Of a DNA stretch of 64,000 nt, positions 1 to 64,000 are shown piece after piece (position 1 is the first letter of the stretch; the number at the start of each line of letters is the position of its first letter). The DNA is from a virus: IMG/VR virus record IMGVR_UViG_3300036859_000580, positions 1-64,000 of that record. The stretch is one strand, 5' to 3'. Made by a program: the position numbers and the translations under genes. The notes under the pieces were generated by a model. That model saw only the letters and a program-made list of their open reading frames with translations, ran no database searches and was not told the origin of the DNA.

Positions 1-708
1 GATGAGCAGCCGCACGACGTGTCCCGCGACGTTGCGCACGTACGTGTAGTGCCGACCGCCCGGCTCACCGTCGTGAAAGTGGATTGGGATCGACTCACCC
101 CGTCGGATCATGTCCACCACGCGAGGAATGAAGGCAAGCTGAGACTGCCTCTCGCCGAACATGTTGGCGCTGTTGACGATCGTCACGGGAACGTCGAACG
201 TCCGCGCGTACGAGCGCGAGATGTCCTCCTGAGCCGCCTTGGAGGCCGCGTACGGGCTGGACGGCCGGTGGTCCGTACCGGTCGTCGGCTCACCTGGCCC
301 GTACACCTCGTCCGTCGACATGTGAATGAAGCGCCGGGGCTTGAGAGTGCGCGCGAGTTCGAGCATCGTCAGCTGGAGATCGACGTTGTTCTTAATGAAG
401 TCGCGCGGGTCGTGAATGCTGGCGTCGACCTGGCACAGCGACGCGACGTTGACGACGTAGTCGATCCCGCCGATGCGCCTAAGCTGCGCGGGTGAGAACG
501 GTACCGTGAGGTCGTGCGTGACGTGCGTCACGCGCGCTCGATCACTACCCGCCTGCGTGGCGAGCATGGCGTAGATGATGTTGTCCATGGTGCCGTTGTG
601 CCGTGTCAGCGAGTCGACGCTCACCACGTGCCAGTCGGTGGCCGCCAGGATTTCCTCGAGAACGTGGCTACCCACGAAGCCACCGGTTCCCGTGATGAGC
701 ACTCGCAC
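1..708 (-). CDS. NAD-dependent sugar-nucleotide epimerase/dehydratase (5' end; C-terminus outside window)
   Basis: Read from a GTG start two bases after the upstream stop. The N-terminus has the Rossmann GTGGFVGS loop. STDEVYG follows at about residue 130 and YAASK at about residue 155, the SDR YxxxK pair. The TDE triplet is the acid-base signature of dTDP-glucose 4,6-dehydratases, so a dehydratase is more likely than a plain epimerase. It would make a keto-deoxy sugar nucleotide in the cytosol, presumably for the three glycosyltransferases just upstream in the same transcript. The last 236 codons visible run off the window edge, so the C-terminal substrate domain is unseen. Confidence 0.85.
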   Translation of the reverse strand, partial: MRVLITGTGGFVGSHVLEEILAATDWHVVSVDSLTRHNGTMDNIIYAMLATQAGSDRARVTHVTHDLTVPFSPAQLRRIGGIDYVVNVASLCQVDASIHDPRDFIKNNVDLQLTMLELARTLKPRRFIHMSTDEVYGPGEPTTGTDHRPSSPYAASKAAQEDISRSYARTFDVPVTIVNSANMFGERQSQLAFIPRVVDMIRRGESIPIHFHDGEPGGRHYTYVRNVAGHVVRLLI

Positions 709-710
709 GT

Positions 711-899
711 CTACTCCATAGTTCGTTCGATCAGCAGCATCAAACCACAACCCACATTCGAGCAGGCAATGACACCTGGGTAGTCCCACTTTGGTGGTTC
801 AACCGTGGTAATCGTAAATTGCTCCGGGACTCCGCACTCATCTTGACATGCCATCTGGCACGGACCGACGTACCTCAACGTGAGCTCGCCGAGTGCCAC
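711..899 (-). CDS. Small cysteine-rich protein, unknown function
   Basis: A 62-codon frame with a GTG start overlapping the end of the upstream glycosyltransferase gene. It carries CxxxC, a later C and CSNVGCG, giving five cysteines that could bind one metal. It fills the gap between two well-supported genes on the same strand. The product is not recognised. The start is uncertain because a nearby TTG is also possible. Confidence 0.45.
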   Translation of the reverse strand: MALGELTLRYVGPCQMACQDECGVPEQFTITTVEPPKWDYPGVIACSNVGCGLMLLIERTME

Positions 900-1528
900 G
901 CGAAGAAGGGCCACGCCACGACTGGGCGTTCGTAGTCGCCCGGCTCGACCGAGCCCGGCTGCCACGTGCTGTCGGCGCCGGACGAACGGTAGTGATACAT
1001 GACCCGGTCGATGTAGTGCTCGGTGACCAGGCGGCCCCGCATGCGGTCGGCCCACGCCACGTCCTCGGGTGGGTCGCCGTCGCGGTAGTCGACACACTTG
1101 GCGATCGACGTAAGCACCGGGTTCAGGTGGCTGACGTCGCGGTAGAAGCCGAGCTGGTCGTCGGACCAGCGACCGTAGCAGATGCTGTGGTAAGTCGGCT
1201 TGAGCGGTACGCCGTCCACGTAGCACTGCATCTGCCAGCCCACGTAATCGACGCCGTCCAGTCGCTTGACCACCTCGTCCACGTAGTACTCGGGCAGCTG
1301 GTCGTCGTCGTCCACGAACGACACGTACCGCGAGTTGGCACCCTGGACCAGATCCTGCCGGACCTCCGCCAGAGGTCGCTCGCCGTTATTCCACAGCGCG
1401 CTGACGGTCACCTGGCCGGCGTGCGCCAGTACCTGCGGCATGAGCTGCTCGAGCAGCTCGGTGAAGCGCGCCTCACGCCGACCGATCGTGGCGATGAGAA
1501 TGGTCCAAACCGGTTCGACGTCGTCCAC
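875..1528 (-). CDS. Glycosyltransferase, GT-A fold (family 2-like)
   Basis: 217 aa. The N-terminus VWTILIATIGRRE is the beta-strand opening typical of GT2 enzymes. VDDDDQL at about residues 72-78 is the DxD metal/nucleotide-sugar site. It should transfer a sugar from an activated donor, but the acceptor is unknown. It sits in a run of three GT-A genes ending in a sugar dehydratase, which suggests synthesis of a glycan on virion protein, DNA or host surface. Confidence 0.8.
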   Translation of the reverse strand: MDDVEPVWTILIATIGRREARFTELLEQLMPQVLAHAGQVTVSALWNNGERPLAEVRQDLVQGANSRYVSFVDDDDQLPEYYVDEVVKRLDGVDYVGWQMQCYVDGVPLKPTYHSICYGRWSDDQLGFYRDVSHLNPVLTSIAKCVDYRDGDPPEDVAWADRMRGRLVTEHYIDRVMYHYRSSGADSTWQPGSVEPGDYERPVVAWPFFAWHSASSR

Positions 1529-1540
1529 GTTCGTCGCCTT

Positions 1541-2251
1541 CTACTCGCTAATGCCGGGTATGTCCAGTGTGTCGCTAAACTGCCGCACGGCGGCGCTCAA
1601 CTTGGCGATGTCGCTCATCCGCTCCGGCGTCTTGTCACGGTAGATGCGCTCCACGTTGTCCTGCGCGTGCCGCACGAGCCGCTCCTGGTGCGTCCGGTCG
1701 AGCGGTCCCTTGCCGACGACGGGGTGCATGTGCTCCGTGTACACGTCCTCGAGGTACACGCGTCGGCCGATCGCGTCGGCGACCTCGGTCAACCAGAGGT
1801 CGTTGTAGTCGGAGCTGAAGTAAGGCGGCACGAAGTAGCCGACCGCGTCGGTCCAGTTGCGGTGAAGGAACCCGTGGGTCGCCATGTTGCGGTCCTGGTA
1901 GCCGTCACGGCCGTGCACGAGCGCGATCTTGTCGGGGATCAGGTCGAACGCGGCGAGCACCTCCGAGTCCCATGCCGTCGAGCGGAAGATGATGTCGTCG
2001 CCGCACTGCATGAAGATGTCGTTCGTGGCGTGCTTCCAGCACGCGTTCCACATTTCCGAGAGAACGATGCGCGTCCCGACCACCGCCTGCACACCCAGTT
2101 CGTTGACCACGTCATACGACGCCGCGTCATCGTCGTCGACGTAGAAGATGAACTCGAGGCTGGCCGCGCCCTGCGCCGTGCTCATGGCCGAGTCGTGCAG
2201 TCGACGCACGTTGTCGGGGCGACCGCGCGTCGGGCAGAGAATGCTGATCAT
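1541..2251 (-). CDS. Glycosyltransferase-like protein, GT-A fold
   Basis: 236 aa beginning MISILCPTRGRPD, a classic GT2 N-terminus. YVDDDD near residue 37-42 and the later CGDDIIF motif are candidate DxD sites. The HMHP near the C-terminus could provide a conserved histidine. Middle member of the three-gene GT cluster. Donor and acceptor cannot be predicted. Confidence 0.8.
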   Translation of the reverse strand: MISILCPTRGRPDNVRRLHDSAMSTAQGAASLEFIFYVDDDDAASYDVVNELGVQAVVGTRIVLSEMWNACWKHATNDIFMQCGDDIIFRSTAWDSEVLAAFDLIPDKIALVHGRDGYQDRNMATHGFLHRNWTDAVGYFVPPYFSSDYNDLWLTEVADAIGRRVYLEDVYTEHMHPVVGKGPLDRTHQERLVRHAQDNVERIYRDKTPERMSDIAKLSAAVRQFSDTLDIPGISE

Positions 2252-2268
2252 ATCTTCCTTTCACCACC

Positions 2269-2895
2269 CTAGTGGAGTCCGTTCCACGACTTACCACTGG
2301 TGTTGCCGACGTGCCAGCGCCAGCGCCACGTCCGCTCGGGCGCGTGCACGAACCGGGCGCCTTCGGCGAGTAGCTTCCGCCAGCAGCCCCAGTCCTCGCA
2401 CGCCGGGTTCGGCCACTCGGGCGTGCCGGGCTGCGGGAAGCCGTCCACCTTCTCCAGTAGCGACCGACGCACGAGCACGGTGATCGGGATGAAGTTGCGC
2501 TCGGTTTCGATCTCACGCTTCAGCTCGTCGTTGAACGGCAGGCCGAGCGGCGTGCGCAACTGGCCGTTCTCGGGCGCGAACAGGGGGTCTGGACCCTCGC
2601 GCAGCTCGAACCAGGGGTAGACCAGGTCGGCGTCCTTCGAGTGATCCAGGAGGACCTGGAGGTGCTGGGGGTAGAGCACGTCGTCGTCGTCGAGGAAGGC
2701 GACCCACTCGGTCGACGCGGCACGCCACGCGCGGTTGCGGTTCCAGGCTGCGCCGCGGCCGTCGACGTCGATCGACACGTGCACCTCGTCGGGCACGTGC
2801 GTCTGGAGGAGGACCGACGCGAGCGCCTCGGCCTGCAACTCCACGCGGTGGGGAATGGCCGTGATGCACACGGCCACCGAGTCAAGACGTGACAT
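2269..2895 (-). CDS. Glycosyltransferase family 2 protein
   Basis: 208 aa. The GT2 pattern is clear: AVCITAIPHR at the N-terminus, AAWNRNRAW before the nucleotide site, and FLDDDDVLYP as the DxD motif at about residues 67-76, followed by CEDWGCW. First of the three GT-A genes in transcription order. It overlaps the small upstream frame by about 14 nt, so the genes are probably translationally coupled. Confidence 0.85.
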   Translation of the reverse strand: MSRLDSVAVCITAIPHRVELQAEALASVLLQTHVPDEVHVSIDVDGRGAAWNRNRAWRAASTEWVAFLDDDDVLYPQHLQVLLDHSKDADLVYPWFELREGPDPLFAPENGQLRTPLGLPFNDELKREIETERNFIPITVLVRRSLLEKVDGFPQPGTPEWPNPACEDWGCWRKLLAEGARFVHAPERTWRWRWHVGNTSGKSWNGLH

Positions 2896-3076
2896 CGTAC
2901 GTCGCCTTCCACCGCGTGAACTGCGGATACCTCGCGTGACAGATCTTACAGTCGGTTAGGTGGACGTGCGCAAGCTTGGAGTTACGATCCAGCCTGCGCA
3001 TCGTCACGCGGTGACGGTACTCGATCACCTCTTGCCGGCTGAACTTTCTGCGAGTCGCGACCATCGTCACGCTCAT
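2882..3076 (-). CDS. Small basic protein with a CKICH motif, unknown
   Basis: 64-codon frame ending in TDCKICHARYPQF, a possible half zinc knuckle. The long form overlaps the upstream frame by about 95 nt. An internal ATG at 3001 gives a 39-aa version with a 20-nt overlap, which fits the local style better. Function unknown. Confidence 0.45.
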   Translation of the reverse strand: MSVTMVATRRKFSRQEVIEYRHRVTMRRLDRNSKLAHVHLTDCKICHARYPQFTRWKATYDVTS

Positions 3077-3206
3077 CCGGCACCTCCTCGTCGTAGATTC
3101 TTCCGAGCGCGCGTCGCGCCCGCGCGTCGGGGTACGGCTCCACGTCGACGTAGCCGCGGCCCATGCTCACGTAGCGCAGCACGTCCAGGATGTCGGGGTC
3201 AGTCAT
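2982..3206 (-). CDS. Small acidic protein, unknown
   Basis: 74 codons beginning MTDPDILDVLRYVSMGRGY. The start overlaps the stop of the holin-like gene by 8 nt, as expected for a coupled small gene. The last third overlaps the next frame and looks low in information, so the true product may be shorter or one of the two frames is spurious. Confidence 0.45.
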   Translation of the reverse strand: MTDPDILDVLRYVSMGRGYVDVEPYPDARARRALGRIYDEEVPDERDDGRDSQKVQPARGDRVPSPRDDAQAGS

Positions 3207-3408
3207 CCGCCGCGTCCTTGGACTTCGCGTTGGGAATGCTGAACACCGCGGTCAACGTGATCACGAACGCGTCGATCGCGGTCAACCAGTCGGTGCTGTC
3301 GATGACGTGGTCCTGGTTGCCCATGACGAGCGCGGAGACGAGCGCGCCGAACGCCGCGAGCCACGCCTTGGTCGCCTGCGGCGAGAAGAGAATCTTAAGC
3401 TGCTTCAC
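3199..3408 (-). CDS. Putative holin (two membrane segments)
   Basis: 69 aa. The N-terminus is followed by two hydrophobic segments at about residues 15-30 and 42-58, then a short charged tail ending in DAADD. This matches the architecture of small actinophage holins, which form inner-membrane holes to release endolysin. The predicted endolysin is far away at 55.1-55.9 kb, so lysis genes would not be co-transcribed. A non-lytic membrane role is possible. Confidence 0.55.
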   Translation of the reverse strand: MKQLKILFSPQATKAWLAAFGALVSALVMGNQDHVIDSTDWLTAIDAFVITLTAVFSIPNAKSKDAADD

Positions 3409-3504
3409 ATCGTGCTCCTGTCATTAGGTGAAGTGGCGAGGGAGACGGGATACTTATCACCACTTACCTACTTCGTCACCCTGACCCTCGCGTGTCTCCC
3501 GAGG

Positions 3505-3579
3505 TGGCTACCCACCCAGGATTCGAACCTGGAATCTTCGGAATCAGACTCCGACGTCGTGCCGTTGGACCAGTGGGTA
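3505..3579 (-). tRNA. tRNA-Gln (anticodon CTG), CCA encoded
   Basis: Complete cloverleaf on the minus strand. The acceptor stem has 7 perfect pairs. The anticodon stem TCGGA/TCCGA encloses GTCTGAT, anticodon CTG. The T arm is CCAGG/CCTGG with TTCGAAT. Discriminator G73 fits Gln and CCA is encoded. The D stem has one mismatch. It lies downstream of tRNA-Met in the same transcript. Confidence 0.95.
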
Positions 3580-3599
3580 CCGGTGAAGCTGGTGCCTCG

Positions 3600-3674
3600 T
3601 GGCGGGAGTGGGATTCGAACCCACGACCTGCGGATTATGAGCCCGCCGCGCTAACCGAACTGCGCCATCCCGCT
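3600..3674 (-). tRNA. tRNA-Met (anticodon CAT)
   Basis: The anticodon arm GCGGG/TCCGC has loop CTCATAA, and the T arm is GTGGG/CCCAC with TTCGAAT. The acceptor has 6 pairs plus an unpaired A1-C72. An unpaired 1-72 position and three G before the loop resemble initiator tRNA, but the D arm looks elongator-like. A lysidine-modified tRNA-Ile2 cannot be excluded. CCA is not encoded. Confidence 0.93.
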
Positions 3675-3677
3675 CTG

Positions 3678-3780
3678 CGTGACCTAGTGAGGCTTGGCTC
3701 CGTCTCCTCGGCCAAGGTAGGCTGTCGGGCCTACCGACGCGATCGACGCGATGGGACCTCCATCGCCTCACTAGGTCGCG
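3678..3780 (-). ncRNA. Cloverleaf-like structured RNA upstream of tRNA-Met
   Basis: A long closing stem (3678-3693 with 3765-3780; 16 pairs, one G-T) encloses three hairpins on the same segment: 694-698/711-715 (5 bp), 716-722/729-735 (7 bp) and 750-754/760-764 (5 bp), all offset from 3000. The 5' end matches the expected start site of the TAGGGT promoter at 3786-3791, and the 3' end lies 3 nt before tRNA-Met. It may be an independent RNA or a processing leader of the tRNA transcript. Confidence 0.6.
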
Positions 3781-3785
3781 TACTT

Positions 3786-3791
3786 ACCCTA
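3786..3791 (-). promoter_or_regulatory. Putative -10 element TAGGGT for the structured RNA and tRNA-Met/Gln
   Basis: TAGGGT on the minus strand, 6-7 nt upstream of the closing stem of the structured RNA. The same hexamer precedes the other tRNA locus (31477) and genes at 28923 and 30328. No clear -35 is seen. Confidence 0.5.
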
Positions 3792-3847
3792 TCGTACGTA
3801 CCACGTCGCGTCGCGTTCAGGCGGGTAAGAGCCGTCGACACGACGTA

Positions 3848-4177
3848 TCACAACTCGGTGTATCGTCTACTTCCCGTCGCGCCGACGTTGAAGCTGGTCA
3901 CCCACGACGTCCGGAACGTCAGTTGACTACGTGCACCCTGCATGGACGCGGTCACCGTGACCCAGTCGTCGGCGTTGATCCACTCGATGAGCGAGTCGCG
4001 CACGTCGTCCGGGTCGGTACCCTGCCAGTCCATCGACACGATGCCGTGTCCGGGGACGTTGACGCCGACGCCGAACCACAGCTCCGGCCGACCGTCGGGT
4101 GCCAGCGGCTCCGGCTGCAACGCGGCCGCGTCGCGCGCGTTTCTCAACCGCTGGTGATCCGTTCTTAGACCAAACAT
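3848..4177 (-). CDS. Hypothetical protein
   Basis: 109 aa, soluble, with ELWFGVGVNVPGHGIVSMDW in the middle. No family recognised. Last gene before the tRNA block on the minus strand. Confidence 0.6.
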   Translation of the reverse strand: MFGLRTDHQRLRNARDAAALQPEPLAPDGRPELWFGVGVNVPGHGIVSMDWQGTDPDDVRDSLIEWINADDWVTVTASMQGARSQLTFRTSWVTSFNVGATGSRRYTEL

Positions 4178-4227
4178 TGCGCTCTCCTCAACTTCCGTCC
4201 GTGTACCTAGCGTAGACCTCGATCATG

Positions 4228-4314
4228 CTACCCCGTGACCGCCCAGAGAAACCACAGCGCCATGAACACCACCACGGAGAGGACGCCCACGCACGTCCGC
4301 AACACGCACCACAT
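4228..4314 (-). CDS. 28-aa membrane peptide
   Basis: The ATG directly follows the upstream TAA (TAAATG), so termination-reinitiation is likely. The product is almost entirely one hydrophobic helix (CVGVLSVVVFMALWFLWAV). Too short to classify. One of several single-helix mini-proteins in this region. Confidence 0.5.
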   Translation of the reverse strand: MWCVLRTCVGVLSVVVFMALWFLWAVTG

Positions 4315-4569
4315 TTAACCTGGAACATCCCCACTGATCGTGCTGAACACATCGGTCAAGTCGCCGTCGTCCACGGTCGTCGCGGGTTCGCTCGCGACCG
4401 TCGGCACGTCGGGGACCATGGGGAGATTGTAGTACCGGTGAATGAGTTCGGCCGCGAACAGCTCGGGCTGCGGGTCCGGCGTGCGCACCTGGAAACCGCC
4501 CTCCCACGACTGGGCCTCACGCACGAGTCGCTCGTACGTCGACGCCCGCTCGAACTTGACTTTCGGCAT
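4315..4569 (-). CDS. Hypothetical protein
   Basis: 84 aa, MPKVKFERASTYERL start chosen because AAGGAG lies 8 nt upstream. Longer in-frame extensions lack a ribosome site. Acidic C-terminal half. Immediately followed by the 28-aa membrane peptide. Confidence 0.65.
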   Translation of the reverse strand: MPKVKFERASTYERLVREAQSWEGGFQVRTPDPQPELFAAELIHRYYNLPMVPDVPTVASEPATTVDDGDLTDVFSTISGDVPG

Positions 4570-4591
4570 TGCTCGTCTCCTTGGTATGTGA

Positions 4592-4626
4592 GGTGGGCCG
4601 CACGTGGACGACGCGTGCGACCCACC
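4592..4626 (-). terminator. Hairpin between small-gene units
   Basis: GGTGGG/CCCACC with an inner GCACG/CGTGC stem. It lies in the 170-nt gap before the 4739 gene. No T-tract, so activity is uncertain. The rest of the gap shows nothing recognisable. Confidence 0.4.
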
Positions 4627-4738
4627 TCCGCGGGTGCCGGTCACGCAGGAACGCTCATGACAGGGATGAAAGGTGTTTCCCCGAGCGGACCTTTGCACGT
4701 GGGTGCTCGTCGTGCTGTCGACGCACCGGCACTAGGCT

Positions 4739-5110
4739 CTAGGGTATGATCTCGGGAGCTTCGATCTCGCCGTTGGTGAACTCACCGGCGAGCGTCCACA
4801 ACTTGCGCAGTGAGTTTGCCGACTCGAACAGCTGGCCAGCTTGGTAGTACGTGAGCCCGAGCAGCTCCTGCGCGCGGTCGCGAATGGACATGGGAGCGTC
4901 GTTGAGACACGCGAATCTTACGCCGTTGTAGCGGTTGAGCGTCCAGCTGAGCTCGTCGCCGTTCAGCACGACCGCGTGTCCGGCGAGGCAGTGTGACGTG
5001 CGGCACACGTTGCCCTGCCAGACACGCTTTCCCCACACGCCCTGCTCCCACTCGTCGGGATGTGCGGTGATGTACTCGAGCGTTTTGCGCAGAAGTGGAA
5101 TGTTGATCAC
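4739..5110 (-). CDS. Hypothetical protein, paralogue of the upstream gene
   Basis: 123 aa. Shares with its neighbour at 5107-5583 the N-terminus (IPLLRKTLEYITAHPDEW against VPRLRDALDYIVEHPDEW), a CxxxxCLAG block, and a C-terminal FTNGEIEAPE / FTGGEIEIPE. This is a tandem duplication. CLAG proteins of this type recur in actinophages without known function. The start overlaps the upstream stop by 4 nt (ATGA). Confidence 0.8.
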   Translation of the reverse strand: MINIPLLRKTLEYITAHPDEWEQGVWGKRVWQGNVCRTSHCLAGHAVVLNGDELSWTLNRYNGVRFACLNDAPMSIRDRAQELLGLTYYQAGQLFESANSLRKLWTLAGEFTNGEIEAPEIIP

Positions 5111-5583
5111 GAGTCGTCCTCGTCCTCGTCCTCGTCGTCGTCGTCGTCCCAGTCACTGAGGCCATCGAACCGTCGCGGCTGCACGGCGATCTCCTCCGGG
5201 ATCTCGATCTCACCGCCGGTGAACACGTTGGCGAGGTAGAACAGGTCGTGCAGCGTGTTGTCCGCTTCGAACAGATCAAGCGCCTGGTCATCGGTCAGGT
5301 CCAGGGCGAGCTGCGCGAACTTCGACGTGAAGTCCACTTCCCAGATCGGGTGTTCAGTGATGAAGTCGAAGTCCTCGATCGAGCTGTGCTCGAGGTTCGA
5401 CGTCGCGTCGACGCCCGGGCTGATGAACAACGGCACCGCACCCATGACCTTCACGGCGACGACGCCGGCCAGGCAACCCGCGGTTCCGCAGTCGGTGCGC
5501 ACGATCCAGTTCGACTGGTTCCACTCATCTGGGTGCTCGACGATGTAATCCAGCGCGTCGCGCAGCCGCGGTACGTTGACCAT
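5107..5583 (-). CDS. Hypothetical protein with CLAG motif and poly-acidic tail
   Basis: 158 aa. The start is at MVNVPRL, matching the paralogue downstream. CGTAGCLAG is followed by an insertion absent from the paralogue, then the shared FTGGEIEIPEE block and a highly acidic D/E tail. The two cysteines could form a disulphide or bind metal. Function unknown. Confidence 0.8.
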   Translation of the reverse strand: MVNVPRLRDALDYIVEHPDEWNQSNWIVRTDCGTAGCLAGVVAVKVMGAVPLFISPGVDATSNLEHSSIEDFDFITEHPIWEVDFTSKFAQLALDLTDDQALDLFEADNTLHDLFYLANVFTGGEIEIPEEIAVQPRRFDGLSDWDDDDDEDEDEDDS

Positions 5584-5591
5584 GCTCTCCC

Positions 5592-5948
5592 TCAACTTCC
5601 CTTCGTGATCGGGTTGACGCCGCCGCGCACGCGGATCGCGTTCACCTCGTCCAGGTGCGCGCTCCAGTACTTGTTGCTGCGCTCGAACTCGTCCATGGTG
5701 TTGAGTTGCACGCACAGGTGCGACCAGCAGTACACGCCGTCGTGCGCGCCGCTTACTTGGCGAACCTTACGCCTACTCGTCTTGAACCGCCACGTCGCCT
5801 GATTCTTACAACGGTACCTCTCCTTCAGCTCCGGGTCGTGCACGGCCTTGAGCGACATCTGGCCCCAACGGTAGCCGTCGCACGGCCGTGATCTCTTATA
5901 CAGGGTGACCCAGGGAAGCATCTCGGCGAGTTCCTGACGCCACGTCAT
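5592..5948 (-). CDS. Hypothetical protein with four conserved-looking cysteines
   Basis: 118 aa. Cysteines in RPCDGY, YRCKN, YCWSHLC and a GVYCWSH motif suggest a zinc site. Strong ribosome site GAGGAAAG before ATG. Last upstream gene of the paralogue pair. Confidence 0.65.
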   Translation of the reverse strand: MTWRQELAEMLPWVTLYKRSRPCDGYRWGQMSLKAVHDPELKERYRCKNQATWRFKTSRRKVRQVSGAHDGVYCWSHLCVQLNTMDEFERSNKYWSAHLDEVNAIRVRGGVNPITKGS

Positions 5949-6075
5949 TGCGCTTTCCTCTCATCGGTAAAGTGTCCGCCTAACCCCCACGGACTTAGCA
6001 GCCGCTAACGGTAACCTCTTAACCGGGCTTTCTCCTACGAGTGTTTCCCGGTAAGATGCTGCATTCCCACTCGCA

Positions 6076-6246
6076 CTACCTCACCAGCGTGCTGACGAAC
6101 CACAGCATCGCGAGCGGTAGCGCGATCGCCGTAAGCACCGGCAGCGACGCCCAGACCGCGACGGGAACGGTGAGCGCGATGAACGCCGTGTCCCAGTTGA
6201 GGACGTGCGACACGAGCGCCGCGTCGATCCAGCGTGGCCTACGCAT
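6076..6246 (-). CDS. Small membrane protein
   Basis: 56 aa from MRRPRWIDAAL. Two hydrophobic stretches (TAFIALTVPVAVWASL and LTAIALPLAMLWFVST). Start overlaps the upstream gene by 8 nt. Function unknown. Confidence 0.6.
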   Translation of the reverse strand: MRRPRWIDAALVSHVLNWDTAFIALTVPVAVWASLPVLTAIALPLAMLWFVSTLVR

Positions 6247-6526
6247 CGTAGCGCTTGATCCGCTCCGCGACCGCATCGGCCGAGCGCGACGCGAACACGC
6301 GGCCCTTGAAGACCGGCGGGTCGTGCGGGTACCAGTCGCCCTCGCCCTCGTCACTGTTCTTACTCACCCAGCGCTCGGCCTCGTTCGCCGCGTGGATCAC
6401 GAAGCTGACCGGCAGCTCGGTGCCGAAGAACGCGTGAACCTTCGTCGTGACCTGCTCGTTGAGTGCGTCGAGCGTCTCTCCCCGAACGTTGAACTCGATG
6501 ACCAGGTCCGTGTTGTCGGCGGTCAT
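6239..6526 (-). CDS. Hypothetical protein
   Basis: 95 aa, soluble, MTADNTDLVIEFNVRGETL. No recognised domain. Coupled to the membrane protein downstream. Confidence 0.65.
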   Translation of the reverse strand: MTADNTDLVIEFNVRGETLDALNEQVTTKVHAFFGTELPVSFVIHAANEAERWVSKNSDEGEGDWYPHDPPVFKGRVFASRSADAVAERIKRYDA

Positions 6527-6587
6527 TACTACCTGCCCTTCCGGTTGTCGTGTCTCGTTGATCCTAGCATCCGGTCGTCGAACGGTG

Positions 6588-6689
6588 TCAGCGCTTACGC
6601 CCGTCGTTGCGCGGGCCGCCGTCGCCGAAGTAGGTGACGAGCACGACGGCGAGTAGGATGAGAATCGCCGCCGTCGTGTTGCCGATCAC
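6588..6689 (-). CDS. 33-aa membrane peptide
   Basis: GTG start overlapping the upstream stop (GTGA). Helix AAILILLAVVLVTYFG followed by a short basic tail GDGGPRNDGRKR. Tandem partner of the 45-aa peptide upstream, with the same helix plus GGPR tail layout. Confidence 0.55.
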   Translation of the reverse strand: MIGNTTAAILILLAVVLVTYFGDGGPRNDGRKR

Positions 6690-6823
6690 CGCCTACCTCC
6701 GTCACGAGGGCCGCCGCTGATGAAGATGATAAGCAGCGCCACGCCCACCACCGCGATGAACGCCGTGAGCGCCGTGTTCGAGCCGGCCACGGCGTCCGGC
6801 GGTGGCGTCACCTGGTTGATCAC
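6686..6823 (-). CDS. 45-aa membrane peptide
   Basis: GTG start overlapping the upstream TGA by 4 nt. One helix (ALTAFIAVVGVALLIIFIS) then GGPRDGGRR. Probably N-out with a basic cytosolic tail. The near-repeat with its 33-aa neighbour suggests duplication. Confidence 0.6.
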   Translation of the reverse strand: MINQVTPPPDAVAGSNTALTAFIAVVGVALLIIFISGGPRDGGRR

Positions 6824-7230
6824 CTGAGCAGCTCGCCGATCTGGATCGCCGACGCCGGCGAGTACGCCGTGTCACGCTCGTTCCACGTGGTCCAGTTCAG
6901 CGCAGCGAGAAGCGGCCGGATGCCCGCCCACCAGCCGGCGTTCGCCGCGCCGTGAACACGAAGCCAACGCTCGGCGGTCCACGCGCCGACGCCGTGCCCA
7001 GGCTTCTCGATCGTGAGCGACGTGCCGCCCGCGGTCACCAGGAGGAACGTGTACGCCCGATCCGTCGCCGAGTCGACGTGCGGCATCACGTGCACCAGTG
7101 CCACGCGGTAGCGGGTCGCGTCGCCGGGTGCCCAGTACGCGTAGATCGGCATCGGGAGAAGCTGACCGGTGATCTCGCGGCCGGCGTGCAGCACCCGTGC
7201 CAGCTGCTCGGCGTTCTTGAACTCGTCCAC
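6820..7230 (-). CDS. Hypothetical protein
   Basis: 136 aa from a GTG that overlaps the preceding TAG by one base. Tryptophan-rich C-terminal half (WTAERWLRVHG, GWWAGIRPLL, NWTTWNERD). Family not recognised. Confidence 0.65.
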   Translation of the reverse strand: MDEFKNAEQLARVLHAGREITGQLLPMPIYAYWAPGDATRYRVALVHVMPHVDSATDRAYTFLLVTAGGTSLTIEKPGHGVGAWTAERWLRVHGAANAGWWAGIRPLLAALNWTTWNERDTAYSPASAIQIGELLR

Positions 7231-7601
7231 TAGTACCTCCCCTGGAGCGTGGCGATCATGGCGCGCTTCTCCCACTCCAGCTTGGCCTGGTCGATCTCGA
7301 AGAACTTCGCCAGCAGCGTCTGGATGTACTCGCCGTTCGGCACCCAGCCCTCGCGGTGCGCCGTCGTGGTGCCCCTGCCGTCGCAGACTCGGCACGCGCC
7401 CCTGTCACGACCGTCCGTGCCTACGTGCCGACCGTCGTTGCAGTCGTGCCAGACGTCGCCGTAGCAGGTAACCTCCTCATCGTCCTCGTACCAGCGCATC
7501 AGGTGCGTACCCCGCGATGCCAGCCACTCGATGAACTCACACACCACCTGCGACTGCGCGGCGACTCGACTTAACTTCTCGTGCTCCGGTTGCTCAGTCA
7601 C
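7230..7601 (-). CDS. Hypothetical protein with a DnaJ-like zinc knuckle
   Basis: 123 aa. CYGDVWHDC and CRVCDGRG resemble half of the CxxCxGxG zinc modules of DnaJ. N-terminal helix VVCEFIEWLASRG. Likely a small nucleic-acid or protein-binding factor. No enzymatic motif. Confidence 0.7.
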   Translation of the reverse strand: MTEQPEHEKLSRVAAQSQVVCEFIEWLASRGTHLMRWYEDDEEVTCYGDVWHDCNDGRHVGTDGRDRGACRVCDGRGTTTAHREGWVPNGEYIQTLLAKFFEIDQAKLEWEKRAMIATLQGRY

Positions 7602-7851
7602 TCCTACGCTCCATTCGTCGTCGGGCCTGCGTCACTGCGTCCCAGGTGACGCCGAGTATCTCCGCCGCGTCACTCTTACTCTTACCCGAGCGAAGCAGCA
7701 TCCGAGCCTCGTGCACGAGCTCGCTCGCCGGGTAGGTCCGTCGTGAGTAGTCGTCGATCGTGCCGTTCTTGTGGCACCGGCGGTAGCACCTACGGCACAG
7801 GCCGCGCACTCTTCGCGCGACATTCACTCCGCACGACGCGCAGCCCGTCAC
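7594..7851 (-). CDS. Zinc-finger plus helix-turn-helix DNA-binding protein
   Basis: 85 aa with GTG start overlapping the upstream stop (GTGA). N-terminal CASCG...CRRCYRRC zinc site. C-terminal SKSDAAEILGVTWDAVTQARRR reads as a helix-turn-helix. Probably a small transcription factor. Confidence 0.7.
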   Translation of the reverse strand: MTGCASCGVNVARRVRGLCRRCYRRCHKNGTIDDYSRRTYPASELVHEARMLLRSGKSKSDAAEILGVTWDAVTQARRRMERRSD

Positions 7852-8129
7852 GGGTACGACGTCCCAACTGGGTACTTCCGTGCTGTGGCCTCGCTCACGC
7901 ACAGGTAGTGGTCGATCTTCACCAGCATCGGGTCGCCGGTGACCGGGTTCTTGGCCTCCTTGGTGCTCACGACGCGGAGGCCCCAGTTGGGCGTTGTGCA
8001 GTTGAATGGCGCGGCGTGCGCGTTCTCGGGCGCGACGACCTCGCTCGACTTGCCGACCACCTTAGGTTCGACGTTGCACGCGGCCAGGGTGAGTGTCGCC
8101 AGGGCGAGCGTTGGCATCAGTCGGTTCAC
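7848..8129 (-). CDS. Lipoprotein, paralogue of the upstream gene
   Basis: 93 aa. Lipobox LAAC with acceptor Cys at about residue 18 after a hydrophobic signal segment, so predicted to be exported and anchored in the outer leaflet. The C-terminus CVSEATARKYPVGTSYP mirrors CVDSGLAGTYRVGSTYP of the neighbour. GTG start in a GTGA overlap. Phage lipoproteins can act in superinfection exclusion, which is only a possibility here. Confidence 0.75.
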   Translation of the reverse strand: MNRLMPTLALATLTLAACNVEPKVVGKSSEVVAPENAHAAPFNCTTPNWGLRVVSTKEAKNPVTGDPMLVKIDHYLCVSEATARKYPVGTSYP

Positions 8130-8383
8130 GGGTACGTGCTCCCGACCCTGTACGTGCCGGCCAGCCCCGAGTCCACGCACACGGTGCGAATCGTCTTGAC
8201 GGTGTTACCCGCCGAGTCGACGTGCGTCTCGCTGGTCTCAACCGACAGGGCGAACGTCTTGGGTGGGTTCGGGCACGCGGCTCCGTCCTCGGCGTTGCCC
8301 ACGACGATCCCCCTGACGTTCGTGCACGCGCTCGCGGTCACTAGCGTCGCCGCGAGCGCGAGCGTCGTCAGCGTCCAGCGCAT
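8126..8383 (-). CDS. Lipoprotein
   Basis: 85 aa. Signal peptide LTTLALAATLVTASAC with lipobox Cys20. Conserved C-terminal CVDS...YRVGSTYP shared with the downstream paralogue. Start overlaps the upstream stop by one base. Confidence 0.75.
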   Translation of the reverse strand: MRWTLTTLALAATLVTASACTNVRGIVVGNAEDGAACPNPPKTFALSVETSETHVDSAGNTVKTIRTVCVDSGLAGTYRVGSTYP

Positions 8384-8712
8384 CAGACCTCACCCCGCGT
8401 GGCCTCGTCGTAGCCCTCCCAGTTGTCGACGCCCGCCGCGCGCAGCTTGGCGAGCGTGTCGGCGTCACGTTGGAGTTCCTGCAGGTACGTCTGCCGGACC
8501 AGCGTGATCGCGTGCGTGCCGTCGGCGATCAGCGGCGAGTCCACCAGTCGGTTGAGCTGCACGACGACGTGGCCCACGGCCTCGGCGCCGAGCGTGCTCG
8601 CGTTGCTGCCGTCGAACCGCGGGTTCGCGTTGCCGTCGGTGAGCGTCTTGGTGATCACCGTCTCGTCGAAGTTGTTGTCGGTCTTGACTGTTACTGTGAT
8701 CTCGAGCGGCAC
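8383..8712 (-). CDS. Hypothetical protein
   Basis: 109 aa, soluble, beta-rich N-terminus (LEITVTVKTDNNFDETVITK) and helical C-terminus. First gene of the unit that continues into two lipoproteins. Function unknown. Confidence 0.65.
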   Translation of the reverse strand: MPLEITVTVKTDNNFDETVITKTLTDGNANPRFDGSNASTLGAEAVGHVVVQLNRLVDSPLIADGTHAITLVRQTYLQELQRDADTLAKLRAAGVDNWEGYDEATRGEV

Positions 8713-8765
8713 TTTCGTCCCTTCGTGTCGTTGGTTAGATCCTAGCGAGTCGACGCACTACGGCG

Positions 8766-9125
8766 TCACGGACGCTGGTCGTCGCACACTTCGGCGATCG
8801 TGATGTCCAGCAGCCACGTCGCGTCGGCCGTCGTGACCTCCGCCTGGTCGATCAGCAGTTCGGTGAGCCGCGCGTAGTCGGTCGTCGCCGTACCCGCCGC
8901 GGCGGCCCGCAACCCGCGGCAGATGTTGTTACCCACGATCACCGCCGAGCTCGGCGTGAAGAAGTCCTCACGCCCGCCGGGGAAGTGCGCGACCACGCGC
9001 TCGACGTAGCTGGGCGTGGGCGTGGGTGTGAGCACGCTCGTCGGCGCGGGGCTCGGGTCGGCCGGCGCGCCGGTCGCCGTCGCGATGACGACGACCAGCG
9101 CGGCGAGCGACGTCGCGACGCTCAC
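8766..9125 (-). CDS. Secreted protein resembling DUF732
   Basis: 119 aa. Signal peptide (SLAALVVVIATATGAPA), a Pro/Thr linker, then a helical domain with NNICRGLRAA and IAEVCDDQ. Two cysteines spaced as in actinobacterial DUF732 secreted proteins. Probably disulphide-bonded outside the membrane. Family match is by pattern only. Confidence 0.6.
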   Translation of the reverse strand: MSVATSLAALVVVIATATGAPADPSPAPTSVLTPTPTPSYVERVVAHFPGGREDFFTPSSAVIVGNNICRGLRAAAAGTATTDYARLTELLIDQAEVTTADATWLLDITIAEVCDDQRP

Positions 9126-9379
9126 GTCTTCACCGCATTCCTACCGAGTTCGGAGCGCGGGTCGTCGGTGGTTGGATTGACCGCAAGTGCGGTCATCACC
9201 GACTCGTCGAAGACGTACAGTCGAACATCACTGGGATATTGACGCTCGGCGTTGAAGTCGATCAACTCGTTCACCTGGTCGCGCGCGTCGTCGCGACTCG
9301 TCGCGCGCACCCAGATCGGCGGCTGGGGCTCATTGCGATCGAGGTACGCGATCACCTTGAACATACGAAGTTCGCTCAC
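9122..9379 (-). CDS. Hypothetical protein
   Basis: 85 aa, MFKVIAYLDRNEPQPPIWVRA with DARDQVNELI, an alpha/beta fold typical of small phage proteins that adapt tag-like inputs. ATGA overlap with the DUF732-like gene. Confidence 0.65.
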   Translation of the reverse strand: MSELRMFKVIAYLDRNEPQPPIWVRATSRDDARDQVNELIDFNAERQYPSDVRLYVFDESVMTALAVNPTTDDPRSELGRNAVKT

Positions 9380-9427
9380 TGCGTTCTCCTTCTCTCCTGG
9401 CCTCGTCAGGACACGCGTGACGTGTCG

Positions 9428-9441
9428 ACGCCTCCCGGCGT
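9428..9441. terminator. Short hairpin ACGCC-TCCC-GGCGT
   Basis: Five-bp stem with a four-base loop, followed by TTT on the plus strand. The same sequence recurs at about 21430-21443, and a variant at 53626-53638. All three lie between genes, suggesting a reused terminator or processing element. Confidence 0.4.
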
Positions 9442-9450
9442 TTCGGCCTA

Positions 9451-9585
9451 CTAGTCCTTGTTCCAGTCCTGGTCGAGAGCCGCCTCGGCGTCAGCCTTCA
9501 GCTTTGCGATCCTGGCCTCGGTCTCGGCACGGAAGTCATCCTCGGCCTTCTGGGCCGCCGCTGCCTTGTCATCCGCTTTACCCAT
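9451..9585 (-). CDS. 44-aa coiled-coil protein
   Basis: MGKADDKAAAAQKAEDDF onward is fully helical with heptad-like Ala/Leu spacing and ends DWNKD. Strong AAGGAGAGCATC before ATG and its own promoter at 9622-9650. Possibly a small dimerising or scaffold-like factor. Confidence 0.7.
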   Translation of the reverse strand: MGKADDKAAAAQKAEDDFRAETEARIAKLKADAEAALDQDWNKD

Positions 9586-9621
9586 GATGCTCTCCTTCAT
9601 CGTGGTGTTCCTACGAGAACG

Positions 9622-9650
9622 ACTTTATCACACCGTGATGATGGAGTCAA
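9622..9650 (-). promoter_or_regulatory. Promoter TTGACT-N17-TAAAGT
   Basis: Minus-strand -35 TTGACT (9645-9650), exact 17-nt spacer, -10 TAAAGT (9622-9627). It drives the 44-aa coiled-coil gene. The best sigma70-like match in the window. Confidence 0.75.
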
Positions 9651-9660
9651 CGGTCGATCA

Positions 9661-10074
9661 TCACAGCTGATCGCGCAGGTTGTCCAACGACGTGCCGAGC
9701 GCCGAGACGGCGTCGGTCAGGTCGCCCTCGGCGGATTCGACGTCGCTCTCGGCGTCGTCGATCGCCGTGTCGAGGTCGTCCACCTCGTCGGAGTCGTCGT
9801 CGACCTCATCGCGCGCCTCGTGCGCGGTGTCCACCGCGTCGCGGGCGTCGGCGAGCTCGGTGGCGCTCGTCTCGATCTCGTCGGCGTCGTCGCTCACGCT
9901 CGCCACGAACAACTCGAGGTCCTCCATGAGCGAGCGCAGCGGGGCGACGACGTCGTTTCGCACCTCGTCGATCCACTCGCTCGCCCGGTCGGCGTCGTCA
10001 CCGGGACTGACCGACCGCAGCTGCTCGATCCGGTCGAACGCCGCGTGAAGGACGTCGCGAAAATTCTCGGCCAT
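9661..10074 (-). CDS. Acidic coiled-coil protein
   Basis: 137 aa. Extremely acidic, with repeated D/E-A-x-D heptads from residue 60 on, consistent with a long coiled coil. Could be a DNA mimic or an oligomeric scaffold. Promoter TTTACA-N17-TACGGT upstream and an AAGGAG site before ATG. Confidence 0.75.
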   Translation of the reverse strand: MAENFRDVLHAAFDRIEQLRSVSPGDDADRASEWIDEVRNDVVAPLRSLMEDLELFVASVSDDADEIETSATELADARDAVDTAHEARDEVDDDSDEVDDLDTAIDDAESDVESAEGDLTDAVSALGTSLDNLRDQL

Positions 10075-10126
10075 GATCTCCTTCTTCCTTGAGTCGCCGG
10101 GCGGCCTCGGCGCGCCCGCTACGACT

Positions 10127-10155
10127 ACCGTACCGTGTTAATGGGATTATGTAAA
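10127..10155 (-). promoter_or_regulatory. Promoter TTTACA-N17-TACGGT
   Basis: Minus-strand -35 at 10150-10155 and -10 at 10127-10132, exact 17-nt spacer. The spacer begins TAATCCCA, as in the promoters at 14014 and 14342. It overlaps the stop of the upstream 41-aa gene. Confidence 0.7.
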
Positions 10156-10272
10156 CCGACGGGACGTGACGACCCCGGCGGTCGCGTCGACGCGTGCGCG
10201 CCGCTCGGCGAGCTCACGCTCCAGCAGCCACTCCACCACCGTCGGGTCGCGCGGTGGTACGTCGTCAGCCAC
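10147..10272 (-). CDS. 41-aa hypothetical protein
   Basis: VADDVPPRDPTVVEWLLEREL is helical and charged. GTG at 10272 gives an 8-nt overlap with the upstream gene. A GTG at 10281 is an alternative. Function unknown. Confidence 0.55.
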   Translation of the reverse strand: MADDVPPRDPTVVEWLLERELAERRARVDATAGVVTSRRFT

Positions 10273-10570
10273 GATCCTCACCCAACCAGTGTGCTAAGTC
10301 GTCCAACCAGGTCGTCAGCCGGTACGCCAGCCACCGCCAGTCGAGCCACCGGACCATCGACGGCAGCACGTACACACCGCATGCCGAGCACCGGTTGACC
10401 CGCCACGCCCACCAGCGCCCGGCGTAGATGTCGACGTACTCGTCGCCGTCCCAGACCAGCGAGCCGCCGTCGCAGCGACTCACCTTTGCGTGCAGCATCC
10501 CGCCGCCCGACCAGCCGGGGCAGCGGTGCATCTTGTCGTAGTTGGGCCGACTGACCCGCACGCGCGTCAC
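10265..10570 (-). CDS. Hypothetical protein with CSACG motif
   Basis: 101 aa from a GTG overlapping the previous TGA (GTGA). CPGWSGGGMLH, an internal Cys and RCSACGVYV suggest metal binding. Tryptophan-rich (RWWAWRV, MVRWLDWRWL). Not recognised. Confidence 0.6.
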   Translation of the reverse strand: MTRVRVSRPNYDKMHRCPGWSGGGMLHAKVSRCDGGSLVWDGDEYVDIYAGRWWAWRVNRCSACGVYVLPSMVRWLDWRWLAYRLTTWLDDLAHWLGEDRG

Positions 10571-10722
10571 GTCGGCAGATCCCACCAGTGCGTCGACACC
10601 GCGCTCGACGGCTTCAACGTGATCCAACACTGGAGCGTGGCGTTCCACCAGTGGGGCACCCCGTCGAACCAGCGGATGTCGCCGTGTCGCGCCGTGACTC
10701 GCGGCGCGGTGAGCGCGTACAT
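10567..10722 (-). CDS. 51-aa tryptophan-rich protein
   Basis: MYALTAPRVTARHGDIRWF with HWWNATLQCW and THWWDLPT. ATG start, GTGA overlap with the next gene. Function unknown. Confidence 0.55.
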   Translation of the reverse strand: MYALTAPRVTARHGDIRWFDGVPHWWNATLQCWITLKPSSAVSTHWWDLPT

Positions 10723-10792
10723 GTCTGTGTGATCCACTCACTACCTCCCTGTGTTCCGTGCGTTCAACCTAGCGCACGTCGACCCGACGTGT

Positions 10793-10963
10793 CTACCCGT
10801 TCGCCCGCTCGCACGCATCGTACGCCTCGGGGTACGTGTCCCACTCCTGGAATCGGAACTTGCCCAGGAGGCCGTGCAGCCACCGCTGGTACTCGACGCG
10901 TTGCGTCGTGAGGTAGTGCCCGGTGTAGTTGCCCTCGTCGCTCGGCTCCAGGATGATCAGCAC
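10793..10963 (-). CDS. 56-aa hypothetical protein
   Basis: VLIILEPSDEGNYTGHYLTT followed by an aromatic-rich helix. GTG start close after the upstream stop. Fills an otherwise unannotated gap on the coding strand. Confidence 0.55.
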   Translation of the reverse strand: MLIILEPSDEGNYTGHYLTTQRVEYQRWLHGLLGKFRFQEWDTYPEAYDACERANG

Positions 10964-10965
10964 GG

Positions 10966-11184
10966 CTACCTCTCGTAGTAGCGCCGACGCTCGCGTCGGT
11001 CGAACAGTCGGTCGGCGACGGCGTAACCGAGACGCATCACGGCATACGTGACCACGGTGCCAACGAGCTCACCCACGGTGAACGCCCACGGCGAGTCGCT
11101 GACCAGCGTGGCCGTGAAGCCGCACGCGAGCACCGCCGTCGTGAGCATGACGCCAGTTAGTAGGATGTGCCCCCCGCGGGTCAC
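10966..11184 (-). CDS. Small membrane protein, two helices
   Basis: 72 aa from GTG in a GTGA overlap. Segments ILLTGVMLTTAVLACGFTA and FTVGELVGTVVTYAVM are hydrophobic. Basic C-terminus RRERRRYYER. Topology suggests both termini cytosolic. Confidence 0.6.
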   Translation of the reverse strand: MTRGGHILLTGVMLTTAVLACGFTATLVSDSPWAFTVGELVGTVVTYAVMRLGYAVADRLFDRRERRRYYER

Positions 11185-11540
11185 AGCCGTGGCCCCTCGG
11201 TCTGGAAGCTCTGGAGCGCGACGCGCAGACCGTCGCGCGTTCCCAGGCGCATGACGTCGCTGTCGTAGCCCTCGCGCGTCTTGATGACGAAGCCGTTGCG
11301 CGGACCTTCCACCCACATGCCCGAGTCGCGAAAGTCCACGAGCTTGTTCTCCACCGCGAGGTGGAGAAGCGTCAGCACGTCGTCGCTGACCAGGGTGTCG
11401 GCGACGGCGTTCACGGCGTCGGTGAGTAGGTCGGCGTCGCCGTCGACCCGCACGAACGGCACGAGCGCGCGGGCGAGCGCCTTCCGCACGTCCCGCGGGT
11501 CCAGGGTTTCGTGCCTGGGGACTGGCTTGGTGCCGGTCAC
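11181..11540 (-). CDS. Hypothetical protein
   Basis: 119 aa, helical N-terminal two-thirds (DVRKALARALVPFV, LLTDAVNAVADTL). GTG in a GTGA overlap. Middle gene of a three-gene coupled unit. Confidence 0.65.
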   Translation of the reverse strand: MTGTKPVPRHETLDPRDVRKALARALVPFVRVDGDADLLTDAVNAVADTLVSDDVLTLLHLAVENKLVDFRDSGMWVEGPRNGFVIKTREGYDSDVMRLGTRDGLRVALQSFQTEGPRL

Positions 11541-11743
11541 TTCGCCTGACCTCCTAGTGTCGACTCGAGTCGACTTCGGTTGATGTTGGCCACGAGCACG
11601 GCCGCCCGCTCGACGAACTCGGCGGTCTCGAGCAGCGCGTCGACCTCCTGGTCGGTGGGCCACTCGGTGTCGGGTTCCGGGTTCGACAGCTTGACGTGCA
11701 GCGTCCGCAGCCGCTCGGCCAGCGTCGTGCAGGGTGTCTCCAC
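11537..11743 (-). CDS. 68-aa helical protein
   Basis: METPCTTLAERLRTLHVKL, then two further helices. Ribosome site AAGGAG upstream. First gene after the terminator at 11768-11801. Function unknown. Confidence 0.65.
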   Translation of the reverse strand: METPCTTLAERLRTLHVKLSNPEPDTEWPTDQEVDALLETAEFVERAAVLVANINRSRLESTLGGQAK

Positions 11744-11767
11744 GAGCTCCTCCTTCGGTGATGTCGT

Positions 11768-11801
11768 GCCCCGAGGCCGATCCGCGAGCGCACCTCGGGG
11801 C
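11768..11801 (-). terminator. Terminator-like hairpin
   Basis: GCCCCGAGG pairs with CCTCGGGGC around a 16-nt loop, between the lipoprotein gene stop and the next gene start. Confidence 0.5.
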
Positions 11802-11816
11802 CGTCGTGCTACGGTG

Positions 11817-12317
11817 CTACGGCGTTCCGCCGAGTAGCGGGACGTTCAGCGCCGGGATCGGCTTGTCGGTGTACAGGACGTCACCGGTCCAGACGACCTT
11901 GGTGCCGTCGGCCAGGAAGAAGAACACGCCCGGGTCGGGTGTGCCGTACGAGCCGTCGTCCTGCGCGCCGTCGACCACGACCGGCGTGCAGGTGTAGTTC
12001 GCCTTACAGGTCCAGTGGATGTCCTGCTCCGGCGTCGCCTGCGAGCCGTTGGACGAGACTTTGCCCTTGGTCACGTAGTACCCGAGAACCGTGCCGTAGT
12101 TGAGCACGTACACGTACCCGACCGCGTTCGGGTTCTCCTCGCGCTTGCGCTTCTCCTCGAGGTTCTTCTTCTCGAGCGTCTCGCCCTGCGCCTTCGACTC
12201 CATCGCCTTGTCGCGCGCCTCGTCATCCGGCGAGGGTCCGCACGAGCTCGCGCCCGCGAACACCGTCACACCCACGGCGGCCAGGGCCACCGTCGTCCTC
12301 TTCCAGTTCAAGCTCAC
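11817..12317 (-). CDS. Lipoprotein
   Basis: 166 aa. Signal segment ending VFAGASSC (lipobox, Cys about residue 26), then a charged helix (KKNLEEKRKREEN) and a beta domain with two cysteines (WTCKANYTC). Exported and membrane-anchored. GTG start in a GTGA overlap with the membrane protein upstream. The pair may act together at the envelope. Confidence 0.75.
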   Translation of the reverse strand: MSLNWKRTTVALAAVGVTVFAGASSCGPSPDDEARDKAMESKAQGETLEKKNLEEKRKREENPNAVGYVYVLNYGTVLGYYVTKGKVSSNGSQATPEQDIHWTCKANYTCTPVVVDGAQDDGSYGTPDPGVFFFLADGTKVVWTGDVLYTDKPIPALNVPLLGGTP

Positions 12318-12799
12318 GTGTTCTCCTTGCAATCGGTAGTGGCGAGCGTTCCGTCGATCTTGAGCGGGAGGTCCGCCGCGCGGAACTCCTCCTGGGTGAA
12401 CTTCCGGGCGGCTGCGTCGTACTGGCCAACCAGGTCGTTGCAGATCATCTTCTGACCGTTCAACTCGGTCTGCAACTTGACGTCGCCGGGCCTCGCCTTG
12501 AGGGCGTCGGCCGTGATCTGGATGTTCTTGTCGGCGGCCTCGATGCCGGCGAACTTGTCCTCGAATCCCTCCTGCGCCCGGATGCGGTTGCGGGCGTCGT
12601 TCTTGATGATCTCGGAGTCACCCCGGCCCTTGACGTCGCTGGTGGCCACCCGGATCGCCCAGACCCCGGCACCCATGAGGGCGACGAAGACGATGACGGT
12701 CACGAGTACGATCGACCCCCGGCTGACGGCCTTGACGCTGGTGCGGACCGGTCGGTCGTGAAACTCGTCGATCCGATCATCCCACTGCTCTTCTCCCAT
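12314..12799 (-). CDS. Membrane-anchored protein with extracellular helical domain
   Basis: 161 aa. Cytosolic N-terminus, one transmembrane helix at about residues 29-48 (IVLVTVIVFVALMGAGVW), then a helical outside domain with two cysteines. Start ATG with GAGTA upstream. Neighbours are lipoproteins, so this is an envelope-directed cluster. Confidence 0.7.
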   Translation of the reverse strand: MGEEQWDDRIDEFHDRPVRTSVKAVSRGSIVLVTVIVFVALMGAGVWAIRVATSDVKGRGDSEIIKNDARNRIRAQEGFEDKFAGIEAADKNIQITADALKARPGDVKLQTELNGQKMICNDLVGQYDAAARKFTQEEFRAADLPLKIDGTLATTDCKENT

Positions 12800-12836
12800 T
12801 ACTCCCCTTCTCGACTAGGCACCCAGCCTAGCACGC

Positions 12837-13238
12837 TTACGGTCGGTCGACGTCCGGCACGATGGACTCGGGCTTGAAGATGACCCGGTAGTGGTTCGCG
12901 CTGACGCTCCTCGCGTCCAGCTGCTCCATGAACCACGTGACGTTGTCCGACGTCCCGAGCAGGTGCTTCTTGTACTCGTTGTCGCCGACCTTGCAGGTGA
13001 CGCTGAGCTTGCGCTCGGCCGCGTTGTTCTCGATCGAGCAGCGTCCCTCGATCACCATGATGTACTTATCGGTGATCCCGTTGAGAAAGATGATGCGTCG
13101 GTTCAGCTCGAACTGGTCACCCGACTTGGCCAGATTCTCCGAGACGACGCCCGCGTCGGACGCGCAGCCCGTCGCCGTCACGCCGAGTGTGACCAGTGCG
13201 GCGACCGTCGCCGCGGCTCGTGTCCTCACGTTGCGCAC
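12837..13238 (-). CDS. Lipoprotein, beta-sandwich type
   Basis: 133 aa. Signal peptide with lipobox TATGC (Cys25), then NRRIIFLNGITDKYIMVIEGRC, a pattern I know from small lipoproteins of many actinophages usually called beta-sandwich lipoproteins. Located on the outer face of the membrane. Superinfection exclusion is a common guess but unproven. Confidence 0.7.
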   Translation of the reverse strand: MRNVRTRAAATVAALVTLGVTATGCASDAGVVSENLAKSGDQFELNRRIIFLNGITDKYIMVIEGRCSIENNAAERKLSVTCKVGDNEYKKHLLGTSDNVTWFMEQLDARSVSANHYRVIFKPESIVPDVDRP

Positions 13239-13267
13239 GTTGATTCCCTTCGTTGGTCGGTTGGTGG

Positions 13268-13387
13268 TCAGTCACTGAAGATGACCCACACGCAGAAGCA
13301 CAGCGCGAGTATGAACACGATGATGACGATGGCATCGGGCCATGACAGCGACACGGTTTCGGCAGTTTGAAGTGCGAGCACGGTCAT
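13268..13387 (-). CDS. 39-aa membrane peptide
   Basis: Single helix DAIVIIVFILALCFCVWVIF near the C-terminus. ATG with a weak ribosome site. Follows the lipoprotein in the opposite order of the gene map. Confidence 0.5.
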   Translation of the reverse strand: MTVLALQTAETVSLSWPDAIVIIVFILALCFCVWVIFSD

Positions 13388-13417
13388 TTTATCCTCCGGG
13401 TTGCATCCAGCGTTGTG

Positions 13418-13603
13418 TCACGCGGTCAGTTCAGGCTGCGCCGTGGTGCGTGGGATCGGCGTGTCGGTGACCTCGATCACCTCACCCACCACAATGAAGA
13501 CCGGGGGTCCGAATCCCTGGCAGTCGCAGTAGGCCACGTCGCAGTGCTGGCCGTTGGCGTGCTGCTCGAAGGTGCAGCCGCAGCCGCAGCGGTTCGGTTC
13601 CAT
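13418..13603 (-). CDS. Cysteine-rich 61-aa protein
   Basis: MEPNRCGCGCTFEQHANGQHC then CDC: six cysteines and two histidines that could form a zinc cluster. ATG chosen because GAGGAG lies 7 nt upstream. A GTG at 13645 in a GTGA overlap is an alternative giving 14 more residues. Confidence 0.65.
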   Translation of the reverse strand: MEPNRCGCGCTFEQHANGQHCDVAYCDCQGFGPPVFIVVGEVIEVTDTPIPRTTAQPELTA

Positions 13604-13641
13604 GGTGGGCTCCTCGGTGTCGCGGTGGTGGGTGACGGGGG

Positions 13642-14007
13642 TCACGCGGCCAGCAGGATGCTGACTGCCGCGCGGTGGTAGCACTGGCGGCCGCGCAGAC
13701 CGGCGGGGCAGTTGCACCCGGCCGGCGTGGTCAGGTACTGCGCGTCGCCGCGCGAGGCGACCGACCGGAAGATCGACCGCCGGGTGTTCACCGCGACGAT
13801 CGCGGCGTCCTCGATCAGCTCGCGCGCGGAGTCGACCTGCGTCGGCTGCCACGCCGTCACGTCGATGACCCTGGTGGCCGCTGAGATGCGTGCTGCGCAC
13901 GTCGTCCCGTAGCCCCGGGCGATCGACCTGGCGGACTTCAATCGGCGGCCGCAGCGCGCGCAGTGGCTGCGGGTTGCGGGCTGACTTTCCGGGTTCCTCG
14001 CGTTCAT
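13642..14007 (-). CDS. DUF6011-like zinc protein, leaderless
   Basis: 121 aa. N-terminal CARCGRRLKSARSIARGYGTTC is the DUF6011-type zinc motif also present in the 49983 gene. The C-terminal CNCPAGLRGRQCYHR looks like a SWIM-type CxCx(n)CxH zinc site. The ATG lies 6 nt after a -10 box, so the mRNA is predicted leaderless. Confidence 0.75.
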   Translation of the reverse strand: MNARNPESQPATRSHCARCGRRLKSARSIARGYGTTCAARISAATRVIDVTAWQPTQVDSARELIEDAAIVAVNTRRSIFRSVASRGDAQYLTTPAGCNCPAGLRGRQCYHRAAVSILLAA

Positions 14008-14013
14008 GTTTTG

Positions 14014-14042
14014 ATCCTACCACGCGTGTGGGATTAAGTAAA
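14014..14042 (-). promoter_or_regulatory. Leaderless promoter TTTACT-N17-TAGGAT
   Basis: -35 at 14037-14042, -10 at 14014-14019, 17-nt spacer starting TAATCCCACA. The start codon is 6 nt beyond the -10. Nearly identical to the one at 14342-14370. Confidence 0.8.
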
Positions 14043-14044
14043 CA

Positions 14045-14076
14045 GGCCGTGGCCGCCGGTGACGACGACCACGGCC
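14045..14076 (-). terminator. Terminator-like hairpin
   Basis: GGCCGTGG/CCACGGCC stem with a 16-nt loop, between the stop of the 14084 gene and the next promoter. Confidence 0.5.
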
Positions 14077-14083
14077 CGCGCGG

Positions 14084-14335
14084 CTAGTTGGGCAGGTGCG
14101 GCCACACGACCTCACCGTCCGCGAAGATCACCTCCACGTCCCACCGGGTGGGGTCGCTGACATCCGAGCCGATCAGCGCGGCGAAGTCGACCGCCTGCTC
14201 GATCACCTCGAGGAAGCGGTCGGCGATCTCGGCTACCGGGACGTCCGACGCGACGCGAATGACCAGCGTGGCGTCGGCCGCGGACTCGAAGTTGACGGAG
14301 TAGATGACGGGCTGCGTCGAGCTTTCCTGGGTCAT
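14084..14335 (-). CDS. Hypothetical protein, leaderless
   Basis: 83 aa, alpha/beta (VIYSVNFESAADATLVIRVA). No recognised domain. ATG lies 6 nt past the -10 box with no room for a ribosome site, so translation is predicted leaderless. Confidence 0.7.
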   Translation of the reverse strand: MTQESSTQPVIYSVNFESAADATLVIRVASDVPVAEIADRFLEVIEQAVDFAALIGSDVSDPTRWDVEVIFADGEVVWPHLPN

Positions 14336-14341
14336 GTTGCC

Positions 14342-14370
14342 ATCCTACCACGCATGTGGGATTAAGTAAA
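14342..14370 (-). promoter_or_regulatory. Leaderless promoter TTTACT-N17-TAGGAT
   Basis: -35 at 14365-14370, -10 at 14342-14347. Spacer differs from the 14014 promoter at one base. Duplicated regulatory unit. Confidence 0.8.
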
Positions 14371-14372
14371 CG

Positions 14373-14410
14373 CCGATCCCACCCACGCTCGGGTACGCGG
14401 GTGGGATCGG
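14373..14410 (-). terminator. Terminator hairpin after rtcB
   Basis: CCGATCCCACCC pairs perfectly with GGGTGGGATCGG around a 14-nt loop, starting 4 nt after the rtcB stop. It separates rtcB from the leaderless gene downstream. Confidence 0.65.
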
Positions 14411-14414
14411 ACGA

Positions 14415-15584
14415 CTAGTCCCCCTTGACGTTGAGGATCTGACGCAGCGTGTGCCGCACCTCGACCAGGTCGGCGGCGTCCTTCATGACGACGTCGATGT
14501 CCTTGTACGCGCCGGGGATCTCGTCGATGAACGCGTCGGTGTCGCGGTACTCGATGCCGACCATCGCCTGACGCAGGTCCTCGTGCGTGAACGTCCGACG
14601 CGCGACGGTGCGCGAGTAGTTGCGTCCGGCACCGTGCGGCGATGAGTCCAGGGCGAACCGGTCGCCCTTGCCGACCACCACGTACGACGCTGTGCCCATC
14701 GAGCCGGGGATCAGACCGGCCGTGCCCACGCTCGCGTCGATCGCGCCCTTGCGGGACAGCCACACCTTCTCGCCGAAGTGACGCTCCTGGACCGTGTAGT
14801 TATGATGGCAGTTGATCGTCTCCTGCCGACTGACCGGCTCGCCGATCCAGTCGGCGACGCACTTGACGACGCGGTCCATCATCTCCTCGCGGTTGAACCA
14901 GGCGAACGCCTGCGCCCACCGCATCTCGCGGATGTACTTCCAGAACTCGGGGTCACCGTGGACCAGGTAGGCGAGGTCCGGGTCGGGGAGGTCGATCCAC
15001 CGACGCCTGCACTGCTCGATCGCGACCTTGATGTGGTGCGTGGCGATCTTGTTGCCGACGCCCCGCGAGCCGCTGTGCAGGAAGAGCCACACACGACCGA
15101 CCTCGTCGACCGTCACCTCGATGAAGTGGTTGCCCGAGCCGAGCGTGCCGAGCTGAAGCTCCCAGTTCGCCGCGTAGTCACTCGGATCGAACAATGAGTC
15201 ATCGGCCCGGGCACGTAGCGTGTCGACGCGCAGCTCGGCCGTCGAGGTCAGCCGCGTGTTGTACTTGCCGGCCGACGTCGGCACGGCGGCCTCGATGCTC
15301 TCGCGCAGCGGGCGCAGGTCCCGGTTCTTGATGTCGTCCACGTCGAACTGCGTGCGGACGGCAATCATGCCGCAGCCGATGTCGACGCCGACCGCGGCCG
15401 GCATGATCGCGCCGCGCGTGGGGATGACGCTCCCCACCGTCGCCCCCTTGCCCAGGTGCGCGTCCGGCATGAGCGCGACGTGCGGGTAGATGAACGGCAT
15501 GGTCGCGATGAGCTCGGCCTGGGCGCGCGTGTTCGGCTCCAGGATCGACGCCCAGTTCATGAGTCGGTCGTTGACTCGCTCCAT
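14415..15584 (-). CDS. rtcB: RtcB-family RNA ligase
   Basis: 389 aa, close to the compact form of the family. Conserved blocks seen: MPDAHLGKGATVGSVIPT (about 39-56), GVDIGCGM with the metal-binding Cys71, LGSGNHFIEV, HSGSRGVG, CHHNY, and SSPHGAGRNYSR (about residue 315), which contains the histidine that is guanylylated. RtcB joins RNA 2',3'-cyclic-phosphate or 3'-phosphate ends to 5'-OH ends using GTP and Mn2+, and acts in tRNA splicing and repair. The phage also has tRNA genes that look circularly permuted, giving it an obvious possible substrate. Ends with its own hairpin. Confidence 0.97.
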   Translation of the reverse strand: MERVNDRLMNWASILEPNTRAQAELIATMPFIYPHVALMPDAHLGKGATVGSVIPTRGAIMPAAVGVDIGCGMIAVRTQFDVDDIKNRDLRPLRESIEAAVPTSAGKYNTRLTSTAELRVDTLRARADDSLFDPSDYAANWELQLGTLGSGNHFIEVTVDEVGRVWLFLHSGSRGVGNKIATHHIKVAIEQCRRRWIDLPDPDLAYLVHGDPEFWKYIREMRWAQAFAWFNREEMMDRVVKCVADWIGEPVSRQETINCHHNYTVQERHFGEKVWLSRKGAIDASVGTAGLIPGSMGTASYVVVGKGDRFALDSSPHGAGRNYSRTVARRTFTHEDLRQAMVGIEYRDTDAFIDEIPGAYKDIDVVMKDAADLVEVRHTLRQILNVKGD

Positions 15585-15600
15585 CGTGATTCCTATCTTC

Positions 15601-15831
15601 TCAGCGTCGTGACGTCGCCGCCACGATGATCCAGACGGGCACCCACAGCCCGCACGTGATGACGGACAGCAGTAGGTGCAGTCCGTGGTTGACGCCGCGC
15701 GTCGACGTGACGACGACCTGGTTCGACTACGTCGGCCACGCCGGCGCCGGAGGTGGTAGGTAGCACCGCTGGCCCCGCTGGTCCAGCGTGTAGTGCCGAC
15801 CCGTCTCGTACTCGAGGTACACGCCGCTCAC
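15601..15831 (-). CDS. Small membrane protein interrupted by an in-frame TAG (readthrough or pseudogene)
   Basis: GTG start in a GTGA overlap. First 34 codons end PPPAPAWPT, then TAG at 15727-15729. The same frame continues for 41 codons with RGVNHGLHLLLSVITCGLWVPVW, the hydrophobic block that in related actinobacterial proteins follows the proline-rich part directly. The downstream part has no ATG, GTG or TTG start before the hydrophobic segment. So the segment is either made by amber readthrough or lost. Confidence 0.6.
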
Positions 15832-15968
15832 AACCCCACCGCCCACAGCACGAGCGGGCCGAGCGGGGCCAGCACGCCGAGCAGCACGCCCGCGAGCGCG
15901 CTACCCAGCGTGGCGCGCACGACGGTGCGCGGGTGGACGACGTAGGTGCGCTTGGCGTGACGTGCCAC
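15828..15968 (-). CDS. 46-aa membrane peptide
   Basis: GTG with GGGAGA ribosome site. Basic N-terminus then helix LGSALAGVLLGVLAPLGPLVLWAVGL. Overlaps the amber-interrupted gene by 4 nt, so the two are coupled. Confidence 0.6.
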   Translation of the reverse strand: MARHAKRTYVVHPRTVVRATLGSALAGVLLGVLAPLGPLVLWAVGL

Positions 15969-16013
15969 GACGGTTCTCCCTGGTGTGGGTTCAATGTGTC
16001 GTGACCAACTTTA

Positions 16014-16133
16014 TCACACGTTCACGTGCCGTAGCGCGCAGCCCGCGGTTCGCACGACGTCGTAGCAGCGTCGGCACATGGCCTCGTGACGAAACCACGC
16101 CCAACGCCGGTGACAGACCCGACAGATGATCAC
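16014..16133 (-). CDS. 39-aa zinc-ribbon peptide
   Basis: VIICRVCHRRWAWF...CRRCYDVV: two CxxC pairs, enough for one zinc. GTG in a GTGA overlap. Confidence 0.55.
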   Translation of the reverse strand: MIICRVCHRRWAWFRHEAMCRRCYDVVRTAGCALRHVNV

Positions 16134-16399
16134 CGTGTCGACTTTCCTCGGGTGCCGAACCACGGCGAGTGGTGCGGCCTGCCGACGCACGTCTTACACC
16201 TCGAGTACTTGACGGGTGCCTGCGTCCTAGTCTGACTGATCAGGTACGCCGGGTCGGAGCGTCGACGCTTCTCCCACAGTACGTTGAACCGGTAGTCGCG
16301 TGGACTCATAGCTGACGCCTCCCGCACGGTGCCGTCGTGCAGCTCGTACGCGTACGCACGGGACCACGCGGCCTTCTTACGTCGACGCTTCACGCTCAT
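16130..16399 (-). CDS. Basic hypothetical protein
   Basis: 89 aa, MSVKRRRKKAAWSRAYAYEL with a terminal CKTC. Likely nucleic-acid binding from its charge. The start overlaps the upstream gene by 23 nt. A GTG six bases further in is possible. Confidence 0.5.
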   Translation of the reverse strand: MSVKRRRKKAAWSRAYAYELHDGTVREASAMSPRDYRFNVLWEKRRRSDPAYLISQTRTQAPVKYSRCKTCVGRPHHSPWFGTRGKSTR

Positions 16400-16661
16400 C
16401 ACCGTCCAACTGTCGCTTGACTCTGGGAAGTTCCAGCAGATCACCCACGGTGCGCACGCCCAGTCGAGCCCGGGCACGTTGCAGTTGACACTGGACCGAG
16501 CGGTAGCTCAGGTCGAGGTCGCGCACCGCGGCCGCGACGGACGAGCCGCCGCGCACCCGCCGCAACACGAGCACCAGGGTGAGTGTGACCTCATCGTCGG
16601 GCACGGTGCTGGGCCGTGGGTACCTCACCGGCGTCAGCGCCGTGATGTCGTGCGACCTCAC
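16377..16661 (-). CDS. Helix-turn-helix protein (LuxR/sigma-region-4-like)
   Basis: 94 aa. ALTPVRYPRPS, then VRGGSSVAAAVRDLDLSYRSVQ reads as a helix-turn-helix. The ALTPVR block and domain order recur in the 17024 gene, so they are paralogues. Probable DNA-binding regulator. Confidence 0.65.
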   Translation of the reverse strand: MRSHDITALTPVRYPRPSTVPDDEVTLTLVLVLRRVRGGSSVAAAVRDLDLSYRSVQCQLQRARARLGVRTVGDLLELPRVKRQLDGDEREAST

Positions 16662-16897
16662 GTCGAGTCACCTTCCCACTCGGCCGGCTCCCACGCCGAC
16701 GTGCTGACAGTCCGCGCCACCAGCCGCGAGTTGGGCCGCATGCACAGGAGGTCGGCCAGCGCGGCGCGCGCCGAGTACTTAGCGCTGTCGGTGATGCCGT
16801 ACGCCACGTAGAAGTTGCGACCGTTTGGGTACACCCAGTGAATGCCCCACTCGGTGACGGTCTTCGACCTGTTGACCGGTGCGTTCCCGTGCGTCAT
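16658..16897 (-). CDS. Hypothetical protein
   Basis: 79 aa from MTHGNAPVNRS, with GIHWVYPNGRNFYVAYG, an aromatic beta block. ATGA overlaps on both sides. Unknown. Confidence 0.6.
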   Translation of the reverse strand: MTHGNAPVNRSKTVTEWGIHWVYPNGRNFYVAYGITDSAKYSARAALADLLCMRPNSRLVARTVSTSAWEPAEWEGDST

Positions 16898-17019
16898 CGC
16901 CCCAACACCGCACACAGCACGTAGAGCGTCACCCAGAACGTGAGGCCCACGCCGATCTCGAACCACGGTGCCGTCTTGAGGATCTTCATACCCTGCCGAA
17001 TGTACTCGCGTCGGTTCAC
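16894..17019 (-). CDS. 41-aa membrane peptide
   Basis: GTG start, VNRREYIRQGMKILKTAPW then helix EIGVGLTFWVTLYVLCAVLG. ATGA overlap with the next gene. Confidence 0.55.
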   Translation of the reverse strand: MNRREYIRQGMKILKTAPWFEIGVGLTFWVTLYVLCAVLGR

Positions 17020-17023
17020 TCGT

Positions 17024-17497
17024 CTACCTCCCGCCCGCTCGCCGGACCGCGTCGCGCACGACCGGCAGCTGGAGCAGGCGTAGCGTGCTCTCGACCCCGA
17101 AGCGCGTGCGCAGCTTCCGCGTCGTGTACGTGACCACGCCGGAGCCCCAGCCCTGCGCGTACGTCACGCCGTCCTGCGTGAAGCCGGCCCGCAGCGCCGT
17201 GAGCACAATCAACTCGATCTCGGTGAACGCCGACGGGTCGGCGCGCCTCACCGGGGTGAGCGCGGCGGTCGAGCACCGCTGCGGTTCGTCCAGCTCGGCC
17301 CGCACCGCCGGCACCATGAGGAGCTGCTGCGTTGACGTCACGCGGTGCGTGGCGCGCAGTGACCGCAGTCGCTCCAGCATGTTCACGTACGGCATGTCGA
17401 GATCCAGGGCCACGCTCCGCTGCGCGAAGCCGCGGCGTAGCGCCCGCAGCATCAGCACGTCCTTGTCCGAGAGTACCCGCTGCTTGGTCGTCGTCAT
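17024..17497 (-). CDS. Protein with two tandem helix-turn-helix modules
   Basis: 157 aa. Two copies of an LxALRxGFxQxxV helix-turn-helix-like module (DVLMLRALRRGFAQRSVAL and ELIVLTALRAGFTQDGVTY), each followed by a LxxLRxxxxVxSTxQLLxxPxVR segment. Related to the 16377 gene. Likely binds a repeated operator. GTG at 17503 is an alternative start. Confidence 0.7.
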   Translation of the reverse strand: MTTTKQRVLSDKDVLMLRALRRGFAQRSVALDLDMPYVNMLERLRSLRATHRVTSTQQLLMVPAVRAELDEPQRCSTAALTPVRRADPSAFTEIELIVLTALRAGFTQDGVTYAQGWGSGVVTYTTRKLRTRFGVESTLRLLQLPVVRDAVRRAGGR

Positions 17498-17499
17498 CG

Positions 17500-17745
17500 T
17501 CACTGTCGCTCTCCTCGTTCGCCTGCCTGCACGGCCGCGCGTGGGCCGTACGGTCCCCGCTTGGTCCGGCGCTCCGTGTGAATCGTCTTGATCGGCTTCC
17601 AGTAGCCCGCCGCGGGGATGTGCATGCGGCAGCCCCAGCCGGAAGGCGCGCCGCAGCGCGGGCACTCGCGGCTGAGCGGGCTGGTCGTCGGCGGCGAGCC
17701 GGTGTAGCCACCCGCGGAAACGCCGGCGCGCGATCGCTTGCTCAC
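17500..17745 (-). CDS. Small zinc-knuckle protein
   Basis: 81 aa. CPRCGAPSGWGC followed by MH is a CxxC(x7)C zinc motif shared with the 17742 and 18102 genes. Basic, probably nucleic-acid binding. Confidence 0.65.
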   Translation of the reverse strand: MSKRSRAGVSAGGYTGSPPTTSPLSRECPRCGAPSGWGCRMHIPAAGYWKPIKTIHTERRTKRGPYGPRAAVQAGERGERQ

Positions 17746-17906
17746 GTCGTCACCTCGCCGTCGGCACGCACCGCGCGATCGCGGTGGGCGTAGTCGCGGT
17801 GGTACACGCGGTTACCTCGACTGTACCGAAGGTCGAAGCAGGGGCCACCGGCGGTCGCGTGGCACCAGTCGCAGTGATCGTAGCGCTTCCAGTTGGTTTT
17901 AGTCAT
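17742..17906 (-). CDS. Small zinc-knuckle protein
   Basis: 54 aa from MTKTNWKRYDHC. CDWCHATAGGPC is the same motif as its neighbours. Ribosome site GGAGAG. ATGA-type overlap with the next gene. Confidence 0.65.
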   Translation of the reverse strand: MTKTNWKRYDHCDWCHATAGGPCFDLRYSRGNRVYHRDYAHRDRAVRADGEVTT

Positions 17907-17923
17907 CGTTCTCTCCACGGCTC

Positions 17924-18109
17924 CTAGATCCGGTCCAGCGTGTCGGTGGGCATCCACCCGCCGCAGCTCGCCACCTGCGCCGCGACGAGCGCGGCCTCGT
18001 CGCGCGAGTCGGCGGCGACGGTCACGCGGGTCCAGTGGTGCACCGCGACACCCGACTTCAGCGCGTCGTGCGTCGACACGCCGACGTCAAACTCGAAGAC
18101 GTCAGCCAT
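17924..18109 (-). CDS. 61-aa hypothetical protein
   Basis: MADVFEFDVGVSTHDALKSG, alpha/beta, with SRDEAALVAAQVASCGG. Overlaps the upstream stop by 8 nt. Unknown. Confidence 0.55.
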   Translation of the reverse strand: MADVFEFDVGVSTHDALKSGVAVHHWTRVTVAADSRDEAALVAAQVASCGGWMPTDTLDRI

Positions 18110-18302
18110 CGTCACCCACCGCGTCGCGTCGCGCACGCCGGTCGAGCCACGCCTGCCGGCGCGCCCGGTGCGACCGCTTGATCTCCGCGTCCGCGCGCCG
18201 ACGCGACGCCGTCGCGGTGGTGCACGGCCTGCCCACGCCCGCCGCGCAGTACGCGCAGCGCACCTCGCGGGCGTCGTGCTCGCCGACGTCACCGATCCTC
18301 AC
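18102..18302 (-). CDS. Small zinc-knuckle protein
   Basis: 66 aa from GTG in a GTGA overlap. CAYCAAGVGRPC is the third copy of the CxxC(x7)C motif within 0.8 kb. Basic C-terminal helix (KRSHRARRQAWLDRRAR) suggests nucleic-acid binding. Confidence 0.65.
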   Translation of the reverse strand: MRIGDVGEHDAREVRCAYCAAGVGRPCTTATASRRRADAEIKRSHRARRQAWLDRRARRDAVGDDG

Positions 18303-18421
18303 GGCGTCACCGTGACTCGCGCGCCGCGCAGGCTGTTGATGAGGTCGATCACCCACGGTCCGTACGCCACCAGCAGGAACAGGAACCCGACGACCGCCAG
18401 CAACGTGATGATCCTACTCAT
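18299..18421 (-). CDS. 40-aa membrane peptide
   Basis: MSRIITLLAVVGFLFLLVAYG is one helix. ATG with GGGAGA upstream. Couples to the zinc-knuckle gene by GTGA. Confidence 0.6.
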   Translation of the reverse strand: MSRIITLLAVVGFLFLLVAYGPWVIDLINSLRGARVTVTP

Positions 18422-18462
18422 GCTCTCCCTCTTCCTCGGCCAACGCTACGGTAGACGGTAGC

Positions 18463-19101
18463 CTACCGCGGCTCGACGGTCGCGCGACGCGACTCCGCGT
18501 CGCCGCCGCGGTAGCCGTGCTCGACGGCGCGATCCTTGTACATCTTCGGCAGTTCGTCCTGGATTTCACCCGTTTCCACAAACGCCTTGATGGCGTCGAT
18601 CGCCGCGTTGGTCCGGTGTTGCCACTCCCACCCAGCCACCACGTTCTTTCGGGCACGCCGCGCGATGAATTCGTGAGACGTGGTGGTGGATGCCGCGTCG
18701 CCGTCACGGTACCGCTTCGGCAGCGCGTTCGTGACGACGCCGTCGTTCACGTACGACTTGATCGCGCCGATCTGCTCGGCGCTCCACAGGAAGCCGGACC
18801 AGCCGGCCACGACGATCATGCGGCGCCAGTACTCGTGCTGCCGATGCGCGTAGCTCGGGCCCACGGGCGGCCGGGTCGTCGTGAGCTGGTCGGGGCCGAG
18901 CTGCGTGTGGCTCCAGCGTGGCCCGGACTGGGCGCGGGACGCGGCCAGACGCTCCTGGTACCGCGGGTCGGCGCGCTTGGCGTCGACCCGCGCCTTGAGC
19001 ACGGCCTTGGTGAGGTCGCCGCACTGGTCCCAGAACGCCTCGTCGGACGTGGGCGCGTCGAGCAGCTCGCGCATCTTGACGCGGAACTCGCTGATCTCCA
19101 T
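18463..19101 (-). CDS. Hypothetical protein with an internal repeat
   Basis: 212 aa. Two related blocks: VVAGWSGFLWSAEQIGAIKSYV...LPKRYRD and VVAGWEWQHRTNAAIDAIKAFV...LPKMYKD. The N-terminal 60 residues are helical. No known family. Confidence 0.7.
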   Translation of the reverse strand: MEISEFRVKMRELLDAPTSDEAFWDQCGDLTKAVLKARVDAKRADPRYQERLAASRAQSGPRWSHTQLGPDQLTTTRPPVGPSYAHRQHEYWRRMIVVAGWSGFLWSAEQIGAIKSYVNDGVVTNALPKRYRDGDAASTTTSHEFIARRARKNVVAGWEWQHRTNAAIDAIKAFVETGEIQDELPKMYKDRAVEHGYRGGDAESRRATVEPR

Positions 19102-19102
19102 C

Positions 19103-19423
19103 TCAGACCTCGCTCTTGGTGTTGCGCGCCAGCTCGCGCGCGTACGTGTCGACCAGCGCCTGAGCCGCCTTGACGCGGCTCGTCTCGACCACGCCGGAGC
19201 GCCGCGCGTGCCGGTTGACGCGCAGCTCCGCGGCGACGGCGTGCTTCAGCTGCCACGACCAGCCCTTGCGCACGCGGGTCGCGACGCGAATCCGGCCCTG
19301 CGTCACGTGCGTCTCGGTGGTGTCCTTGCGGACCGTGCCGATCAGCACGCCGTCCACCCGCACCTCGTGCAGCTCCGCGCCGTCGTAGTCGGTCTTCTCG
19401 GCCTTCGTGATCGTGACGTTCAT
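19103..19423 (-). CDS. Hypothetical protein
   Basis: 106 aa. The N-terminal beta hairpins (VRVDGVLIGTVRKDT, GRIRVATRVRKGW) and basic helical C-terminus suggest a nucleic-acid-binding fold. Own promoter at 19463-19491 and an AAGGAG site. Confidence 0.65.
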   Translation of the reverse strand: MNVTITKAEKTDYDGAELHEVRVDGVLIGTVRKDTTETHVTQGRIRVATRVRKGWSWQLKHAVAAELRVNRHARRSGVVETSRVKAAQALVDTYARELARNTKSEV

Positions 19424-19462
19424 CGTGCTCTCCTTGGGTTCCGGTGTTCGTGCTCTGTGACA

Positions 19463-19491
19463 ACCGTATCAAATATCCCAACACCGTGCAA
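19463..19491 (-). promoter_or_regulatory. Promoter TTGCAC-N17-TACGGT
   Basis: -35 at 19486-19491, -10 at 19463-19468. The spacer GTTGGGATATTTGA block and trailing TGTC match the plus-strand promoter at 52805-52833. Confidence 0.75.
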
Positions 19492-19512
19492 CCACCAAAC
19501 CCATCGACCTCA

Positions 19513-19902
19513 CTACCGACGGAGCCGACCGTGCCGCCGCGTCAGCTTCGCGATCGTCGCCACCGCGTCGTCGCCCGGGTCGGCCACGTCGCGCTGGCCG
19601 TGGTCGGCCGCCTCGGCGGCGCTCGCGAACAGCGGCTCGGACGGCGCGGGCACCCCACCCGCCGGTCGGTCGAAGCGGAGCGCCAGCAAGTCGTGCTCGT
19701 GACCGCGCGACGTGTGGCACACGGCCCAGCCGTGGCAGTGGAACTCGGGCGACGCGTGGCACGCGAACCCGACCGGCGGCTGCTCGGTCGTGGGTGCGTC
19801 GTACCCCCGCAACTTGTCGTACTCGGGCGACGCCCACACGCCGCTGGGAACGTCGCGGCGGTAGGGGCACGCGCCGCAAGCCTTCACTCGGACCTCGGTC
19901 AT
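19513..19902 (-). CDS. DUF6283 family protein
   Basis: 129 aa from MTEVRVKACGACPYRRD. The CGACPYRRDVPSGVW opening, EYDKL, and FHCHGWAVCH pattern match the DUF6283 proteins of actinophages. The cysteines and histidines likely hold a metal. Function unknown. A longer GTG start at 19920 is possible. Confidence 0.8.
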   Translation of the reverse strand: MTEVRVKACGACPYRRDVPSGVWASPEYDKLRGYDAPTTEQPPVGFACHASPEFHCHGWAVCHTSRGHEHDLLALRFDRPAGGVPAPSEPLFASAAEAADHGQRDVADPGDDAVATIAKLTRRHGRLRR

Positions 19903-19947
19903 CTCGTTCACTCCGTTCACGAAGGTGATGATCCAGTGGTGCCGGCG

Positions 19948-20157
19948 TCACATGCCGCGACGCGGGCAGACGTCGCTCGGCACGCACACCCGGCACGTGC
20001 TGTCGACATCCTGGCACGCCGAAACCGGCGCGGGCGTTGGTGACGTCCCGGGGCGGGGCGTCGTGCCGCCAGGAGGCGCCTGGCAGCCCGTTGGGGCGGC
20101 CAGGGCGCCAACCACGGCGACGCACGCGGCCAGGGCGCGGGTCCAGGTGAGCATCAT
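19948..20157 (-). CDS. Small lipoprotein
   Basis: 69 aa. Signal segment with lipobox APTGC (Cys25), a Pro/Thr-rich linker, then a four-cysteine tail (CQDVDSTCRVCVPSDVC) that could form two disulphides outside the cell. ATGA overlap with the upstream gene. Confidence 0.7.
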   Translation of the reverse strand: MMLTWTRALAACVAVVGALAAPTGCQAPPGGTTPRPGTSPTPAPVSACQDVDSTCRVCVPSDVCPRRGM

Positions 20158-20414
20158 GCGTCGTCCGCCCGCCGATCGCCGTGGTTGAACACGACGATCG
20201 CGCCGATGCCGCCAGTGGTGATCTTGACCAGCTCCAGCAGGTGGGCGGGCAGCTCGCCGCCCTCGATGAAGTCGTCGCCCAGCTCCATCACCTCGGTGGC
20301 GTCCTCGGCCACCTGCTGGAACGTCCGGTCCACCTGGACGGTGATCACGACGCGCACGTCGGCCAAGTAGGTGTGCCGGTACTCCAGCGTGAACGAGTTC
20401 AGCGGGCTCCCCAT
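20154..20414 (-). CDS. Hypothetical protein
   Basis: 86 aa, beta-rich N-terminus (FTLEYRHTYLADVRVVITV) then an acidic helix. Strong CCTAGGAGAGCACG leader, a ribosome-site context repeated before several genes here. Confidence 0.65.
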   Translation of the reverse strand: MGSPLNSFTLEYRHTYLADVRVVITVQVDRTFQQVAEDATEVMELGDDFIEGGELPAHLLELVKITTGGIGAIVVFNHGDRRADDA

Positions 20415-20474
20415 CGTGCTCTCCTAGGTTGAGTGATCCAGTGTGACAACGCGTCGGGCGCCCGTGATGTGATG

Positions 20475-20648
20475 CTACTGGTTGCGGTACGCGACGCGCA
20501 GGAGTAGCTGCTCCGCTTCGTCGACGGCCACCAGTGTGGTGACGATAGTGTCGTCCAGTGTCGCCGTGTCACCGTCAGTCGCGGTGACGCGATGCTCGGA
20601 CACGACGTAGACGACGTCACCCACTCGCAGGTCACGATACTTGGTCAT
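20475..20648 (-). CDS. 57-aa SH3-like small protein
   Basis: MTKYRDLRVGDVVYVVSEHRVTA: an all-beta pattern like small SH3 barrels. GAGAGG before ATG. Unknown role. Confidence 0.6.
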   Translation of the reverse strand: MTKYRDLRVGDVVYVVSEHRVTATDGDTATLDDTIVTTLVAVDEAEQLLLRVAYRNQ

Positions 20649-20658
20649 GCTGATCACC

Positions 20659-20730
20659 TCTCATCGACTCGTGAGCTACTCAGTGTGGCCCCGGGCCTCG
20701 AACCCGGGTGGCTGCCGACACCACCGATTC
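20659..20730. other. Non-coding gap with an isolated T-arm-like hairpin
   Basis: On the minus strand CCGGG-TTCGAGG-CCCGG (20691-20707) looks like a tRNA T arm next to a GGTGG/CCACC hairpin. No matching acceptor strand or D arm was found, so it is not called a tRNA. Confidence 0.3.
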
Positions 20731-20988
20731 TCAGAACTCCCAGCCCATGTACTCGTACGCGTCGAACTTGGCGTCGGAGCGGGTGCGGTAGGTCTCGATG
20801 ACCTCACCCTCGATGACCAGATCCCAACCCTTGGTGGTCTTGTCGATGCGGACCAGGTCGTGGCTCGTGACCTGCACACGGCTCGTGGTGCCCTCGCCGA
20901 TCAGCGCGAACCCGGACCGACCGCTCGCGGTCCAGATGAAGTCGCCGTGCTTGGTACGCTTCGGGACGAACGCGGTGGTCGTGGTCAT
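20731..20988 (-). CDS. Hypothetical protein
   Basis: 85 aa, beta-rich (SRVQVTSHDLVRID, WDLVIEGEVIETY). Promoter GGTTAA-N17-TAGATT and a GGAGAGAATC leader upstream. Confidence 0.65.
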   Translation of the reverse strand: MTTTTAFVPKRTKHGDFIWTASGRSGFALIGEGTTSRVQVTSHDLVRIDKTTKGWDLVIEGEVIETYRTRSDAKFDAYEYMGWEF

Positions 20989-21030
20989 GATTCTCTCCTT
21001 GGTTCCGGGTTGCTCTGCGGTGCTAAGACA

Positions 21031-21059
21031 AATCTACCACAGACCGGGCAAACTTAACC
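21031..21059 (-). promoter_or_regulatory. Promoter GGTTAA-N17-TAGATT
   Basis: -10 at 21031-21036, -35 at 21054-21059, spacer ending TGTGG, downstream TGTCTTAGCACC block shared with 21938 and 24487. Confidence 0.65.
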
Positions 21060-21105
21060 CACGACTTTACGGAAACGTGAGTTAAGTTTGCCGCTCACGG
21101 CGTTG

Positions 21106-21372
21106 CTACTCGCTGATCTCCGTGATCTGGCCGGCGAACGTGCGCCGGTCGTCGTTGGCGTCGCCGTCGGCGTTGTCGACGTACCGGTCGATGACGGCGA
21201 GCAGGTCGGCCTCGGTGCCCGTGAACCGGACGACGGGCCACCCGTTGTCGCCCAGGTCGCGCCCGATCTGGGCCATCACGCCGGGGATGCCGAAGATGAA
21301 CTTACCCGCGGCGTCCAGCGGGTCCTCGTCCACGTCGTGGACGATGTCGAGTTCGAGCGTGCACGTGCTCAC
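21106..21372 (-). CDS. Hypothetical protein
   Basis: 88 aa from GTG with AAGGAG 6 nt upstream. VSTCTLELDIVHDVDEDPLD, acidic alpha/beta. Unknown. Confidence 0.6.
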   Translation of the reverse strand: MSTCTLELDIVHDVDEDPLDAAGKFIFGIPGVMAQIGRDLGDNGWPVVRFTGTEADLLAVIDRYVDNADGDANDDRRTFAGQITEISE

Positions 21373-21428
21373 GTGGTCTCCTTGGTCGTCGTTGGACTCG
21401 TCAACGCGGGCCTCACCCGCGGACGCCG

Positions 21429-21443
21429 ACGCCTCCCGGCGTG
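21429..21443. terminator. Short hairpin ACGCC-TCCC-GGCGT (second copy)
   Basis: Same sequence as at 9428-9441, here between the 21106 and 21467 genes. Flanking CACCCGC / GTGGGCG may extend the stem. Confidence 0.4.
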
Positions 21444-21466
21444 GGCGTTTCGTCCTGTGAGGGTCG

Positions 21467-21712
21467 TCAGGTCCGCTGGATGATCCTGTCACCCGGGGTG
21501 GTGACGTGCTCGAAGTCGTACGACGCCTCGATGCCGAACTCGGTCCGCGCGCAGTCCTCGAGCGCCGTCAGGCACTCCTGCACGTACTCGTAGTCGCCGA
21601 ACGAGTAGCCGACGCGAACGTCGAGAATGAGGCTCGCGGGGTCGATGGGCGAGACGACGGTGACCTTGACCACCTCGGCGTCCCGCGTGAACGTGATCGT
21701 GTACCGGTGCAT
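21467..21712 (-). CDS. Hypothetical protein
   Basis: 81 aa, alpha/beta (MHRYTITFTRDAEVVKVTVV). CCTAGGAGAGCACG leader. Downstream of a 220-nt leader and promoter. Confidence 0.6.
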   Translation of the reverse strand: MHRYTITFTRDAEVVKVTVVSPIDPASLILDVRVGYSFGDYEYVQECLTALEDCARTEFGIEASYDFEHVTTPGDRIIQRT

Positions 21713-21937
21713 CGTGCTCTCCTAGGTTCCAGTGTGCCGCGAGTCAACCTTGGGCGAACCACGCGGGGCGGGACAGTCCGGGACGCCGTCTACGTCCCCT
21801 ACCCTTCGTTGGTACTTCACCGTCTTGCCGCCAGCCAACGCTCCCAGCGGTGAGGGCACGAACGGAGAGCCGGTAGCAAGATGCGCGGCCCCGCGTGGTT
21901 CGCTTTGGAGTTGTGTCGTGCTGTGGTGCTAAGACAA
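21713..21937 (-). other. Long 5' leader without a clear gene
   Basis: Lies between the promoter at 21938 and the 21467 gene. One minus-strand frame is open for about 60 codons and could start at a GTG (VPSPLGALAGGKTVKYQRRV, 42 aa), but there is no ribosome site. Could be an untranslated regulatory leader. Confidence 0.3.
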
Positions 21938-21966
21938 ACTCTACCACATGCCGGATGAGTTTGACC
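21938..21966 (-). promoter_or_regulatory. Promoter GGTCAA-N17-TAGAGT
   Basis: -10 at 21938-21943, -35 at 21961-21966, followed by TTGTCTTAGCACC as at 21031 and 24487. Confidence 0.65.
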
Positions 21967-21975
21967 CGGTAACTT

Positions 21976-22215
21976 CTAGGAAACCGTGCGGATCACGGTG
22001 AGCGTGTGGCCCAGTTCAAAGCCGACCGGCGTGTCGACGCCCGCCACGCGGGCCTGCACGGTGGTCACCCGGGCGCGACTCCCGGCGAACAGGTGCGCGC
22101 CGTTGGACCGCCAGACCCTGGTGACCTCGCGCAGCTGGCCGCCCGCGGCGAGGTACCGGTCGCCCGCGCGCAGGTCCTGGGCGGGGATGCTGATCACCGT
22201 GGTGTCGTCGCTCAT
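21976..22215 (-). CDS. Hypothetical protein
   Basis: 79 aa, MSDDTTVISIPAQDLRAGDRY: all-beta with LRAGDRYLAAGG, resembling small phage proteins with an SH3-like or Hint-like GD turn. Promoter at 22255-22283. Confidence 0.65.
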   Translation of the reverse strand: MSDDTTVISIPAQDLRAGDRYLAAGGQLREVTRVWRSNGAHLFAGSRARVTTVQARVAGVDTPVGFELGHTLTVIRTVS

Positions 22216-22254
22216 CGTGCTCTCCTAGGTTCCGATCCAGTGGTGCTGGTGACT

Positions 22255-22283
22255 ACATTACCACACGTCGGGTCAACTTAACC
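22255..22283 (-). promoter_or_regulatory. Promoter GGTTAA-N17-TAATGT
   Basis: -10 at 22255-22260, -35 at 22278-22283, spacer ending GTGTGG. Same class as 21031, 21938 and 24487. Confidence 0.65.
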
Positions 22284-22301
22284 CATCATTATGGACTCAA
22301 C

Positions 22302-22337
22302 GGGCGGACCCCGCGGCGTGAACCGCGGGGCCCGCCC
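22302..22337 (-). terminator. Terminator hairpin
   Basis: 15-nt arms GGGCGG(A)CCCCGCGG / CCGCGGGG(C)CCGCCC with one mismatch and a 6-nt loop, just after the 22350 gene stop. Confidence 0.65.
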
Positions 22338-22349
22338 TCGGGTGGTACG

Positions 22350-22724
22350 TTACAGCGCGCGCACGAGCTCCGTGACCGCGACCGCGAGTGTGACGACGAC
22401 GCCGCCGCCGAACGCCAGCGCGGTCACCGCGCAGCCCTTCTTTTCGGCGACCGTCTTGTCGTGCTTGATCGACTCCTTGTGCGTGCGCCGATCACGCTTC
22501 GCCTTGTTGCGCGGGTGCATGATGCTGTCGCGGTTCTTAGGGCACAGGTTGTCGGGGTGCGGCTTACCCTTGCAACCTCGACTACACCGCTTGTTACTCC
22601 CCGACGCCGCGTACTTGCGATTGCGCGACTCCTTGGATCCCCTACCACTCAAGTCCACGTAGTGCGGGCAGTCGCGCGCGTTGTCGTGCTCAGCGTTGCA
22701 AGCGTAGCACCAGAATGTGACCAC
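22350..22724 (-). CDS. Zinc-binding protein with C-terminal membrane helix
   Basis: 124 aa. N-terminal FWCYACNAEHDNARDCPH and CSRGCKGKPHPDNLC give two Cys/His sites. A long basic middle (RNKAKRDRRTHKESIKHDK) precedes the helix AVTALAFGGGVVVTLAVAV. Tail-anchored, with the zinc part in the cytosol. Role unknown. Confidence 0.7.
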   Translation of the reverse strand: MVTFWCYACNAEHDNARDCPHYVDLSGRGSKESRNRKYAASGSNKRCSRGCKGKPHPDNLCPKNRDSIMHPRNKAKRDRRTHKESIKHDKTVAEKKGCAVTALAFGGGVVVTLAVAVTELVRAL

Positions 22725-22743
22725 GTACTCTCCTTGGTTCCTC

Positions 22744-22764
22744 GGCGCCGGCCCGTCCGGCGCC
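22744..22764 (-). terminator. Terminator hairpin
   Basis: GGCGCCGG/CCGGCGCC with a five-base loop between the 22800 and 22350 genes. Confidence 0.5.
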
Positions 22765-22799
22765 CGCGGGTTAAGCCTACCACATAGTACCCGGTCGGG

Positions 22800-23066
22800 T
22801 CAACGCCGACCGTCGCCCGGCACGACGCGCACCCGCTGGTCCAGCGGCGTCGTGAGGTAGCCATCCGTGAGGTTCGGCTCGACGACTCGCCACACCTGCG
22901 GCGACACCTCGATCGTGACGTCTTCAGCGTGATCCAGTCGACTGCACGTCAGCATCGCGCTGCGTACCAGCTGCCTCATCACCTCGGCGGTGAATCGCTC
23001 GCCGCACCGCGTCAGCTCACTGTCATCGGGTTCGCCGTCGCCGAGATCACCCGGCGCCGTCATCAT
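22800..23066 (-). CDS. Hypothetical protein
   Basis: 88 aa, helical core (FTAEVMRQLVRSAMLTCSRL) and beta tail. Overlaps the upstream gene by 20 nt. Unknown. Confidence 0.6.
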   Translation of the reverse strand: MMTAPGDLGDGEPDDSELTRCGERFTAEVMRQLVRSAMLTCSRLDHAEDVTIEVSPQVWRVVEPNLTDGYLTTPLDQRVRVVPGDGRR

Positions 23067-23310
23067 CGCTCCGCGACCTCGGCGGCGGGAGCGTGCGACC
23101 CAGGATCTTGCCGGCCTGCGCCGCGCAGTCCTCGCCGAAGCTGGCGAGCCCGTAGAACGGCGACGACTCGTTGGGGGAGTCCCACGTCGCCGCGTACCGC
23201 GAGATCTGCACGTAGTCGAGGCCGATCTTAAGCCACGACTCGATCGCGAGCGCGCGCTCCCTGTTGATGATGCGCGCCAACCGTCTCGGATCCATGCGGG
23301 GTTCCGTCAC
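23047..23310 (-). CDS. Hypothetical protein
   Basis: 87 aa, MDPRRLARIINRERALAIESWL is a strong amphipathic helix. GTG start. Unknown. Confidence 0.6.
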   Translation of the reverse strand: MTEPRMDPRRLARIINRERALAIESWLKIGLDYVQISRYAATWDSPNESSPFYGLASFGEDCAAQAGKILGRTLPPPRSRSDDDGAG

Positions 23311-23351
23311 CGTCGTGCCTCCTCGTTCCCATCAACTCATCGTCGTCGTCG

Positions 23352-23609
23352 TCAGCGCATGCCGCAACCTAGGTGCGGCGTGACGTGCTGGTCGCCGACG
23401 CACCGTCGCCGCGGTCGCAGCGTGCTGGGGATCGGCACGCCGGGCGCCGCCTCGGTGTGGATGACGTCACCCAACGCCGCCGCGCAGACGCAGTTGCCCA
23501 CGCCCGACTGGACGTCGCGCGCGTACACGTGCGGCAGCCGGTACTCGCTGCGGAACGGCCCCACCGAACCCTCGTGCCCCGGCACCGCGTGGTGCCGAGC
23601 GGTGGTCAC
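23352..23609 (-). CDS. Hypothetical protein
   Basis: 85 aa from GTG in a GTGA overlap with the methyltransferase gene. GVGNCVCAAALGDV and TPHLGCGM contain the cysteines. Unknown. Confidence 0.55.
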   Translation of the reverse strand: MTTARHHAVPGHEGSVGPFRSEYRLPHVYARDVQSGVGNCVCAAALGDVIHTEAAPGVPIPSTLRPRRRCVGDQHVTPHLGCGMR

Positions 23610-24199
23610 GCGTCCCGCCTCAGCACGACGCGGCCGTGGTAAATGTCGCCCTGGTCGATCACCGTGAAGCCCCGCTCCAGCAGGTAGGGCACCGCGTCGC
23701 CGCCCTTGCCGTTCCAGCCGGGTCCAGGTGTCGGGTCGAGCACCGACGGCAGCGCCCACGTGTCGTCGCACGCCACGATCCCGCCGGCGATCACGTGCGG
23801 CTCGACCAGCATCGCCACCGAGAGGTGCGACGCGAGGCTCGCCTGACGCGAGTACGCCTGGCCGCGCGCCTCATACTCGAGTCGCTGCGCGTCCCACATG
23901 CCCTCGGGCGCGTGCTCGTACGGCCAGTCGTGCCCGTCCAGCCAGGCGAAGCCGATCGGCAGGGTCCAGGTGCGCAGCACGTCCTCGGCGCGTCCGCGGT
24001 GCGGCAGCACGTTCGGGATTGAGCACGCCCGGTCGATCTGACCCGGGTCGACGTCGATCACGTGCATCGGCGGCCCGACCTTGCTGAGGAACGTGGTCGA
24101 CCCCTCGCCGTCCGAGTCGCGTTCGACGCCCACCTCGAGGATGACCGCGCCGGGCGGGTACGCCACGTCCGCCGCCACCTTGTACCCCTGGGTTCCCAC
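23606..24199 (-). CDS. Class I SAM-dependent methyltransferase (family 24-like)
   Basis: 197 aa. AVILEVGVERDSDGEGSTTFL is motif I (E/DxGxxxGxS), HVIDVDPG motif II, FAWLDGHDWPY the motif IV-like strand with an acidic metal ligand, and GGIVACDDTW later. This resembles the methyltransferase-24 group, which often acts on sugars or small molecules, so it may trim the phage's glycan. Substrate not determined. Confidence 0.75.
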   Translation of the reverse strand: MGTQGYKVAADVAYPPGAVILEVGVERDSDGEGSTTFLSKVGPPMHVIDVDPGQIDRACSIPNVLPHRGRAEDVLRTWTLPIGFAWLDGHDWPYEHAPEGMWDAQRLEYEARGQAYSRQASLASHLSVAMLVEPHVIAGGIVACDDTWALPSVLDPTPGPGWNGKGGDAVPYLLERGFTVIDQGDIYHGRVVLRRDA

Positions 24200-24219
24200 G
24201 TGCGCAACCCTAGCACACA

Positions 24220-24251
24220 GGCCCCGGGTCCTCGTGGTGAGGATCGGGGCC
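24220..24251 (-). terminator. Terminator hairpin
   Basis: GGCCCCG/CGGGGCC with an inner TCCTC/GAGGA stem, between the 24267 gene and the methyltransferase unit. Confidence 0.6.
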
Positions 24252-24266
24252 CGCGGCGTGAAGTGA

Positions 24267-24443
24267 TCAGGCCCAGTACGCCTTGACCTCCGCGCCGGAC
24301 GCGATCAGCGCGCTGATCTCATCGGTGGTGAGCACCCGCTCAGGCTGGGTCTCGCACAGCGTGCGGGTGGACTTGAGGGTCGCGGTCAAGCGGCCGAGGC
24401 GGAAGGTGCGGGTCGCGGTGACCGAGACGGTGCGAACGTTCAT
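24267..24443 (-). CDS. 58-aa hypothetical protein
   Basis: MNVRTVSVTATRTFRLGRLT, a beta hairpin, then VLTTDEISALIASGAEVKAYW. Own promoter upstream and terminator downstream, so it is monocistronic. Confidence 0.65.
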   Translation of the reverse strand: MNVRTVSVTATRTFRLGRLTATLKSTRTLCETQPERVLTTDEISALIASGAEVKAYWA

Positions 24444-24486
24444 CGTGATCTCCTAGGTTCCTAAGCTGTTTTGCGGTGCTAAGACA

Positions 24487-24515
24487 ATAGTACCACAACG
24501 ATGGTGACGTTGACC
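24487..24515 (-). promoter_or_regulatory. Promoter GGTCAA-N17-TACTAT
   Basis: -10 at 24487-24492, -35 at 24510-24515, then TTGTCTTAGCACCGC. An imperfect operator candidate, GTGAAC-TAC-GTTCAC (24538-24552), lies upstream. Confidence 0.65.
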
Positions 24516-24552
24516 GGCACGAGCGAGACAATCTTACGTGAACTACGTTCAC

Positions 24553-24900
24553 TCACCGCCTACCTCGGCGCGCGAACGCGGTCCGCGCGGGTCCAGTGTG
24601 CGGTGCCCTCGGCCTCGCGCCGTCACGCAGTCCGTCGAGCGGCCCCTCGGTGACGTCGGCGTCGACGTAGGCGCCCTCGTCCACCCGCACCTTGGTGCCG
24701 CGCACCAGCACGTACCGCAGCTCGTTACCGTCATCGTGCAGCTCGCCCCGCCGCTCGAGGAGCCGGACCACCTCGCTTCCCAGCGTGACCGTCAGCCGGT
24801 GGTCGCCGCCTAGGTGGTGACGCCGTCGGAGCGCGACGACCTCCGCGCCCAACGGCGTGAGGATGTCGTCGTCGCCTCGGTCGTCACGCGGTGTCGTCAT
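24553..24900 (-). CDS. Hypothetical protein
   Basis: 115 aa, MTTPRDDRGDDDILTPLGAEVV. Alpha/beta first 90 residues, low-complexity basic tail. Overlaps the terminase-like gene by 17 nt. Unknown. Confidence 0.6.
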   Translation of the reverse strand: MTTPRDDRGDDDILTPLGAEVVALRRRHHLGGDHRLTVTLGSEVVRLLERRGELHDDGNELRYVLVRGTKVRVDEGAYVDADVTEGPLDGLRDGARPRAPHTGPARTAFARRGRR

Positions 24901-25552
24901 CCTCAGACCTCCCCGGCCCTTCCTTGTCTACTACGCCGATGTCGTCTACGGCCGGCGCCGACCACGTGCCCTCGACGTCGACGGGAGCCCCGGAGGGCGA
25001 CTCCAGGACCAGGAGCTGCCGGTGCGCCTCCTCGAACGCGGCCACGCGCCGGGCCGGTTCCAGGTTCAGCTTGTCGATGACGCGCCCGATCACCTCCGCG
25101 ACGATCTGACCCTCGAGTTCGACCTGCCGCACCATCCGCTCGGCGACGCCCGCGTTGACGGCCGCCGCGGCCGTGCGGGTCATGAGCGCGCGCTCCTTCC
25201 GCGACTCGGTCATCCAGCGGAGCACCGCGACCGTGTCCGGGTCGCCGCCGTCGTTCTCGCCCGTGGTCGCGTCGCGCACCGCGCGCTCCAGCTGGGCGTC
25301 GACCCACGCCACGCGGCCCGCCGCGAGCCGCACGCCCTTGAGTAGGGCCTCCCACGGCGTGACGTTCAGCTCGCGGGCCACGTCCAGTGCCATCATCCAC
25401 GCCCCGTGTCTCGTCGCCGTTCCGTGCTTCTTACACGGGCCGTAACCCGCGTGCCGGGTGAACTCGCCCGCCAGGTATCTACAGCGTGTACCTCGCCGTG
25501 TGGTCTCGCCGCACCTCAGCGCGAGACGGCGTGCGGTGCGGCGAGCGTTCAT
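24884..25552 (-). CDS. Terminase small-subunit-like protein
   Basis: 222 aa from MNARRTARRLALRC. N-terminal CGETTRRGTRC...CKKHG zinc motif, then VTPWEALLKGVRLAAGRVAWVDAQ and a long helical region with AAVNAGVAERMVRQVELEGQ. This layout matches the actinophage family usually annotated as terminase small subunit, which recognises packaging sites on phage DNA. No large subunit is in the window, so the call rests on pattern. Confidence 0.65.
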   Translation of the reverse strand: MNARRTARRLALRCGETTRRGTRCRYLAGEFTRHAGYGPCKKHGTATRHGAWMMALDVARELNVTPWEALLKGVRLAAGRVAWVDAQLERAVRDATTGENDGGDPDTVAVLRWMTESRKERALMTRTAAAAVNAGVAERMVRQVELEGQIVAEVIGRVIDKLNLEPARRVAAFEEAHRQLLVLESPSGAPVDVEGTWSAPAVDDIGVVDKEGPGRSEDDDTA

Positions 25553-25566
25553 AGATCCATAATAGC

Positions 25567-25824
25567 CTACCGATCCGTAAGTGCCCGCTCGACGACGTCG
25601 GCGAGTCGGTTGATCGCCGTCGCGATTTCGTGGTTCGCCTCGGCGATGTTGTCGAGCGCCTGGCCTACGGGATGCGGTGAACCAGATTGTGACTTTCCAC
25701 CAAGCGCGGCGGCTAGTCCTTCGATGGCGCCCATGTGTCCACCCGGCCCGTGGAACGAAAGTTCGCGGATCGCGTCGCCAACGTCGCACATAAGATCACT
25801 TCCTACTCGCTCGGCATTCGTCAC
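25567..25824 (-). CDS. 85-aa hypothetical protein
   Basis: N-terminal CDVGDAIRELSF, glycine-rich centre, C-terminal helix ALDNIAEANHEIATAINRLADVV. GTG start at the edge of the repeat-rich region, which probably contains its promoter. Confidence 0.6.
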   Translation of the reverse strand: MTNAERVGSDLMCDVGDAIRELSFHGPGGHMGAIEGLAAALGGKSQSGSPHPVGQALDNIAEANHEIATAINRLADVVERALTDR

Positions 25825-25827
25825 TGT

Positions 25828-26180
25828 AGATCTTGCTCAAGATCAGGTACACTAGCCGTTCCTACTGTACCTGAGCACGTGTTGTGGATCTTGGGTACAG
25901 TGGAACAGTAACTTTTCGGTTAGCCATGTAGTAGACGGTGGGCGGTAGGTGCGCGTCGTACGGGCATTTAATGGTTATAGCCAGTTTCTACTGTACCTAC
26001 TGTTCTACTGTACCCTACCGTTACCCGATCCACTGTTTACCGTTGTCAAAGATTCATCATTATTCATTTACGCAGGTACACTGACACCCGATCCTACCGT
26101 TCCGCATCATACCTCCTACTGTACCCGGCCTAGTGAACCCGGTTCAACGGAACAGTAAGCGTCGCTTACTGTTCCGGCGC
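25828..26180. repeat. Iteron-like repeat cluster, candidate replication origin or operator array
   Basis: CTACTGTACC occurs directly at 25862, 25988, 26005 and 26116, with the variant CTACTGTTC at 25997 and inverted copies GGTACAGT (25894) and GGAACAGTA (25902). A perfect 14-bp-arm palindrome (26148-26161 / 26163-26176) is built from GGAACAGTA and TACTGTTCC. ATCTTG-CT-CAAGAT (about 25830-25843) is a second palindrome. The block is locally AT-rich and abuts the primase-helicase. No ORF of note. Confidence 0.7.
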
Positions 26181-26183
26181 CTC

Positions 26184-28532
26184 TCAAGATCCAAAATTCG
26201 CCGCCCACGCGGCCGTCCCCGAGGCCCACCGTACCCCCCTGAAACCTCGTACCTTCACGCCTCCCACGTTGACGGCGTTCTTGGGTCGGTCCAGTCCGTG
26301 ACCGGTCAGCTCGCGCGACAACCGGATCATGTTCAGCTTGTCGAAGCCCCGGACGCCGTGCTGCTCGCACCAGCGCTCGTACGCGGCGTACAGCTCCGTG
26401 TTGTCGATGAAGTCGTTGGGGTCGCCCGTCCGCGTGAACGTGTCCTCGATGAACTGCCCCGTGAAGTCCTCCTCGTCGCGGTACGTCTTGACGTCGTCGC
26501 GGATCGACGCCGGTACGCCCAGTGAGCCGAGCTGCCGCCAGTCCAGCAGCCCCTGGAGCGCCCAGTTCAGGATGCCCGACGCCTCCTCCAGGTACAGCAG
26601 GTCGCCGAACCGGTCGATCGCCTGGCCCGGCTGGATCTTGCCGTGGCAGAGGATCCGGTGCATGCGGTTCCACACGCCGTCCGAGGGGTCCCGGACGGTC
26701 GGCTGGCCGTTGCCCGCGATCCACAGCTTGAACTGGGCGTCGAACTCGAAGAAGTCCTTCTTCATCCGGCGCGCCTTCACGCGCTTCGACCCGGTCAGCG
26801 CCTTCACGCGCTCGACGTTCAGCGCCTTGCCCTGCCGGGTCTCGTCGATGAACACCAGCCGCGCGCCGAGCAGGTCGGCCATGATGGTCGGGTGCTGCTC
26901 GTCGCCGCCGGTCAGCAGCGCGGTGGTGGCCGTCTGGGCGTAGGAGCCCATGAGCTGCATCACCGGCTCGATGAACGCGTTCTTACCGTTCGAGCCGCTC
27001 CCCTCCATGAAGAAGAACGACCGGGCACCCACGTCGCCGGTCAGCGTGTAGCCGACGGCCCGGCGGATGTAGGCCATCAGCACCGGGTCGCCGTTGCAGA
27101 GCAGCTCGACGTGGCCCAGCCACCGCTGGTACGTCGCCGTTGGGTCGTGCGTCACCTCGGCGAGCCGGGTGCAGAGCTCCTCACGCCTGGACTCGCGCAG
27201 CTCGCCGGTACTCAAGTCCAGGGTGCCGTTGCGCACCACCAGCAGGTTCGGGTCGGAGTCCAAGTCCTCGGTGGTGACGACCAGCTCGGGCTCCGCCTCG
27301 GCGCCGGCGAGCATCGCGCGCCGTCGCTGGATCGACTCGGAGTCGCGCGCCCAGTTGGCCAGCCGGGCGCGGACGTCGCCCTCCGCGACCTCGGCGTCGC
27401 GCCGGATCGAGTCGATGACCTCCTTCGTGAGGTCCAGCGACCGGTTGGTCCGATCGGGTGCCCACCGGAGGCCGTCCCAGACGTACCAGCGCTTCTCGTC
27501 CGCCGCGAACCGCAGCCGGTCGCCCAGGACGCGGACCACCCGCAGCGAGTTGCCGAGGTCGGTCGGGAGCGCGTCCCGCGGCGGTGCCTCCTGGACCTGG
27601 GTGGCGCTCAACCCCACGCGCTGGGCCCACGCCAGCGTGGTGGGCGACGGCCCGGCGATCCCGCGTCCCGGCCCGTGCTCGCGCCGGACGCGGTCCACGA
27701 GCTCGATCACGTCGTCGGCCGTCCACGGGTTGGCCGGGTCCGAGTTGACCAGCAGCTGGAGGACCACCATGCCGAGCGCGATCATCTCGGAGCGGTACGC
27801 GTTGCGCCCGCGCAGCGAGCACATGTACCGGTAGAACTCGGTCTGCTGCTCGCCGGGCGCGATGCCGTCCCGGAGGATGCCCTCGACGTCCACCCGCTCG
27901 CCGCGGTCGTCCAGGGCCGGGTTGTCCTCGGCGGAGTGCGCCCCCGACCGGTCGCGCCCCGCGCCGCCGACCTGGAGCGCCTCGACCCACCTGGGCCCCA
28001 GGAACGCCAGGTCGGCGACCTGCGGGACCGACTCGCTGAGTACCCACCCCGGCGCGTACCACCGGTACGTCCCCTGGGTGTCCGGGTGCACGGACGGCCA
28101 GACCACGGCGAACCGGTGACCGTGCCGGACGATCTCGACGTTCGAGCCCCGGCCGAGGTCGGACTTCCAGTCCAGGCCCGGCGGGACGCGGTAGAGCCGG
28201 ATGCCCGACCCGGACCCATCCGTCCGCGACGTGGAGATCCACGTCGGCGGCAGTTGCTCGTCCAGCTGCGTCTCGAACCAGTCGACGGTCTCCGCCCCGA
28301 CGCGGCCGTTGTAGGCGTCCACGTCGACGCCCAGCACGTCGTCCGGCAGGCGCAGCCCGACGTTGGCGCGCGGCATCGACTCGACCCACTGGTCCAGCTG
28401 CGCGTCGTCGGGCCACGGTGCCCCGCGCCCGGTGAAGTCCATTGGCGGCGTCCGCTTGCCGATGATCGGCAGGACGCCGAGCCACCCGGCGTCGCGGTAC
28501 GCTCGCGCCCCGTCGCCGTACGGGGCCGTCAC
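26184..28532 (-). CDS. Prim-Pol primase plus SF3 (D5/P4-type) helicase
   Basis: About 782 aa. The N-terminal primase-polymerase domain has the LGVDVDAYNG acidic motif. The middle is D5_N-like. The C-terminal superfamily 3 helicase has Walker A GSGSNGKN (Asn where Ser/Thr is usual), Walker B RLVFIDET, and sensor WIAGN. It should open the origin and lay primers. GTG at 28532 is chosen because it overlaps the stop of a 15-codon leader ORF with a strong ribosome site. A GTG at 28559 would add nine residues. Confidence 0.93.
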   Translation of the reverse strand: MTAPYGDGARAYRDAGWLGVLPIIGKRTPPMDFTGRGAPWPDDAQLDQWVESMPRANVGLRLPDDVLGVDVDAYNGRVGAETVDWFETQLDEQLPPTWISTSRTDGSGSGIRLYRVPPGLDWKSDLGRGSNVEIVRHGHRFAVVWPSVHPDTQGTYRWYAPGWVLSESVPQVADLAFLGPRWVEALQVGGAGRDRSGAHSAEDNPALDDRGERVDVEGILRDGIAPGEQQTEFYRYMCSLRGRNAYRSEMIALGMVVLQLLVNSDPANPWTADDVIELVDRVRREHGPGRGIAGPSPTTLAWAQRVGLSATQVQEAPPRDALPTDLGNSLRVVRVLGDRLRFAADEKRWYVWDGLRWAPDRTNRSLDLTKEVIDSIRRDAEVAEGDVRARLANWARDSESIQRRRAMLAGAEAEPELVVTTEDLDSDPNLLVVRNGTLDLSTGELRESRREELCTRLAEVTHDPTATYQRWLGHVELLCNGDPVLMAYIRRAVGYTLTGDVGARSFFFMEGSGSNGKNAFIEPVMQLMGSYAQTATTALLTGGDEQHPTIMADLLGARLVFIDETRQGKALNVERVKALTGSKRVKARRMKKDFFEFDAQFKLWIAGNGQPTVRDPSDGVWNRMHRILCHGKIQPGQAIDRFGDLLYLEEASGILNWALQGLLDWRQLGSLGVPASIRDDVKTYRDEEDFTGQFIEDTFTRTGDPNDFIDNTELYAAYERWCEQHGVRGFDKLNMIRLSRELTGHGLDRPKNAVNVGGVKVRGFRGVRWASGTAAWAANFGS

Positions 28533-28576
28533 CCGGCCACCCGGCCGTTCACGCGGCACGTGCTACGATCGGTCAT
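28529..28576 (-). CDS. 15-codon leader peptide before the primase gene
   Basis: MTDRSTCRVNGRVAG preceded by AGGAGGT nine bases upstream of ATG, one of the strongest ribosome sites in the window. Its stop overlaps the primase GTG (GTGA). Likely serves translational coupling. Confidence 0.55.
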   Translation of the reverse strand: MTDRSTCRVNGRVAG

Positions 28577-28822
28577 GCGTGTTCTACCTCCTGGTGTCGT
28601 CCCACTGGACGGAGGTGCGGCGAGGTGTGAGCGCACGCCGCCGAAGTCCGCCTCGCGTCCGGTCACCCCGGGTCTACCCGGTCGCTCCGGTCGAGGTCAG
28701 GGCGTCAATTTACAACCCTCGACGCCGCTTGACCGAACCCGGTAATGATCTTCGACCGCGGCGGCGACGGCTCCCCGCGACGCACCGGTCGCACGCCTCA
28801 CGGCCCCGGCGACGGCGCGTGG
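28577..28822. other. Divergent intergenic region
   Basis: Separates the minus-strand early block from the plus-strand block. Contains TTTACA and TTGACC hexamers but no clean 17-nt promoter pair on either strand except the TAGGGT box at 28823. No gene seen. Confidence 0.4.
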
Positions 28823-28828
28823 TAGGGT
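28823..28828 (+). promoter_or_regulatory. -10 element TAGGGT (GTGGTAGGGTAG)
   Basis: Same GTGSTAGGGTAG core as at 30288 and 31477. No good -35, so it may use an activator or phage factor. Confidence 0.55.
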
Positions 28829-28835
28829 AGTTGTC

Positions 28836-28874
28836 GACCGCCCCGTCCACCTCCCTGGGACCGACGGGGCGGTC
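28836..28874 (+). promoter_or_regulatory. 5'-end hairpin of the plus-strand transcript
   Basis: GACCGCCCCGTC pairs perfectly with GACGGGGCGGTC (12 bp). The predicted transcript start falls at the first base of the stem, so the mRNA would begin as a hairpin. May protect the 5' end or attenuate. Confidence 0.5.
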
Positions 28875-28922
28875 GTCCACGGCGCGGCGACGCGTCACCA
28901 GGAATAAGGAGAGGACGACGCA

Positions 28923-29438
28923 GTGAGCGCACTCCCGATCACACAACTTCCGACGATGGCCGACGTGGGGACGCGCCGGACCTGGTACCTGCCGCTGGGC
29001 CGGGGCCGGACCGACCAGCGTCACCAGGTCGACGCCACGTTCATCGGCATGGGCTCGTCCGTGCAGCACCAGCACCGGCACCACGACCCGGGCGCGTCGT
29101 TCGCGCGCACCGATCAACGGTGCGGCGCGTGCCGCTGGTTCGAGACTCGCATCTTCCGCGTCGTGACGCCGCCGTCGGATGAGCCGGACCACCGGGCGCG
29201 CACCGAGTACGTGCTGCACCACGTGGGCGCGTCGATCGTGCCCGGCGAGGTCGACCTGCACCGGCACGAGCTGGTCTACTCCGCGCACGAGGTCATCGAG
29301 GCGTTCACGGTCCGGCGCGTCACGGACGGCCACCCGAGCGAGCCGTTCATGACCCGGCCCGCGGCGCGCGCGCTGGCCATGGCCGCCGGCTACGACCGTC
29401 AGCTCGAGTTGGCGTACGTCGACAGGGCCACGGCGTGA
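28923..29438 (+). CDS. Hypothetical protein
   Basis: 171 aa. HHDPGASFARTDQRCGACRWFETRIF carries CxxC and nearby histidines; the C-terminus is helical with a conserved-looking MTRPAARALAMAAGYD. GTG with AAGGAGAGG upstream. First gene of the plus-strand block. Confidence 0.65.
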   Translation: MSALPITQLPTMADVGTRRTWYLPLGRGRTDQRHQVDATFIGMGSSVQHQHRHHDPGASFARTDQRCGACRWFETRIFRVVTPPSDEPDHRARTEYVLHHVGASIVPGEVDLHRHELVYSAHEVIEAFTVRRVTDGHPSEPFMTRPAARALAMAAGYDRQLELAYVDRATA

Positions 29439-29662
29439 CCGCGCGCACGCTCGATCTCAACATCAGCGCGCCGGCACGCAGGCCCCGCGTCCGGCGGGCG
29501 CGACAGGGTGAGTACATCTACACGGTCGCGGCCCGTCGGAACCTCGCGCCGCCGTGGCTCCTGGAGGAGCCGGTGGGCGTCGCTAGGTTCAAGGTGGTGA
29601 CGGCGTTCCCGACGTGGCGCGCCGCGATCCAGTCCGTGCTGCGCGACTACTGGGGAATGTGA
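29435..29662 (+). CDS. Hypothetical protein
   Basis: 75 aa, basic N-terminus, LAPPWLLEEPVGVARFKVV and a WRAAIQSVLRDYW helix. GTGA overlap. Unknown. Confidence 0.6.
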   Translation: MTARTLDLNISAPARRPRVRRARQGEYIYTVAARRNLAPPWLLEEPVGVARFKVVTAFPTWRAAIQSVLRDYWGM

Positions 29663-29669
29663 GGAAAGC

Positions 29670-30260
29670 GTGAATCTACCTCCGCTACCGCACGGCGTCG
29701 ACCTACCTCCGCCACCTCGCGGCGCCGGCGGCGTGGTCACGTGGCAGAGTCTTCTCGCGCGGGCCGGACGCTACGGAACGCGAGGAGGCACCGTGCCCGA
29801 CGGGCACACCCGAAGTCGACGCCCGCACGCGCAGGAGGAGCGCACCAGGCTCCGCGGCGTCGACACGCCGGGGTGTGACTGCGGCCGCTCGGGGATGGGC
29901 GTCGAGTGGCACGCGTTCAACTGCACGTGGATAATGGTCCGGCGCGTAGGTGAGCACGTTGCCGCCGCCGCTGCTGCCGCCAACGCCCGCCGTGCCGATT
30001 CTACCCGGGAGGAAGTGGTGCGCGTGGCCAACCCACGAGTCGGCACGTCCAAGACGATCGAGTCCCCGCGCGCGGAGTGCGTCGCGGCCGGGTGCGCGTG
30101 GGTGTACCCGAACAACGAGGTCACGGCGCGCGAGAGCGGCTCGCACCGCGAGGTCAACGCCGAGGCGCGCGGCCACGTCCACCACCGTCCGAGTCACGAG
30201 GTGCGCGTGACCGTGGCGCACGTCACGACGTTCGCCGTCGGGAAGTCGACCGACGCCTGA
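29670..30260 (+). CDS. Hypothetical protein
   Basis: 196 aa from GTG with GAGGAAAG upstream. Composite look: a GDCGRSGMGVEW cysteine patch, an Ala-run (residues about 97-106), then a beta-rich C-terminus. Might be two genes; no better split was found. Confidence 0.5.
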   Translation: MNLPPLPHGVDLPPPPRGAGGVVTWQSLLARAGRYGTRGGTVPDGHTRSRRPHAQEERTRLRGVDTPGCDCGRSGMGVEWHAFNCTWIMVRRVGEHVAAAAAAANARRADSTREEVVRVANPRVGTSKTIESPRAECVAAGCAWVYPNNEVTARESGSHREVNAEARGHVHHRPSHEVRVTVAHVTTFAVGKSTDA

Positions 30261-30287
30261 CCGCCTCACCGCTAGGCCGCGGCGTGC

Positions 30288-30293
30288 TAGGGT
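30288..30293 (+). promoter_or_regulatory. -10 element TAGGGT (GTGCTAGGGTAG)
   Basis: Precedes the 30328 gene by 35 nt. Matches the element at 28823 and 31477. Confidence 0.55.
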
Positions 30294-30327
30294 AGTCACC
30301 AGGAACCAACGAACCCCAGGAGAGAAG

Positions 30328-30666
30328 ATGTTCGAGACTCAGGTCCAAGCGGGCGTCGCCCGGCTGAACGACTGGACCCCCGGTTGGCTCGACCACGTCG
30401 ACGTGGACGCGCTGGACATGGTGTCCGCCGTCGACTGCGTGGCCGGCCAGGTCGGGCGTAAGTTGCTCGGCAGCGTCTGGTCGCCGTTCAGTACAACGCT
30501 TCGCGCGCTGAACATCCCGCTTCACGACGAGGCCGCGTTCGGCTTCGACATTTCCGAGGACATCAGTTCAGTTGATGATCGGCGCGCCGCGTACGTCGCG
30601 CTGAACGCCGAGTGGACGCGGGTCATCACGGATCTGAAGGTCGCTTCGGCCGCGCACTTGTCCTGA
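30328..30666 (+). CDS. Hypothetical protein
   Basis: 112 aa, helical. AGGAGAG before ATG. RVITDLKVAS near the C-terminus. Unknown; promoter directly upstream. Confidence 0.65.
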   Translation: MFETQVQAGVARLNDWTPGWLDHVDVDALDMVSAVDCVAGQVGRKLLGSVWSPFSTTLRALNIPLHDEAAFGFDISEDISSVDDRRAAYVALNAEWTRVITDLKVASAAHLS

Positions 30667-30728
30667 CCGTCGTGAGGCAACCTGCAATAATCTACACCGA
30701 ACACAGACAGAGAATTGCCGAGGGACTG

Positions 30729-31469
30729 ATGACCACCAAGTTGCACACGGTTCTCGCGCTCCTCAAGGGAACGCGCCAGCGTGCCTACGCGGCGAACGCG
30801 GAGCTGCGCAAGACCGCCAAGAAGAACGACCTGTACGCGGGCATCGCCCGGCGGTACCAGCCGCGCAAGGAGGACGGCGACACGCTGCCGGAGGAGTCCA
30901 CGCTCGTCCAGCAGGACGCGGGCGACATCCTGGAGCAGTTCGTCGCGAACCAGGTCAAGCTGTGGGACCTGACGGGCACGATGGAGGCGACGAGCGGCGT
31001 CGCCCGCGCGGACATCATCACCGCCAACAACACCGTGCTGGCGACCGACGTCCCGGCCACGTTCATGCTCTTTCTCGAGCGTCAGCTGGACGACGTACGG
31101 ACGTTCATCAACGACATCCCGACTCTCAACCCGGCCGAGGTTTGGCACACCGACCCGAGCGGGACGTGGGCGACGGAGCCGTTCAAGACGGTGCGGACCA
31201 AGAAGATCCCCCGGAATCACGTGATCGCGCCGGCCACCGACAAGCACCCGGCGCAGGTCCAGGTGTTCACCGAGGACGAGATCGTCGGCGACTGGACCAC
31301 GATCAAGTACTCCGGCGCGCTGGCGGCCGGGCACAAGCGCGAGATCATCGACCGGATCGACGCGCTCAAGGACGCGGTCAAGTCGGCCCGCGAGCGCGCG
31401 AACGAGGCGGAGGTCGTGGAGGTACGCGTGGCGGCACGCCTGTTCGACTACCTGCTCGGTGGCTCGTAG
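30729..31469 (+). CDS. DUF7873-like family protein
   Basis: 246 aa from MTTKLHTVLALLKGTRQRA. The pattern of RRYQPRKEDGDTLP, VPATFMLFLERQLDDVRTFI, PAEVWHTDP, VRTKKIPRNHV and KREIIDRIDALKDAVKSAREEAN-type helix matches a conserved actinophage family of unknown function that I know as DUF7873. Precedes the tRNA locus. Confidence 0.75.
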   Translation: MTTKLHTVLALLKGTRQRAYAANAELRKTAKKNDLYAGIARRYQPRKEDGDTLPEESTLVQQDAGDILEQFVANQVKLWDLTGTMEATSGVARADIITANNTVLATDVPATFMLFLERQLDDVRTFINDIPTLNPAEVWHTDPSGTWATEPFKTVRTKKIPRNHVIAPATDKHPAQVQVFTEDEIVGDWTTIKYSGALAAGHKREIIDRIDALKDAVKSARERANEAEVVEVRVAARLFDYLLGGS

Positions 31470-31476
31470 GACGTGG

Positions 31477-31482
31477 TAGGGT
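31477..31482 (+). promoter_or_regulatory. -10 element TAGGGT for the tRNA locus
   Basis: ACGTGGTAGGGTAG, 82 nt before the first tRNA-like gene. A second TAGGGT at 31557-31562 is too close to the tRNA 5' end to be its promoter. Confidence 0.5.
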
Positions 31483-31563
31483 AGACCACGTCGCGAATAC
31501 TCCATGGGGATGATGGAGAGCACGAAAGCCGTCGGTCGTGGTGGGCGGGCGGCGAGTAGGGTA

Positions 31564-31641
31564 GGCACGGTAGCTCAACGGTAGAGCAACGAGCGGCGGG
31601 AGTCGCTCTTACGGTTCCAGGTTCGAGTCCTGGACGTGCCG
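31564..31641 (+). tRNA. tRNA-like gene with expanded anticodon arm
   Basis: Acceptor GGCACGG/ACGTGCC (6 of 7 pairs), D arm GCTC/GAGC, T arm CCAGG/CCTGG with TTCGAGT are normal. The 29-nt stretch between D and T arms is 6 nt too long. Best pairing is GAGCG/CGCTC (extendable by an A-T across a mismatch) with an 8-nt loop GCGGGAGT lacking U33. GGG in the loop would read proline codons if functional. Confidence 0.6.
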
Positions 31642-31689
31642 CGCAGCACTAGACACAGACGCAGTGACAGTGAAAGACAGATCGGAAAA

Positions 31690-31768
31690 CCCCGTTAGTG
31701 GAGGTTCGAGTCCTTCCCGGGACACTCATGCCCCGGTAGCCCAATTGGCAGAGGCGCGGGGACCCGCA
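31690..31768 (+). tRNA. Candidate circularly permuted tRNA (3' half before 5' half)
   Basis: 3' half first: anticodon strand CCCCG (31690-31694), 5-nt variable TTAGT, T arm GGAGG/CCTTC with TTCGAGT, acceptor CCGGGAC, discriminator A31724. Six bases later the 5' half: acceptor GCCCCGG (31730-31736), TA, D arm with AATTGGCAG, anticodon strand CGGGG (31757-31761). Across the permutation the anticodon stem pairs 5/5 and the acceptor 6/7. The anticodon cannot be assigned with confidence. Confidence 0.6.
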
Positions 31769-31829
31769 CAGACACTCGCTGCAGACACAGCACGCACGCC
31801 TAGGACCGGATCGACTGGTCGTGTCAATG

Positions 31830-31912
31830 ATTCCGAGACGGTGGTTCGAATCCGCCCGCGCGCTCCAAACATCATGCGCGCGTAGTAGAGTGGCAACACG
31901 CGGATCCCTAAG
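31830..31912 (+). tRNA. Candidate circularly permuted tRNA with encoded CCA
   Basis: 3' half first: anticodon strand TTCCG (31831-31835), variable AGAC, T arm GGTGG/CCGCC with TTCGAAT, acceptor CGCGCGC, U73 and CCA (31865-31867). After 8 nt the 5' half: acceptor GCGCGCG (31876-31882), TA, D region GTAGAGTGGCAACAC, anticodon strand CGGAT (31901-31905). Acceptor 7/7, anticodon stem 4/5; the D stem is weak. By position the anticodon would be CTA (amber), but base 33 is C. Confidence 0.5.
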
Positions 31913-31955
31913 ACAAAGTCCGACCTGCACCGCTGCCGGTACGCCGAATAGGCAG

Positions 31956-32027
31956 TACATCAAAGCTCAATGGTCGAGCAACTGACTTCTAATCAGTGTG
32001 AAGCGGGTTCGATTCCCGCTGATGTCA
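31956..32027 (+). tRNA. tRNA-Arg (anticodon TCT)
   Basis: D arm GCTC/GAGC, anticodon arm ACTGA/TCAGT with loop CTTCTAA, T arm GCGGG/CCCGC with TTCGATT. Acceptor 6/7 with an unpaired first position. CCA not encoded. Supplies a rare AGA decoder in a high-GC context. Confidence 0.92.
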
Positions 32028-32051
32028 ACATCGCTACCTGCAAAGTAGCTT

Positions 32052-32081
32052 GGAGGCCGGTCCTGGGCAGGGCCGGCCTCC
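32052..32081 (+). terminator. Terminator after the tRNA locus
   Basis: GGAGGCCGG/CCGGCCTCC extended by three pairs (one G-T) to a 6-nt loop, 25 nt past tRNA-Arg. Confidence 0.7.
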
Positions 32082-32112
32082 GCCATCTACGGACTAGCGT
32101 TTGGGGTGAGTC

Positions 32113-32316
32113 GTGGAGAGAGTGAAGATCACGCGCACGATCGTGCACACCGCGTTCGTGCCTCGCGAGTGTTATCCCGGCATGTCGAGGCGCGCCGTCG
32201 TCGATCACGAGACGTCGCTGCCGCTCGCCGAGGCCGTCGAATCACTGGTTGACGCCGGTGAGTTCGAAGTCCAGCTGACCACCGTCGTGCAGTTCGAGGA
32301 GATGAGTGACCGATGA
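32113..32316 (+). CDS. Hypothetical protein
   Basis: 67 aa, alpha/beta, MERVKITRTIVHTAFVP. GTG start. Leads the kinase/thymidylate-synthase unit. Unknown. Confidence 0.6.
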   Translation: MERVKITRTIVHTAFVPRECYPGMSRRAVVDHETSLPLAEAVESLVDAGEFEVQLTTVVQFEEMSDR

Positions 32317-32513
32317 GAACGTGTGGGTACGCGGGGATCCGCGACGCCGCCGAGAGTGCAGCCGTCGCGTTTCACGCGGTGGCCGAGTCGTGCCGTGGTA
32401 CCGGCACGCCGCTCGGCACGGCGAGCGCGCTGCGAACTGCCAGCGTCGCGCTGGCGGGCATGGCCGACGAGTTCACGTCCCTGCACGACGCGATCACCGC
32501 GGCCGGTCGGTAG
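32313..32513 (+). CDS. Hypothetical helical protein
   Basis: 66 aa with two long helices (AAESAAVAFHAVAESC, ALRTASVALAGMADEFTSLHDAI). ATGA overlap upstream and one-base stop-start overlap with the kinase. Confidence 0.6.
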   Translation: MRTCGYAGIRDAAESAAVAFHAVAESCRGTGTPLGTASALRTASVALAGMADEFTSLHDAITAAGR

Positions 32514-33478
32514 TGCTCCTACTAGTCGACGGTGCGGACTGCGTCGCCAAGTCGACGCTCGTCCACCGGCTCGTCGACGCGATCACGGCGCGCGAGGCCG
32601 ACGGTCGACTCGACGTCAGGCACGCCGGGCCGCCGACGAGCCATCCTCTGGACGAGTACGAGACGCCGCTCCTGGACTACCGCCCGGGAACCGGTCGGCA
32701 CGTCGTCTGCGACCGTTGGCACCTCGGGGAGGCGGTCTACCCGGCTGTGTTCGGGCGCCCCACCAAGTTCGACGACGCCGTGCGACTCCACGTGGACCTA
32801 TTCCTCCGGTCGCGCGGCGCGTTGGTCGTCGTGGTCACCGCGCGCGCCACGCGCGTCCAGCAGTGCATCGAGGAGCGCGGCGACGACCTGGTCACGTCCG
32901 ACATGGTCCACGCGATCCAGTCGGGCTTCACCGACGCCCTGCGGATGAGCCTGGTGCCGTTCGTCGTCGTCAACGGCTACGAGGTGACCGACGACGACGT
33001 CCGGCTCATCATCGAGCGCGCCGACGCCGAGGCGCGCGGCGCCGCGCGGCTCAACCAGTTCACGACGTACGTCGGACCGGCGCGCCCCGCGACGCTCCTC
33101 CTGGGCGACGTGCGCCACGGGTCTGACGGCGACCCGGGTGACCTGCGACCCGCGTTCATGCCGTACCCGGCGACGTCGGGGCACTACGCGCTCGGCGAGG
33201 TCGCGCGCCGGTGGCCGATCACCGCGCTGGCGGGTCTGGGCATCGCGAACGCGTGCGACGTCGACGACCCGGTCGAGCTGCGCGCGGCGCTGGGCGACCC
33301 GGTCACGGTCACGCTCGGCCGCAACGCCCAGCGGCGACTACCCGGGATGGCGCGCGAGTTGCCGCACCCGCAGTGGGTCCGGCGTTTTCAACACCGGAGC
33401 GGCGACGCGTACGCCGCCATGCTGCTCGGTGAACCCATTCCCGACGTGTACTCGCAGGTCGAGCTCACGCTACCGTAA
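32513..33478 (+). CDS. dNMP kinase-like P-loop protein with extra C-terminal domain
   Basis: 321 aa. VLLLVDGADCVAKSTLV is a variant Walker A (Ala replaces the Gly before Lys) like thymidylate and phage dNMP kinases; VVCDRWHLGEAVY is the DRW/lid-type motif. The C-terminal 130 residues (LLLGDVRHG..., TLGRNAQRRLPGM, HPQWVRRF) form a second domain I have seen with such kinases and that could be uracil-glycosylase-like, which is not certain. Placed before a thymidylate-synthase homologue, so it likely phosphorylates a dNMP, possibly a modified one. Confidence 0.7.
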   Translation: MLLLVDGADCVAKSTLVHRLVDAITAREADGRLDVRHAGPPTSHPLDEYETPLLDYRPGTGRHVVCDRWHLGEAVYPAVFGRPTKFDDAVRLHVDLFLRSRGALVVVVTARATRVQQCIEERGDDLVTSDMVHAIQSGFTDALRMSLVPFVVVNGYEVTDDDVRLIIERADAEARGAARLNQFTTYVGPARPATLLLGDVRHGSDGDPGDLRPAFMPYPATSGHYALGEVARRWPITALAGLGIANACDVDDPVELRAALGDPVTVTLGRNAQRRLPGMARELPHPQWVRRFQHRSGDAYAAMLLGEPIPDVYSQVELTLP

Positions 33479-33491
33479 GGAGGCCAACCCG

Positions 33492-34376
33492 TTGGAGCTC
33501 AAGCTCACCGACATGCGCGACGACTACGTGGGTCTCGTGCGGCACGTGATCAGGAACGGCGCGGAGGTCTCGGCGCGCGGCATCGCGACGCGCGAGCTGA
33601 CCGCCGTGACGCTGGTCATCGAGAACGTCCTGGAGCCGCTCCTGCCGATCGGCGTCGGCCGCGGCGTGAACACCCGACTGGCGGCGCTCGAGGCGCTCCA
33701 GCTCATCTCGGGCGTCTCCCGGTTCGACCTGGTCCAGGTCGTCGCGCCGGGCTTCGCGCGCGTCCTGGTGGACCAGGCCGACCCCGACTACGGCGCGTAC
33801 GGCCCTCGGATCGTCCAGCAGGTCACCGACTGCGTCGACCTGCTCGAGCGCGACCCGTCGAGTCGGCAGGCCGTGTGCGTCATCTGGAACGAGAAGGACC
33901 TACGGCACGCGGGCGACAAGCCCTGCACGGTGTTCATGCAGTTTCTCGTGCGCAAGAGCCCCACCGGCGAGTTCGACGCGCTGGAGCTGCACACGCACAT
34001 GCGCAGTCAGGACGTCTGGCTCGGCGTGCCGTACGACGTGTTCATGTTCACCCAGTTGCAGCACACGGTGGCGAGTGAGCTTCGGCTACCGGTGGGTAGG
34101 TTCGTGCACCACGTGACCAGCCTGCACATCTACGAGCGCGACCTGGACGCCGCGACCAAGTTGCACGGCGTGACGGGACCGCTCGCCGACGAGCTGCCCT
34201 GCGGCGTCGTCCCGGCGCGCGACGGCGCCGGTGACGACGGCGACGACGGCTTCAACGTCGCGGCGTACCTCCTGGAGGGCAACAGCACGACGGCGGAGGA
34301 CGCGGCCAACCCCTGGTACGCGGTGCAGCTCGACGAGATCGAGAAGCAGCTGGCGACGGAGCACGACGGTGGGTGA
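33492..34376 (+). CDS. Thymidylate synthase/dCMP hydroxymethylase family protein
   Basis: 294 aa from TTG, 8 nt after GGAGG. Active-site Cys145 in DKPCTVF, RSQDVWLGVPYD at 171-182 and the HHVTSLHIYERD C-terminal histidine/tyrosine block define the ThyA fold. Position 182 is Asp where true thymidylate synthases have Asn (E. coli N177). Asp here is the feature that shifts specificity from dUMP to dCMP. It may therefore make 5-methyl- or 5-hydroxymethyl-dCMP with folate. Flanked by a dNMP kinase and dCMP deaminase. Confidence 0.8.
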   Translation: MELKLTDMRDDYVGLVRHVIRNGAEVSARGIATRELTAVTLVIENVLEPLLPIGVGRGVNTRLAALEALQLISGVSRFDLVQVVAPGFARVLVDQADPDYGAYGPRIVQQVTDCVDLLERDPSSRQAVCVIWNEKDLRHAGDKPCTVFMQFLVRKSPTGEFDALELHTHMRSQDVWLGVPYDVFMFTQLQHTVASELRLPVGRFVHHVTSLHIYERDLDAATKLHGVTGPLADELPCGVVPARDGAGDDGDDGFNVAAYLLEGNSTTAEDAANPWYAVQLDEIEKQLATEHDGG

Positions 34377-34857
34377 CGACCGACCCTCGATGGACCAGAC
34401 GCTCATGCGGATGGCGGTGCTGATGGCCGATCGCGCCACGTGCTCGCGCGCCCAGGTCGGCGCCGTCATCGTCAAGGAGACGCGGCCGATCTCCAGCGGC
34501 TACAACGGCACCGCCGCCGGTCTTCCCCACTGCGACCACTCGTGCAACTGCGGGTATCCCGGTGAGGGCGGTAAGTACTTTGACGGCAAGCACCTGTCAA
34601 ACTGCCGCACACTGGTACCCTGTGATGAAGCTATTCACGCCGAGGCCAACGCCGTCGCGTTTGCGGCCAAGCACGGCGTCTCGACGGACGGCGCCACGCT
34701 CTACACGACAATGACTCCCTGTCTAGCGTGCGCTAAGCTGATCGCGAACGCCGGCATCACGCGCGTCGTCGCCGCGTCGGCGTACCGCGACGACAGCGGT
34801 ATGCTGCTGCTCGAGCGGCTGGGCATCCAGGTGCAGAGTGGGTCACTTTACCTCTAG
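34369..34857 (+). CDS. dCMP deaminase
   Basis: 162 aa. HAEAN at 90-94 and PCLAC at 117-121 are the zinc and catalytic residues of the cytidine/dCMP deaminase fold. A cysteine insertion (HCDHSCNC, and C79) as in phage T4-type enzymes may bind a second zinc. Converts dCMP to dUMP. GTG overlaps the previous stop by 8 nt; ATG at 34390 is an alternative. Confidence 0.92.
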   Translation: MGDDRPSMDQTLMRMAVLMADRATCSRAQVGAVIVKETRPISSGYNGTAAGLPHCDHSCNCGYPGEGGKYFDGKHLSNCRTLVPCDEAIHAEANAVAFAAKHGVSTDGATLYTTMTPCLACAKLIANAGITRVVAASAYRDDSGMLLLERLGIQVQSGSLYL

Positions 34858-34872
34858 GAAGTAGGAACTCAC

Positions 34873-34986
34873 GTGGAAGTCATACTGATCATCGCGGCGC
34901 TACTCTGGGCGTACCTGCTGGGTCGTCGGCACGGTCGCGCCGCCGTGGAGCGTCGCGTGCAGGATCTTCTCGGCCGACCGAGGTAG
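34873..34986 (+). CDS. 37-aa membrane peptide
   Basis: VEVILIIAALLWAYLLGRRHG is a single helix with a basic tail. GTG start. Resembles other single-helix mini-proteins of this genome. Confidence 0.55.
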   Translation: MEVILIIAALLWAYLLGRRHGRAAVERRVQDLLGRPR

Positions 34987-34995
34987 GAGCGTGGC

Positions 34996-36792
34996 TTGAG
35001 TCTTGATGAGGTCAAGGGCATCCATCTCGTCGATGACCTTGACACGGCGTGGGAGTGCAAGCGCTGGTTGTCCACGTGCGACGAGATCGCCGTGGACACG
35101 GAGGGCACGGGATTAAATACCCGGATCGACAAGGTGCGGCTGCTGCAACTCGGCGACCGGCAGACCGCGTACTGCATTCCCATCGACTTTCCCGGCTGGG
35201 GCGCGCTCGGAACCGAGCTGCTCACCAAGTTCCAGGGGCGAATGGTCGCGCACAACCTGACTTACGACGCCGAGATGATCAAGGGCACGCTCGGGGTCCA
35301 GCTGCCGATCGAGCGCTGCGACGACACGCGGCTCATGGCGCACGTGCTGGAGTCCACCGGTTCGACGGCGCTCAAGAGCCTCACGCGGCGGTTCGTCGAC
35401 CCGCGGGCCGGCAACTTTCAGCACCAGCTCGACGACGCGATGAAGAAGAGCGGCTGGTCCTGGTCGATCATTCCGATCGACTTCGAGCCGTACTGGATGT
35501 ACGGCGGCCTCGACACGATCCTCACGATGCAGCTCAAGGACTACCTCGAGCCGCAGGTCATGGCGGAGGCACCCGAGTCGTACGCGCTGGAGCTGGCCGT
35601 CGCCTGGGTGACGCGCCGCATGGAGCAGCGCGGCATCCAGCTCGACCGCGAGTACACCGCCGAGCTGGCGGCCAGCCTTAGCAGGTACGTTGAGGAGGCC
35701 GAGACCTGGTGCCAGGCGTACTACGGCGTCTCCCCGGGGTCCAACGCCAAGGTCGTCGAGCGCCTCCAGGCGGATGACGTCGAGTTCACGAAGATGACCG
35801 ACGGCGGCGCGTGGAGTCTCGACGCGGAGGTTCTCGAGTCGATCGACCACCCGCTCGCCGAGACCGTGCTGAAGCGCCGGCGCGCGCAGAAGACCGTGTC
35901 CACCTACCTGGACAACTACCTGACCATGTCCGAGTGGGACGGTCGGATCCACCCGTCCATCAACACCATCGGCGGCACGGACAAGAACCCGTTCGAGCCG
36001 GGTGGTAGCAAGGGCGTTCGGACCGGTCGCATGTCGTGCAGCGATCCCAACCTGCAGAACGTGCCCATTCGCACCACCATGGGCAAGCGGATTCGCAACT
36101 GCTTCACGTCGTCGATCGACCACACGTGGATCAAGTCCGACTTCTCGCAGATCGAAATGCGGGTCTTGGCGCACATGTCGCAGGATCCCAACATGATCGC
36201 CGCGTTCAACGCGCCCGGCGACTTCTTCGTGAACATGGGACGAACGCTCTTCGACGAGCCCGACTTCCGGAAGGCCGACCCGCGTCGCCAGCTACTCAAG
36301 AACGGCGGCTACGCGAAGATCTACGGCGCGGGCATTCCCAAGTTCGCCAAGACCGCAGGCGTGCCGGAGCTCGAGGCCAGCGACTTCATGCGCGACTTCG
36401 ACGGGCTGTACCGGAAGGTGCCCGAGTGGATTCGGTCGATCGAGAACCTGGGTCGTTCAACGCTGAGTCACGAGGGTCAGGCGTACGTGCGCTCGCCACT
36501 TACCGGGCGCAAGCACGTCGCCGACGCGGGTAAGCTGTACGTGCTGGTCAACTACCTGATTCAGGGTACCGCCGGCGAGATCCTCAAGCGTAAGATCGTG
36601 GAGGCCGACCAGGCGGGCCTGGGCGACTTCATGATCCTACCGGTGCACGATGAGATCGACCTGGACGTGCCCAACGACGACCTGGAGGACGCGATGGCGA
36701 CGCTGCACGACGTGATGAACGACGCCGAGCTGCTCACGGTGCCCATCACCGCGTCGATCGAGACCGGTCTGCGCTGGGGCGACGTCGCGTGA
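34996..36792 (+). CDS. polA: DNA polymerase I (family A) with 3'-5' exonuclease
   Basis: 598 aa, the short phage form without the 5' nuclease. TTG start after AGGAGC. Exonuclease: DTEG (D34, E36), AHNLTYD, and a late Y..D (MYGGLDTI). Polymerase: motif A DFSQIEMR (about 381), motif B RRQLLKNGGYAKIYG, motif C VHDEID (about 551). Replicates phage DNA. Confidence 0.97.
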   Translation: MSLDEVKGIHLVDDLDTAWECKRWLSTCDEIAVDTEGTGLNTRIDKVRLLQLGDRQTAYCIPIDFPGWGALGTELLTKFQGRMVAHNLTYDAEMIKGTLGVQLPIERCDDTRLMAHVLESTGSTALKSLTRRFVDPRAGNFQHQLDDAMKKSGWSWSIIPIDFEPYWMYGGLDTILTMQLKDYLEPQVMAEAPESYALELAVAWVTRRMEQRGIQLDREYTAELAASLSRYVEEAETWCQAYYGVSPGSNAKVVERLQADDVEFTKMTDGGAWSLDAEVLESIDHPLAETVLKRRRAQKTVSTYLDNYLTMSEWDGRIHPSINTIGGTDKNPFEPGGSKGVRTGRMSCSDPNLQNVPIRTTMGKRIRNCFTSSIDHTWIKSDFSQIEMRVLAHMSQDPNMIAAFNAPGDFFVNMGRTLFDEPDFRKADPRRQLLKNGGYAKIYGAGIPKFAKTAGVPELEASDFMRDFDGLYRKVPEWIRSIENLGRSTLSHEGQAYVRSPLTGRKHVADAGKLYVLVNYLIQGTAGEILKRKIVEADQAGLGDFMILPVHDEIDLDVPNDDLEDAMATLHDVMNDAELLTVPITASIETGLRWGDVA

Positions 36793-37295
36793 CCGAACGG
36801 TTTCTCGGCTACGTGATCGGCGTGGACCCCGGCACCAGCACCGGCGTGTTCGCGCTGCGGCTCGACGCCGACGGCGTGCGCCCAATCCACCGGTACCAGG
36901 GTGGACCCGACCCGGCGCTCGACTGGATCGAGAAGGTGCTGACGCACGCCGCGGCGCACGGCGAGACCGTGCACGTCGCGTGCGAGCGCTACACCGTGGG
37001 GCCTAAGACCGGTCTGCTGACGCAGCAACCGGTCGCCCTGCACGTCATCGGTCGACTGAAGCACCTCACGGGGACGTTCGACGTGCCGCTGACCATGCAG
37101 TCGCCGGGAGACGCCAAGAAGTTCGCGCCCAACGAACTACTCGAGACGCTCGGCTTCCGGGTCAAGCCGGCCGAGGTCGGCCGGCGCGACGCCAACGACG
37201 TGAACGACGCGGCGCGGCACGCCGTGCTGGTGCTCGCCAAGACGTGGGCAACACTCTTCGACGCGCTCGTTCGCCGGACGTCGTCACCACGGTAG
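36789..37295 (+). CDS. RuvC-like Holliday junction resolvase
   Basis: 168 aa. GVDPGTSTGV near the N-terminus gives the first Asp, CERYT the Glu, and RRDANDVNDAARHAVL the C-terminal acidic pair of the RuvC/RNase H fold. Cuts branched DNA during recombination and packaging. GTG overlaps the polymerase stop. Confidence 0.85.
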   Translation: MTERFLGYVIGVDPGTSTGVFALRLDADGVRPIHRYQGGPDPALDWIEKVLTHAAAHGETVHVACERYTVGPKTGLLTQQPVALHVIGRLKHLTGTFDVPLTMQSPGDAKKFAPNELLETLGFRVKPAEVGRRDANDVNDAARHAVLVLAKTWATLFDALVRRTSSPR

Positions 37296-37342
37296 TGACG
37301 TGCGTTGGTAGTATTCCACTCGAAGCGGACTAAGGAGTCAAC

Positions 37343-37534
37343 GTGAACTACGTGAGTCAGGCCGTGCTGGCGTGGATCCTCAACGTCGTGGCGTCGCTGC
37401 TGGCGCGCGCGATCGACGGGCGCTCGCTGCGCGCCAACCTCGACCGGTTGCACACCGGCGCGTCGGTTGAGTGGGCGATCGGACTGCGCGAGCAGCAAGG
37501 TCGGCACGCGCTGCGCACGACGGCGACGGCGTGA
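37343..37534 (+). CDS. Hypothetical protein with N-terminal helix
   Basis: 63 aa from GTG with AAGGAG. VSQAVLAWILNVVASLLARAI is hydrophobic, possibly membrane-anchored or amphipathic. Unknown. Confidence 0.6.
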   Translation: MNYVSQAVLAWILNVVASLLARAIDGRSLRANLDRLHTGASVEWAIGLREQQGRHALRTTATA

Positions 37535-37535
37535 C

Positions 37536-39443
37536 TTGCCGCACGCCGACTACGACCCGATCAGGAACCTCATCACGGTCGCCACGGTGTGGAGTGAGAA
37601 GGACCTCATTCGCTCCGTGTCCGGTGCCGGGTACCGCGACGGCGCGTGGCGCGTCCCCGCGACCTGGGCCTCGCTGGTCACCTTGCGCGGCGTCTTCAAG
37701 GAGACGCTCACCCTGGGCGAGACGCTCGTTTCGTGGGCCTGGGAGCTTCGTCGAGCACGCGTTGACCCAGCCTTGGAGGTACGGGCGCTCCTGGAGTGGC
37801 CGGTCACGGAGAACCTCAACGAGCACCTCTACCCGTTCCAGCGTGCGGGCGTCGAGTTCATGCTGCGCGCCGGTAGCGGCCTCATCGGCGACGAGATGGG
37901 CACCGGTAAGTCGATCCAGCTGCTGTCCATGCTGCGCGCCCGGCTGCACCGGGGTGAGCCGGCGCTGCCGGCACTCATCATTTGCCCCAACTCGGTGAAG
38001 CGACACTGGGTCCGTGAGATCGACCGGTGGCTGCCGGGCGTGACGGCGTACAACGTGGAGGGAGGCGCGGTCCAGCGGCGTAAGGTACTCAAGAGCGCGC
38101 TTCACGATCCCACCGCGGTCGTGATCATCAACATCGAGTCGGTGCGGCTCTTCACGCGACTCGCGCCGTACGGCGCGATCAAGCTCAAGCGCTGCCGCCA
38201 GTGCGACAAGCATCACGGCGACGAGGGTCTGACCGCGGCGCGCTGCGACGTGCACCACAAGGAGTTGAACGACTTCGAGTTCAGAACCGTGGCGCTCGAC
38301 GAGGCGCACCGCGTCAAGGAGCCAAAGTCGCAGCAGACGCGCGCCATCTGGCACGTCATGCACCAGGCGTCGGTCCGGTACCGGTGGGCGCTGACCGGCA
38401 CGCCGATCGCGAACCATCCCGGCGACCTCTGGTCGGTCATGCACGCCGTGGCGCCCGACGACTTCCCGACGCGCTCGCAGTTCATCGAGAGGTACTGCCT
38501 ATCCGGGTGGAACGCGTACGGCGCGCTTCAGATCGTGGGCATCCGGCCGGACACGCGCGACGAGCTGTTCAAGCTCCTGGACCCGCGGTTCCGCCGGATG
38601 CTGAAGGCCGTGGTGCTGCCGCAGCTTCCACCCAAGGTCCGCCAGACGCGCTACGTGGACATGTCGACGGCGCAGGCGCGCATGTACGGCGAGCTGGACA
38701 AGTCGCTGATCACGCGACTGCCGGACGGCGAGCTGCTCATCGCGCCAACGCAGCTCGCCGCGCAGGTGCGGCTCATGCAGGTCGCGTCCACGTCGGTGAA
38801 GATAACCAAGCCGGACCCTGACCGCATGGAGACGTGGTCGGTGACGCTGGTCGAGCCGTCGACCAAGCTCGACGCGCTCGAGGAGGTGCTGGACGAGCGC
38901 GGCGTTCTCGCGCACGACTACGCCGGCCCGGCGGTGCTGATCGCCGCCGAGTTCAGGCAGCTGATCGACCTCGCCGCGCGGCGACTCGACAAGCTGGGGA
39001 TCCACTACGCGCTCATCACCGGCGACGTGTCGCCGCACGACCGTGAGCGCGCGCTCGACGCGCTGCGGGCGCGCTCGATCCGCGCGCTGCTGTTCACGAA
39101 CAAGGCGGGCGGGGTCGGCCTGGACATGTCCGCGTCCGACACGCTCATCAACCTCCAGCGCTCGTGGTCGCTCGTGGACGAGAGTCAGAAGGAGAACCGC
39201 AACCACCGGATCGGCTCGGAGATGCACGAGTGCGTGAACATCATCGACATCGTCATGAAGGGGACTGTCGAGGAGGTCCAGGTGACGCGGCTGCACGAGA
39301 AGCTCGAGCGGCTGGACGAGATCACGCGCGACCGGGCCGCACTTCTCCGGGCCAACGTCAACGCCGACACAACCGATCTCGACGCACTGGAGGCTCTCAT
39401 CTTGAACACTCCCATCGGACTACCTAGCGTAAGTGAGGAGTGA
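37536..39443 (+). CDS. SNF2-family DNA helicase/translocase
   Basis: 635 aa from TTG. Walker A GDEMGTGKS (118-126), DEAH box LDEAHR, motif III ALTGTPIANH, C-terminal helicase half with LFTNKAGGVGLDMSAS and NHRIGS (motif VI). A CRQCDKHH cysteine patch is inserted between motifs I and II. ATP-driven DNA translocation in replication or recombination. Confidence 0.95.
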   Translation: MPHADYDPIRNLITVATVWSEKDLIRSVSGAGYRDGAWRVPATWASLVTLRGVFKETLTLGETLVSWAWELRRARVDPALEVRALLEWPVTENLNEHLYPFQRAGVEFMLRAGSGLIGDEMGTGKSIQLLSMLRARLHRGEPALPALIICPNSVKRHWVREIDRWLPGVTAYNVEGGAVQRRKVLKSALHDPTAVVIINIESVRLFTRLAPYGAIKLKRCRQCDKHHGDEGLTAARCDVHHKELNDFEFRTVALDEAHRVKEPKSQQTRAIWHVMHQASVRYRWALTGTPIANHPGDLWSVMHAVAPDDFPTRSQFIERYCLSGWNAYGALQIVGIRPDTRDELFKLLDPRFRRMLKAVVLPQLPPKVRQTRYVDMSTAQARMYGELDKSLITRLPDGELLIAPTQLAAQVRLMQVASTSVKITKPDPDRMETWSVTLVEPSTKLDALEEVLDERGVLAHDYAGPAVLIAAEFRQLIDLAARRLDKLGIHYALITGDVSPHDRERALDALRARSIRALLFTNKAGGVGLDMSASDTLINLQRSWSLVDESQKENRNHRIGSEMHECVNIIDIVMKGTVEEVQVTRLHEKLERLDEITRDRAALLRANVNADTTDLDALEALILNTPIGLPSVSEE

Positions 39444-39444
39444 T

Positions 39445-40851
39445 GTGTACACTCCGGACGAGTTGACCGGCGCGATCGTGCTCGACGTGCGCACTCGCTA
39501 CAAGCTGTCGCGCGTCGAGTTCAGCGATCTCGTCGGCTTCAGCGGCAAGAGCACGGCGCGACTCAACAACATCGAGAAGCGCGACTCGTGGAAGGCCGGC
39601 GACCGCGAGATGATCGCGGCCGCGATCAACACGCTCGTCAAGACGGCCGGCGCGGTTGGTGCGGTCAAGTCGCGCGGCGAGTCGTCGGCGTCGGCGATGC
39701 ACGTCACGCACCCGGCGTCGGGTGACGGCGGCTCGGTCGTGCTGCTCGATCCCGACTACGAGGACGAGTTGAACGAGCAGCTCGTGGCGGTGCTGCCGAT
39801 CGAGGACTTCGTGCCTCCGGCGTGGGAGCTCGCGCCGCCCGTGCTCCCGGCGCAGCTGGACCCCGAGGTGCACGCGTTCAGCAACTCGGAGTTCCAGACG
39901 TTCAAGCGCTGCCGGCGCAAGTGGTGGCTCGCGTGGTACCGCAACATGGTGCTGCGAACCGAGGACTACACGGGCGTCCGGTCGACCGGAACGCGTGTTC
40001 ACACGGCGCTCGAGGCGTGGTACGTTCCGGAGGGACGGCAGCGCGTCGACCCGCGCGACGCCCTGGAGCGCGTCATCGTCGAGGACTGGACTAAGATCAT
40101 CAACCTCGCGCAGTCGCGCGGCGCGAACGACGAGCAGCTCGCCGAGTTGGCCACCGACTTCGCCGGGAGCACCAATCTCGAGCGTGCGATGGTGGAGGGC
40201 TACGTCCAGTGGCTCGAGGAGACGGGCGCCGACTCGGAGCTTCGCATCGTGGGCTCCGAGGTGCCCATGATCGTGGACGTCGAGCTGCCCATGGGCGACG
40301 ACGAGCCTCGGCAGATCCAGCTGATCGGCCTGCTGGACTCGCGGGCTCACCGGGTGACCGACGGCAAGCGGTTGTTCGTCGACCACAAGACCGTGGGCGA
40401 CTTGCAGGGGCCGGTGATCACACTACCGCAGAACGAGCAGATGCTCCACTACCACCTTCTGGAGTTTCTGAGCGGCGGCGACGGCGACGCGCTGTGCGAC
40501 GGCGCGCTCTACAACATGCTTCGTCGCGTCAAGCGTTCGGCGCGCGCCAAGCCGCCGTTCTACGAGCGTGTCGAGGTGCGGCACAACCAGTTCGAGCTCG
40601 ACTCGTACAAGCAGCGTGCGTTCGCCGTGTCGCGGGAAATCCTTCGCACGATCGACGCCCTGGACCGTGGCGAGCATCACCTCGACGTCGTGTACCCGTC
40701 ACCAACATCGTCGTGCCGTTGGGACTGTGATTTTTTTGCCGTCTGCAACATGTTCGACGACGGGTCGAGCGGCGTCAACGACATGATCGGCGCGCTCTAC
40801 ACCCAGGGCAACCCGCGCGAGCGCTACGACAAGAAGGGTCGCGACGCGTGA
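39445..40851 (+). CDS. PD-(D/E)XK nuclease, Cas4/RecB type, with N-terminal helix-turn-helix
   Basis: 468 aa. C-terminal nuclease: SNSEFQTFKRCRRKWW opening, GLLDSRAH and FVDHKT (D...DxK), and CRWDCDFFAVCNMF which with the first Cys could hold an Fe-S cluster. The N-terminal 80 residues (VEFSDLVGFSGKSTARLNNIE) read as an Xre-like helix-turn-helix, an unusual addition. GTG at 39445 after GGAG. Probably processes DNA ends with the Sak4-like ATPase. Confidence 0.88.
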   Translation: MYTPDELTGAIVLDVRTRYKLSRVEFSDLVGFSGKSTARLNNIEKRDSWKAGDREMIAAAINTLVKTAGAVGAVKSRGESSASAMHVTHPASGDGGSVVLLDPDYEDELNEQLVAVLPIEDFVPPAWELAPPVLPAQLDPEVHAFSNSEFQTFKRCRRKWWLAWYRNMVLRTEDYTGVRSTGTRVHTALEAWYVPEGRQRVDPRDALERVIVEDWTKIINLAQSRGANDEQLAELATDFAGSTNLERAMVEGYVQWLEETGADSELRIVGSEVPMIVDVELPMGDDEPRQIQLIGLLDSRAHRVTDGKRLFVDHKTVGDLQGPVITLPQNEQMLHYHLLEFLSGGDGDALCDGALYNMLRRVKRSARAKPPFYERVEVRHNQFELDSYKQRAFAVSREILRTIDALDRGEHHLDVVYPSPTSSCRWDCDFFAVCNMFDDGSSGVNDMIGALYTQGNPRERYDKKGRDA

Positions 40852-41735
40852 CCGAACCAACGTCCGAGCAGTCCGTGGCCGTCGAGCCGCCGGTGCTGTT
40901 CGACACCCACGAGCGCTTCTCACTCCTCATCCACGGGCCGTCGAAGATCGGCAAGTCGTCGCTCTCGGGGACTGCGCCCAAGCCGGTGCTCGTGCTGGAC
41001 GCCGAGGGGAGTTGGCGCTTCATCCCGGTGCGTAAGATCTACTGGGATCCAGTCGGGCCGCCGCCGGTGTACGACGGCACGTGGGACGCGTGCATCGTCA
41101 CGATCAACGCGTGGGCCACGGTCCAGCTCGTGTACAACTGGGTGTCGCAGTACATCACCCCGTTCGTGTCGATCGTGATCGACTCGATCACCGAGATTCA
41201 GCGCCGCTGCAAGGCGAATCTGGTCGGGCACGAGGCGCCTAAGATGCAGGACTGGGGCGTGCTCCTGTCGCAGATGGACGCGGTGATCCGCGGCTTCCGC
41301 GACCTAGCGCTCATTCCGTCGCTCAACACACGCTGCGTGATGTTCATCGCCGAGACGCGCATGTCGCACAATACCGGCAAGTGGGTGCCGTACATGCAGG
41401 GGCAGATCTCCGTGTCGCTGCCCTACTGGGTGGACGTGTGCGGTTACATGTACCCCGACTGGGAGCCCGACGCCAACGGGCAGCCGAGTCAGGAGGTCCG
41501 GCGACTGTGGATCTCACCTCACCCGCAGTACGAGTCGGGCGAGCGGGTCCAGGGTCGACTCGGCAACGTCATCACCATTCACAAGCCCGACGTGGGAAGG
41601 AGCGGCCAGGACGTTGAAAACTGGATGAACATCATCTTCAACCGGGTCGCGACGACGGCCGACGCGCCGGTCATCACCACCGAACTCCCATCGATCACTC
41701 ACGTTGCGTCGGCTCACGTCGCAACGGAAGGTTAG
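40848..41735 (+). CDS. RecA-fold ATPase (Sak4-like single-strand annealing/recombination)
   Basis: 295 aa. Walker A GPSKIGKSS and Walker B FVSIVIDSIT. Size and position between a RecB-type nuclease and a DUF669-type protein match phage Sak4/AAA_24 recombinases. GTGA overlap with the nuclease gene. Confidence 0.85.
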   Translation: MTEPTSEQSVAVEPPVLFDTHERFSLLIHGPSKIGKSSLSGTAPKPVLVLDAEGSWRFIPVRKIYWDPVGPPPVYDGTWDACIVTINAWATVQLVYNWVSQYITPFVSIVIDSITEIQRRCKANLVGHEAPKMQDWGVLLSQMDAVIRGFRDLALIPSLNTRCVMFIAETRMSHNTGKWVPYMQGQISVSLPYWVDVCGYMYPDWEPDANGQPSQEVRRLWISPHPQYESGERVQGRLGNVITIHKPDVGRSGQDVENWMNIIFNRVATTADAPVITTELPSITHVASAHVATEG

Positions 41736-41744
41736 GAGTAGCAC

Positions 41745-42464
41745 GTGTCCACGATTGACTTCACCAAGGCTCTGGCCGACGCGAAGACCGTGTCGTTCGA
41801 GCCGCTGCCCAACGGCGACTACGACGTCGAGGTGGTGTCCGCGGAGGCCGTGACGGCGAGCACGGGCAAGCCGATGATCAAGACCAAGATGAAGGTCATC
41901 ACCGGCCCGCACATGAACAAGCCGATCATCAACAACTTCACGCTGTCGCTGGACAACCCGGTCGCTGTGTCGATCTTCTTCCGGCACATGAAGTACTTCG
42001 GCATCGACGACGCGTTCTTCGCCGCACTCGGCTCGCAGGGCAGCCTGGCACCGGTCGCGCAGGCCATGGTGGGTCGCCGCGTCAAGCTGTCGCTGACGCA
42101 GCGCGAGTGGGGCGGCGAGATGCGGAACAACGTCGCCGGCGTCAAGCCGTACACCGGCGCGCCGGGCGCAGGTCCCGCCGGCCCCGCCGGGCCCGGCTCG
42201 TTCACGCCCGGCCCGGTGACGGGTCCGGGTGCCGCGGTGGTGGCGCCCATGCCCACCGCTCCGGCGCCGACGCCCGCCCCGGCACCCGCCCCGGCCGCTC
42301 AGCCGGCTCCCGCGGCACAGCCCGTCGCGCCGCCGGTGCCAGCACAGCCGACGCCGGCCGCGGCCGTCCAGGATGTCCAGAGCATCCCCACGGCCGCCGA
42401 GGTGGCGCCGCCGTTGACCGCGTCGGCACCCGTCATCCCGCCTCCGCCGGAGTTGCCCATCTAG
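41745..42464 (+). CDS. DUF669-like ssDNA-binding accessory protein with Pro/Ala tail
   Basis: 239 aa. The folded part (1-135) has the LPNGDYDVEVVSAEA and GRRVKLSLTQREW pattern of DUF669, which pairs with Sak4-type ATPases. The tail is about 100 residues of Pro/Ala repeats ending PPPPELPI, like a flexible interaction tip. Likely coats single strands. Confidence 0.75.
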   Translation: MSTIDFTKALADAKTVSFEPLPNGDYDVEVVSAEAVTASTGKPMIKTKMKVITGPHMNKPIINNFTLSLDNPVAVSIFFRHMKYFGIDDAFFAALGSQGSLAPVAQAMVGRRVKLSLTQREWGGEMRNNVAGVKPYTGAPGAGPAGPAGPGSFTPGPVTGPGAAVVAPMPTAPAPTPAPAPAPAAQPAPAAQPVAPPVPAQPTPAAAVQDVQSIPTAAEVAPPLTASAPVIPPPPELPI

Positions 42465-42496
42465 TCCACGCCCCACCGAGTTGACGGGATGAACCT

Positions 42497-43048
42497 ATGG
42501 ATCGACGTCGGCACGTCGTGTTCGACCTCGACGGCGTCCTACTGGACACCGCCGACATCATCACGGTCGCGTACATGCGTGCCGGCGTCGACCCACCTCA
42601 CAACATTCTCGAGTGCGAGGGCACGAACTGGCTCGCTGGGCAGGTCCAGGGTGACGAGCTCACGCGGGTGCGCCGGCACAAGAACGAGTTCTACCTCGAC
42701 ATGCTGCGACGCTTCGAGGCCGCGCACATGCCCGCGTTCACCACGGTGTGGGACTTGCTTGACCGTGGGTATCGGCTGCACGTGCTCACCGGCGCGCCGA
42801 GCGGCGCGATCGAGGCGCTTCGCGAGGGTTACTACGGCGAGAGCAACTGGCCCTTCACGTCCGCGTTCGACGGCGTCACCACGCCCGAGAAGATGAAGTT
42901 GCTTGCCCGCCTTGGTGACGGCGGGGTGTATATTGACGACCAGGCGCGGCTCGTCGATGTTCCCGACGGCTGGCGCTTCATCCACTACACCGGTCAGAGC
43001 GCGGACGAGTTGCTCCGGCTGGTCGAGCACGGCGAGAGGAAAGTTTAA
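42497..43048 (+). CDS. HAD-superfamily phosphatase
   Basis: 183 aa. FDLDGVLLDT (motif I), VLTGAPS (motif II), TPEKMKLL and IDDQARL (motif IV). Dephosphorylates or transfers phosphate on a small metabolite. First gene of a five-gene unit ending with a GT-B-like protein. Confidence 0.85.
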   Translation: MDRRRHVVFDLDGVLLDTADIITVAYMRAGVDPPHNILECEGTNWLAGQVQGDELTRVRRHKNEFYLDMLRRFEAAHMPAFTTVWDLLDRGYRLHVLTGAPSGAIEALREGYYGESNWPFTSAFDGVTTPEKMKLLARLGDGGVYIDDQARLVDVPDGWRFIHYTGQSADELLRLVEHGERKV

Positions 43049-43939
43049 GTGCGACTCTGTGTAGGTGCGGTATCGCAGCGGGTCGTCGAGGAGGCGGCCA
43101 AGCTCCAGGTGCACCAGGTCGTCGCGTCGCGGCGTCAGGTGGACGTCGGCGGGGGTTACACCGGCTACGACCAGACGACGCTGGTCGACACGGTCAAGCG
43201 GTTGAGCGAGGGTAACACGAAGGTGGTGCGTGATCACGGCGGGCCGCTCCAAGGTGGCACCGACGACGACGGCCGCGCGTCGCTGGATGCCGACGTTCAG
43301 GCCGGGTTCGACGGCCTGCACCTCGACGTCTGCCAGTTGCCGTACGACCGGCAGGTGACCGAGCTGCTCGAGCTGCTCGAGACGTACGGCAACCTGGGCC
43401 TGACCATTGAGATCGGTGGCGAGCACGACACCCAGGAGCACAACGCGCTGCTGCTCGGCGCCGCGCTCGCGTTCGGCGTCGAGATCGACTACGCGGTAGT
43501 GGGCTTCGGTTCGCGTGTCTGGGCCGACCGACAGTACGGCGCGCCGACCTACGCGGGCAAGCTTATGCTCACCAGCGCGCGCGCGAACGCGCTCGGCGTC
43601 AAGACTAAGATTCACAACGTGGACTGGGTCGGCGGCCGAGTCGCGAACTACGCGGGTACAGTCGACGCGTACAACATCGCGCCCGAGTTCGGCGCCGTCG
43701 AGATCGACGCGCTGCTCACCGTTCTCAACTCGGACGTGGCGTACGGGCTGCTCGAGTTCGCGCACAAGAGTAAACTCTGGACCCGCTGGTTCAACGCGAA
43801 CGAGGGCACGTGGTTCGACCGTGCCAAGTGCGCGCTGCGCTACCTCCAGTGGTCCAGTGAGGTGCAGGATGTCACGCTCAGCCACGACGCCGACCAGTTT
43901 GTGAGGATGATGATCCGTGATGCAATTCAGCGTGGGTGA
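43049..43939 (+). CDS. TIM-barrel aldolase-like protein (class II tagatose-bisphosphate aldolase-like)
   Basis: 296 aa. VVRDHGGPLQGG, FDGLHLDVC and LTIEIGGEHDT are barrel strand ends with the His, Asp and Glu expected in GatZ/KbaZ-like barrels. The C-terminal region carries a conserved WFNANEGTWFD. Could make or cleave a ketose phosphate. Pathway role inferred from neighbours. Confidence 0.65.
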   Translation: MRLCVGAVSQRVVEEAAKLQVHQVVASRRQVDVGGGYTGYDQTTLVDTVKRLSEGNTKVVRDHGGPLQGGTDDDGRASLDADVQAGFDGLHLDVCQLPYDRQVTELLELLETYGNLGLTIEIGGEHDTQEHNALLLGAALAFGVEIDYAVVGFGSRVWADRQYGAPTYAGKLMLTSARANALGVKTKIHNVDWVGGRVANYAGTVDAYNIAPEFGAVEIDALLTVLNSDVAYGLLEFAHKSKLWTRWFNANEGTWFDRAKCALRYLQWSSEVQDVTLSHDADQFVRMMIRDAIQRG

Positions 43940-44309
43940 GCTGTTCGACATCCTACTCGCCGGCGAGGTGACGCTCACCTACAAGCCGTGGGGTAGCGAG
44001 CGGACGGTGGCCACCGAGCACTTCCTGCTCAAGCTGATCGACGTGCACGCCGGCGAGCGGACGTCGCTTCAGCACCACGTCAGGAAGTATGAGATCCACT
44101 GGATCATGGGTGGCGACGGCACCATCGAGGGTACGCCCGACGACGACCTCTTCCGACCGCGACCGTCCGGTGCCTACCCGGTCTACCCCGGCACGGTGCA
44201 CCGCGCGGTGGGACCGCTGACCATTCTCGAGATCAGCACCAACCACCCGGACGACGTGGTCCGACACGAGGACGACTACGGTCGCTCGGCGACAGACGGC
44301 GGTGAGTGA
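43920..44309 (+). CDS. Cupin, mannose-6-phosphate isomerase type II-like
   Basis: 129 aa. QHHVRKYEIHWIMGGDGTI, then PGTVHRAVGPLTILEIST and a NHPDDVVRHEDDYGR ending are the metal-site and signature blocks of the PMI cupin found at the C-terminus of GDP-mannose synthases. Here it is free-standing. Likely interconverts aldose and ketose phosphate. Start overlaps the aldolase gene by 20 nt. Confidence 0.85.
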   Translation: MQFSVGELFDILLAGEVTLTYKPWGSERTVATEHFLLKLIDVHAGERTSLQHHVRKYEIHWIMGGDGTIEGTPDDDLFRPRPSGAYPVYPGTVHRAVGPLTILEISTNHPDDVVRHEDDYGRSATDGGE

Positions 44310-44312
44310 TCG

Positions 44313-45830
44313 ATGACCGCGTTCGTGATCGTCGCCGCTGGGCTCGGTACCCGCGTGGGCCGGGTCGGCGAGTCGTTGCACAAGTCGCTGATTCCCCTCG
44401 CGCAGCGCGCCGTGCTGTCGCACCTCTTCGACCTGGCGCCTCGCGACGCGCGACTCGTCGTCTGCGTGGGTCACCGCGCCGGTCAGATCCGTGACTACGT
44501 GGCCTTGGCGCACCCGCAGCTCGCGGTTGAGTTTGTCGACGTGCCCGACTGGAACGGGCCTCACGGAGGACCTGGGGCGTCGCTACTGGCCGCTCGCGAG
44601 GCGGTGGGCGACGACGACGACCTGATCGTCACGTCGTGCGACACGCTCTGGGGCCGTGACCAGGGTCTCTGGCACGACTCGAGTTCGTGGGTCGCCGTCG
44701 CGCCCATTCCCGCGGGCACCGACCCGATCCGCTGGACGCGCGTGGAGCACAACTCCGATCGCGTGTCCACGATCTACGACAAGCGTCACGGCGGTAGCGG
44801 CAACGAGCCGGCGTGGACCGGTCTGGCGCGCGTCGCGGCGCGGGACCTGCCCACGTTCTGGTCCGGGTTGACGAGCGCGCGACCGGCGCACGAGTTGCAG
44901 ATCGTAAGCGGACTCGACGAGATCAGACACAACCTGCGGGTCAAGTGGATCGACTGGACCGACGTCGGCGACGAGACCGCGTACGCGAGCGCCGTCGCGC
45001 GCGTGAGCGGTTACGACTTCGTCAAGTACGACCAGGCCACGTACGTGCTGCCCACCGAGGGCCGGGTCGTCAAGTTCAACGCCGACCCGGAGGTGATCAC
45101 TCACCGAATTCACCGCGCCGCGCACCTCACGACGATGGTGCCGACTCCGATCGTGTCGGGCAACGACGCCACGCTCATGGCGCACCCGTACGTTCCCGGC
45201 GTCACCGCGTACGACGCGGTCGAGCTGCACGACGTCGAGCTCACGCACCGCATTCTCGACTGGTTCGACGCGACGGTGGGCAGCTCGACGGCGCACGCGC
45301 CGCTACCCGGTGCGCGCGGCACACGGCAGAGTTTGAACGAGTTCTACGTGAACAAGACCCTCGGGCGCGTCGCGCAGCTTCCCGCGCGGCTGCGGGCTTC
45401 CGCGCGCGATGCGGTGGACGCGGTCGACTGGGTCGCGCTGCTGGACGGCGCGGTCTGGGGGACGCCGCACGGCGACTTCAACCACGGCAACATCATCGTG
45501 ACGCCGGGTGGCGAGCTGGTCGGCATCGACTGGCGCGAGAACTTCGCGGGCAGCTACTACGGCGACATCCGCTACGACCTGGGCAAGCTGCTCGCCGGAA
45601 CGGTGGTGCACTGGCAGCGTGCCCAGTGGGGCGACTTCCGACCCTGGGTTGAGGGTGAGAAGCACGCGCTGGCGATCCGCGAGTTCGTCGAGCGCATGCC
45701 CGGCGTGGACGTCCGCGACATCGAGATCATCGGCGCGCTGTCACTTCTCAACTGCGCCCCACTCCACGCGGCGCCGCTCGACGAGATCCTCGTCGCGCGG
45801 GGCTGCGCGTGGCTCCAGCGGGTGCTGTGA
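44313..45830 (+). CDS. Bifunctional nucleotidyltransferase plus APH-fold kinase
   Basis: 505 aa. N-terminal MobA/RfbA-like NTP transferase: VAAGLGTRVG (8-17) with Lys24 and TSCDTLW as the metal Asp. C-terminal aminoglycoside-phosphotransferase fold: HGDFNHGNI (Brenner loop) and GIDWRE. Such fusions phosphorylate a sugar or alcohol and then attach NMP. With the HAD, barrel and cupin genes this gives a complete self-made activated-sugar route. Confidence 0.85.
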   Translation: MTAFVIVAAGLGTRVGRVGESLHKSLIPLAQRAVLSHLFDLAPRDARLVVCVGHRAGQIRDYVALAHPQLAVEFVDVPDWNGPHGGPGASLLAAREAVGDDDDLIVTSCDTLWGRDQGLWHDSSSWVAVAPIPAGTDPIRWTRVEHNSDRVSTIYDKRHGGSGNEPAWTGLARVAARDLPTFWSGLTSARPAHELQIVSGLDEIRHNLRVKWIDWTDVGDETAYASAVARVSGYDFVKYDQATYVLPTEGRVVKFNADPEVITHRIHRAAHLTTMVPTPIVSGNDATLMAHPYVPGVTAYDAVELHDVELTHRILDWFDATVGSSTAHAPLPGARGTRQSLNEFYVNKTLGRVAQLPARLRASARDAVDAVDWVALLDGAVWGTPHGDFNHGNIIVTPGGELVGIDWRENFAGSYYGDIRYDLGKLLAGTVVHWQRAQWGDFRPWVEGEKHALAIREFVERMPGVDVRDIEIIGALSLLNCAPLHAAPLDEILVARGCAWLQRVL

Positions 45831-47308
45831 TGAGCCTGCGCATTGGGTACGGTAAGTTCGGGCGCAGCATGGCGTTTGACCGCAACAAGTGGGGCTTCCA
45901 GGGGGACGCGGAGGCACCTAACCTACTCATGCGGCTCGCCCGACGCAACCCCGACGTGACGTGGGTGATCGTCGGTAAGAACACCGGCACCGGCTGGCAG
46001 GGTGAGCAGAACATCGAGAACCCGTGGTCCGACGGCTCGTGGACGAGTAAGATCAGGGGCCAGCCGTACAACAACATCGGTGCCGGCCAGACGCCGCCGC
46101 CCGACGAGCTGTTCATCCCGTATCGCAAGGCCGGCGGTGGCTTCTGGCTCAACGGCGATGCGTACCGACGCGACCTCGCGATCGCCGACGTGATCGCCGG
46201 TCTCGACGGCGTCGTGATGCACATGGGGCAGCACGGCACGAGTCACGTGCCGATCCCGCAGTCGACGTCCACGTGGGCCGACGCGGCGCGTCAACCCGAG
46301 CTGATCACGTCGCCGCAGCTCTGGTCGCGCAACTACGGCGAGTACGCGGCGCGCGGACTCAACGCGCTCGGCGATCGGACCAACGGCGAGGCGCCGGTGG
46401 TCTGGCTGGTGACGGACCCGCGCAACTACCTCAAGGCGCGCGATCTCAAGTGGCCCAGCGGCTCGCGCGAGGTGCTCGCGCAGTACGAGTTCACGCGCAC
46501 CACCCGCCACGAGCGCTACCTGGACCCGCGCGCGCCCGATGAACTCGGGTGGGACAACTGCGCCGTCGACCGCGACGGCGAGGTGTGGGTGGCCGACAAC
46601 AGCTACGTGCACGCCGGACTTGAGCTGATGATACTCCCCGACGACTGGGAGACGTGGGGTCCAGCGGGATTCCACGAGCGACTGCCGACGGGCGTCGCGT
46701 CCACGTCGTTCAGCGACGGCCGCATCGGGCGTGAGCTGCGGCGGTCCGAGCTGATTCGCGACTACCTGCTCGCCGCGTTCCCCGATGCCGAGATCTTCGG
46801 CAAGTGGGATGCGGTGAGCGAGGCGGACATTCTTCCGCGCGTGGTGGTGCGCAACAAGCCGGACGAGTTCGCCAGCCTACTCAACCGCTGGCGCGTGACG
46901 CTCGCGATGCCGGCGCTCGGGACACCCTGGACGGTCGCCAAGGTGTTCCAGTGCTTCGCCGCGAACGTCGCGTGCTTCATGGTCGAGCAGCTCGACGACC
47001 AGGGGTGGCTCCTACCCACCCGCCGGCGAGGTCCTGGTACCCAGCAGGTGGGCAATGTGTTCGGCACGGACATACCGCTGTGGTCGATCAGGAACGACTG
47101 GACACCTCGTGACCTGATGCTCGCGAGTTGGCTGCGCGTGGAGTCGCCGGTCGAGTTCGAGCGGGGCGCCCGTCAGGTGAGTCATCGTGAGTCGCTGTGG
47201 GAGTGGATCGTTCAGGCCCAGCGCGCGCTGCTGCAACGTCGCTGGGATGAGCACTTGACCGAAGTTTCGATCGAGCGACTGCTCGGCATCAATGGAGAAG
47301 ACAGGTGA
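45830..47308 (+). CDS. GT-B-like hypothetical protein
   Basis: 492 aa from ATG overlapping the previous stop. Opens with IGYGKFGRSMAFD and VTWVIVGKNTG, and later has RVTLAMPALGTPWTVAKVFQCFAANVAC, the pattern of GT-B glycosyltransferase donor domains. No family named with confidence. It would use the sugar made by the four genes upstream. Confidence 0.6.
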   Translation: MSLRIGYGKFGRSMAFDRNKWGFQGDAEAPNLLMRLARRNPDVTWVIVGKNTGTGWQGEQNIENPWSDGSWTSKIRGQPYNNIGAGQTPPPDELFIPYRKAGGGFWLNGDAYRRDLAIADVIAGLDGVVMHMGQHGTSHVPIPQSTSTWADAARQPELITSPQLWSRNYGEYAARGLNALGDRTNGEAPVVWLVTDPRNYLKARDLKWPSGSREVLAQYEFTRTTRHERYLDPRAPDELGWDNCAVDRDGEVWVADNSYVHAGLELMILPDDWETWGPAGFHERLPTGVASTSFSDGRIGRELRRSELIRDYLLAAFPDAEIFGKWDAVSEADILPRVVVRNKPDEFASLLNRWRVTLAMPALGTPWTVAKVFQCFAANVACFMVEQLDDQGWLLPTRRRGPGTQQVGNVFGTDIPLWSIRNDWTPRDLMLASWLRVESPVEFERGARQVSHRESLWEWIVQAQRALLQRRWDEHLTEVSIERLLGINGEDR

Positions 47309-47577
47309 GCGACGACGTGATCGACCCGACCGAGTTGCCCGGTCGAGTGACCGGCTATCGACCGCAGACGTCGGCAGCCGTCACGTTGGTGAACAGGATC
47401 AAGAACTACGAGCGCGACGTCGCGATCCTGTGGGCGCAGGTCAACCGGCACGACGGCGTCGACGCCGACCAGCGTGAGCTCTCGCTCGCGCGCGATCACT
47501 TCGAGGACGGCTTCATGCACCTAGTGCGCGCCGTGTTCAAGCCCGTTGACCCATTCGTGGAGGCTCTCGGTGGCTGA
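47305..47577 (+). CDS. Acb2/Tad1-type hairpin domain protein
   Basis: 90 aa. LVNRIKNYERDVAILW...LARDHFEDGFMHLVRAVFKP is the two-helix hairpin with the GFM(x)L(x)RAV ending of the Acb2/Tad1 domain family. Acb2 oligomers sponge cyclic nucleotides to block CBASS and related immunity. The anti-defence role is inferred from the family. GTGA overlap. Confidence 0.75.
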   Translation: MSDDVIDPTELPGRVTGYRPQTSAAVTLVNRIKNYERDVAILWAQVNRHDGVDADQRELSLARDHFEDGFMHLVRAVFKPVDPFVEALGG

Positions 47578-48151
47578 CTGGAAGTGGTTGGAGTCGACCC
47601 GTCGACTCCAGGAGGAGTCGTTTGGCGTCGTCTACCCGATCGAGGGTGAGCAGCTCGCGGACTACGTGGTGTGGAACCACACTGCGCTCGTCTCGGAGGC
47701 CACCGAGCTGCTGAACGAGTTCGGCTGGAAGCCGTGGGCGTCGCCTCGTGGCTGGGTCAACCGTCAGTTGGCGCTGAAGGAGGCCGTGGACGTCGCGCAC
47801 TTCCTGGCGAACATCATGTGCGCGATCGACGTGACGGACGATGAGTGGGAGGCCGCGTACCGCTCGAAGCAGGGCGTCAACGCGACACGCCAGCGCGAGG
47901 GATACGATGGAATATCGGGGAAGTGCCCGGGCTGTAAGCGTGCGTACGACGACGACATCCACTGCAAGCCCGGCTACCTTCAGAAGAGTGCCACGGGAGT
48001 TGTTTGCATCAAGGTAGGCGCGCAGTGCAGTGAGCAGACGTGCCCGGGATGCGGAACCGACTACGCGGACACGGTTGACTGCTACACGGCGAACGATCCC
48101 GACAACGTAAGTCGTAAGATTTACTGTGGCAAATTGCGCGAGAACATCTAG
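47570..48151 (+). CDS. dUTPase/MazG-like all-alpha NTP pyrophosphatase with zinc-ribbon tail
   Basis: 193 aa. EATELLNEFGWKPW (ExxE) and KEAVDVAHFLANIM (ExxxD) are the metal-binding pairs of dimeric dUTPases; AYRSKQGVNATRQREGYDG matches that group. The C-terminal 70 residues have two zinc-ribbon-like pairs (CPGCKRAYD..., CPGCGTDY). Removes dUTP and yields dUMP, feeding the thymidylate-synthase homologue. GTG start. Confidence 0.85.
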   Translation: MADWKWLESTRRLQEESFGVVYPIEGEQLADYVVWNHTALVSEATELLNEFGWKPWASPRGWVNRQLALKEAVDVAHFLANIMCAIDVTDDEWEAAYRSKQGVNATRQREGYDGISGKCPGCKRAYDDDIHCKPGYLQKSATGVVCIKVGAQCSEQTCPGCGTDYADTVDCYTANDPDNVSRKIYCGKLRENI

Positions 48152-48163
48152 GAGGAGTCCAGC

Positions 48164-48394
48164 GTGTACCGATACGTCTCGTGTCAGACGTTCGCGGGAG
48201 GTTTCGACGTAGGTATGGTGCAGGCAGGCTTCGAGTTGGTGCACAAGGTCGAGCAGCACGGTGGGTTCGGTATGCCCAACTGCCTGGCGAATCGCGACAT
48301 TCTTGGGCACAACTGGACATTCGAGATCGGTGACTACAAGACGTGGTCCGCGCCTGAAGTGGAGGTACTGGCAGGGAACCCTCCCTGCTCTTGA
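48164..48394 (+). CDS. C5-cytosine DNA methyltransferase, N-terminal part (split gene)
   Basis: 76 aa from GTG after AGGAGGAG. SCQTFAGGFDVGMVQAGFELVHKVE is motif I; AGNPPCS at 70-76 is motif IV with the catalytic Cys75. The frame stops right after the PCS and the next ORF begins with TTG in a TTGA overlap, continuing GFSAM of the same motif. Either a split enzyme or a -1 frameshift. Confidence 0.8.
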   Translation: MYRYVSCQTFAGGFDVGMVQAGFELVHKVEQHGGFGMPNCLANRDILGHNWTFEIGDYKTWSAPEVEVLAGNPPCS

Positions 48395-49356
48395 CTGGCT
48401 TTTCAGCTATGACCGACAGGAAGTACCGCGGCATCGACGCCAAGGTGAATTCGTGCATGTGGGTGCTCATGGAGTACGCCGCGCGCGTGAAGCCGCAGGT
48501 CATCGTCATGGAGTCGGTGCGGCAGGCGTACACCGGCGGCCGCGCGATGATGACCGCGCTGCGCGACGACCTCGAGGCGAAGAGCGGGTTGAAGTACGAC
48601 CTCTACCACGTCATGCAGGACGCGATCGAGCTGGGCGGCCCGGCGGTGCGCAAGCGTTACTTCTGGGTGGCGTCGCAAATCCCCTTCGGCGTGGAGTTCC
48701 CCGTCATCACGCGCACGCCGACGCTCCACGACGTGATCGGCGACATCGAGCCGCTCGCCGAGACGTGGCAGCTCCAGCCGTACCGGCGACCGCCCTCCTG
48801 GTGGGCGAGCGCGCCTCGGTCGACGTCGGGTGCGGTCGACGGGCACATGACGCGCACCGGCATCGCGCACCGGCGAACGCTCGACCTCCTGACGCTGGGT
48901 GAGCAGCTCGGCGAGCCGTGGCCGCAAGGGTGGCACGTCGGCAAGTTCGCGCAGCACATCTACGACCGGCACGGCTGCCTACCCGACTCGTGGCTCCACC
49001 TGAAGAGCAAGTTGCTCGGGAACGACTTCCACATGGGTTACATCTCCGTGACCAGGTGGGACGACAACCGCTCGGCGCGCGTGATCACCGGCGGCGCGCT
49101 CGACCTGGTGCTCCACCCCACGCAGCCCCGCTTCATCTCGCACCGTGAGGTCGCGCGCGTCATGGGCTTCCCGGACGACTGGCGCATCCTACCGCTGCGG
49201 GACCAGAGCAGCCTGAAGGCGACGTGGGGCAAGGGCATCACGACGCACTGCGGCCGCTGGATCGGCGAGCAGGCGCGCGCGGCGCTGGACGGCGCACCCA
49301 ACTCGTTCGTGGGCACGCCCGTCGGCGATCGTGAGTGGCTGATCAAGCGCAAGTGA
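48391..49356 (+). CDS. C5-cytosine DNA methyltransferase, C-terminal part (split gene)
   Basis: 321 aa from TTG. Continues GFSAM, then VIVMESVRQAY (motif VI, ESV for ENV), RKRYFWVASQ (motif VIII) and HREVARVMGFPDDWRI (motifs IX-X). Together with the preceding ORF this gives a full-length enzyme. Probably protects or marks phage DNA at a target site. Confidence 0.8.
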   Translation: MTGFSAMTDRKYRGIDAKVNSCMWVLMEYAARVKPQVIVMESVRQAYTGGRAMMTALRDDLEAKSGLKYDLYHVMQDAIELGGPAVRKRYFWVASQIPFGVEFPVITRTPTLHDVIGDIEPLAETWQLQPYRRPPSWWASAPRSTSGAVDGHMTRTGIAHRRTLDLLTLGEQLGEPWPQGWHVGKFAQHIYDRHGCLPDSWLHLKSKLLGNDFHMGYISVTRWDDNRSARVITGGALDLVLHPTQPRFISHREVARVMGFPDDWRILPLRDQSSLKATWGKGITTHCGRWIGEQARAALDGAPNSFVGTPVGDREWLIKRK

Positions 49357-49421
49357 AGTGACGTTGGGTAGGCACCTGTTAATATTCGGCTGAGTCACAT
49401 TACGGCAACCGAGGAGTACGA

Positions 49422-49757
49422 GTGTCCGACGAGGAACTAAGCGTTGTGGAGCAGATCGAATTCACCGGCGAGCCCGCCGCGGAGCCCGAAGGCGACGCCG
49501 AGCCGGCCGGCGCCACCGGTGTCGAGGCCAAGGGTCGGCGCGGTCGGCCGCGCTCGGAGGACGCCCTGGGCCGCGACAACGCGGTGCTCGCCGCGCTCGG
49601 CGAGGGCGTGAAGACGCGCGAGCAGCTCGCGACCGAGATCAACCAGCCCGGCGGGCTCACCTACCTGTCGCTGTACCGCCTCCGGAAGGAGGGCAAGGTC
49701 CAGCGGTTCGAGGGCGAGGGCGTCAAGCGGGGGTGGCAGCTCACCTCCGTCGAGTGA
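49422..49757 (+). CDS. Winged-helix DNA-binding protein
   Basis: 111 aa. Acidic N-terminus, RRGRPRSE AT-hook-like patch, then DNAVLAALGEGVKTREQLA and YLSLYRLRKEGKVQRFE, a winged helix. Likely a regulator. GTG with GAGGAG. Ends in a strong hairpin. Confidence 0.7.
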   Translation: MSDEELSVVEQIEFTGEPAAEPEGDAEPAGATGVEAKGRRGRPRSEDALGRDNAVLAALGEGVKTREQLATEINQPGGLTYLSLYRLRKEGKVQRFEGEGVKRGWQLTSVE

Positions 49758-49763
49758 CTCACG

Positions 49764-49802
49764 CGCGCGTACGCGTAGCGCACGAGCGCACGCGTACGCG
49801 CG
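49764..49802 (+). terminator. Strong hairpin after the winged-helix gene
   Basis: 13-bp arms CGCGCGTACGCGT/ACGCGTACGCGCG plus an inner GCGC/GCGC stem. Confidence 0.65.
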
Positions 49803-49836
49803 GCGTGAGCCCGGCTAAAGATCTTGAAAGTCACTG

Positions 49837-49865
49837 GGTTCATTTGTCCCAGCGTGTGGTAAAGT
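49837..49865 (+). promoter_or_regulatory. Promoter GGTTCA-N17-TAAAGT for the tRNA-like gene
   Basis: -35 at 49837-49842, -10 at 49860-49865, spacer ending GTGTGG as in the minus-strand class. Predicted start about 12 nt before the tRNA-like gene. Confidence 0.65.
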
Positions 49866-49883
49866 TTGGCAGGTAGGGCAGCG

Positions 49884-49946
49884 AGGGCGACAAGCTTCCA
49901 CGGATTACGGGATGGCATCCCACCGGGTTCGATCCCCGGGTCGCCC
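49884..49946 (+). tRNA. Truncated tRNA-like gene
   Basis: Acceptor GGGCGAC/GTCGCCC (7/7) with A73 and T arm CCGGG/CCCGG with TTCGATC are perfect. Only 31 nt lie between acceptor and T arm, about 10 too few for D arm, anticodon arm and variable loop. GGG-ATGGCAT-CCC could be a 3-bp anticodon arm reading GGC. Likely not a decoder. Confidence 0.55.
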
Positions 49947-49982
49947 ACTCGGAAGGCACGACGCACGACCTAGGAGAGCACG

Positions 49983-50579
49983 ATGCAGACCGTTGCGACG
50001 ATTTTGGCGCAGGCCACCGACAAGCAGATCAACCTCATGCTCAAGCTCGCCGGCGAGCGCGTCGTCGAGGACTGGGGCACCTGCGGCGAGGAGCGCATCG
50101 AGACGCTCGGCGCGAAGATCGAGGACCTGGGTGAGCGGCTCGACAAGCGCATGGCGTCGGCCATGATCGACTTTCTGCTGACGCGGCCGATCGACAAGCG
50201 TGAGGCCGACTGGGAGAAGTCGCTGGCCAGCGAGGTTCCCGCCAGCGTGGACGAGCCGCTGACGCCCGGCGTCTACGAGACGCACGGCCGCGTGTACGTC
50301 GTCAAGTACAACAAGGCGCGCACGAACCTGTACGCCAAGGTGCTCGTCGAGATCAACTCCGATCGGCTGGTCGAGTCGGGTGACGTCGTTAAGATCGAGT
50401 TCGAGTACGCGCCCGGCGCGATCCGCCTCATTAAGTCGCGTCACCGCATGACCGTCGAGCGTGCGGAGGAGCTGACGATCCGCTACGGTCGCTGCATCAA
50501 CTGCGGTCGCGCGCTGAAGGCCGCCAAGTCCGTGAAGGCCGGCATCGGGCCGGTCTGCATCAAGTCGTTCGCCGTCTAG
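49983..50579 (+). CDS. Protein with C-terminal DUF6011-type zinc motif
   Basis: 198 aa. N-terminal ATDKQINLMLKLAGERV helix, beta-rich middle, C-terminal CINCGRALKAAKSVKAGIGPVC. The same motif is N-terminal in the 13642 gene. Related to small actinophage proteins of unknown role that bind zinc. Confidence 0.8.
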   Translation: MQTVATILAQATDKQINLMLKLAGERVVEDWGTCGEERIETLGAKIEDLGERLDKRMASAMIDFLLTRPIDKREADWEKSLASEVPASVDEPLTPGVYETHGRVYVVKYNKARTNLYAKVLVEINSDRLVESGDVVKIEFEYAPGAIRLIKSRHRMTVERAEELTIRYGRCINCGRALKAAKSVKAGIGPVCIKSFAV

Positions 50580-50588
50580 GAGGTTGGC

Positions 50589-50741
50589 GTGACCGACTGG
50601 GGTCTACCTACCGAAGCGGAGCTCCAGGGCGTCTGGCTCGCCCTGGAGCGCACGTCGAGGACGCGCGACGAGTCGGGGTGGCTGGCTCCCCTGGAGCCGA
50701 GCGACGCGCTCGACGCGCACTGGCGCCTAGGCTGGGAGTAG
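50589..50741 (+). CDS. 50-aa hypothetical protein
   Basis: VTDWGLPTEAELQGVWLALE and a C-terminal LDAHWRLGWE. GTG 9 nt after the previous stop with AGGAGG. Helical, unknown. Confidence 0.6.
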   Translation: MTDWGLPTEAELQGVWLALERTSRTRDESGWLAPLEPSDALDAHWRLGWE

Positions 50742-50765
50742 GCGCAAAAATCTTGTCACAACTTG

Positions 50766-50794
50766 TTTACACGGTGACTAACGTGTGCTAGGTT
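50766..50794 (+). promoter_or_regulatory. Promoter TTTACA-N17-TAGGTT
   Basis: -35 at 50766-50771, -10 at 50789-50794, exact 17-nt spacer. Drives the DUF932-like gene. Confidence 0.75.
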
Positions 50795-50834
50795 TACATC
50801 ACAGCACAGGAACTTAGGAGAGAAGGCGATCATC

Positions 50835-51833
50835 ATGACCTCAACGCTCGAGTCCCCCGCCCCCGCCCCCGCCCTCGCCGACTACGCCGAGCAGGGAGGC
50901 GAGAAGATGTTCAGCTCGCGTCGGCTGCCCTGGGCCAAGATCGGCACGGTCATCGACGACCCGAGCGTGGATGCCGCCACGGCCGCGCAGCTCGGCGGTC
51001 TCGACTTCGACGTCGAGCTGCGGAGCGTGCGCTACAACGTCGTCAACGCCGACGGCATCAAGTCCACCAAGACCATCCCGAACCGCAAGGCCGTCGTACG
51101 GGTCGGCACCGACGAGTTCTTCGACGTGGTGAGCACGAAGTACGTGCCGGTCCAGTACCGCGACGCGTTCTCGTTCCTGGACGGCATTCACCCCCGCTAC
51201 GTGTCGGCGGGTACGATGGGTGGCGGTAAGCAGGGCTTCATGGTCATTCAACTCCCCGGCGCCGAGGACGTCTCCGTGGACGTCAACGGCGTGAACGACC
51301 CGCACATGCTCTACGTGATCGTTCGCACGTCGCACGACCGCTCCAAGGCCCTCGAGGTCGCCGTGATGCCGCTGCGCGGACTGTGCATGAACATGCTCGG
51401 CCTGCCCTCGCTCACCCGAGGCGCCGAGCAGCGCTGGTCGTTCAAGCACGTCGGCGACGTCGCCGAGAAGTTGGAGCAGGCCCAGGCCACGCTGCTCAAG
51501 ACGGAGAAGTACGTCGACGCGTTCCGAGGCACGGTGCGGCAGCTCGCGTCGGTCACGCTGGACGGCGACGACGTCAACACGATCCTCAAGCGCGTCCTGC
51601 CGGACCGCCCGATGCGCGACGACGCGATCGCCGCGATCACGGCGTCGTACACGGACAGCCCGGCCGTGGGCTTCACCGGCACCGGCTGGGGCCTCACGAA
51701 CGCGGTGAGCGAGTACTTCCAGTGGGGCCGGAACGAGGGCTCGCGCACCGACCAGTCGATGTTCACCTCCGCGCTGTCCGGCGACACGCGCAAGTACGTC
51801 GGCCGGACCGCCCAGCTCCTGCTGACCAGGTAG
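50835..51833 (+). CDS. DUF932-family protein
   Basis: 332 aa. The MFSSRRLPWAKIGTVIDD opening, VPVQYRDAFSFLDG, FMVIQLP and RHVGDVAEKL-type helices match DUF932 proteins of phages and plasmids, whose role is unknown. Strong promoter suggests high expression. Ends with a terminator. Confidence 0.85.
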   Translation: MTSTLESPAPAPALADYAEQGGEKMFSSRRLPWAKIGTVIDDPSVDAATAAQLGGLDFDVELRSVRYNVVNADGIKSTKTIPNRKAVVRVGTDEFFDVVSTKYVPVQYRDAFSFLDGIHPRYVSAGTMGGGKQGFMVIQLPGAEDVSVDVNGVNDPHMLYVIVRTSHDRSKALEVAVMPLRGLCMNMLGLPSLTRGAEQRWSFKHVGDVAEKLEQAQATLLKTEKYVDAFRGTVRQLASVTLDGDDVNTILKRVLPDRPMRDDAIAAITASYTDSPAVGFTGTGWGLTNAVSEYFQWGRNEGSRTDQSMFTSALSGDTRKYVGRTAQLLLTR

Positions 51834-51847
51834 TTAGCAGGTGAGAT

Positions 51848-51890
51848 GCCGTGGGGATCGGGTGCCGGGGTTGACCCCGATCCTCACGGC
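51848..51890 (+). terminator. Terminator after the DUF932 gene
   Basis: 15-bp arms (51848-51862 / 51876-51890) with one G-T pair and a 13-nt loop. Confidence 0.7.
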
Positions 51891-51896
51891 CACCCA

Positions 51897-51963
51897 GGGT
51901 CCGTAGCTCAACTGGTTGAGCGCCTCGACGGAGGAGTTGTAGGTTCGAATCCTACCGGGCCCA
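51897..51963 (+). tRNA. tRNA-like gene with a collapsed anticodon arm
   Basis: Acceptor GGGTCCG/CGGGCCC (one G-T), D arm GCTC/GAGC, T arm GTAGG/CCTAC with TTCGAAT are all normal. The anticodon arm is only CCTC-GACG-GAGG, a 4-bp stem with a 4-nt loop, so no anticodon can be presented. Six bases after a strong terminator. Confidence 0.6.
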
Positions 51964-51996
51964 CGTAGAAACTTCACCATCGATGAGAGGAAAGCA

Positions 51997-52407
51997 ATGG
52001 GTGCACCACGTGTCTGGCAGAAGGTCATGGCCGTGCTGGTCGACGCGCCGGGGGTGACGCTGTACCGGACCGAGATCGCGGAGCGCGCCGGCCTCACGCC
52101 CGAGCAGGTCTACGGCGCCATCAACACGATCATGCGCAACTCCGAGAAGGCGCCGTTCATCGACGTCGTGCACAAGGGCGCCGCGTGGCGCTACGCGCCG
52201 AAGGGCGCGACCCTCACGCAGGACTCGATCAAGCAGCGCGCGCAGGTCCAGGGTACGGTCTCGCGGTCAAACACTGGACCGTCGCCGTCGCCCTTGCCGT
52301 CGCTCGGCACGTCGACGCGCGTGTTCGAGGAGATCGGCAAGCTCAAGGACGGCAGCATCCTACTCCGTGACAGCGACGGCAACATGTGGTCCGCCAGCGA
52401 GCTGTAG
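51997..52407 (+). CDS. Winged-helix DNA-binding protein
   Basis: 136 aa. TLYRTEIAERAGLTPEQVYGAI and MRNSEKAPFIDVVHKG form a winged helix; a Ser/Pro linker leads to a small C-terminal beta domain. Regulator candidate. AGAGGAAAG before ATG. Confidence 0.7.
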   Translation: MGAPRVWQKVMAVLVDAPGVTLYRTEIAERAGLTPEQVYGAINTIMRNSEKAPFIDVVHKGAAWRYAPKGATLTQDSIKQRAQVQGTVSRSNTGPSPSPLPSLGTSTRVFEEIGKLKDGSILLRDSDGNMWSASEL

Positions 52408-52441
52408 TCGATCACGCACGATCAGTCACCAGGAGGTCGTG

Positions 52442-52792
52442 ATGAGCAGCTCGAGCGACGCGTTCATGCGCAACCCGGATCGTTCGTGCGTCAACGCGCC
52501 GCTCGAGGTGTTCGTCACCTCGGGCGACGAGGCGGACGAGCCACCCTTCCCGTCCGAGGACGCGCGATACTACTGCGACCGGTGCCCGGTCCGACCGGAG
52601 TGCCTGATGTACGCCCTGGACAACGGCGTTGACTTCGGCGTGTGGGGTGGCATGAGCGCGTACCAACGTGGACTACTCAGGCGTAAGAAGGAGCGGAAGC
52701 GCTGCCCGTCGTGCAGCTCGACGGACATCGTGCTGGAGAACGGCAGCGAGATCTGCCTCGCGTGCGGTGTGTCGTGGGAGGTTTGGAACTAG
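52442..52792 (+). CDS. WhiB-family regulator with C-terminal zinc ribbon
   Basis: 116 aa. Cys16, Cys45, Cys48 and Cys54 are the 4Fe-4S ligands; GVWGGMS (66-72) is the family turn. The C-terminus has CPSC and CLAC (88-108), a zinc ribbon not usual in host WhiB proteins. Binds sigma factor/DNA to redirect host transcription. Other phages use WhiB to alter host division or immunity. Confidence 0.93.
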   Translation: MSSSSDAFMRNPDRSCVNAPLEVFVTSGDEADEPPFPSEDARYYCDRCPVRPECLMYALDNGVDFGVWGGMSAYQRGLLRRKKERKRCPSCSSTDIVLENGSEICLACGVSWEVWN

Positions 52793-52804
52793 TGACTCGT
52801 GTGG

Positions 52805-52833
52805 TTGCACGACGTTGGGATTTATGATATGGT
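52805..52833 (+). promoter_or_regulatory. Promoter TTGCAC-N17-TATGGT
   Basis: -35 at 52805-52810, -10 at 52828-52833. Near-twin of the minus-strand promoter at 19463-19491. Confidence 0.75.
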
Positions 52834-52872
52834 TGTCTCACGGCCCGCTACCAGGAACCCAAGGAGAGCACG

Positions 52873-53619
52873 ATGACCGAGCCCCGGTTCGACGTTCAGG
52901 ACAAGATCGCGAAGCTGCTCGCGAAGGCCGAGAAGACCACGCCCGAGGAGGCGCTGGTTCTGACCGAGGCCGCCGAGCGAATGATGCTGAAGTACGGCAT
53001 CGAGCAGGCTGTGATCAACGCGAAGCGCGCGGGTAGCGACCACGCGTCGGACGAGCGCATCATTCGCGTGATCATCCAGCTCAAGGGCACCTACCGCCGG
53101 GCGCTTCTTCTGACGCTGGGCAACATTGCCGACGCGTTCGGCACCGTGAAGACGATCAACGGTCACACGCGCGACAGCACCGAGTTCCTCTGGCTGGTCG
53201 GCTACGAGTCCGACGTGCGGCAGGTCGAGACGCTGGTCACGTCGCTTCACCTGCAGCTGATGGCCGCGCTGTCGACATGGTGGCGCACGTTCGACGCCGA
53301 CGGCATGACGGCGATGGCGAAGTTCAAGGCGCGCCGGCAGTTCATGCTCTCGTTCGGGAGCGGCGCGTGCGCGCGCATCGCGGCGTCGCGTCGTGAGGCG
53401 GTTGCCGACGCCACGAACGCCGAGCCCGGCACCGCCCTGGTGCTGCGCGACCGACGCTCGGCAGTCACCTCGTGGGTCGACGCGCAGTACGAGCTCGTCC
53501 CGGGCAAGTCCGTGCGCATGGCGAGTGGCGGTTATGCGGCGGGTAGCGCTGGTTACGAGGCCGGGCGCAACGCGAGCACCGGCGAGGGCGCGCTGAAGGC
53601 GACCAAGGCGATTCGGTAG
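52873..53619 (+). CDS. DUF2786-domain protein
   Basis: 248 aa. VQDKIAKLLAKAEKTTPEEA and ERMMLKYGIEQ is the DUF2786 helical domain; the second half (LLTLGNIADAFGTVKTI, SLHLQLMAALSTWW) matches the domain that usually follows it in actinophages. Role unknown. Own promoter and AAGGAGAG site. Confidence 0.88.
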   Translation: MTEPRFDVQDKIAKLLAKAEKTTPEEALVLTEAAERMMLKYGIEQAVINAKRAGSDHASDERIIRVIIQLKGTYRRALLLTLGNIADAFGTVKTINGHTRDSTEFLWLVGYESDVRQVETLVTSLHLQLMAALSTWWRTFDADGMTAMAKFKARRQFMLSFGSGACARIAASRREAVADATNAEPGTALVLRDRRSAVTSWVDAQYELVPGKSVRMASGGYAAGSAGYEAGRNASTGEGALKATKAIR

Positions 53620-53643
53620 CAAACACACGCCTCCAGGCGTCCT

Positions 53644-53704
53644 CTGAGACGGCAACGCCGCCCTAGCCGGGGTAACCGGCACGCGGGCGGCGTTGCCGTC
53701 TCAG
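53644..53704. terminator. Long bidirectional terminator between convergent blocks
   Basis: Perfect 20-nt arms (53644-53663 and 53685-53704) around a loop with its own GCCGG/CCGGC stem. A small ACGCC-TCCA-GGCGT hairpin (53626-53638) precedes it. Stops transcription from both strands. Confidence 0.85.
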
Positions 53705-53732
53705 CGTGACCCTGAGCGGTGTTGGCGGGTAG

Positions 53733-54809
53733 CTAGGCGTTGACCTCACTGTTGACACGCCGACGATCCGCGGCGACCGCGTCCGACCACGACTCCCACC
53801 ACTTCCAGGCGTGATCCTCGATCCGAAGCGTCGCCGCGACCGCACGGCCGGCTTCGCTCAGCTCGGACCGTCGCGCCGCGTTCTCGCGAAGCGACTTGAT
53901 CGTCCGGTACCAGTCGTTGGGTCGCTCAGCCAGTAGGCCGCAACCCAGCTCGTGCAGCCGCCGGTACTCCGTGCGCGGCGACGCGACCCACGGTACGCCG
54001 ACCGCGGCCAGCTCGAGCGGCTTGAGCCACGACTTGGACGCGTTGAACACCGTGTCGGCGAGCGGCGTGATGCCCACGCCGATGTGCTCGGCGAGCACGC
54101 GCGGCCAGTCCAGCAGCTCGACGGCCACGCGCAGCTGCGTCACGTAGTCGTCGCTTGGTAGGCCGAATGCCTTGCCCACGCCGGGCGACGTGCTGGTGAC
54201 GTGCAGCCGCGCGCCCTCGTGCACCAGCCGTGCGACGGAGCTGCCCACGACGTCGGGGTCGTTCGGGTGAGACCCCAACGACGCGGGCCAGCCGATCACG
54301 CTGGAGTCGACGTGACGCACGTCGTAGTAGTGCGCCGCCAGGTAGTTCGGCAGCACACGGCCCCGGCCGTGCGCCGCGTAGCGCTTGACCAGCGCCGGCG
54401 TGGTCGCGGTGACCAGCGACGCGTGACGACACGCGTCGTCCAGGTTGCGCCACGAGTGCTCACCCTGGTTGCGTGGGTGCAGCATTCGCCACGCCGGGTT
54501 GTCCGGGTGGATGGTGCCGAGGTCGTCGTCCACGTCGATCACCACGGTGACGCCCTGCCCGCGCAGCGCGCGCACGGCCTGCGCCATGTACTTGTGCGTC
54601 ACACGCTGGAGCACCACAACGTCGGTGCCCTCGGGAATGTCAACGTTGACCACGCGGTCGTCGCGGTCGTCGATGCGGAGGAGCAGCTTGCGCGACTCCT
54701 GCTCGATGACTGTGACGTCGTGGCCCGCCGCGCGGAGTACCTCGGCGGGCCAGATGACGCGGTGGTGACCGCAGCCGTAGTGATCGGCGGGAAAGACGAG
54801 TACCCTCAC
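53733..54809 (-). CDS. GT-B glycosyltransferase (family 4/1-like)
   Basis: 358 aa. N-terminal MRVLVFPADHYGCGHHRV and a DVDDDLGTI segment; C-terminal ASKSWLKPLELAAVGVPWVASPRTEY is the E/KPLE donor-binding motif of GT4-like enzymes. Last gene of the tail transcript, so it may glycosylate tail or capsid proteins. Confidence 0.8.
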   Translation of the reverse strand: MRVLVFPADHYGCGHHRVIWPAEVLRAAGHDVTVIEQESRKLLLRIDDRDDRVVNVDIPEGTDVVVLQRVTHKYMAQAVRALRGQGVTVVIDVDDDLGTIHPDNPAWRMLHPRNQGEHSWRNLDDACRHASLVTATTPALVKRYAAHGRGRVLPNYLAAHYYDVRHVDSSVIGWPASLGSHPNDPDVVGSSVARLVHEGARLHVTSTSPGVGKAFGLPSDDYVTQLRVAVELLDWPRVLAEHIGVGITPLADTVFNASKSWLKPLELAAVGVPWVASPRTEYRRLHELGCGLLAERPNDWYRTIKSLRENAARRSELSEAGRAVAATLRIEDHAWKWWESWSDAVAADRRRVNSEVNA

Positions 54810-55018
54810 GGCTTGGTCGAGCCGCTCTTACCGGCTGGTGCCGAGCTGGCCTGCGCCTGGCCACGTGCGGCAGGTGCGGCGGGCGCGCTCTCCAGGGTGG
54901 CCACGCGCTCGGCGAGTCGCGTGCTGACGGCGACGAGCTGGTCGCTTACCACCACGAGCTGCGAGACGCGCTGCTGCAACTCGGTGATGTTGTCCTGCAT
55001 ACGCTGGATCAGTGACAT
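54806..55018 (-). CDS. Small coiled-coil protein
   Basis: 70 aa. MSLIQRMQDNITELQQRVSQL through VATLE is a heptad coiled coil, then a Pro/Ala tail. ATGA overlap with the glycosyltransferase. Perhaps a lysis or tail accessory. Confidence 0.65.
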   Translation of the reverse strand: MSLIQRMQDNITELQQRVSQLVVVSDQLVAVSTRLAERVATLESAPAAPAARGQAQASSAPAGKSGSTKP

Positions 55019-55057
55019 GAACGTGGCCTCCGGTGGGTGGGTGAGTGAACGCCGGCG

Positions 55058-55876
55058 CTAGACCGAGGGCCCGGCGTTGTACTTGCCGATCCAGTCGGCG
55101 GCCTCGGCGCCGCTCACGCCGAGGTGCGGGACGCCGGCGTCCTTGAACGCCGTGCGCAGGCTGTCCTTGTCACCCACGTAGGTGGATCGACTGTTCGTGA
55201 AGTCGATGATGAACGCGGCGCCCACGTCGATGGTGGGTACCGGGTCGTGCGTGACTTCGAGACCGATTCCGTTCATGGTGTCCTTCCCTCGCGTACGTGG
55301 TGCGTCGATGACCGAGTACTGAATGATGCGATTGAGATCGAGTCCGCCCGGGTCCCAGTGCTCGTCGGGCGCCGGGGCGTGCTGGTGCCCTAGGTGCCCG
55401 GAGTACGACCTGAGCCCGTCGAGCGACAGCCGGATGGGGCTGTCGGGCGACGCCAGCACGAAGTCCACCTCGTGGGCCGCGTAGCAGCGTAGGTACTGGT
55501 CGGGTACGCCGAACGCGTCGCGGATGGGACGCACGACGTTCTCACCCAGCCAGCGCAGCTCGGCGTCGCCGAGCAGGTGCGCGCTCTCCGAGAATCCCAC
55601 CACTTCGACCTGCACCACGCGCGAGCGGTCGTTCGACGTCCCGGCGAGCGAGTACGCGGCGAGGTTCAGCGGAATGTGCTGGACCCTCTCCTTGGTGGCT
55701 GGGTTGACGATGATGTGCGGCGGGTAGGGTCGGTACGCGTTGACCGCACCAATTACCGACGTACCCTGCGTCATGTGCCAGAGCAGCTTCGGGTCGTCGT
55801 TCTCGACGTACGTCGCACCGGCGACGTCGCCGCCGAGTGGCATTCGCTCGTAGCCGTCGAGCCACGTGTCAGTCAT
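55058..55876 (-). CDS. Endolysin, N-acetylmuramoyl-L-alanine amidase
   Basis: 272 aa. Amidase_2/PGRP fold: LWHMTQG with His34, VQVEVVGFSE, and GHLGHQHAPAPDEHWDPG giving the second zinc histidine and the catalytic HWDPG end. The C-terminal 70 residues may bind the wall. Cuts peptidoglycan for lysis. Placed among tail genes, so it could also act in entry. Confidence 0.88.
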   Translation of the reverse strand: MTDTWLDGYERMPLGGDVAGATYVENDDPKLLWHMTQGTSVIGAVNAYRPYPPHIIVNPATKERVQHIPLNLAAYSLAGTSNDRSRVVQVEVVGFSESAHLLGDAELRWLGENVVRPIRDAFGVPDQYLRCYAAHEVDFVLASPDSPIRLSLDGLRSYSGHLGHQHAPAPDEHWDPGGLDLNRIIQYSVIDAPRTRGKDTMNGIGLEVTHDPVPTIDVGAAFIIDFTNSRSTYVGDKDSLRTAFKDAGVPHLGVSGAEAADWIGKYNAGPSV

Positions 55877-55937
55877 GAGTGACCTCCTGGTCTATTAAAA
55901 CAGGAGCGCGGCGTCGACCTCGTCGTGACCGTCGTGG

Positions 55938-56465
55938 CTACGTCAGTCCAGGACCCTGCACCTTAATCTTGGTGTGAATGCCGAACAGCGTCAAGGTGTC
56001 GGAGTTGGACGCCTTCTGCCTGCGCAGCTTGATCGTGTGTGAACCTGCCGCCGCCAGCGTGACCGTCCACCCCTGCGAGATGGCGACACGACCACTCGAT
56101 CCCTCACCCTCCGCGTGCGCCTCACCCGTGGTGTTGGTGACGCCGTCCACCATGATCGTGCCGATGAACGTGTCGGTGCCGCCCGTCGTGGCCACGTCCC
56201 AGTACGACTCGACGCTCACCACCGTGTTGACGGTCGGCGTCGTGAACGTGAGCGTCGCGCCGGCCACGTCGGTGTCGACCGTGGTGACGGTCTCATCGCC
56301 GGCCGAGCGTGCCTCACGGTAGACCGTGCTCCTGCTGATCACCGTGGCGTCGGTGATCTCGAGCTGATCCTCGACGGCCTGCGCCAGCGCGTTGATCTGG
56401 ACCGGGCCGTTGGGTGGGTCGCCCAACTCGGGGTAGGGGAAGTTGTATGTTGCGGTGACGCCCAC
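55938..56465 (-). CDS. Minor tail protein
   Basis: 175 aa. N-terminal YNFPYPELGDPPNGPVQINALAQAVEDQ is a common opening of actinophage minor tail/fibre proteins; the rest is a beta-sandwich (TNTTGEAHAEGEGSSG). Likely tip or fibre. Confidence 0.75.
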   Translation of the reverse strand: MGVTATYNFPYPELGDPPNGPVQINALAQAVEDQLEITDATVISRSTVYREARSAGDETVTTVDTDVAGATLTFTTPTVNTVVSVESYWDVATTGGTDTFIGTIMVDGVTNTTGEAHAEGEGSSGRVAISQGWTVTLAAAGSHTIKLRRQKASNSDTLTLFGIHTKIKVQGPGLT

Positions 56466-56476
56466 GACGCGCTCCT

Positions 56477-57178
56477 CTAGTCTCCGTGTCCGTAGAATGC
56501 GGTAGGTACGACGCTGGCCCAGTCAACACCGGCGGTTCCAGTGATGAGTTGGATTTCATAGCTCACGAAGACGAGCTGCCCGTACATACCCGCCGGCCAC
56601 GCGTAGTCGATGGGGCCCCAGACGACGCCCGGGGTGCCGGTGGTGGTTGTGTACACGCCGGACGTCGCCATGAGCGTGCCGCCCGGCGGGCTCGCCGCGT
56701 TGGTCGGGTACGCCGTGTACCACTGCACCCGGGCCTGGCCCGTTGCGGTGCCGCCCGACACCTGGACCTTCCCGCCAACCGCTACCTTGGGGTGGTTGAT
56801 GATCATTGCGGAGACGAGCTTCGACGTGTACGCGCCGAGCGTGTTGGTCTGGAGGACGGCGTCGGTGTTCTGCTGGTAGAACGCCTCCGAAATGTCGGGC
56901 ATGACACCCGAGAAGAAGTCGGCTGAACCCGGGATGACGATGCGGCCAAGAATGAAGTAGCTCGTCTTATACCGCAGTAGGCCGACGACGTGCCCGACGC
57001 GCAGCACCAGCGCCTCGGTGATGTTCAGCATCGGCACGTTCGTGATGGGCGTCCCCACCACGTCAATCACGTTGTCGCCCGTCTGCCGGTTCCACGCCCT
57101 GATGACGCCCTGGTGGTAGCCGACGTCGGCGACCGACCGCTGTGCCAGCGACGACGTTATGTCATCACTACGTCCCAC
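56477..57178 (-). CDS. Minor tail protein
   Basis: 233 aa from GTG. Beta-rich, VIRAWNRQTGDNVIDVVG near the start reads as an OB-like hub domain. Position among baseplate genes supports the call. Confidence 0.7.
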   Translation of the reverse strand: MGRSDDITSSLAQRSVADVGYHQGVIRAWNRQTGDNVIDVVGTPITNVPMLNITEALVLRVGHVVGLLRYKTSYFILGRIVIPGSADFFSGVMPDISEAFYQQNTDAVLQTNTLGAYTSKLVSAMIINHPKVAVGGKVQVSGGTATGQARVQWYTAYPTNAASPPGGTLMATSGVYTTTTGTPGVVWGPIDYAWPAGMYGQLVFVSYEIQLITGTAGVDWASVVPTAFYGHGD

Positions 57179-57197
57179 TTGTTCACCTACCTCTCGA

Positions 57198-58307
57198 CTA
57201 CGATGAGACGACGAACTGCTCGCGAGTTTTCGCCGACATGATGCCCTCGGCGCGTAGCGGCGTGACGAGCGTCTCGATGACGTGAATCTCAATGCCCGAC
57301 GACGTCGTGACCTCAACCGCGTCGGCGACTTCGAGCGCCGGGTTCGGCACGGTCGTGAAGTCGATGTTGTAGGGCAGGCCGATCACCTGCTGAAGAAGTG
57401 ACGTACCGGCGCGCACGGCCTGGTCATTGGTCGTGATGAACGACGACGCGAAGAAGCGGGGGACCTTGCCGAACCGGCCGTACCAGTAGGTCGGGCTGTT
57501 CGGGTTGTTGTCCAGCACCACCGCGTGAACCGGTGGCAGCGTGTCGCCGGCCTCGCCGTTCACGACGACCGCGTTGTACGTACCCTCGCGCGTGATCGAC
57601 TGGTCCAGTGAGACGAGCACGCCGTTGTGCCCGGAGTTGACCGAGTAGACGGAGACGGTGGGGTCGGGAGGGTCGCGAATGACCAGCACACCTCGGTAGT
57701 CGAAGTACATGATCTTACCGAACGACGTGACGAGCTCGGTGAGAAACTCGAACCGGTCCCGCTCGGCGACCTGGTCACGGCCGAGCTGCATCACGTCAGT
57801 CGTGTCGTCCCACTCGATGGTGACGAGCGGGTAGACCTCACTTACCAGTTGAAGCACGACGTCACCCACGAGCTCCGCGGCGAAGAACTGGATCGGCTCG
57901 ATGAGCCGCGCCTCGACGATGCCACTCATCCGGTCCAGCGCGGCGATGCGAAGTGGGTTGTTGGGCAGGTCCGACTCCTCGACCGTCGCGATGCGGAAGT
58001 AACCCTGGCTCACCCACTCGCTCGTGCCGTTGCCGTACGAGATGCCCCGCCTAACGAAGATCTCATTGCCGTACGGCGTGAGCAGCCCGCTCGACTGCGT
58101 GGTGAACATGTTGGTGCCGTCGGTGGTGAGCGCGAGCGTCGCGCGCACGTCCGCCGCGGCATCCGCCGAGACGTCGCCGTCGATGATCGGGATGTCGACG
58201 CCGTCGGGATCGGTGCCCGTCTGGTACGTGGTGACGACGCGCGCGTCGGCGACCATCCGGTGCGAGCCCCGGAGTGCCGTGAGAAATTGACTGCTAACTG
58301 GTCTCAC
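57198..58307 (-). CDS. Minor tail protein (baseplate hub-like, DUF5047-type)
   Basis: 369 aa. VTTYQTGTDPDGVDIPIIDGDVSADAAADVRATL, then DRMSGIVEARL and VTSFGKIMYFDYRGVL resemble actinophage tail-tip proteins with a DUF5047-like N-terminus. GTG start. Confidence 0.75.
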   Translation of the reverse strand: MRPVSSQFLTALRGSHRMVADARVVTTYQTGTDPDGVDIPIIDGDVSADAAADVRATLALTTDGTNMFTTQSSGLLTPYGNEIFVRRGISYGNGTSEWVSQGYFRIATVEESDLPNNPLRIAALDRMSGIVEARLIEPIQFFAAELVGDVVLQLVSEVYPLVTIEWDDTTDVMQLGRDQVAERDRFEFLTELVTSFGKIMYFDYRGVLVIRDPPDPTVSVYSVNSGHNGVLVSLDQSITREGTYNAVVVNGEAGDTLPPVHAVVLDNNPNSPTYWYGRFGKVPRFFASSFITTNDQAVRAGTSLLQQVIGLPYNIDFTTVPNPALEVADAVEVTTSSGIEIHVIETLVTPLRAEGIMSAKTREQFVVSS

Positions 58308-58319
58308 GTGATCAGCTCC

Positions 58320-59750
58320 TCACGACACGATGACGTCGTTGGTCGACCCGACGAGCGTGAGTAGACTGGCCCAGTCAACGTGGTTGGCGAGGACGTCGCT
58401 CCACGTGGCGTACGTGTTGACGACCGTCTGCCACGTGCCGAGCGCACCTACGATGTCGGCGCTCGGCGCCGCGATCTCAATCAGCGGCAGGTTGAAGACG
58501 CGCCAGTCGTTGTCGCAGTCGCGGTTGCGCAGCGGCCGGCGCTCGTCGGTGTCCTGCACCGCGGCGTAGAGCGTGGGCATGGGGTCACCCGGCGGCGCCT
58601 GGAAGAAGAACGTGTCGCCCGTGGCGAGAATGATGTCGAAGTCGGTGCGTTCGGTCGTCGTGCGCGTGATGACGTCGATGACCAGCTCCTTCGAGCCGCG
58701 CACGTCGGTGACCGCGATCGGGTAGTTCCTACCCACCACCACGAAGATGCCGTTGCGCGCGCGTCGCTTGATCGACGAGATGTTGGGAATGCAGCCCAGC
58801 GGCCTGTTGAGGAACGGCCGTGCGATCACCTTGATCCAGGTGGTGGTGATCGTAGGTGTGATCGACACGATCTCGGAGCTGAGCAGTAGGTCGGCGTGAA
58901 GGAACGCCACGACGAACGAGCGTGAGATCGCCGTGCTGCCACCCGACACCGTCGCGGTGTCGACGGCGATGTCGGTCTTGGTCGTCTGCGCCATGTACGA
59001 CCACGACATCGCGGCGTCGTCACCTGCGGTCGAGATCGTGCCGTTCCCCTGAATGGCGTTCCAGCCGGCGGTACCCGCCGACACCGAAGTCCAGTCGTCC
59101 TGCTTCCAGAGTCCCTGGACGAGCATCATGCGGTCGAACGGAACGGTCAGTGCGGGGCGGTCGATGTTCTGGGCCGGCGTGCTGTTCAGCTGGGTCGCCA
59201 CGTTGCCGACCGTGAGCGACGTGTTGCGGAACGCGGCAGTCTGGACCAGTGTGTCCGCGTTGGCGACGCCGCCGGTGAACGACACCGTGGGCGTGGGCTC
59301 CGAGCCACCCGTGACGATCCTGCCGAACAGCTTCACGTTCGACGCGTCCATGACCGTGGTGTAGCCGGTGGGCACGTTGGGTTGACCGGTGCCCGAGTTG
59401 CGGATGCTGGCCTCAATGAGCATGAGGTCGCCGGCCTGGTAGCCGATCGGCAGCGTGGCGACGAGCGACGAGTTGTTGCCGCTGACCGGTGGGCCACCGG
59501 TCACGTACGTGCTCGCCGTCGTGTCGTACGCGCGGATCCGGTAGAAGTTCTGGACGTTCGCCGAGAACTCGTAGTCGTCCACGTGCACCGAGTTGCCGCT
59601 CGGTACGAGCGCGCCGCCACCGCGAACGGTGGTCCAGTTGACTTGGTTCGTGGAGCGCTCGATCGTGACGACGTCGGTGGCGACGTTGAGCCCGGTGACG
59701 ACGACTTGGACGCGGGACAGCACGCCGTCGTACGTAAGAGTGGTGCTCAC
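58320..59750 (-). CDS. Minor tail protein (distal-tail-like)
   Basis: 476 aa. Fibronectin-like N-terminal block, a lectin-like middle with repeated NTSLTVG segments, and a C-terminal ITRTTTERTDFDIIL. Follows the tape measure directly, as distal tail proteins do. ATGA overlap. Confidence 0.75.
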   Translation of the reverse strand: MSTTLTYDGVLSRVQVVVTGLNVATDVVTIERSTNQVNWTTVRGGGALVPSGNSVHVDDYEFSANVQNFYRIRAYDTTASTYVTGGPPVSGNNSSLVATLPIGYQAGDLMLIEASIRNSGTGQPNVPTGYTTVMDASNVKLFGRIVTGGSEPTPTVSFTGGVANADTLVQTAAFRNTSLTVGNVATQLNSTPAQNIDRPALTVPFDRMMLVQGLWKQDDWTSVSAGTAGWNAIQGNGTISTAGDDAAMSWSYMAQTTKTDIAVDTATVSGGSTAISRSFVVAFLHADLLLSSEIVSITPTITTTWIKVIARPFLNRPLGCIPNISSIKRRARNGIFVVVGRNYPIAVTDVRGSKELVIDVITRTTTERTDFDIILATGDTFFFQAPPGDPMPTLYAAVQDTDERRPLRNRDCDNDWRVFNLPLIEIAAPSADIVGALGTWQTVVNTYATWSDVLANHVDWASLLTLVGSTNDVIVS

Positions 59751-62380
59751 GGTACCCTCCGACCTCCCGCGGTGACGGCGCGCTTGACGCGTCGGTCACG
59801 ATCCGACACGACGTTGGTGACGAGACTCGTGAGCTCCTGCTCGCCGATGAACACCTGGACATCGACGCTGCCGTCGACGACGGCGGAGCCTGCGTCGGCC
59901 GAGCGCGCCGCGCTCTCGGCCATCCGACGCGCGACGTCGCCGCTCGTGCCTCCGGTGGCACGCGTCGTGAAGTTGCCAACGTTGGTCGGCGAACTCCGCG
60001 CGAACTCGCTCTGCGTGGCCTGCATGAGCCCCTGGACCGCGCGCCGGACCGCGGAGTCGTCGCTCAGCGACTTGGCGAAGTCACGGATCATGCTCTCACC
60101 CGAGAACGTGACGTAACCTCGGCCGGAGAACGGTCCCTCCTTGGCGGGGGAGAACGGGAAGAGCGCGCGCATGCTGCTCATCGCCTGGCCAATCGCGTTC
60201 TTAGCGTCCTGGATCTTGGCCTTGATGCCGTCGATGAACCCGGAGATGAACTTGGCACCGGCGTCGAAGAGAATCCGGCCAACGTCCCCGAACGAGTCGC
60301 GAATCTTGTTGGGGATGTCCCGCACGTACTGAAGTGCTTCCTGGAACTTGTCGCGAATGGAGTCGCGAATGTTGCCAAAGATGTCCGCGATGCCCTTCAC
60401 GAGCGGCACCAGGCCCTCGTTGAACGTGAGCTTGAGGCTGTCGACGAACACCCCGGTGGCGTTCTTGATCTGATCCCACACGAACGGGACGACCTTCGAG
60501 AGGGCGTTCCACGCGTCGACGAGCGGTGTGATCGCGATGTTGATCAGCGAGAGAATGACGCCGGTTATTAGGATGATCCCGTCGATGAGCGGAGGTGCGA
60601 CGTTCACCGTGAAGTCGGCGAACGTGCTGATGAGCGGACCTAGCTTGACGAGTATGTCGCCCAGCTTCTCCGCGAGATCCGCGATCTTAGGCGCCAGGTC
60701 CTCGATCGCCTTCACCAGCGAGTTGCTGATGACCTCGACGAGCTGGGTCAGCTTGTCCATGTCGATGGACTCGATGACGCGCCTCAACACGTCGGCGAGC
60801 GGTGGCAGTAGCGTCTGCGCCAACTTGAAGATCGGGTCCAGGAGGGGCACGAGCGCCATGAGCAGGTCGCCGAAGAAGCCGATCAGGTTCACGAGCGCCG
60901 GCACCAGGTCGGGAATGATCTTAGCCATGTGGTCGCTGAGCTTACTCAGCACCTCGGACAGGACGGGAAGTAGCGCGTCGAGCGCCGCCTTGAACACCGT
61001 CCCAATCGCGTCGCCGAGCTGCTTGAAGATGCCGGCGAGCGTGCGCATGAAGTCCACGAAGCCGGTCGACGCCGTGAACTCGCGAAACGTCTTGATGAGC
61101 TCGGTGAGCGGCGTCTGGAGTTCTCCCGTGCCCTCGATGAGCGGCCTGAAGATGTTGCCGACGATGCCGACGATGTCCTTGAGAATGGACCAGAGTGCCT
61201 TGAGCGCGTCAACGCCGTCGAGCATGAACTCCTTGAGCTTGCCGGATTCCTTGGCCTGCGCAATGAAGTCGCGGAACTTGATGGCGGCCTTCTCGGCGCC
61301 GCTGGTCAGGCCGGCGAAAACGTTGGCGCCGACGTCGGCGATGTCCAGCAACGCCTCGAGTACCGGTCCGAACGCGGCACCCAAGTTGTGCACGACGGTG
61401 ACGGTGCTGTCCATGATGGACCTGACGGCGCCGAGGCTGTCGGCGCTGATCAGCACGTCGATGAAGTTGCGGGCCACCTTGTTCAACTCGGTCGAGATGT
61501 CGACCAGGCCGTGTGTTAGCGCCGGTAGGAACAGCTTGGCGAGCGCGTCGATCTTGTGATCGAGGCCCTTGAAGAACGCGCCTTGGATACCCTGGATGAC
61601 GCCGTCGAATTCGTCCTTCAGCTTCCGGACGGCCTTGACGAACTCCTGCGCCGGCGGCGCGAGCTTCTTCATCTCCTCGGCGAGCTTCTTGGGGTCGGTC
61701 TCCTTGATGGCGTCCGCGACCCCCGTGAACGCGAGCTTGGCCACCAGCCCGGCCGCGCCGATCGTGGCCAGCGCACCCGGCAGGAGCGCCGCCGCCTGCG
61801 CCGCGGTCGCGAGTAGTTGGCCGAGCGACGCCACGATGGGTAGCAGCGACGTCACACTGGTGCCGATCGACACCACCTTGCCGAGGCTGGTGGCGACTCC
61901 GACCAGTCGCTCGTTCAGTCGTCTGAACGAACCGTCGACGTCGTCGCTCGACTTGCTCGCGTCCTTGTTCACCTTGTCGACGGCATCGCCGATCTTGTCG
62001 ACTTCACGCTTGACGTCGCGACTCGCCTTCTCGGCCGCGGTGGGTAGTCGCGTGATCACCTGCTCGATGCCGTTCGCGGCCCTGCGCGTGGCGACGACGA
62101 CGTGCTGCTGCGTGTCGTCGAACCAGTTGACGATCTTGGTGTTGGTCTTGTCGATCTTATCGCTGACGCTGTTGAGATCGTCGTTGATGTCGCCGGTCAG
62201 GCGCTTGAACGGGTCGCCACCTCCGCCGCCCTGACCCAACTTGCTGATCTTCTTGTCCACGTTGCCGAGCGACTTCTCGATGTCGCGCGAGAACGTCTTG
62301 ACCTTGGTGAGCAGCTCGCGGGCGAACAGCTCGACGTCGGGGATGATCTCGACGGCCGCGCGCGCGATGACGTCAGCCAC
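59747..62380 (-). CDS. Tape-measure protein
   Basis: 877 aa. Long helical repeats, a hydrophobic Leu/Val-rich centre (LLPGALATIGAAGLVAKLA) and PFSPAKEGPFSGRG near the C-terminus, the usual actinophage TMP signature. By the usual rule it implies a tail of roughly 130 nm. It sets tail length and may help DNA ejection. Confidence 0.92.
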   Translation of the reverse strand: MADVIARAAVEIIPDVELFARELLTKVKTFSRDIEKSLGNVDKKISKLGQGGGGGDPFKRLTGDINDDLNSVSDKIDKTNTKIVNWFDDTQQHVVVATRRAANGIEQVITRLPTAAEKASRDVKREVDKIGDAVDKVNKDASKSSDDVDGSFRRLNERLVGVATSLGKVVSIGTSVTSLLPIVASLGQLLATAAQAAALLPGALATIGAAGLVAKLAFTGVADAIKETDPKKLAEEMKKLAPPAQEFVKAVRKLKDEFDGVIQGIQGAFFKGLDHKIDALAKLFLPALTHGLVDISTELNKVARNFIDVLISADSLGAVRSIMDSTVTVVHNLGAAFGPVLEALLDIADVGANVFAGLTSGAEKAAIKFRDFIAQAKESGKLKEFMLDGVDALKALWSILKDIVGIVGNIFRPLIEGTGELQTPLTELIKTFREFTASTGFVDFMRTLAGIFKQLGDAIGTVFKAALDALLPVLSEVLSKLSDHMAKIIPDLVPALVNLIGFFGDLLMALVPLLDPIFKLAQTLLPPLADVLRRVIESIDMDKLTQLVEVISNSLVKAIEDLAPKIADLAEKLGDILVKLGPLISTFADFTVNVAPPLIDGIILITGVILSLINIAITPLVDAWNALSKVVPFVWDQIKNATGVFVDSLKLTFNEGLVPLVKGIADIFGNIRDSIRDKFQEALQYVRDIPNKIRDSFGDVGRILFDAGAKFISGFIDGIKAKIQDAKNAIGQAMSSMRALFPFSPAKEGPFSGRGYVTFSGESMIRDFAKSLSDDSAVRRAVQGLMQATQSEFARSSPTNVGNFTTRATGGTSGDVARRMAESAARSADAGSAVVDGSVDVQVFIGEQELTSLVTNVVSDRDRRVKRAVTAGGRRVP

Positions 62381-62762
62381 CGCTCACCACCCCCATCGAG
62401 CGCATGAACGACTGCGACGCGTCCTCATCACCGTACCACCACGACGGCTCACCCGTCTCCCTCAGCGGCACGTACTCACCTCCGGGTAGCTGCCACTTGG
62501 TGACCTGCATGACGTACTCGTAGTCCTGACGCGGCTTGTCGGGGTTCTTCTCGTCGTACCGAAGTCGATCCAGCGACGCCTTGTACAGGACGTTGAGCAG
62601 CCGGTTGAGCGGCAGCGTGAGAAGATCTACACCGCGGCCGACGTGCTCACCGTCGAGCTCGTGCCAGACTCCGGGTTGTCGGGCCCAGACGAGGAGTCCG
62701 AGTCCGGCTGTGTAGGGCGCAGCCCGTACCGCTCGAACAGGAAGTGCACCACGTCCATGCAC
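62373..62762 (-). CDS. Tail assembly chaperone, -1 frame extension (T part)
   Basis: The meaningful part is from about 62700 down: WHELDGEHVGRGVDLL through MRSMGVVSGG. It overlaps the G gene in the -1 frame and the TMP start by 8 nt, the classic G/GT arrangement. Made as a fusion by frameshifting. A canonical slippery heptamer was not found in the right phase. Confidence 0.7.
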   Translation of the reverse strand: MHGRGALPVRAVRAAPYTAGLGLLVWARQPGVWHELDGEHVGRGVDLLTLPLNRLLNVLYKASLDRLRYDEKNPDKPRQDYEYVMQVTKWQLPGGEYVPLRETGEPSWWYGDEDASQSFMRSMGVVSGG

Positions 62763-63052
62763 GTCGCCAGGCCGATCGGGTTGGACGTGTCGCTCAACCT
62801 GGCGATGAAGCGCTCGGCGGACTCGGGGACGAGCAGCGCCCGGATCATCGACTTCATGATGTTCTTGCGGTTCTCGGGGTTGGTCGAGTCGGCGCTGAGC
62901 GCCGTCGCGTACGCGCTGAACTCGAATGCCGTGTCGGCGGCCAAGTCGCGGACGCCGGTGAACACGTCACCGTCGATCTTGAACTGGAGCGCCGTGGTTC
63001 GCACGGAGAAGTCCATCATTTCGCCGCTCGCGGTCACACCCTGGTCGGCCAC
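62627..63052 (-). CDS. Tail assembly chaperone (G part)
   Basis: 141 aa from GTG. FSVRTTALQFKIDGDVF and helical C-terminal half ending in a Ser/Asp-rich tail fit tail assembly chaperones. Binds the tape measure during tail assembly. Confidence 0.8.
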   Translation of the reverse strand: MADQGVTASGEMMDFSVRTTALQFKIDGDVFTGVRDLAADTAFEFSAYATALSADSTNPENRKNIMKSMIRALLVPESAERFIARLSDTSNPIGLATCMDVVHFLFERYGLRPTQPDSDSSSGPDNPESGTSSTVSTSAAV

Positions 63053-63130
63053 GTTACCTCACTAGATCGACGCGTCACTACCGTACGATGCCAGCATAGA
63101 TCGGTCGCGCGCGCGTTGTCGGCTAGTGTC

Positions 63131-63544
63131 CTACGAGCGGATGTCCTGGAGCGCATTCTCCAGGAATGGGTTCGGCTTGATGCCCTTGACGGAGCGCGCG
63201 TACACGAACTTGTTCTTGCCCTTGGGCTTGAACTTGAGGAACTTGGCCCGCTTGGGGTAGATGGGCGCGTGTCGTGGGCCGTAGATGCCGGTGCCCTTCA
63301 TGATGTACCACGCGTAGGTGACGTGCGTCTCAACGCGGCCCACCGGTCCAGTTGGGAACGAAGTGACCGAACTTCTGATCGACGAGCGCAGCCGTCCCCT
63401 GCGCACCGGGGCGCGACGCTTGGCGCCTGCCTGGACCCGCAGCGTGAGGCGCTTGGTATGCCTGTAGAACGGCTTGCCCGGTGACGTCGTGAAGCGCTTG
63501 AACTCCCGCAACTTCAACGTGACGCCCGTGACCCTCACGCTCAT
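63131..63544 (-). CDS. Tail completion/head-tail joining protein (gp10/HK97-like)
   Basis: 137 aa. AGAKRRAPVRRGRLRSSIRSSV and YAWYIMKGTGIYG...PNPFLENAL is the HK97 gp10-like pattern. Forms the neck or tail terminator. Confidence 0.8.
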   Translation of the reverse strand: MSVRVTGVTLKLREFKRFTTSPGKPFYRHTKRLTLRVQAGAKRRAPVRRGRLRSSIRSSVTSFPTGPVGRVETHVTYAWYIMKGTGIYGPRHAPIYPKRAKFLKFKPKGKNKFVYARSVKGIKPNPFLENALQDIRS

Positions 63545-63548
63545 CTAG

Positions 63549-64000
63549 TCATCGCCTCTCAACGGCGACGAACGCGTGAAGTTCAGAGCCTCCGCAGTCG
63601 CCTAGCGGCCCCTGCGTGGTTTGCTCGCCGATCGAGAAGTCAATGATGCTGTCGCCGTCCTTCAGGGCGCAGAGCACGCGTGCCGTCGTGTCCAGGGTGA
63701 CGAACGCGTCGGCCAGCATGATCTTAGCCGTCGCGTCGAGCTGCGCGCACTCGACGCTGATCGCGCGACCTACGGGCTGCGGCATGCATCGCATCACTTG
63801 GATCGTGACGTCGCCGACCAGCCACGCCAGGTCGCAGCCCGCGCCGACGCGCGTTCCCGAGCCCAGAGTGCCTGGGAACTCGTCGGAGAGGAACCAGTTG
63901 GTCGTGGAGACGTAGAGCGCGCCGCAGGTGCAGTCGTCCCACGCGATGGCGCCGGGCACGACGCAGCCGCTGGCCAGCGGGCCGCCGAGCGACTGCGTCG
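63549..64000 (-). CDS. Structural protein, partial (5' end outside window)
   Basis: The frame is open to the window edge. Visible part includes CVVPGAIAWDDCTCGALYV and GAGCDLAWLVGDVTIQVMRC, similar to head-tail connector or head-closure proteins next to gp10-type genes. C-terminus complete at 63549. Confidence 0.65.
   Translation of the reverse strand, partial: TQSLGGPLASGCVVPGAIAWDDCTCGALYVSTTNWFLSDEFPGTLGSGTRVGAGCDLAWLVGDVTIQVMRCMPQPVGRAISVECAQLDATAKIMLADAFVTLDTTARVLCALKDGDSIIDFSIGEQTTQGPLGDCGGSELHAFVAVERR

What the first reader, a model, noticed from the sequence alone, without database searches (positions are those of the whole stretch)
31690..31768. Circularly permuted tRNA gene (first candidate) in a phage
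The 3' half of a tRNA (CCCCG, TTAGT, T arm, CCGGGAC, A) precedes its 5' half (GCCCCGG, TA, D arm, CGGGG) with only 6 nt between. Across this inversion the anticodon stem pairs 5/5, the acceptor 6/7, the variable loop is exactly 5 nt, and G18G19 and TTCGAGT are in place. No better partner for either half lies nearby in normal order. Permuted tRNAs are known to me from some algae and archaea, not phages.
Basis: partly seen in the sequence, partly recalled or inferred. Interest (0 to 1): 0.92.

Follow-up and report, generated by a model that had tools for sequence, protein, structure and literature searches.

The report
Phage RNAs with back-to-front tRNA domains
The odd "inside-out tRNA" in this phage is real, but instead of being a tRNA gene it is one of two tRNA-shaped heads of an apparently undescribed structured RNA that sits next to a gene of unknown function (DUF7873) in many phages and some actinobacterial chromosomes, which suggests an unrecognised RNA-protein machine that mimics tRNA.

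Summary
At 31690-31761 a tRNA 3' half precedes its 5' half (acceptor 6/7, anticodon stem 5/5, T arm 5/5). A structural scanner gave no hit above 18 in 38.4 Mb of random sequence; this site scores 18.94. A second module lies at 31831-31905.

The interpretation "permuted tRNA gene" is not supported. Relatives show both modules belong to a conserved, unannotated RNA locus directly downstream of DUF7873 (PF25283): in 71/80 viral DUF7873 loci and 20/20 actinobacterial chromosomal ones. Covariance models built without this phage or its near relatives recover both window elements full length (75 and 83 bits). Stalk helices beyond the "anticodon stem" covary (26 of 31 pairs with two-sided changes), and U33 is at background frequency for every possible join, so no decoding anticodon loop exists. 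Only 3/38 DUF7873 phage records encode RtcB.

The closest known thing is the bacterial Y RNA YrlA, itself a permuted tRNA-like head on a Ro60-binding stalk. A model of 46 actinobacterial Y RNAs matches only the tRNA-like core here, and no Ro60 was found. My reading is a new family of paired, Y-RNA-like tRNA mimics whose likely partner is DUF7873. Structure and linkage are shown; expression, partner binding and function are inferred.

The parts
30729..31469 (+). DUF7873 gene (PF25283), protein of unknown function; proposed partner of the RNA
   Evidence: Pfam E=2.9e-84. The same gene lies directly upstream of the modules in 71/80 viral and 20/20 chromosomal DUF7873 loci examined. AlphaFold2 mean pLDDT 94.7, no confident fold match. 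RNA binding not tested.
31651..31796 (+). RNA element 1: module 1 with its flanking stalk strands
   Evidence: Covariance model R2, built without this phage, L010, L011 or L209: full-length match 75.2 bits, E=1.1e-14
31690..31724 (+). Module 1, tRNA-3'-half-like strand: anticodon-stem strand, variable loop, T arm, acceptor 3' strand, discriminator A
   Evidence: Sequence; scanner 18.94
31725..31729 (+). Module 1 acceptor-closing loop CTCAT (CACTCA[AT]G conserved in close relatives; CCA at this position in about half of the family's modules)
31730..31761 (+). Module 1, tRNA-5'-half-like strand: acceptor 5' strand, TA, D arm with GG, anticodon-stem strand CGGGG
31793..31946 (+). RNA element 2: module 2 with its two-helix stalk
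   Evidence: Covariance model R3, built without this phage, L010, L011 or L209: full-length match 83 bits, E=1.3e-21
31805..31821 (+). Element 2 stalk, 5' strand: outer helix ACCGG, internal-loop motif AUCGACU, middle helix GGUCG
   Evidence: Conserved AUCGACYG motif. Partner strand 31921-31940 reads CGACC / UGCACCGCUG / CCGGU, the 7 x 10 internal loop also seen in L010, L011 and L209
31831..31864 (+). Module 2, tRNA-3'-half-like strand (TTCCG AGAC GGTGG TTCGAAT CCGCC CGCGCGC T), followed by CCA 31865-31867
   Evidence: Sequence; acceptor 7/7 with 31876-31882; orthologues in L010, L011, L209 and L208
31876..31905 (+). Module 2, tRNA-5'-half-like strand (GCGCGCG TA D arm G CGGAT)
31921..31940 (+). 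Element 2 stalk, 3' strand: middle helix CGACC, internal loop UGCACCGCUG (family consensus CUUAAACG), outer helix CCGGU
14415..15584 (-). RtcB RNA ligase gene; about 2.6 kb from the modules in L013-L015, distant here; not a general partner
   Evidence: PF01139 E=4.6e-120; 3/38 DUF7873 phage records have it

Best explanation
The site is the first of two heads of a conserved non-coding RNA locus that travels with DUF7873. Each element folds as a long stalk whose 5' and 3' strands pair, with a helix equivalent to a tRNA anticodon stem at its top, capped by a circularly permuted tRNA elbow (T arm, acceptor helix closed by a short, often CCA-containing loop, D arm). SHOWN: the fold and its covariation, the pairing of modules about 150 nt apart, conserved stalk motifs (RYUSAR repeats around module 1; AUCGAC opposite CUUAAACG in element 2), near-universal linkage to DUF7873, and absence of a decoding anticodon loop. 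INFERRED mechanism, the most likely in my view: DUF7873 binds the stalk internal loops and forms an RNP in which the tRNA-shaped heads engage a tRNA-handling enzyme of the cell (a ribonuclease such as PNPase, as YrlA does; RNase P or the CCA enzyme; or a tRNA-cutting defence nuclease) and tether or decoy it. Confidence about 0.95 that this is a conserved DUF7873-linked RNA of this fold, about 0.4 for the tether/decoy role, lower for any particular target.
For: Models R2/R3, trained on other phages and chromosomes, hit window 31651-31796 (75.2 bits, E=1e-14) and 31793-31946 (83 bits, E=1e-21) full length, while tandem tRNAs (best 36) and actinobacterial host Y RNAs (best 43, mostly core only) score far lower. 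Covariation on 29 sequences: 94.5% of cells paired, 26/31 pairs with two-sided changes, score 0.717 against 0.236 shuffled (0/500) and <=0.158 when slid, stalk helices included. Flank strands pair better within a phage than between phages (module 2 p=2e-9, module 1 p=1e-4). Modules downstream of DUF7873 in 71/80 viral loci, upstream in 1, and in 20/20 actinobacterial loci; also Gordonia, Rhodococcus, Arthrobacter, Pseudanabaena, Klebsiella, Rhizobium and Vibrio phages. U33 at background. Nothing at Rfam gathering thresholds covers it. YrlA precedent: tRNA-like head binds PNPase, stalk binds Rsr (PMC8394870).
Against: No expression or binding data. DUF7873's fold matches nothing of known function, so RNA binding is a guess from linkage. 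CCA directly after the discriminator in 48/93 modules is hard to explain if the acceptor loop is never opened. The scanner requires pairing, so its per-module counts are selected, although the random background is nil. Whether the two modules form one RNA or two is unknown.
Confidence: 0.6

Rival explanations
1. Canonical YrlA-type Y RNA that binds Ro60 (the host's, since none is found in the phage).
For: Same permuted module order. The 63 actinobacterial Ro60-linked Y RNAs recovered here have a 7-bp acceptor, T arm and D arm on a two-helix stalk with a 10-nt 3' internal loop. YrlA covariance hit at 31667-31785, E=0.003. Actinobacteria commonly encode Ro60. A 108-kb phage (G046) carries Ro60, canonical Y RNAs and this element.
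Against: A model of 46 host Y RNAs scores true phage Y RNAs 95-117 bits full length but the window and its near relatives only 20-32 bits over the core, like tandem-tRNA controls. Ro60 motif sequences (GGUGCGCAGG ... GAUCUCGG) are absent. No TROVE protein in G000, G001 or G002. In G046 the two kinds coexist as separate loci.
Confidence: 0.12
2. Two-piece, tmRNA-like use: RNase P and 3' processing open the acceptor loop, leaving a CCA end on a tRNA-like head that is aminoacylated independently of an anticodon and used as a donor or signal.
For: CCA after the discriminator in 48/93 modules against about 1/64 expected. Permuted tmRNA families give weak core hits at module 2. The stalk replaces the anticodon arm as in tmRNA.
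Against: No tag frame or pseudoknot domain recognised. No G3.U70 alanine identity pair in the modules I inspected. CCA absent in half the modules, including window module 1. ARAGORN's permuted tmRNA call in L217 spans unrelated sequence.
Confidence: 0.15
3. Genuine circularly permuted tRNA gene: anticodon-side ends are cut and ligated (RtcB) to a circle, then RNase P and 3' processing release a decoding tRNA.
For: Complete acceptor, T and D arms; encoded CCA in module 2; RtcB encoded in this phage and in the L010, L011 and L015 relatives.
Against: U33 at background for every join. In L208 module 2 the stem continues through the loop positions. Stalk helices covary. RtcB in 3/38 DUF7873 phages.
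Confidence: 0.05
4. Debris or coincidence: leftover halves of a decayed tRNA array.
For: Lies within a tRNA cluster; one acceptor mismatch; weak D stem in module 2.
Against: Random background nil; covariation in diverse phages and chromosomes; near-universal DUF7873 linkage.
Confidence: 0.01

Closest known systems
YrlA bacterial Y RNA (RF02553) of rsr-yrlBA-rtcBA operons
   Same: Permuted tRNA-like head (T arm, closed acceptor, D arm) on a stalk made by the 5' and 3' ends; can be tandem; sometimes near RtcB
   Different: Here linked to DUF7873, not Ro60; Ro60-binding stalk sequence not recognised; fixed pair about 150 nt apart; different stalk motifs; CCA frequent in the acceptor loop
Circularly permuted tRNA genes (Cyanidioschyzon merolae, other algae, some archaea)
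   Same: 3' half precedes 5' half with a short spacer between acceptor strands
   Different: No anticodon loop or U33; covarying stalk instead; no splicing endonuclease known here
Two-piece (permuted) tmRNA
   Same: Acceptor ends joined by an internal loop in the precursor; stalk in place of the anticodon arm
   Different: No tag reading frame or pseudoknots recognised; two heads; DUF7873 partner
Phage-encoded Ro60 plus Y RNA cassettes (e.g. G010, G046; Streptomyces phage BRock encodes a Ro60-like protein)
   Same: Phage-borne permuted tRNA-mimic RNAs next to an RNA-binding protein gene
   Different: Different protein family and stalk

Membership tests
Decoding tRNA from a circularly permuted gene | Acceptor, D and T arms form across the inversion | tested here: met
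   Acceptor 6/7 here, 7/7 in relatives with compensatory changes
Decoding tRNA from a circularly permuted gene | Joined ends give a 7-nt anticodon loop with U33 | tested here: not met
   U33 in 11-16/59 modules for every join
Decoding tRNA from a circularly permuted gene | Circular intermediate and mature tRNA in RNA data | not testable with these tools
   No RNA-seq available
YrlA / Ro60-binding Y RNA | Permuted tRNA-like module on a stalk | tested here: met
YrlA / Ro60-binding Y RNA | Rfam RF02553 above the gathering score | tested here: not met
   24.6 bits against 69; tandem tRNAs reach similar scores
YrlA / Ro60-binding Y RNA | Ro60-binding stalk sequence as in actinobacterial Y RNAs | tested here: not met
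   R1 matches only the core (49-104 of 138) in the window
YrlA / Ro60-binding Y RNA | Ro60 gene in the same genome | tested here: not met
   No PF05731 in G000, G001, G002; present in related G046. The host is unknown and could supply it; the record may be incomplete.
Two-piece tmRNA | Rfam tmRNA families above gathering; G3.U70; tag reading frame | tested here: not met
   Only 13-19 bits against 70-84; no G3.U70 in the modules inspected; tag frame not searched systematically
DUF7873-linked paired permuted RNA (defined here) | DUF7873 directly upstream and full-length match of both element models | tested here: met

The most novel reading that the evidence does not exclude
A previously undescribed ribonucleoprotein, DUF7873 plus a two-headed tRNA-mimic RNA, spread over phages of actinobacteria, cyanobacteria and proteobacteria and present in about 8% of the actinomycete-class genomes sampled, acts on the cell's tRNA machinery (for example as counter-defence against tRNA-cutting systems or as an adaptor of an RNase).
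Probability: 0.6. Interest if true: 0.9.

Novelty: new variant of a known kind. Interest (0 to 1): 0.83.

Why it matters
It turns a single odd locus into a widespread, unannotated RNA family with a named protein neighbour of unknown function. The family extends the Y RNA idea (a permuted tRNA mimic on a protein-binding stalk) beyond Ro60 and gives DUF7873 a testable role. Phages and tRNA-targeting defences are in active conflict, and a conserved phage tRNA mimic without an anticodon loop is a natural candidate player. The locus is compact (about 1.1 kb) and easy to clone and test.

Tried and rejected
Natural "Tornado" idea (self-cleaving ribozymes in the flanks feeding RtcB): no ribozyme family found at lenient thresholds. 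RtcB as obligate ligase partner: only 3/38 DUF7873 phages encode it. Canonical Y RNA: the R1 model fails on the stalk. YrlA score alone as evidence: tandem tRNAs and E. coli also ring. tmRNA: weak core hits only, and ARAGORN's tmRNA* in L217 is spurious. A first DNA pattern was mis-spaced and found nothing; the corrected one found new members. Protein-based search with the window's DUF7873 alone found nothing; the alignment search did. Anti-phage-defence, PHROG and NCBIfam libraries give nothing for DUF7873. Fold search of DUF7873 gave nothing confident. Papers: no mention of DUF7873; none of the hits for permuted tRNA with phage or bacteria appeared to describe this, judged by title and abstract. 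The library is open-access only, so prior description elsewhere cannot be excluded.

Full report
OBSERVATION. ARAGORN and Rfam do not call it; they call a tRNA with an odd anticodon arm upstream (31564-31642) and a normal tRNA-Arg(TCT) downstream (31956-32027). The window is part of an 84,363-bp virus record. I wrote a scanner for the permuted geometry (T arm, acceptor, spacer, acceptor, D arm, anticodon stem across the inversion). It returns the site at 18.94 and gives no hit of 18 or more in 38.4 Mb of random sequence with the window's dinucleotide make-up.

FIRST RELATIVES. DNA polymerase (76% identical) led to L008-L011 and RtcB to L013-L015. Those that cover the locus keep two permuted modules in the same place, with different but matching acceptor strands: GTCGGAG/CTCCGGC and GCTGAGG/CCTCGGC for module 1; GGCTGCC/GGCAGCC and GCGCGCA/TGCGCGC for module 2. 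This excludes debris. The phage encodes RtcB at 14415-15584, which made the permuted-tRNA reading attractive at first.

Y RNA AS THE PRECEDENT. A lenient Rfam scan matched YrlA. YrlA is a tRNA mimic with a tRNA-like D, T and acceptor domain on a stem that binds the Ro60 orthologue, sometimes encoded with RtcB (PMC8394870, PMC7790460). I fetched 80 actinobacterial Ro60 loci: 70 have permuted tRNA-like modules, most just upstream of Ro60, and 63 have Y-RNA flanks. So a permuted tRNA-like module is ordinary Y RNA anatomy. A covariance model of 46 of these (R1) scores true phage Y RNAs in a Ro60-encoding phage at 95-117 bits full length, but our modules only over the tRNA-like core at 20-32 bits, like tandem tRNAs. 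Ro60 was not found in G000 or its near relatives, though a more distant member, G046, has Ro60, canonical Y RNAs and this element at separate places. The locus therefore resembles a Y RNA in architecture but fails the Ro60-Y-RNA membership test.

THE FAMILY. The gene directly upstream in all early members is DUF7873 (PF25283). It occurs in 73 phage records infecting Gordonia, Rhodococcus, Arthrobacter, Rhizobium, Klebsiella, Vibrio and cyanobacteria. In the annotated regions I read, it is followed by a stretch largely without annotated genes, and permuted modules with matching acceptors lie there in 10 of the 11 examined. A scan with an alignment of 16 DUF7873 proteins gave 80 viral loci: 71 have modules downstream, 1 upstream. 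In a sample of 297 genomes from the class of a Streptomyces, 24 carry DUF7873, and 20 of 20 such loci examined have modules just downstream; ten neighbourhoods inspected look like stand-alone cassettes among chromosomal genes. Paired T arms are usually 143-164 nt apart.

ANATOMY. Alignments of the flanks show conserved motifs: RYUSAR repeats before module 1, (A)GACUCAGAUUAUCGCUCYAGACUCAGC after it, AUCGACYG before module 2, and RACUGA then CUUAAACG after it. The two flank strands of each module pair better within a phage than between phages. On 29 aligned element-2 sequences, all six helices, including the two main stalk helices outside the tRNA-like head, keep their pairing through change: 94.5% of cells paired, 26 of 31 pairs with two-sided changes, score 0.717 against 0.236 in shuffles and at most 0.158 when slid. 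Models R2 and R3, trained without the window, L010, L011, L014 or L209, recover the window's two elements full length at 75.2 and 83 bits.

WHY NOT A TRNA GENE. A decoding tRNA needs U33 in its anticodon loop. For every way of joining the two flanks into a 7-nt loop, U33 occurs in only 11-16 of 59 modules. In one relative the helix simply runs through the loop positions (L208). RtcB accompanies only 3 of 38 DUF7873 phages. One feature pulls the other way: CCA follows the discriminator in 48 of 93 modules, so opening of the acceptor loop (a two-piece RNA) remains possible.

PARTNER. DUF7873 is predicted with high confidence (pLDDT 94.7) as helices plus a long beta hairpin, without a confident match among solved or viral structures and without a family hit in PHROGs, NCBIfam or PADLOC. 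Its function is unknown; a role in binding the RNA is inferred from linkage alone.

MECHANISM. By analogy with YrlA, where the stalk holds a protein and the tRNA-like head recruits an RNase (PMC8394870), I think DUF7873 holds the stalks and the heads engage tRNA-handling enzymes, tethering or decoying them. Fold, covariation and linkage are shown; transcription, binding and target are not. Nothing at Rfam gathering thresholds covers the element.

VERDICT. The permuted-tRNA-gene reading is replaced by a new variant of permuted tRNA-mimic RNA with its own protein neighbour. The literature check covers only open-access papers.

Noticed in passing
L124-L203, just upstream of Ro60 (e.g. L125:3817-3952): Many actinobacterial Y RNAs appear to carry a complete anticodon stem-loop 5' of the T arm (7-nt loop, U33 in 52/53), i.e. 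a full permuted tRNA mimic with varied anticodons; others pair the 5' strand with the D-side strand as the phage modules do.
   Followed up: partly
window 31564-31642; L010 about 6210-6297; L011 about 5688-5773: The normal-order tRNA upstream of module 1 has an extended anticodon arm (window 8-nt loop on about 7 bp; L010 16-nt and L011 25-nt insert-like loops, with TGTGGTGG shared by L010 and L011), so it may also be non-decoding or intron-bearing.
   Followed up: partly
L094 / G010 22950-24900: A 58-kb phage encodes Ro60, RtcB and up to four tandem Y RNAs, one without a tRNA-like head.
   Followed up: partly
L217 (G046:8000-22000): Phage with Ro60 and canonical Y RNAs at 11.2-11.8 kb and the DUF7873-linked element at 18.4-18.7 kb; ARAGORN calls a spurious permuted tmRNA there.
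   Followed up: partly
L331: Chromosomal DUF7873-RNA cassette near genes that look like pheS/pheT and argC; in several Streptomyces-like genomes (L332, L334, L335) it keeps the same neighbour aminotransferase-like gene.
   Followed up: no
L006 about 7211-9790 (minus strand): A large virion-module ORF begins with a stretch resembling a 2H phosphoesterase (LigT-like); not tested.
   Followed up: no
window 51897-51963: tRNA recognised by Rfam (53.5 bits) but missed by ARAGORN.
   Followed up: no
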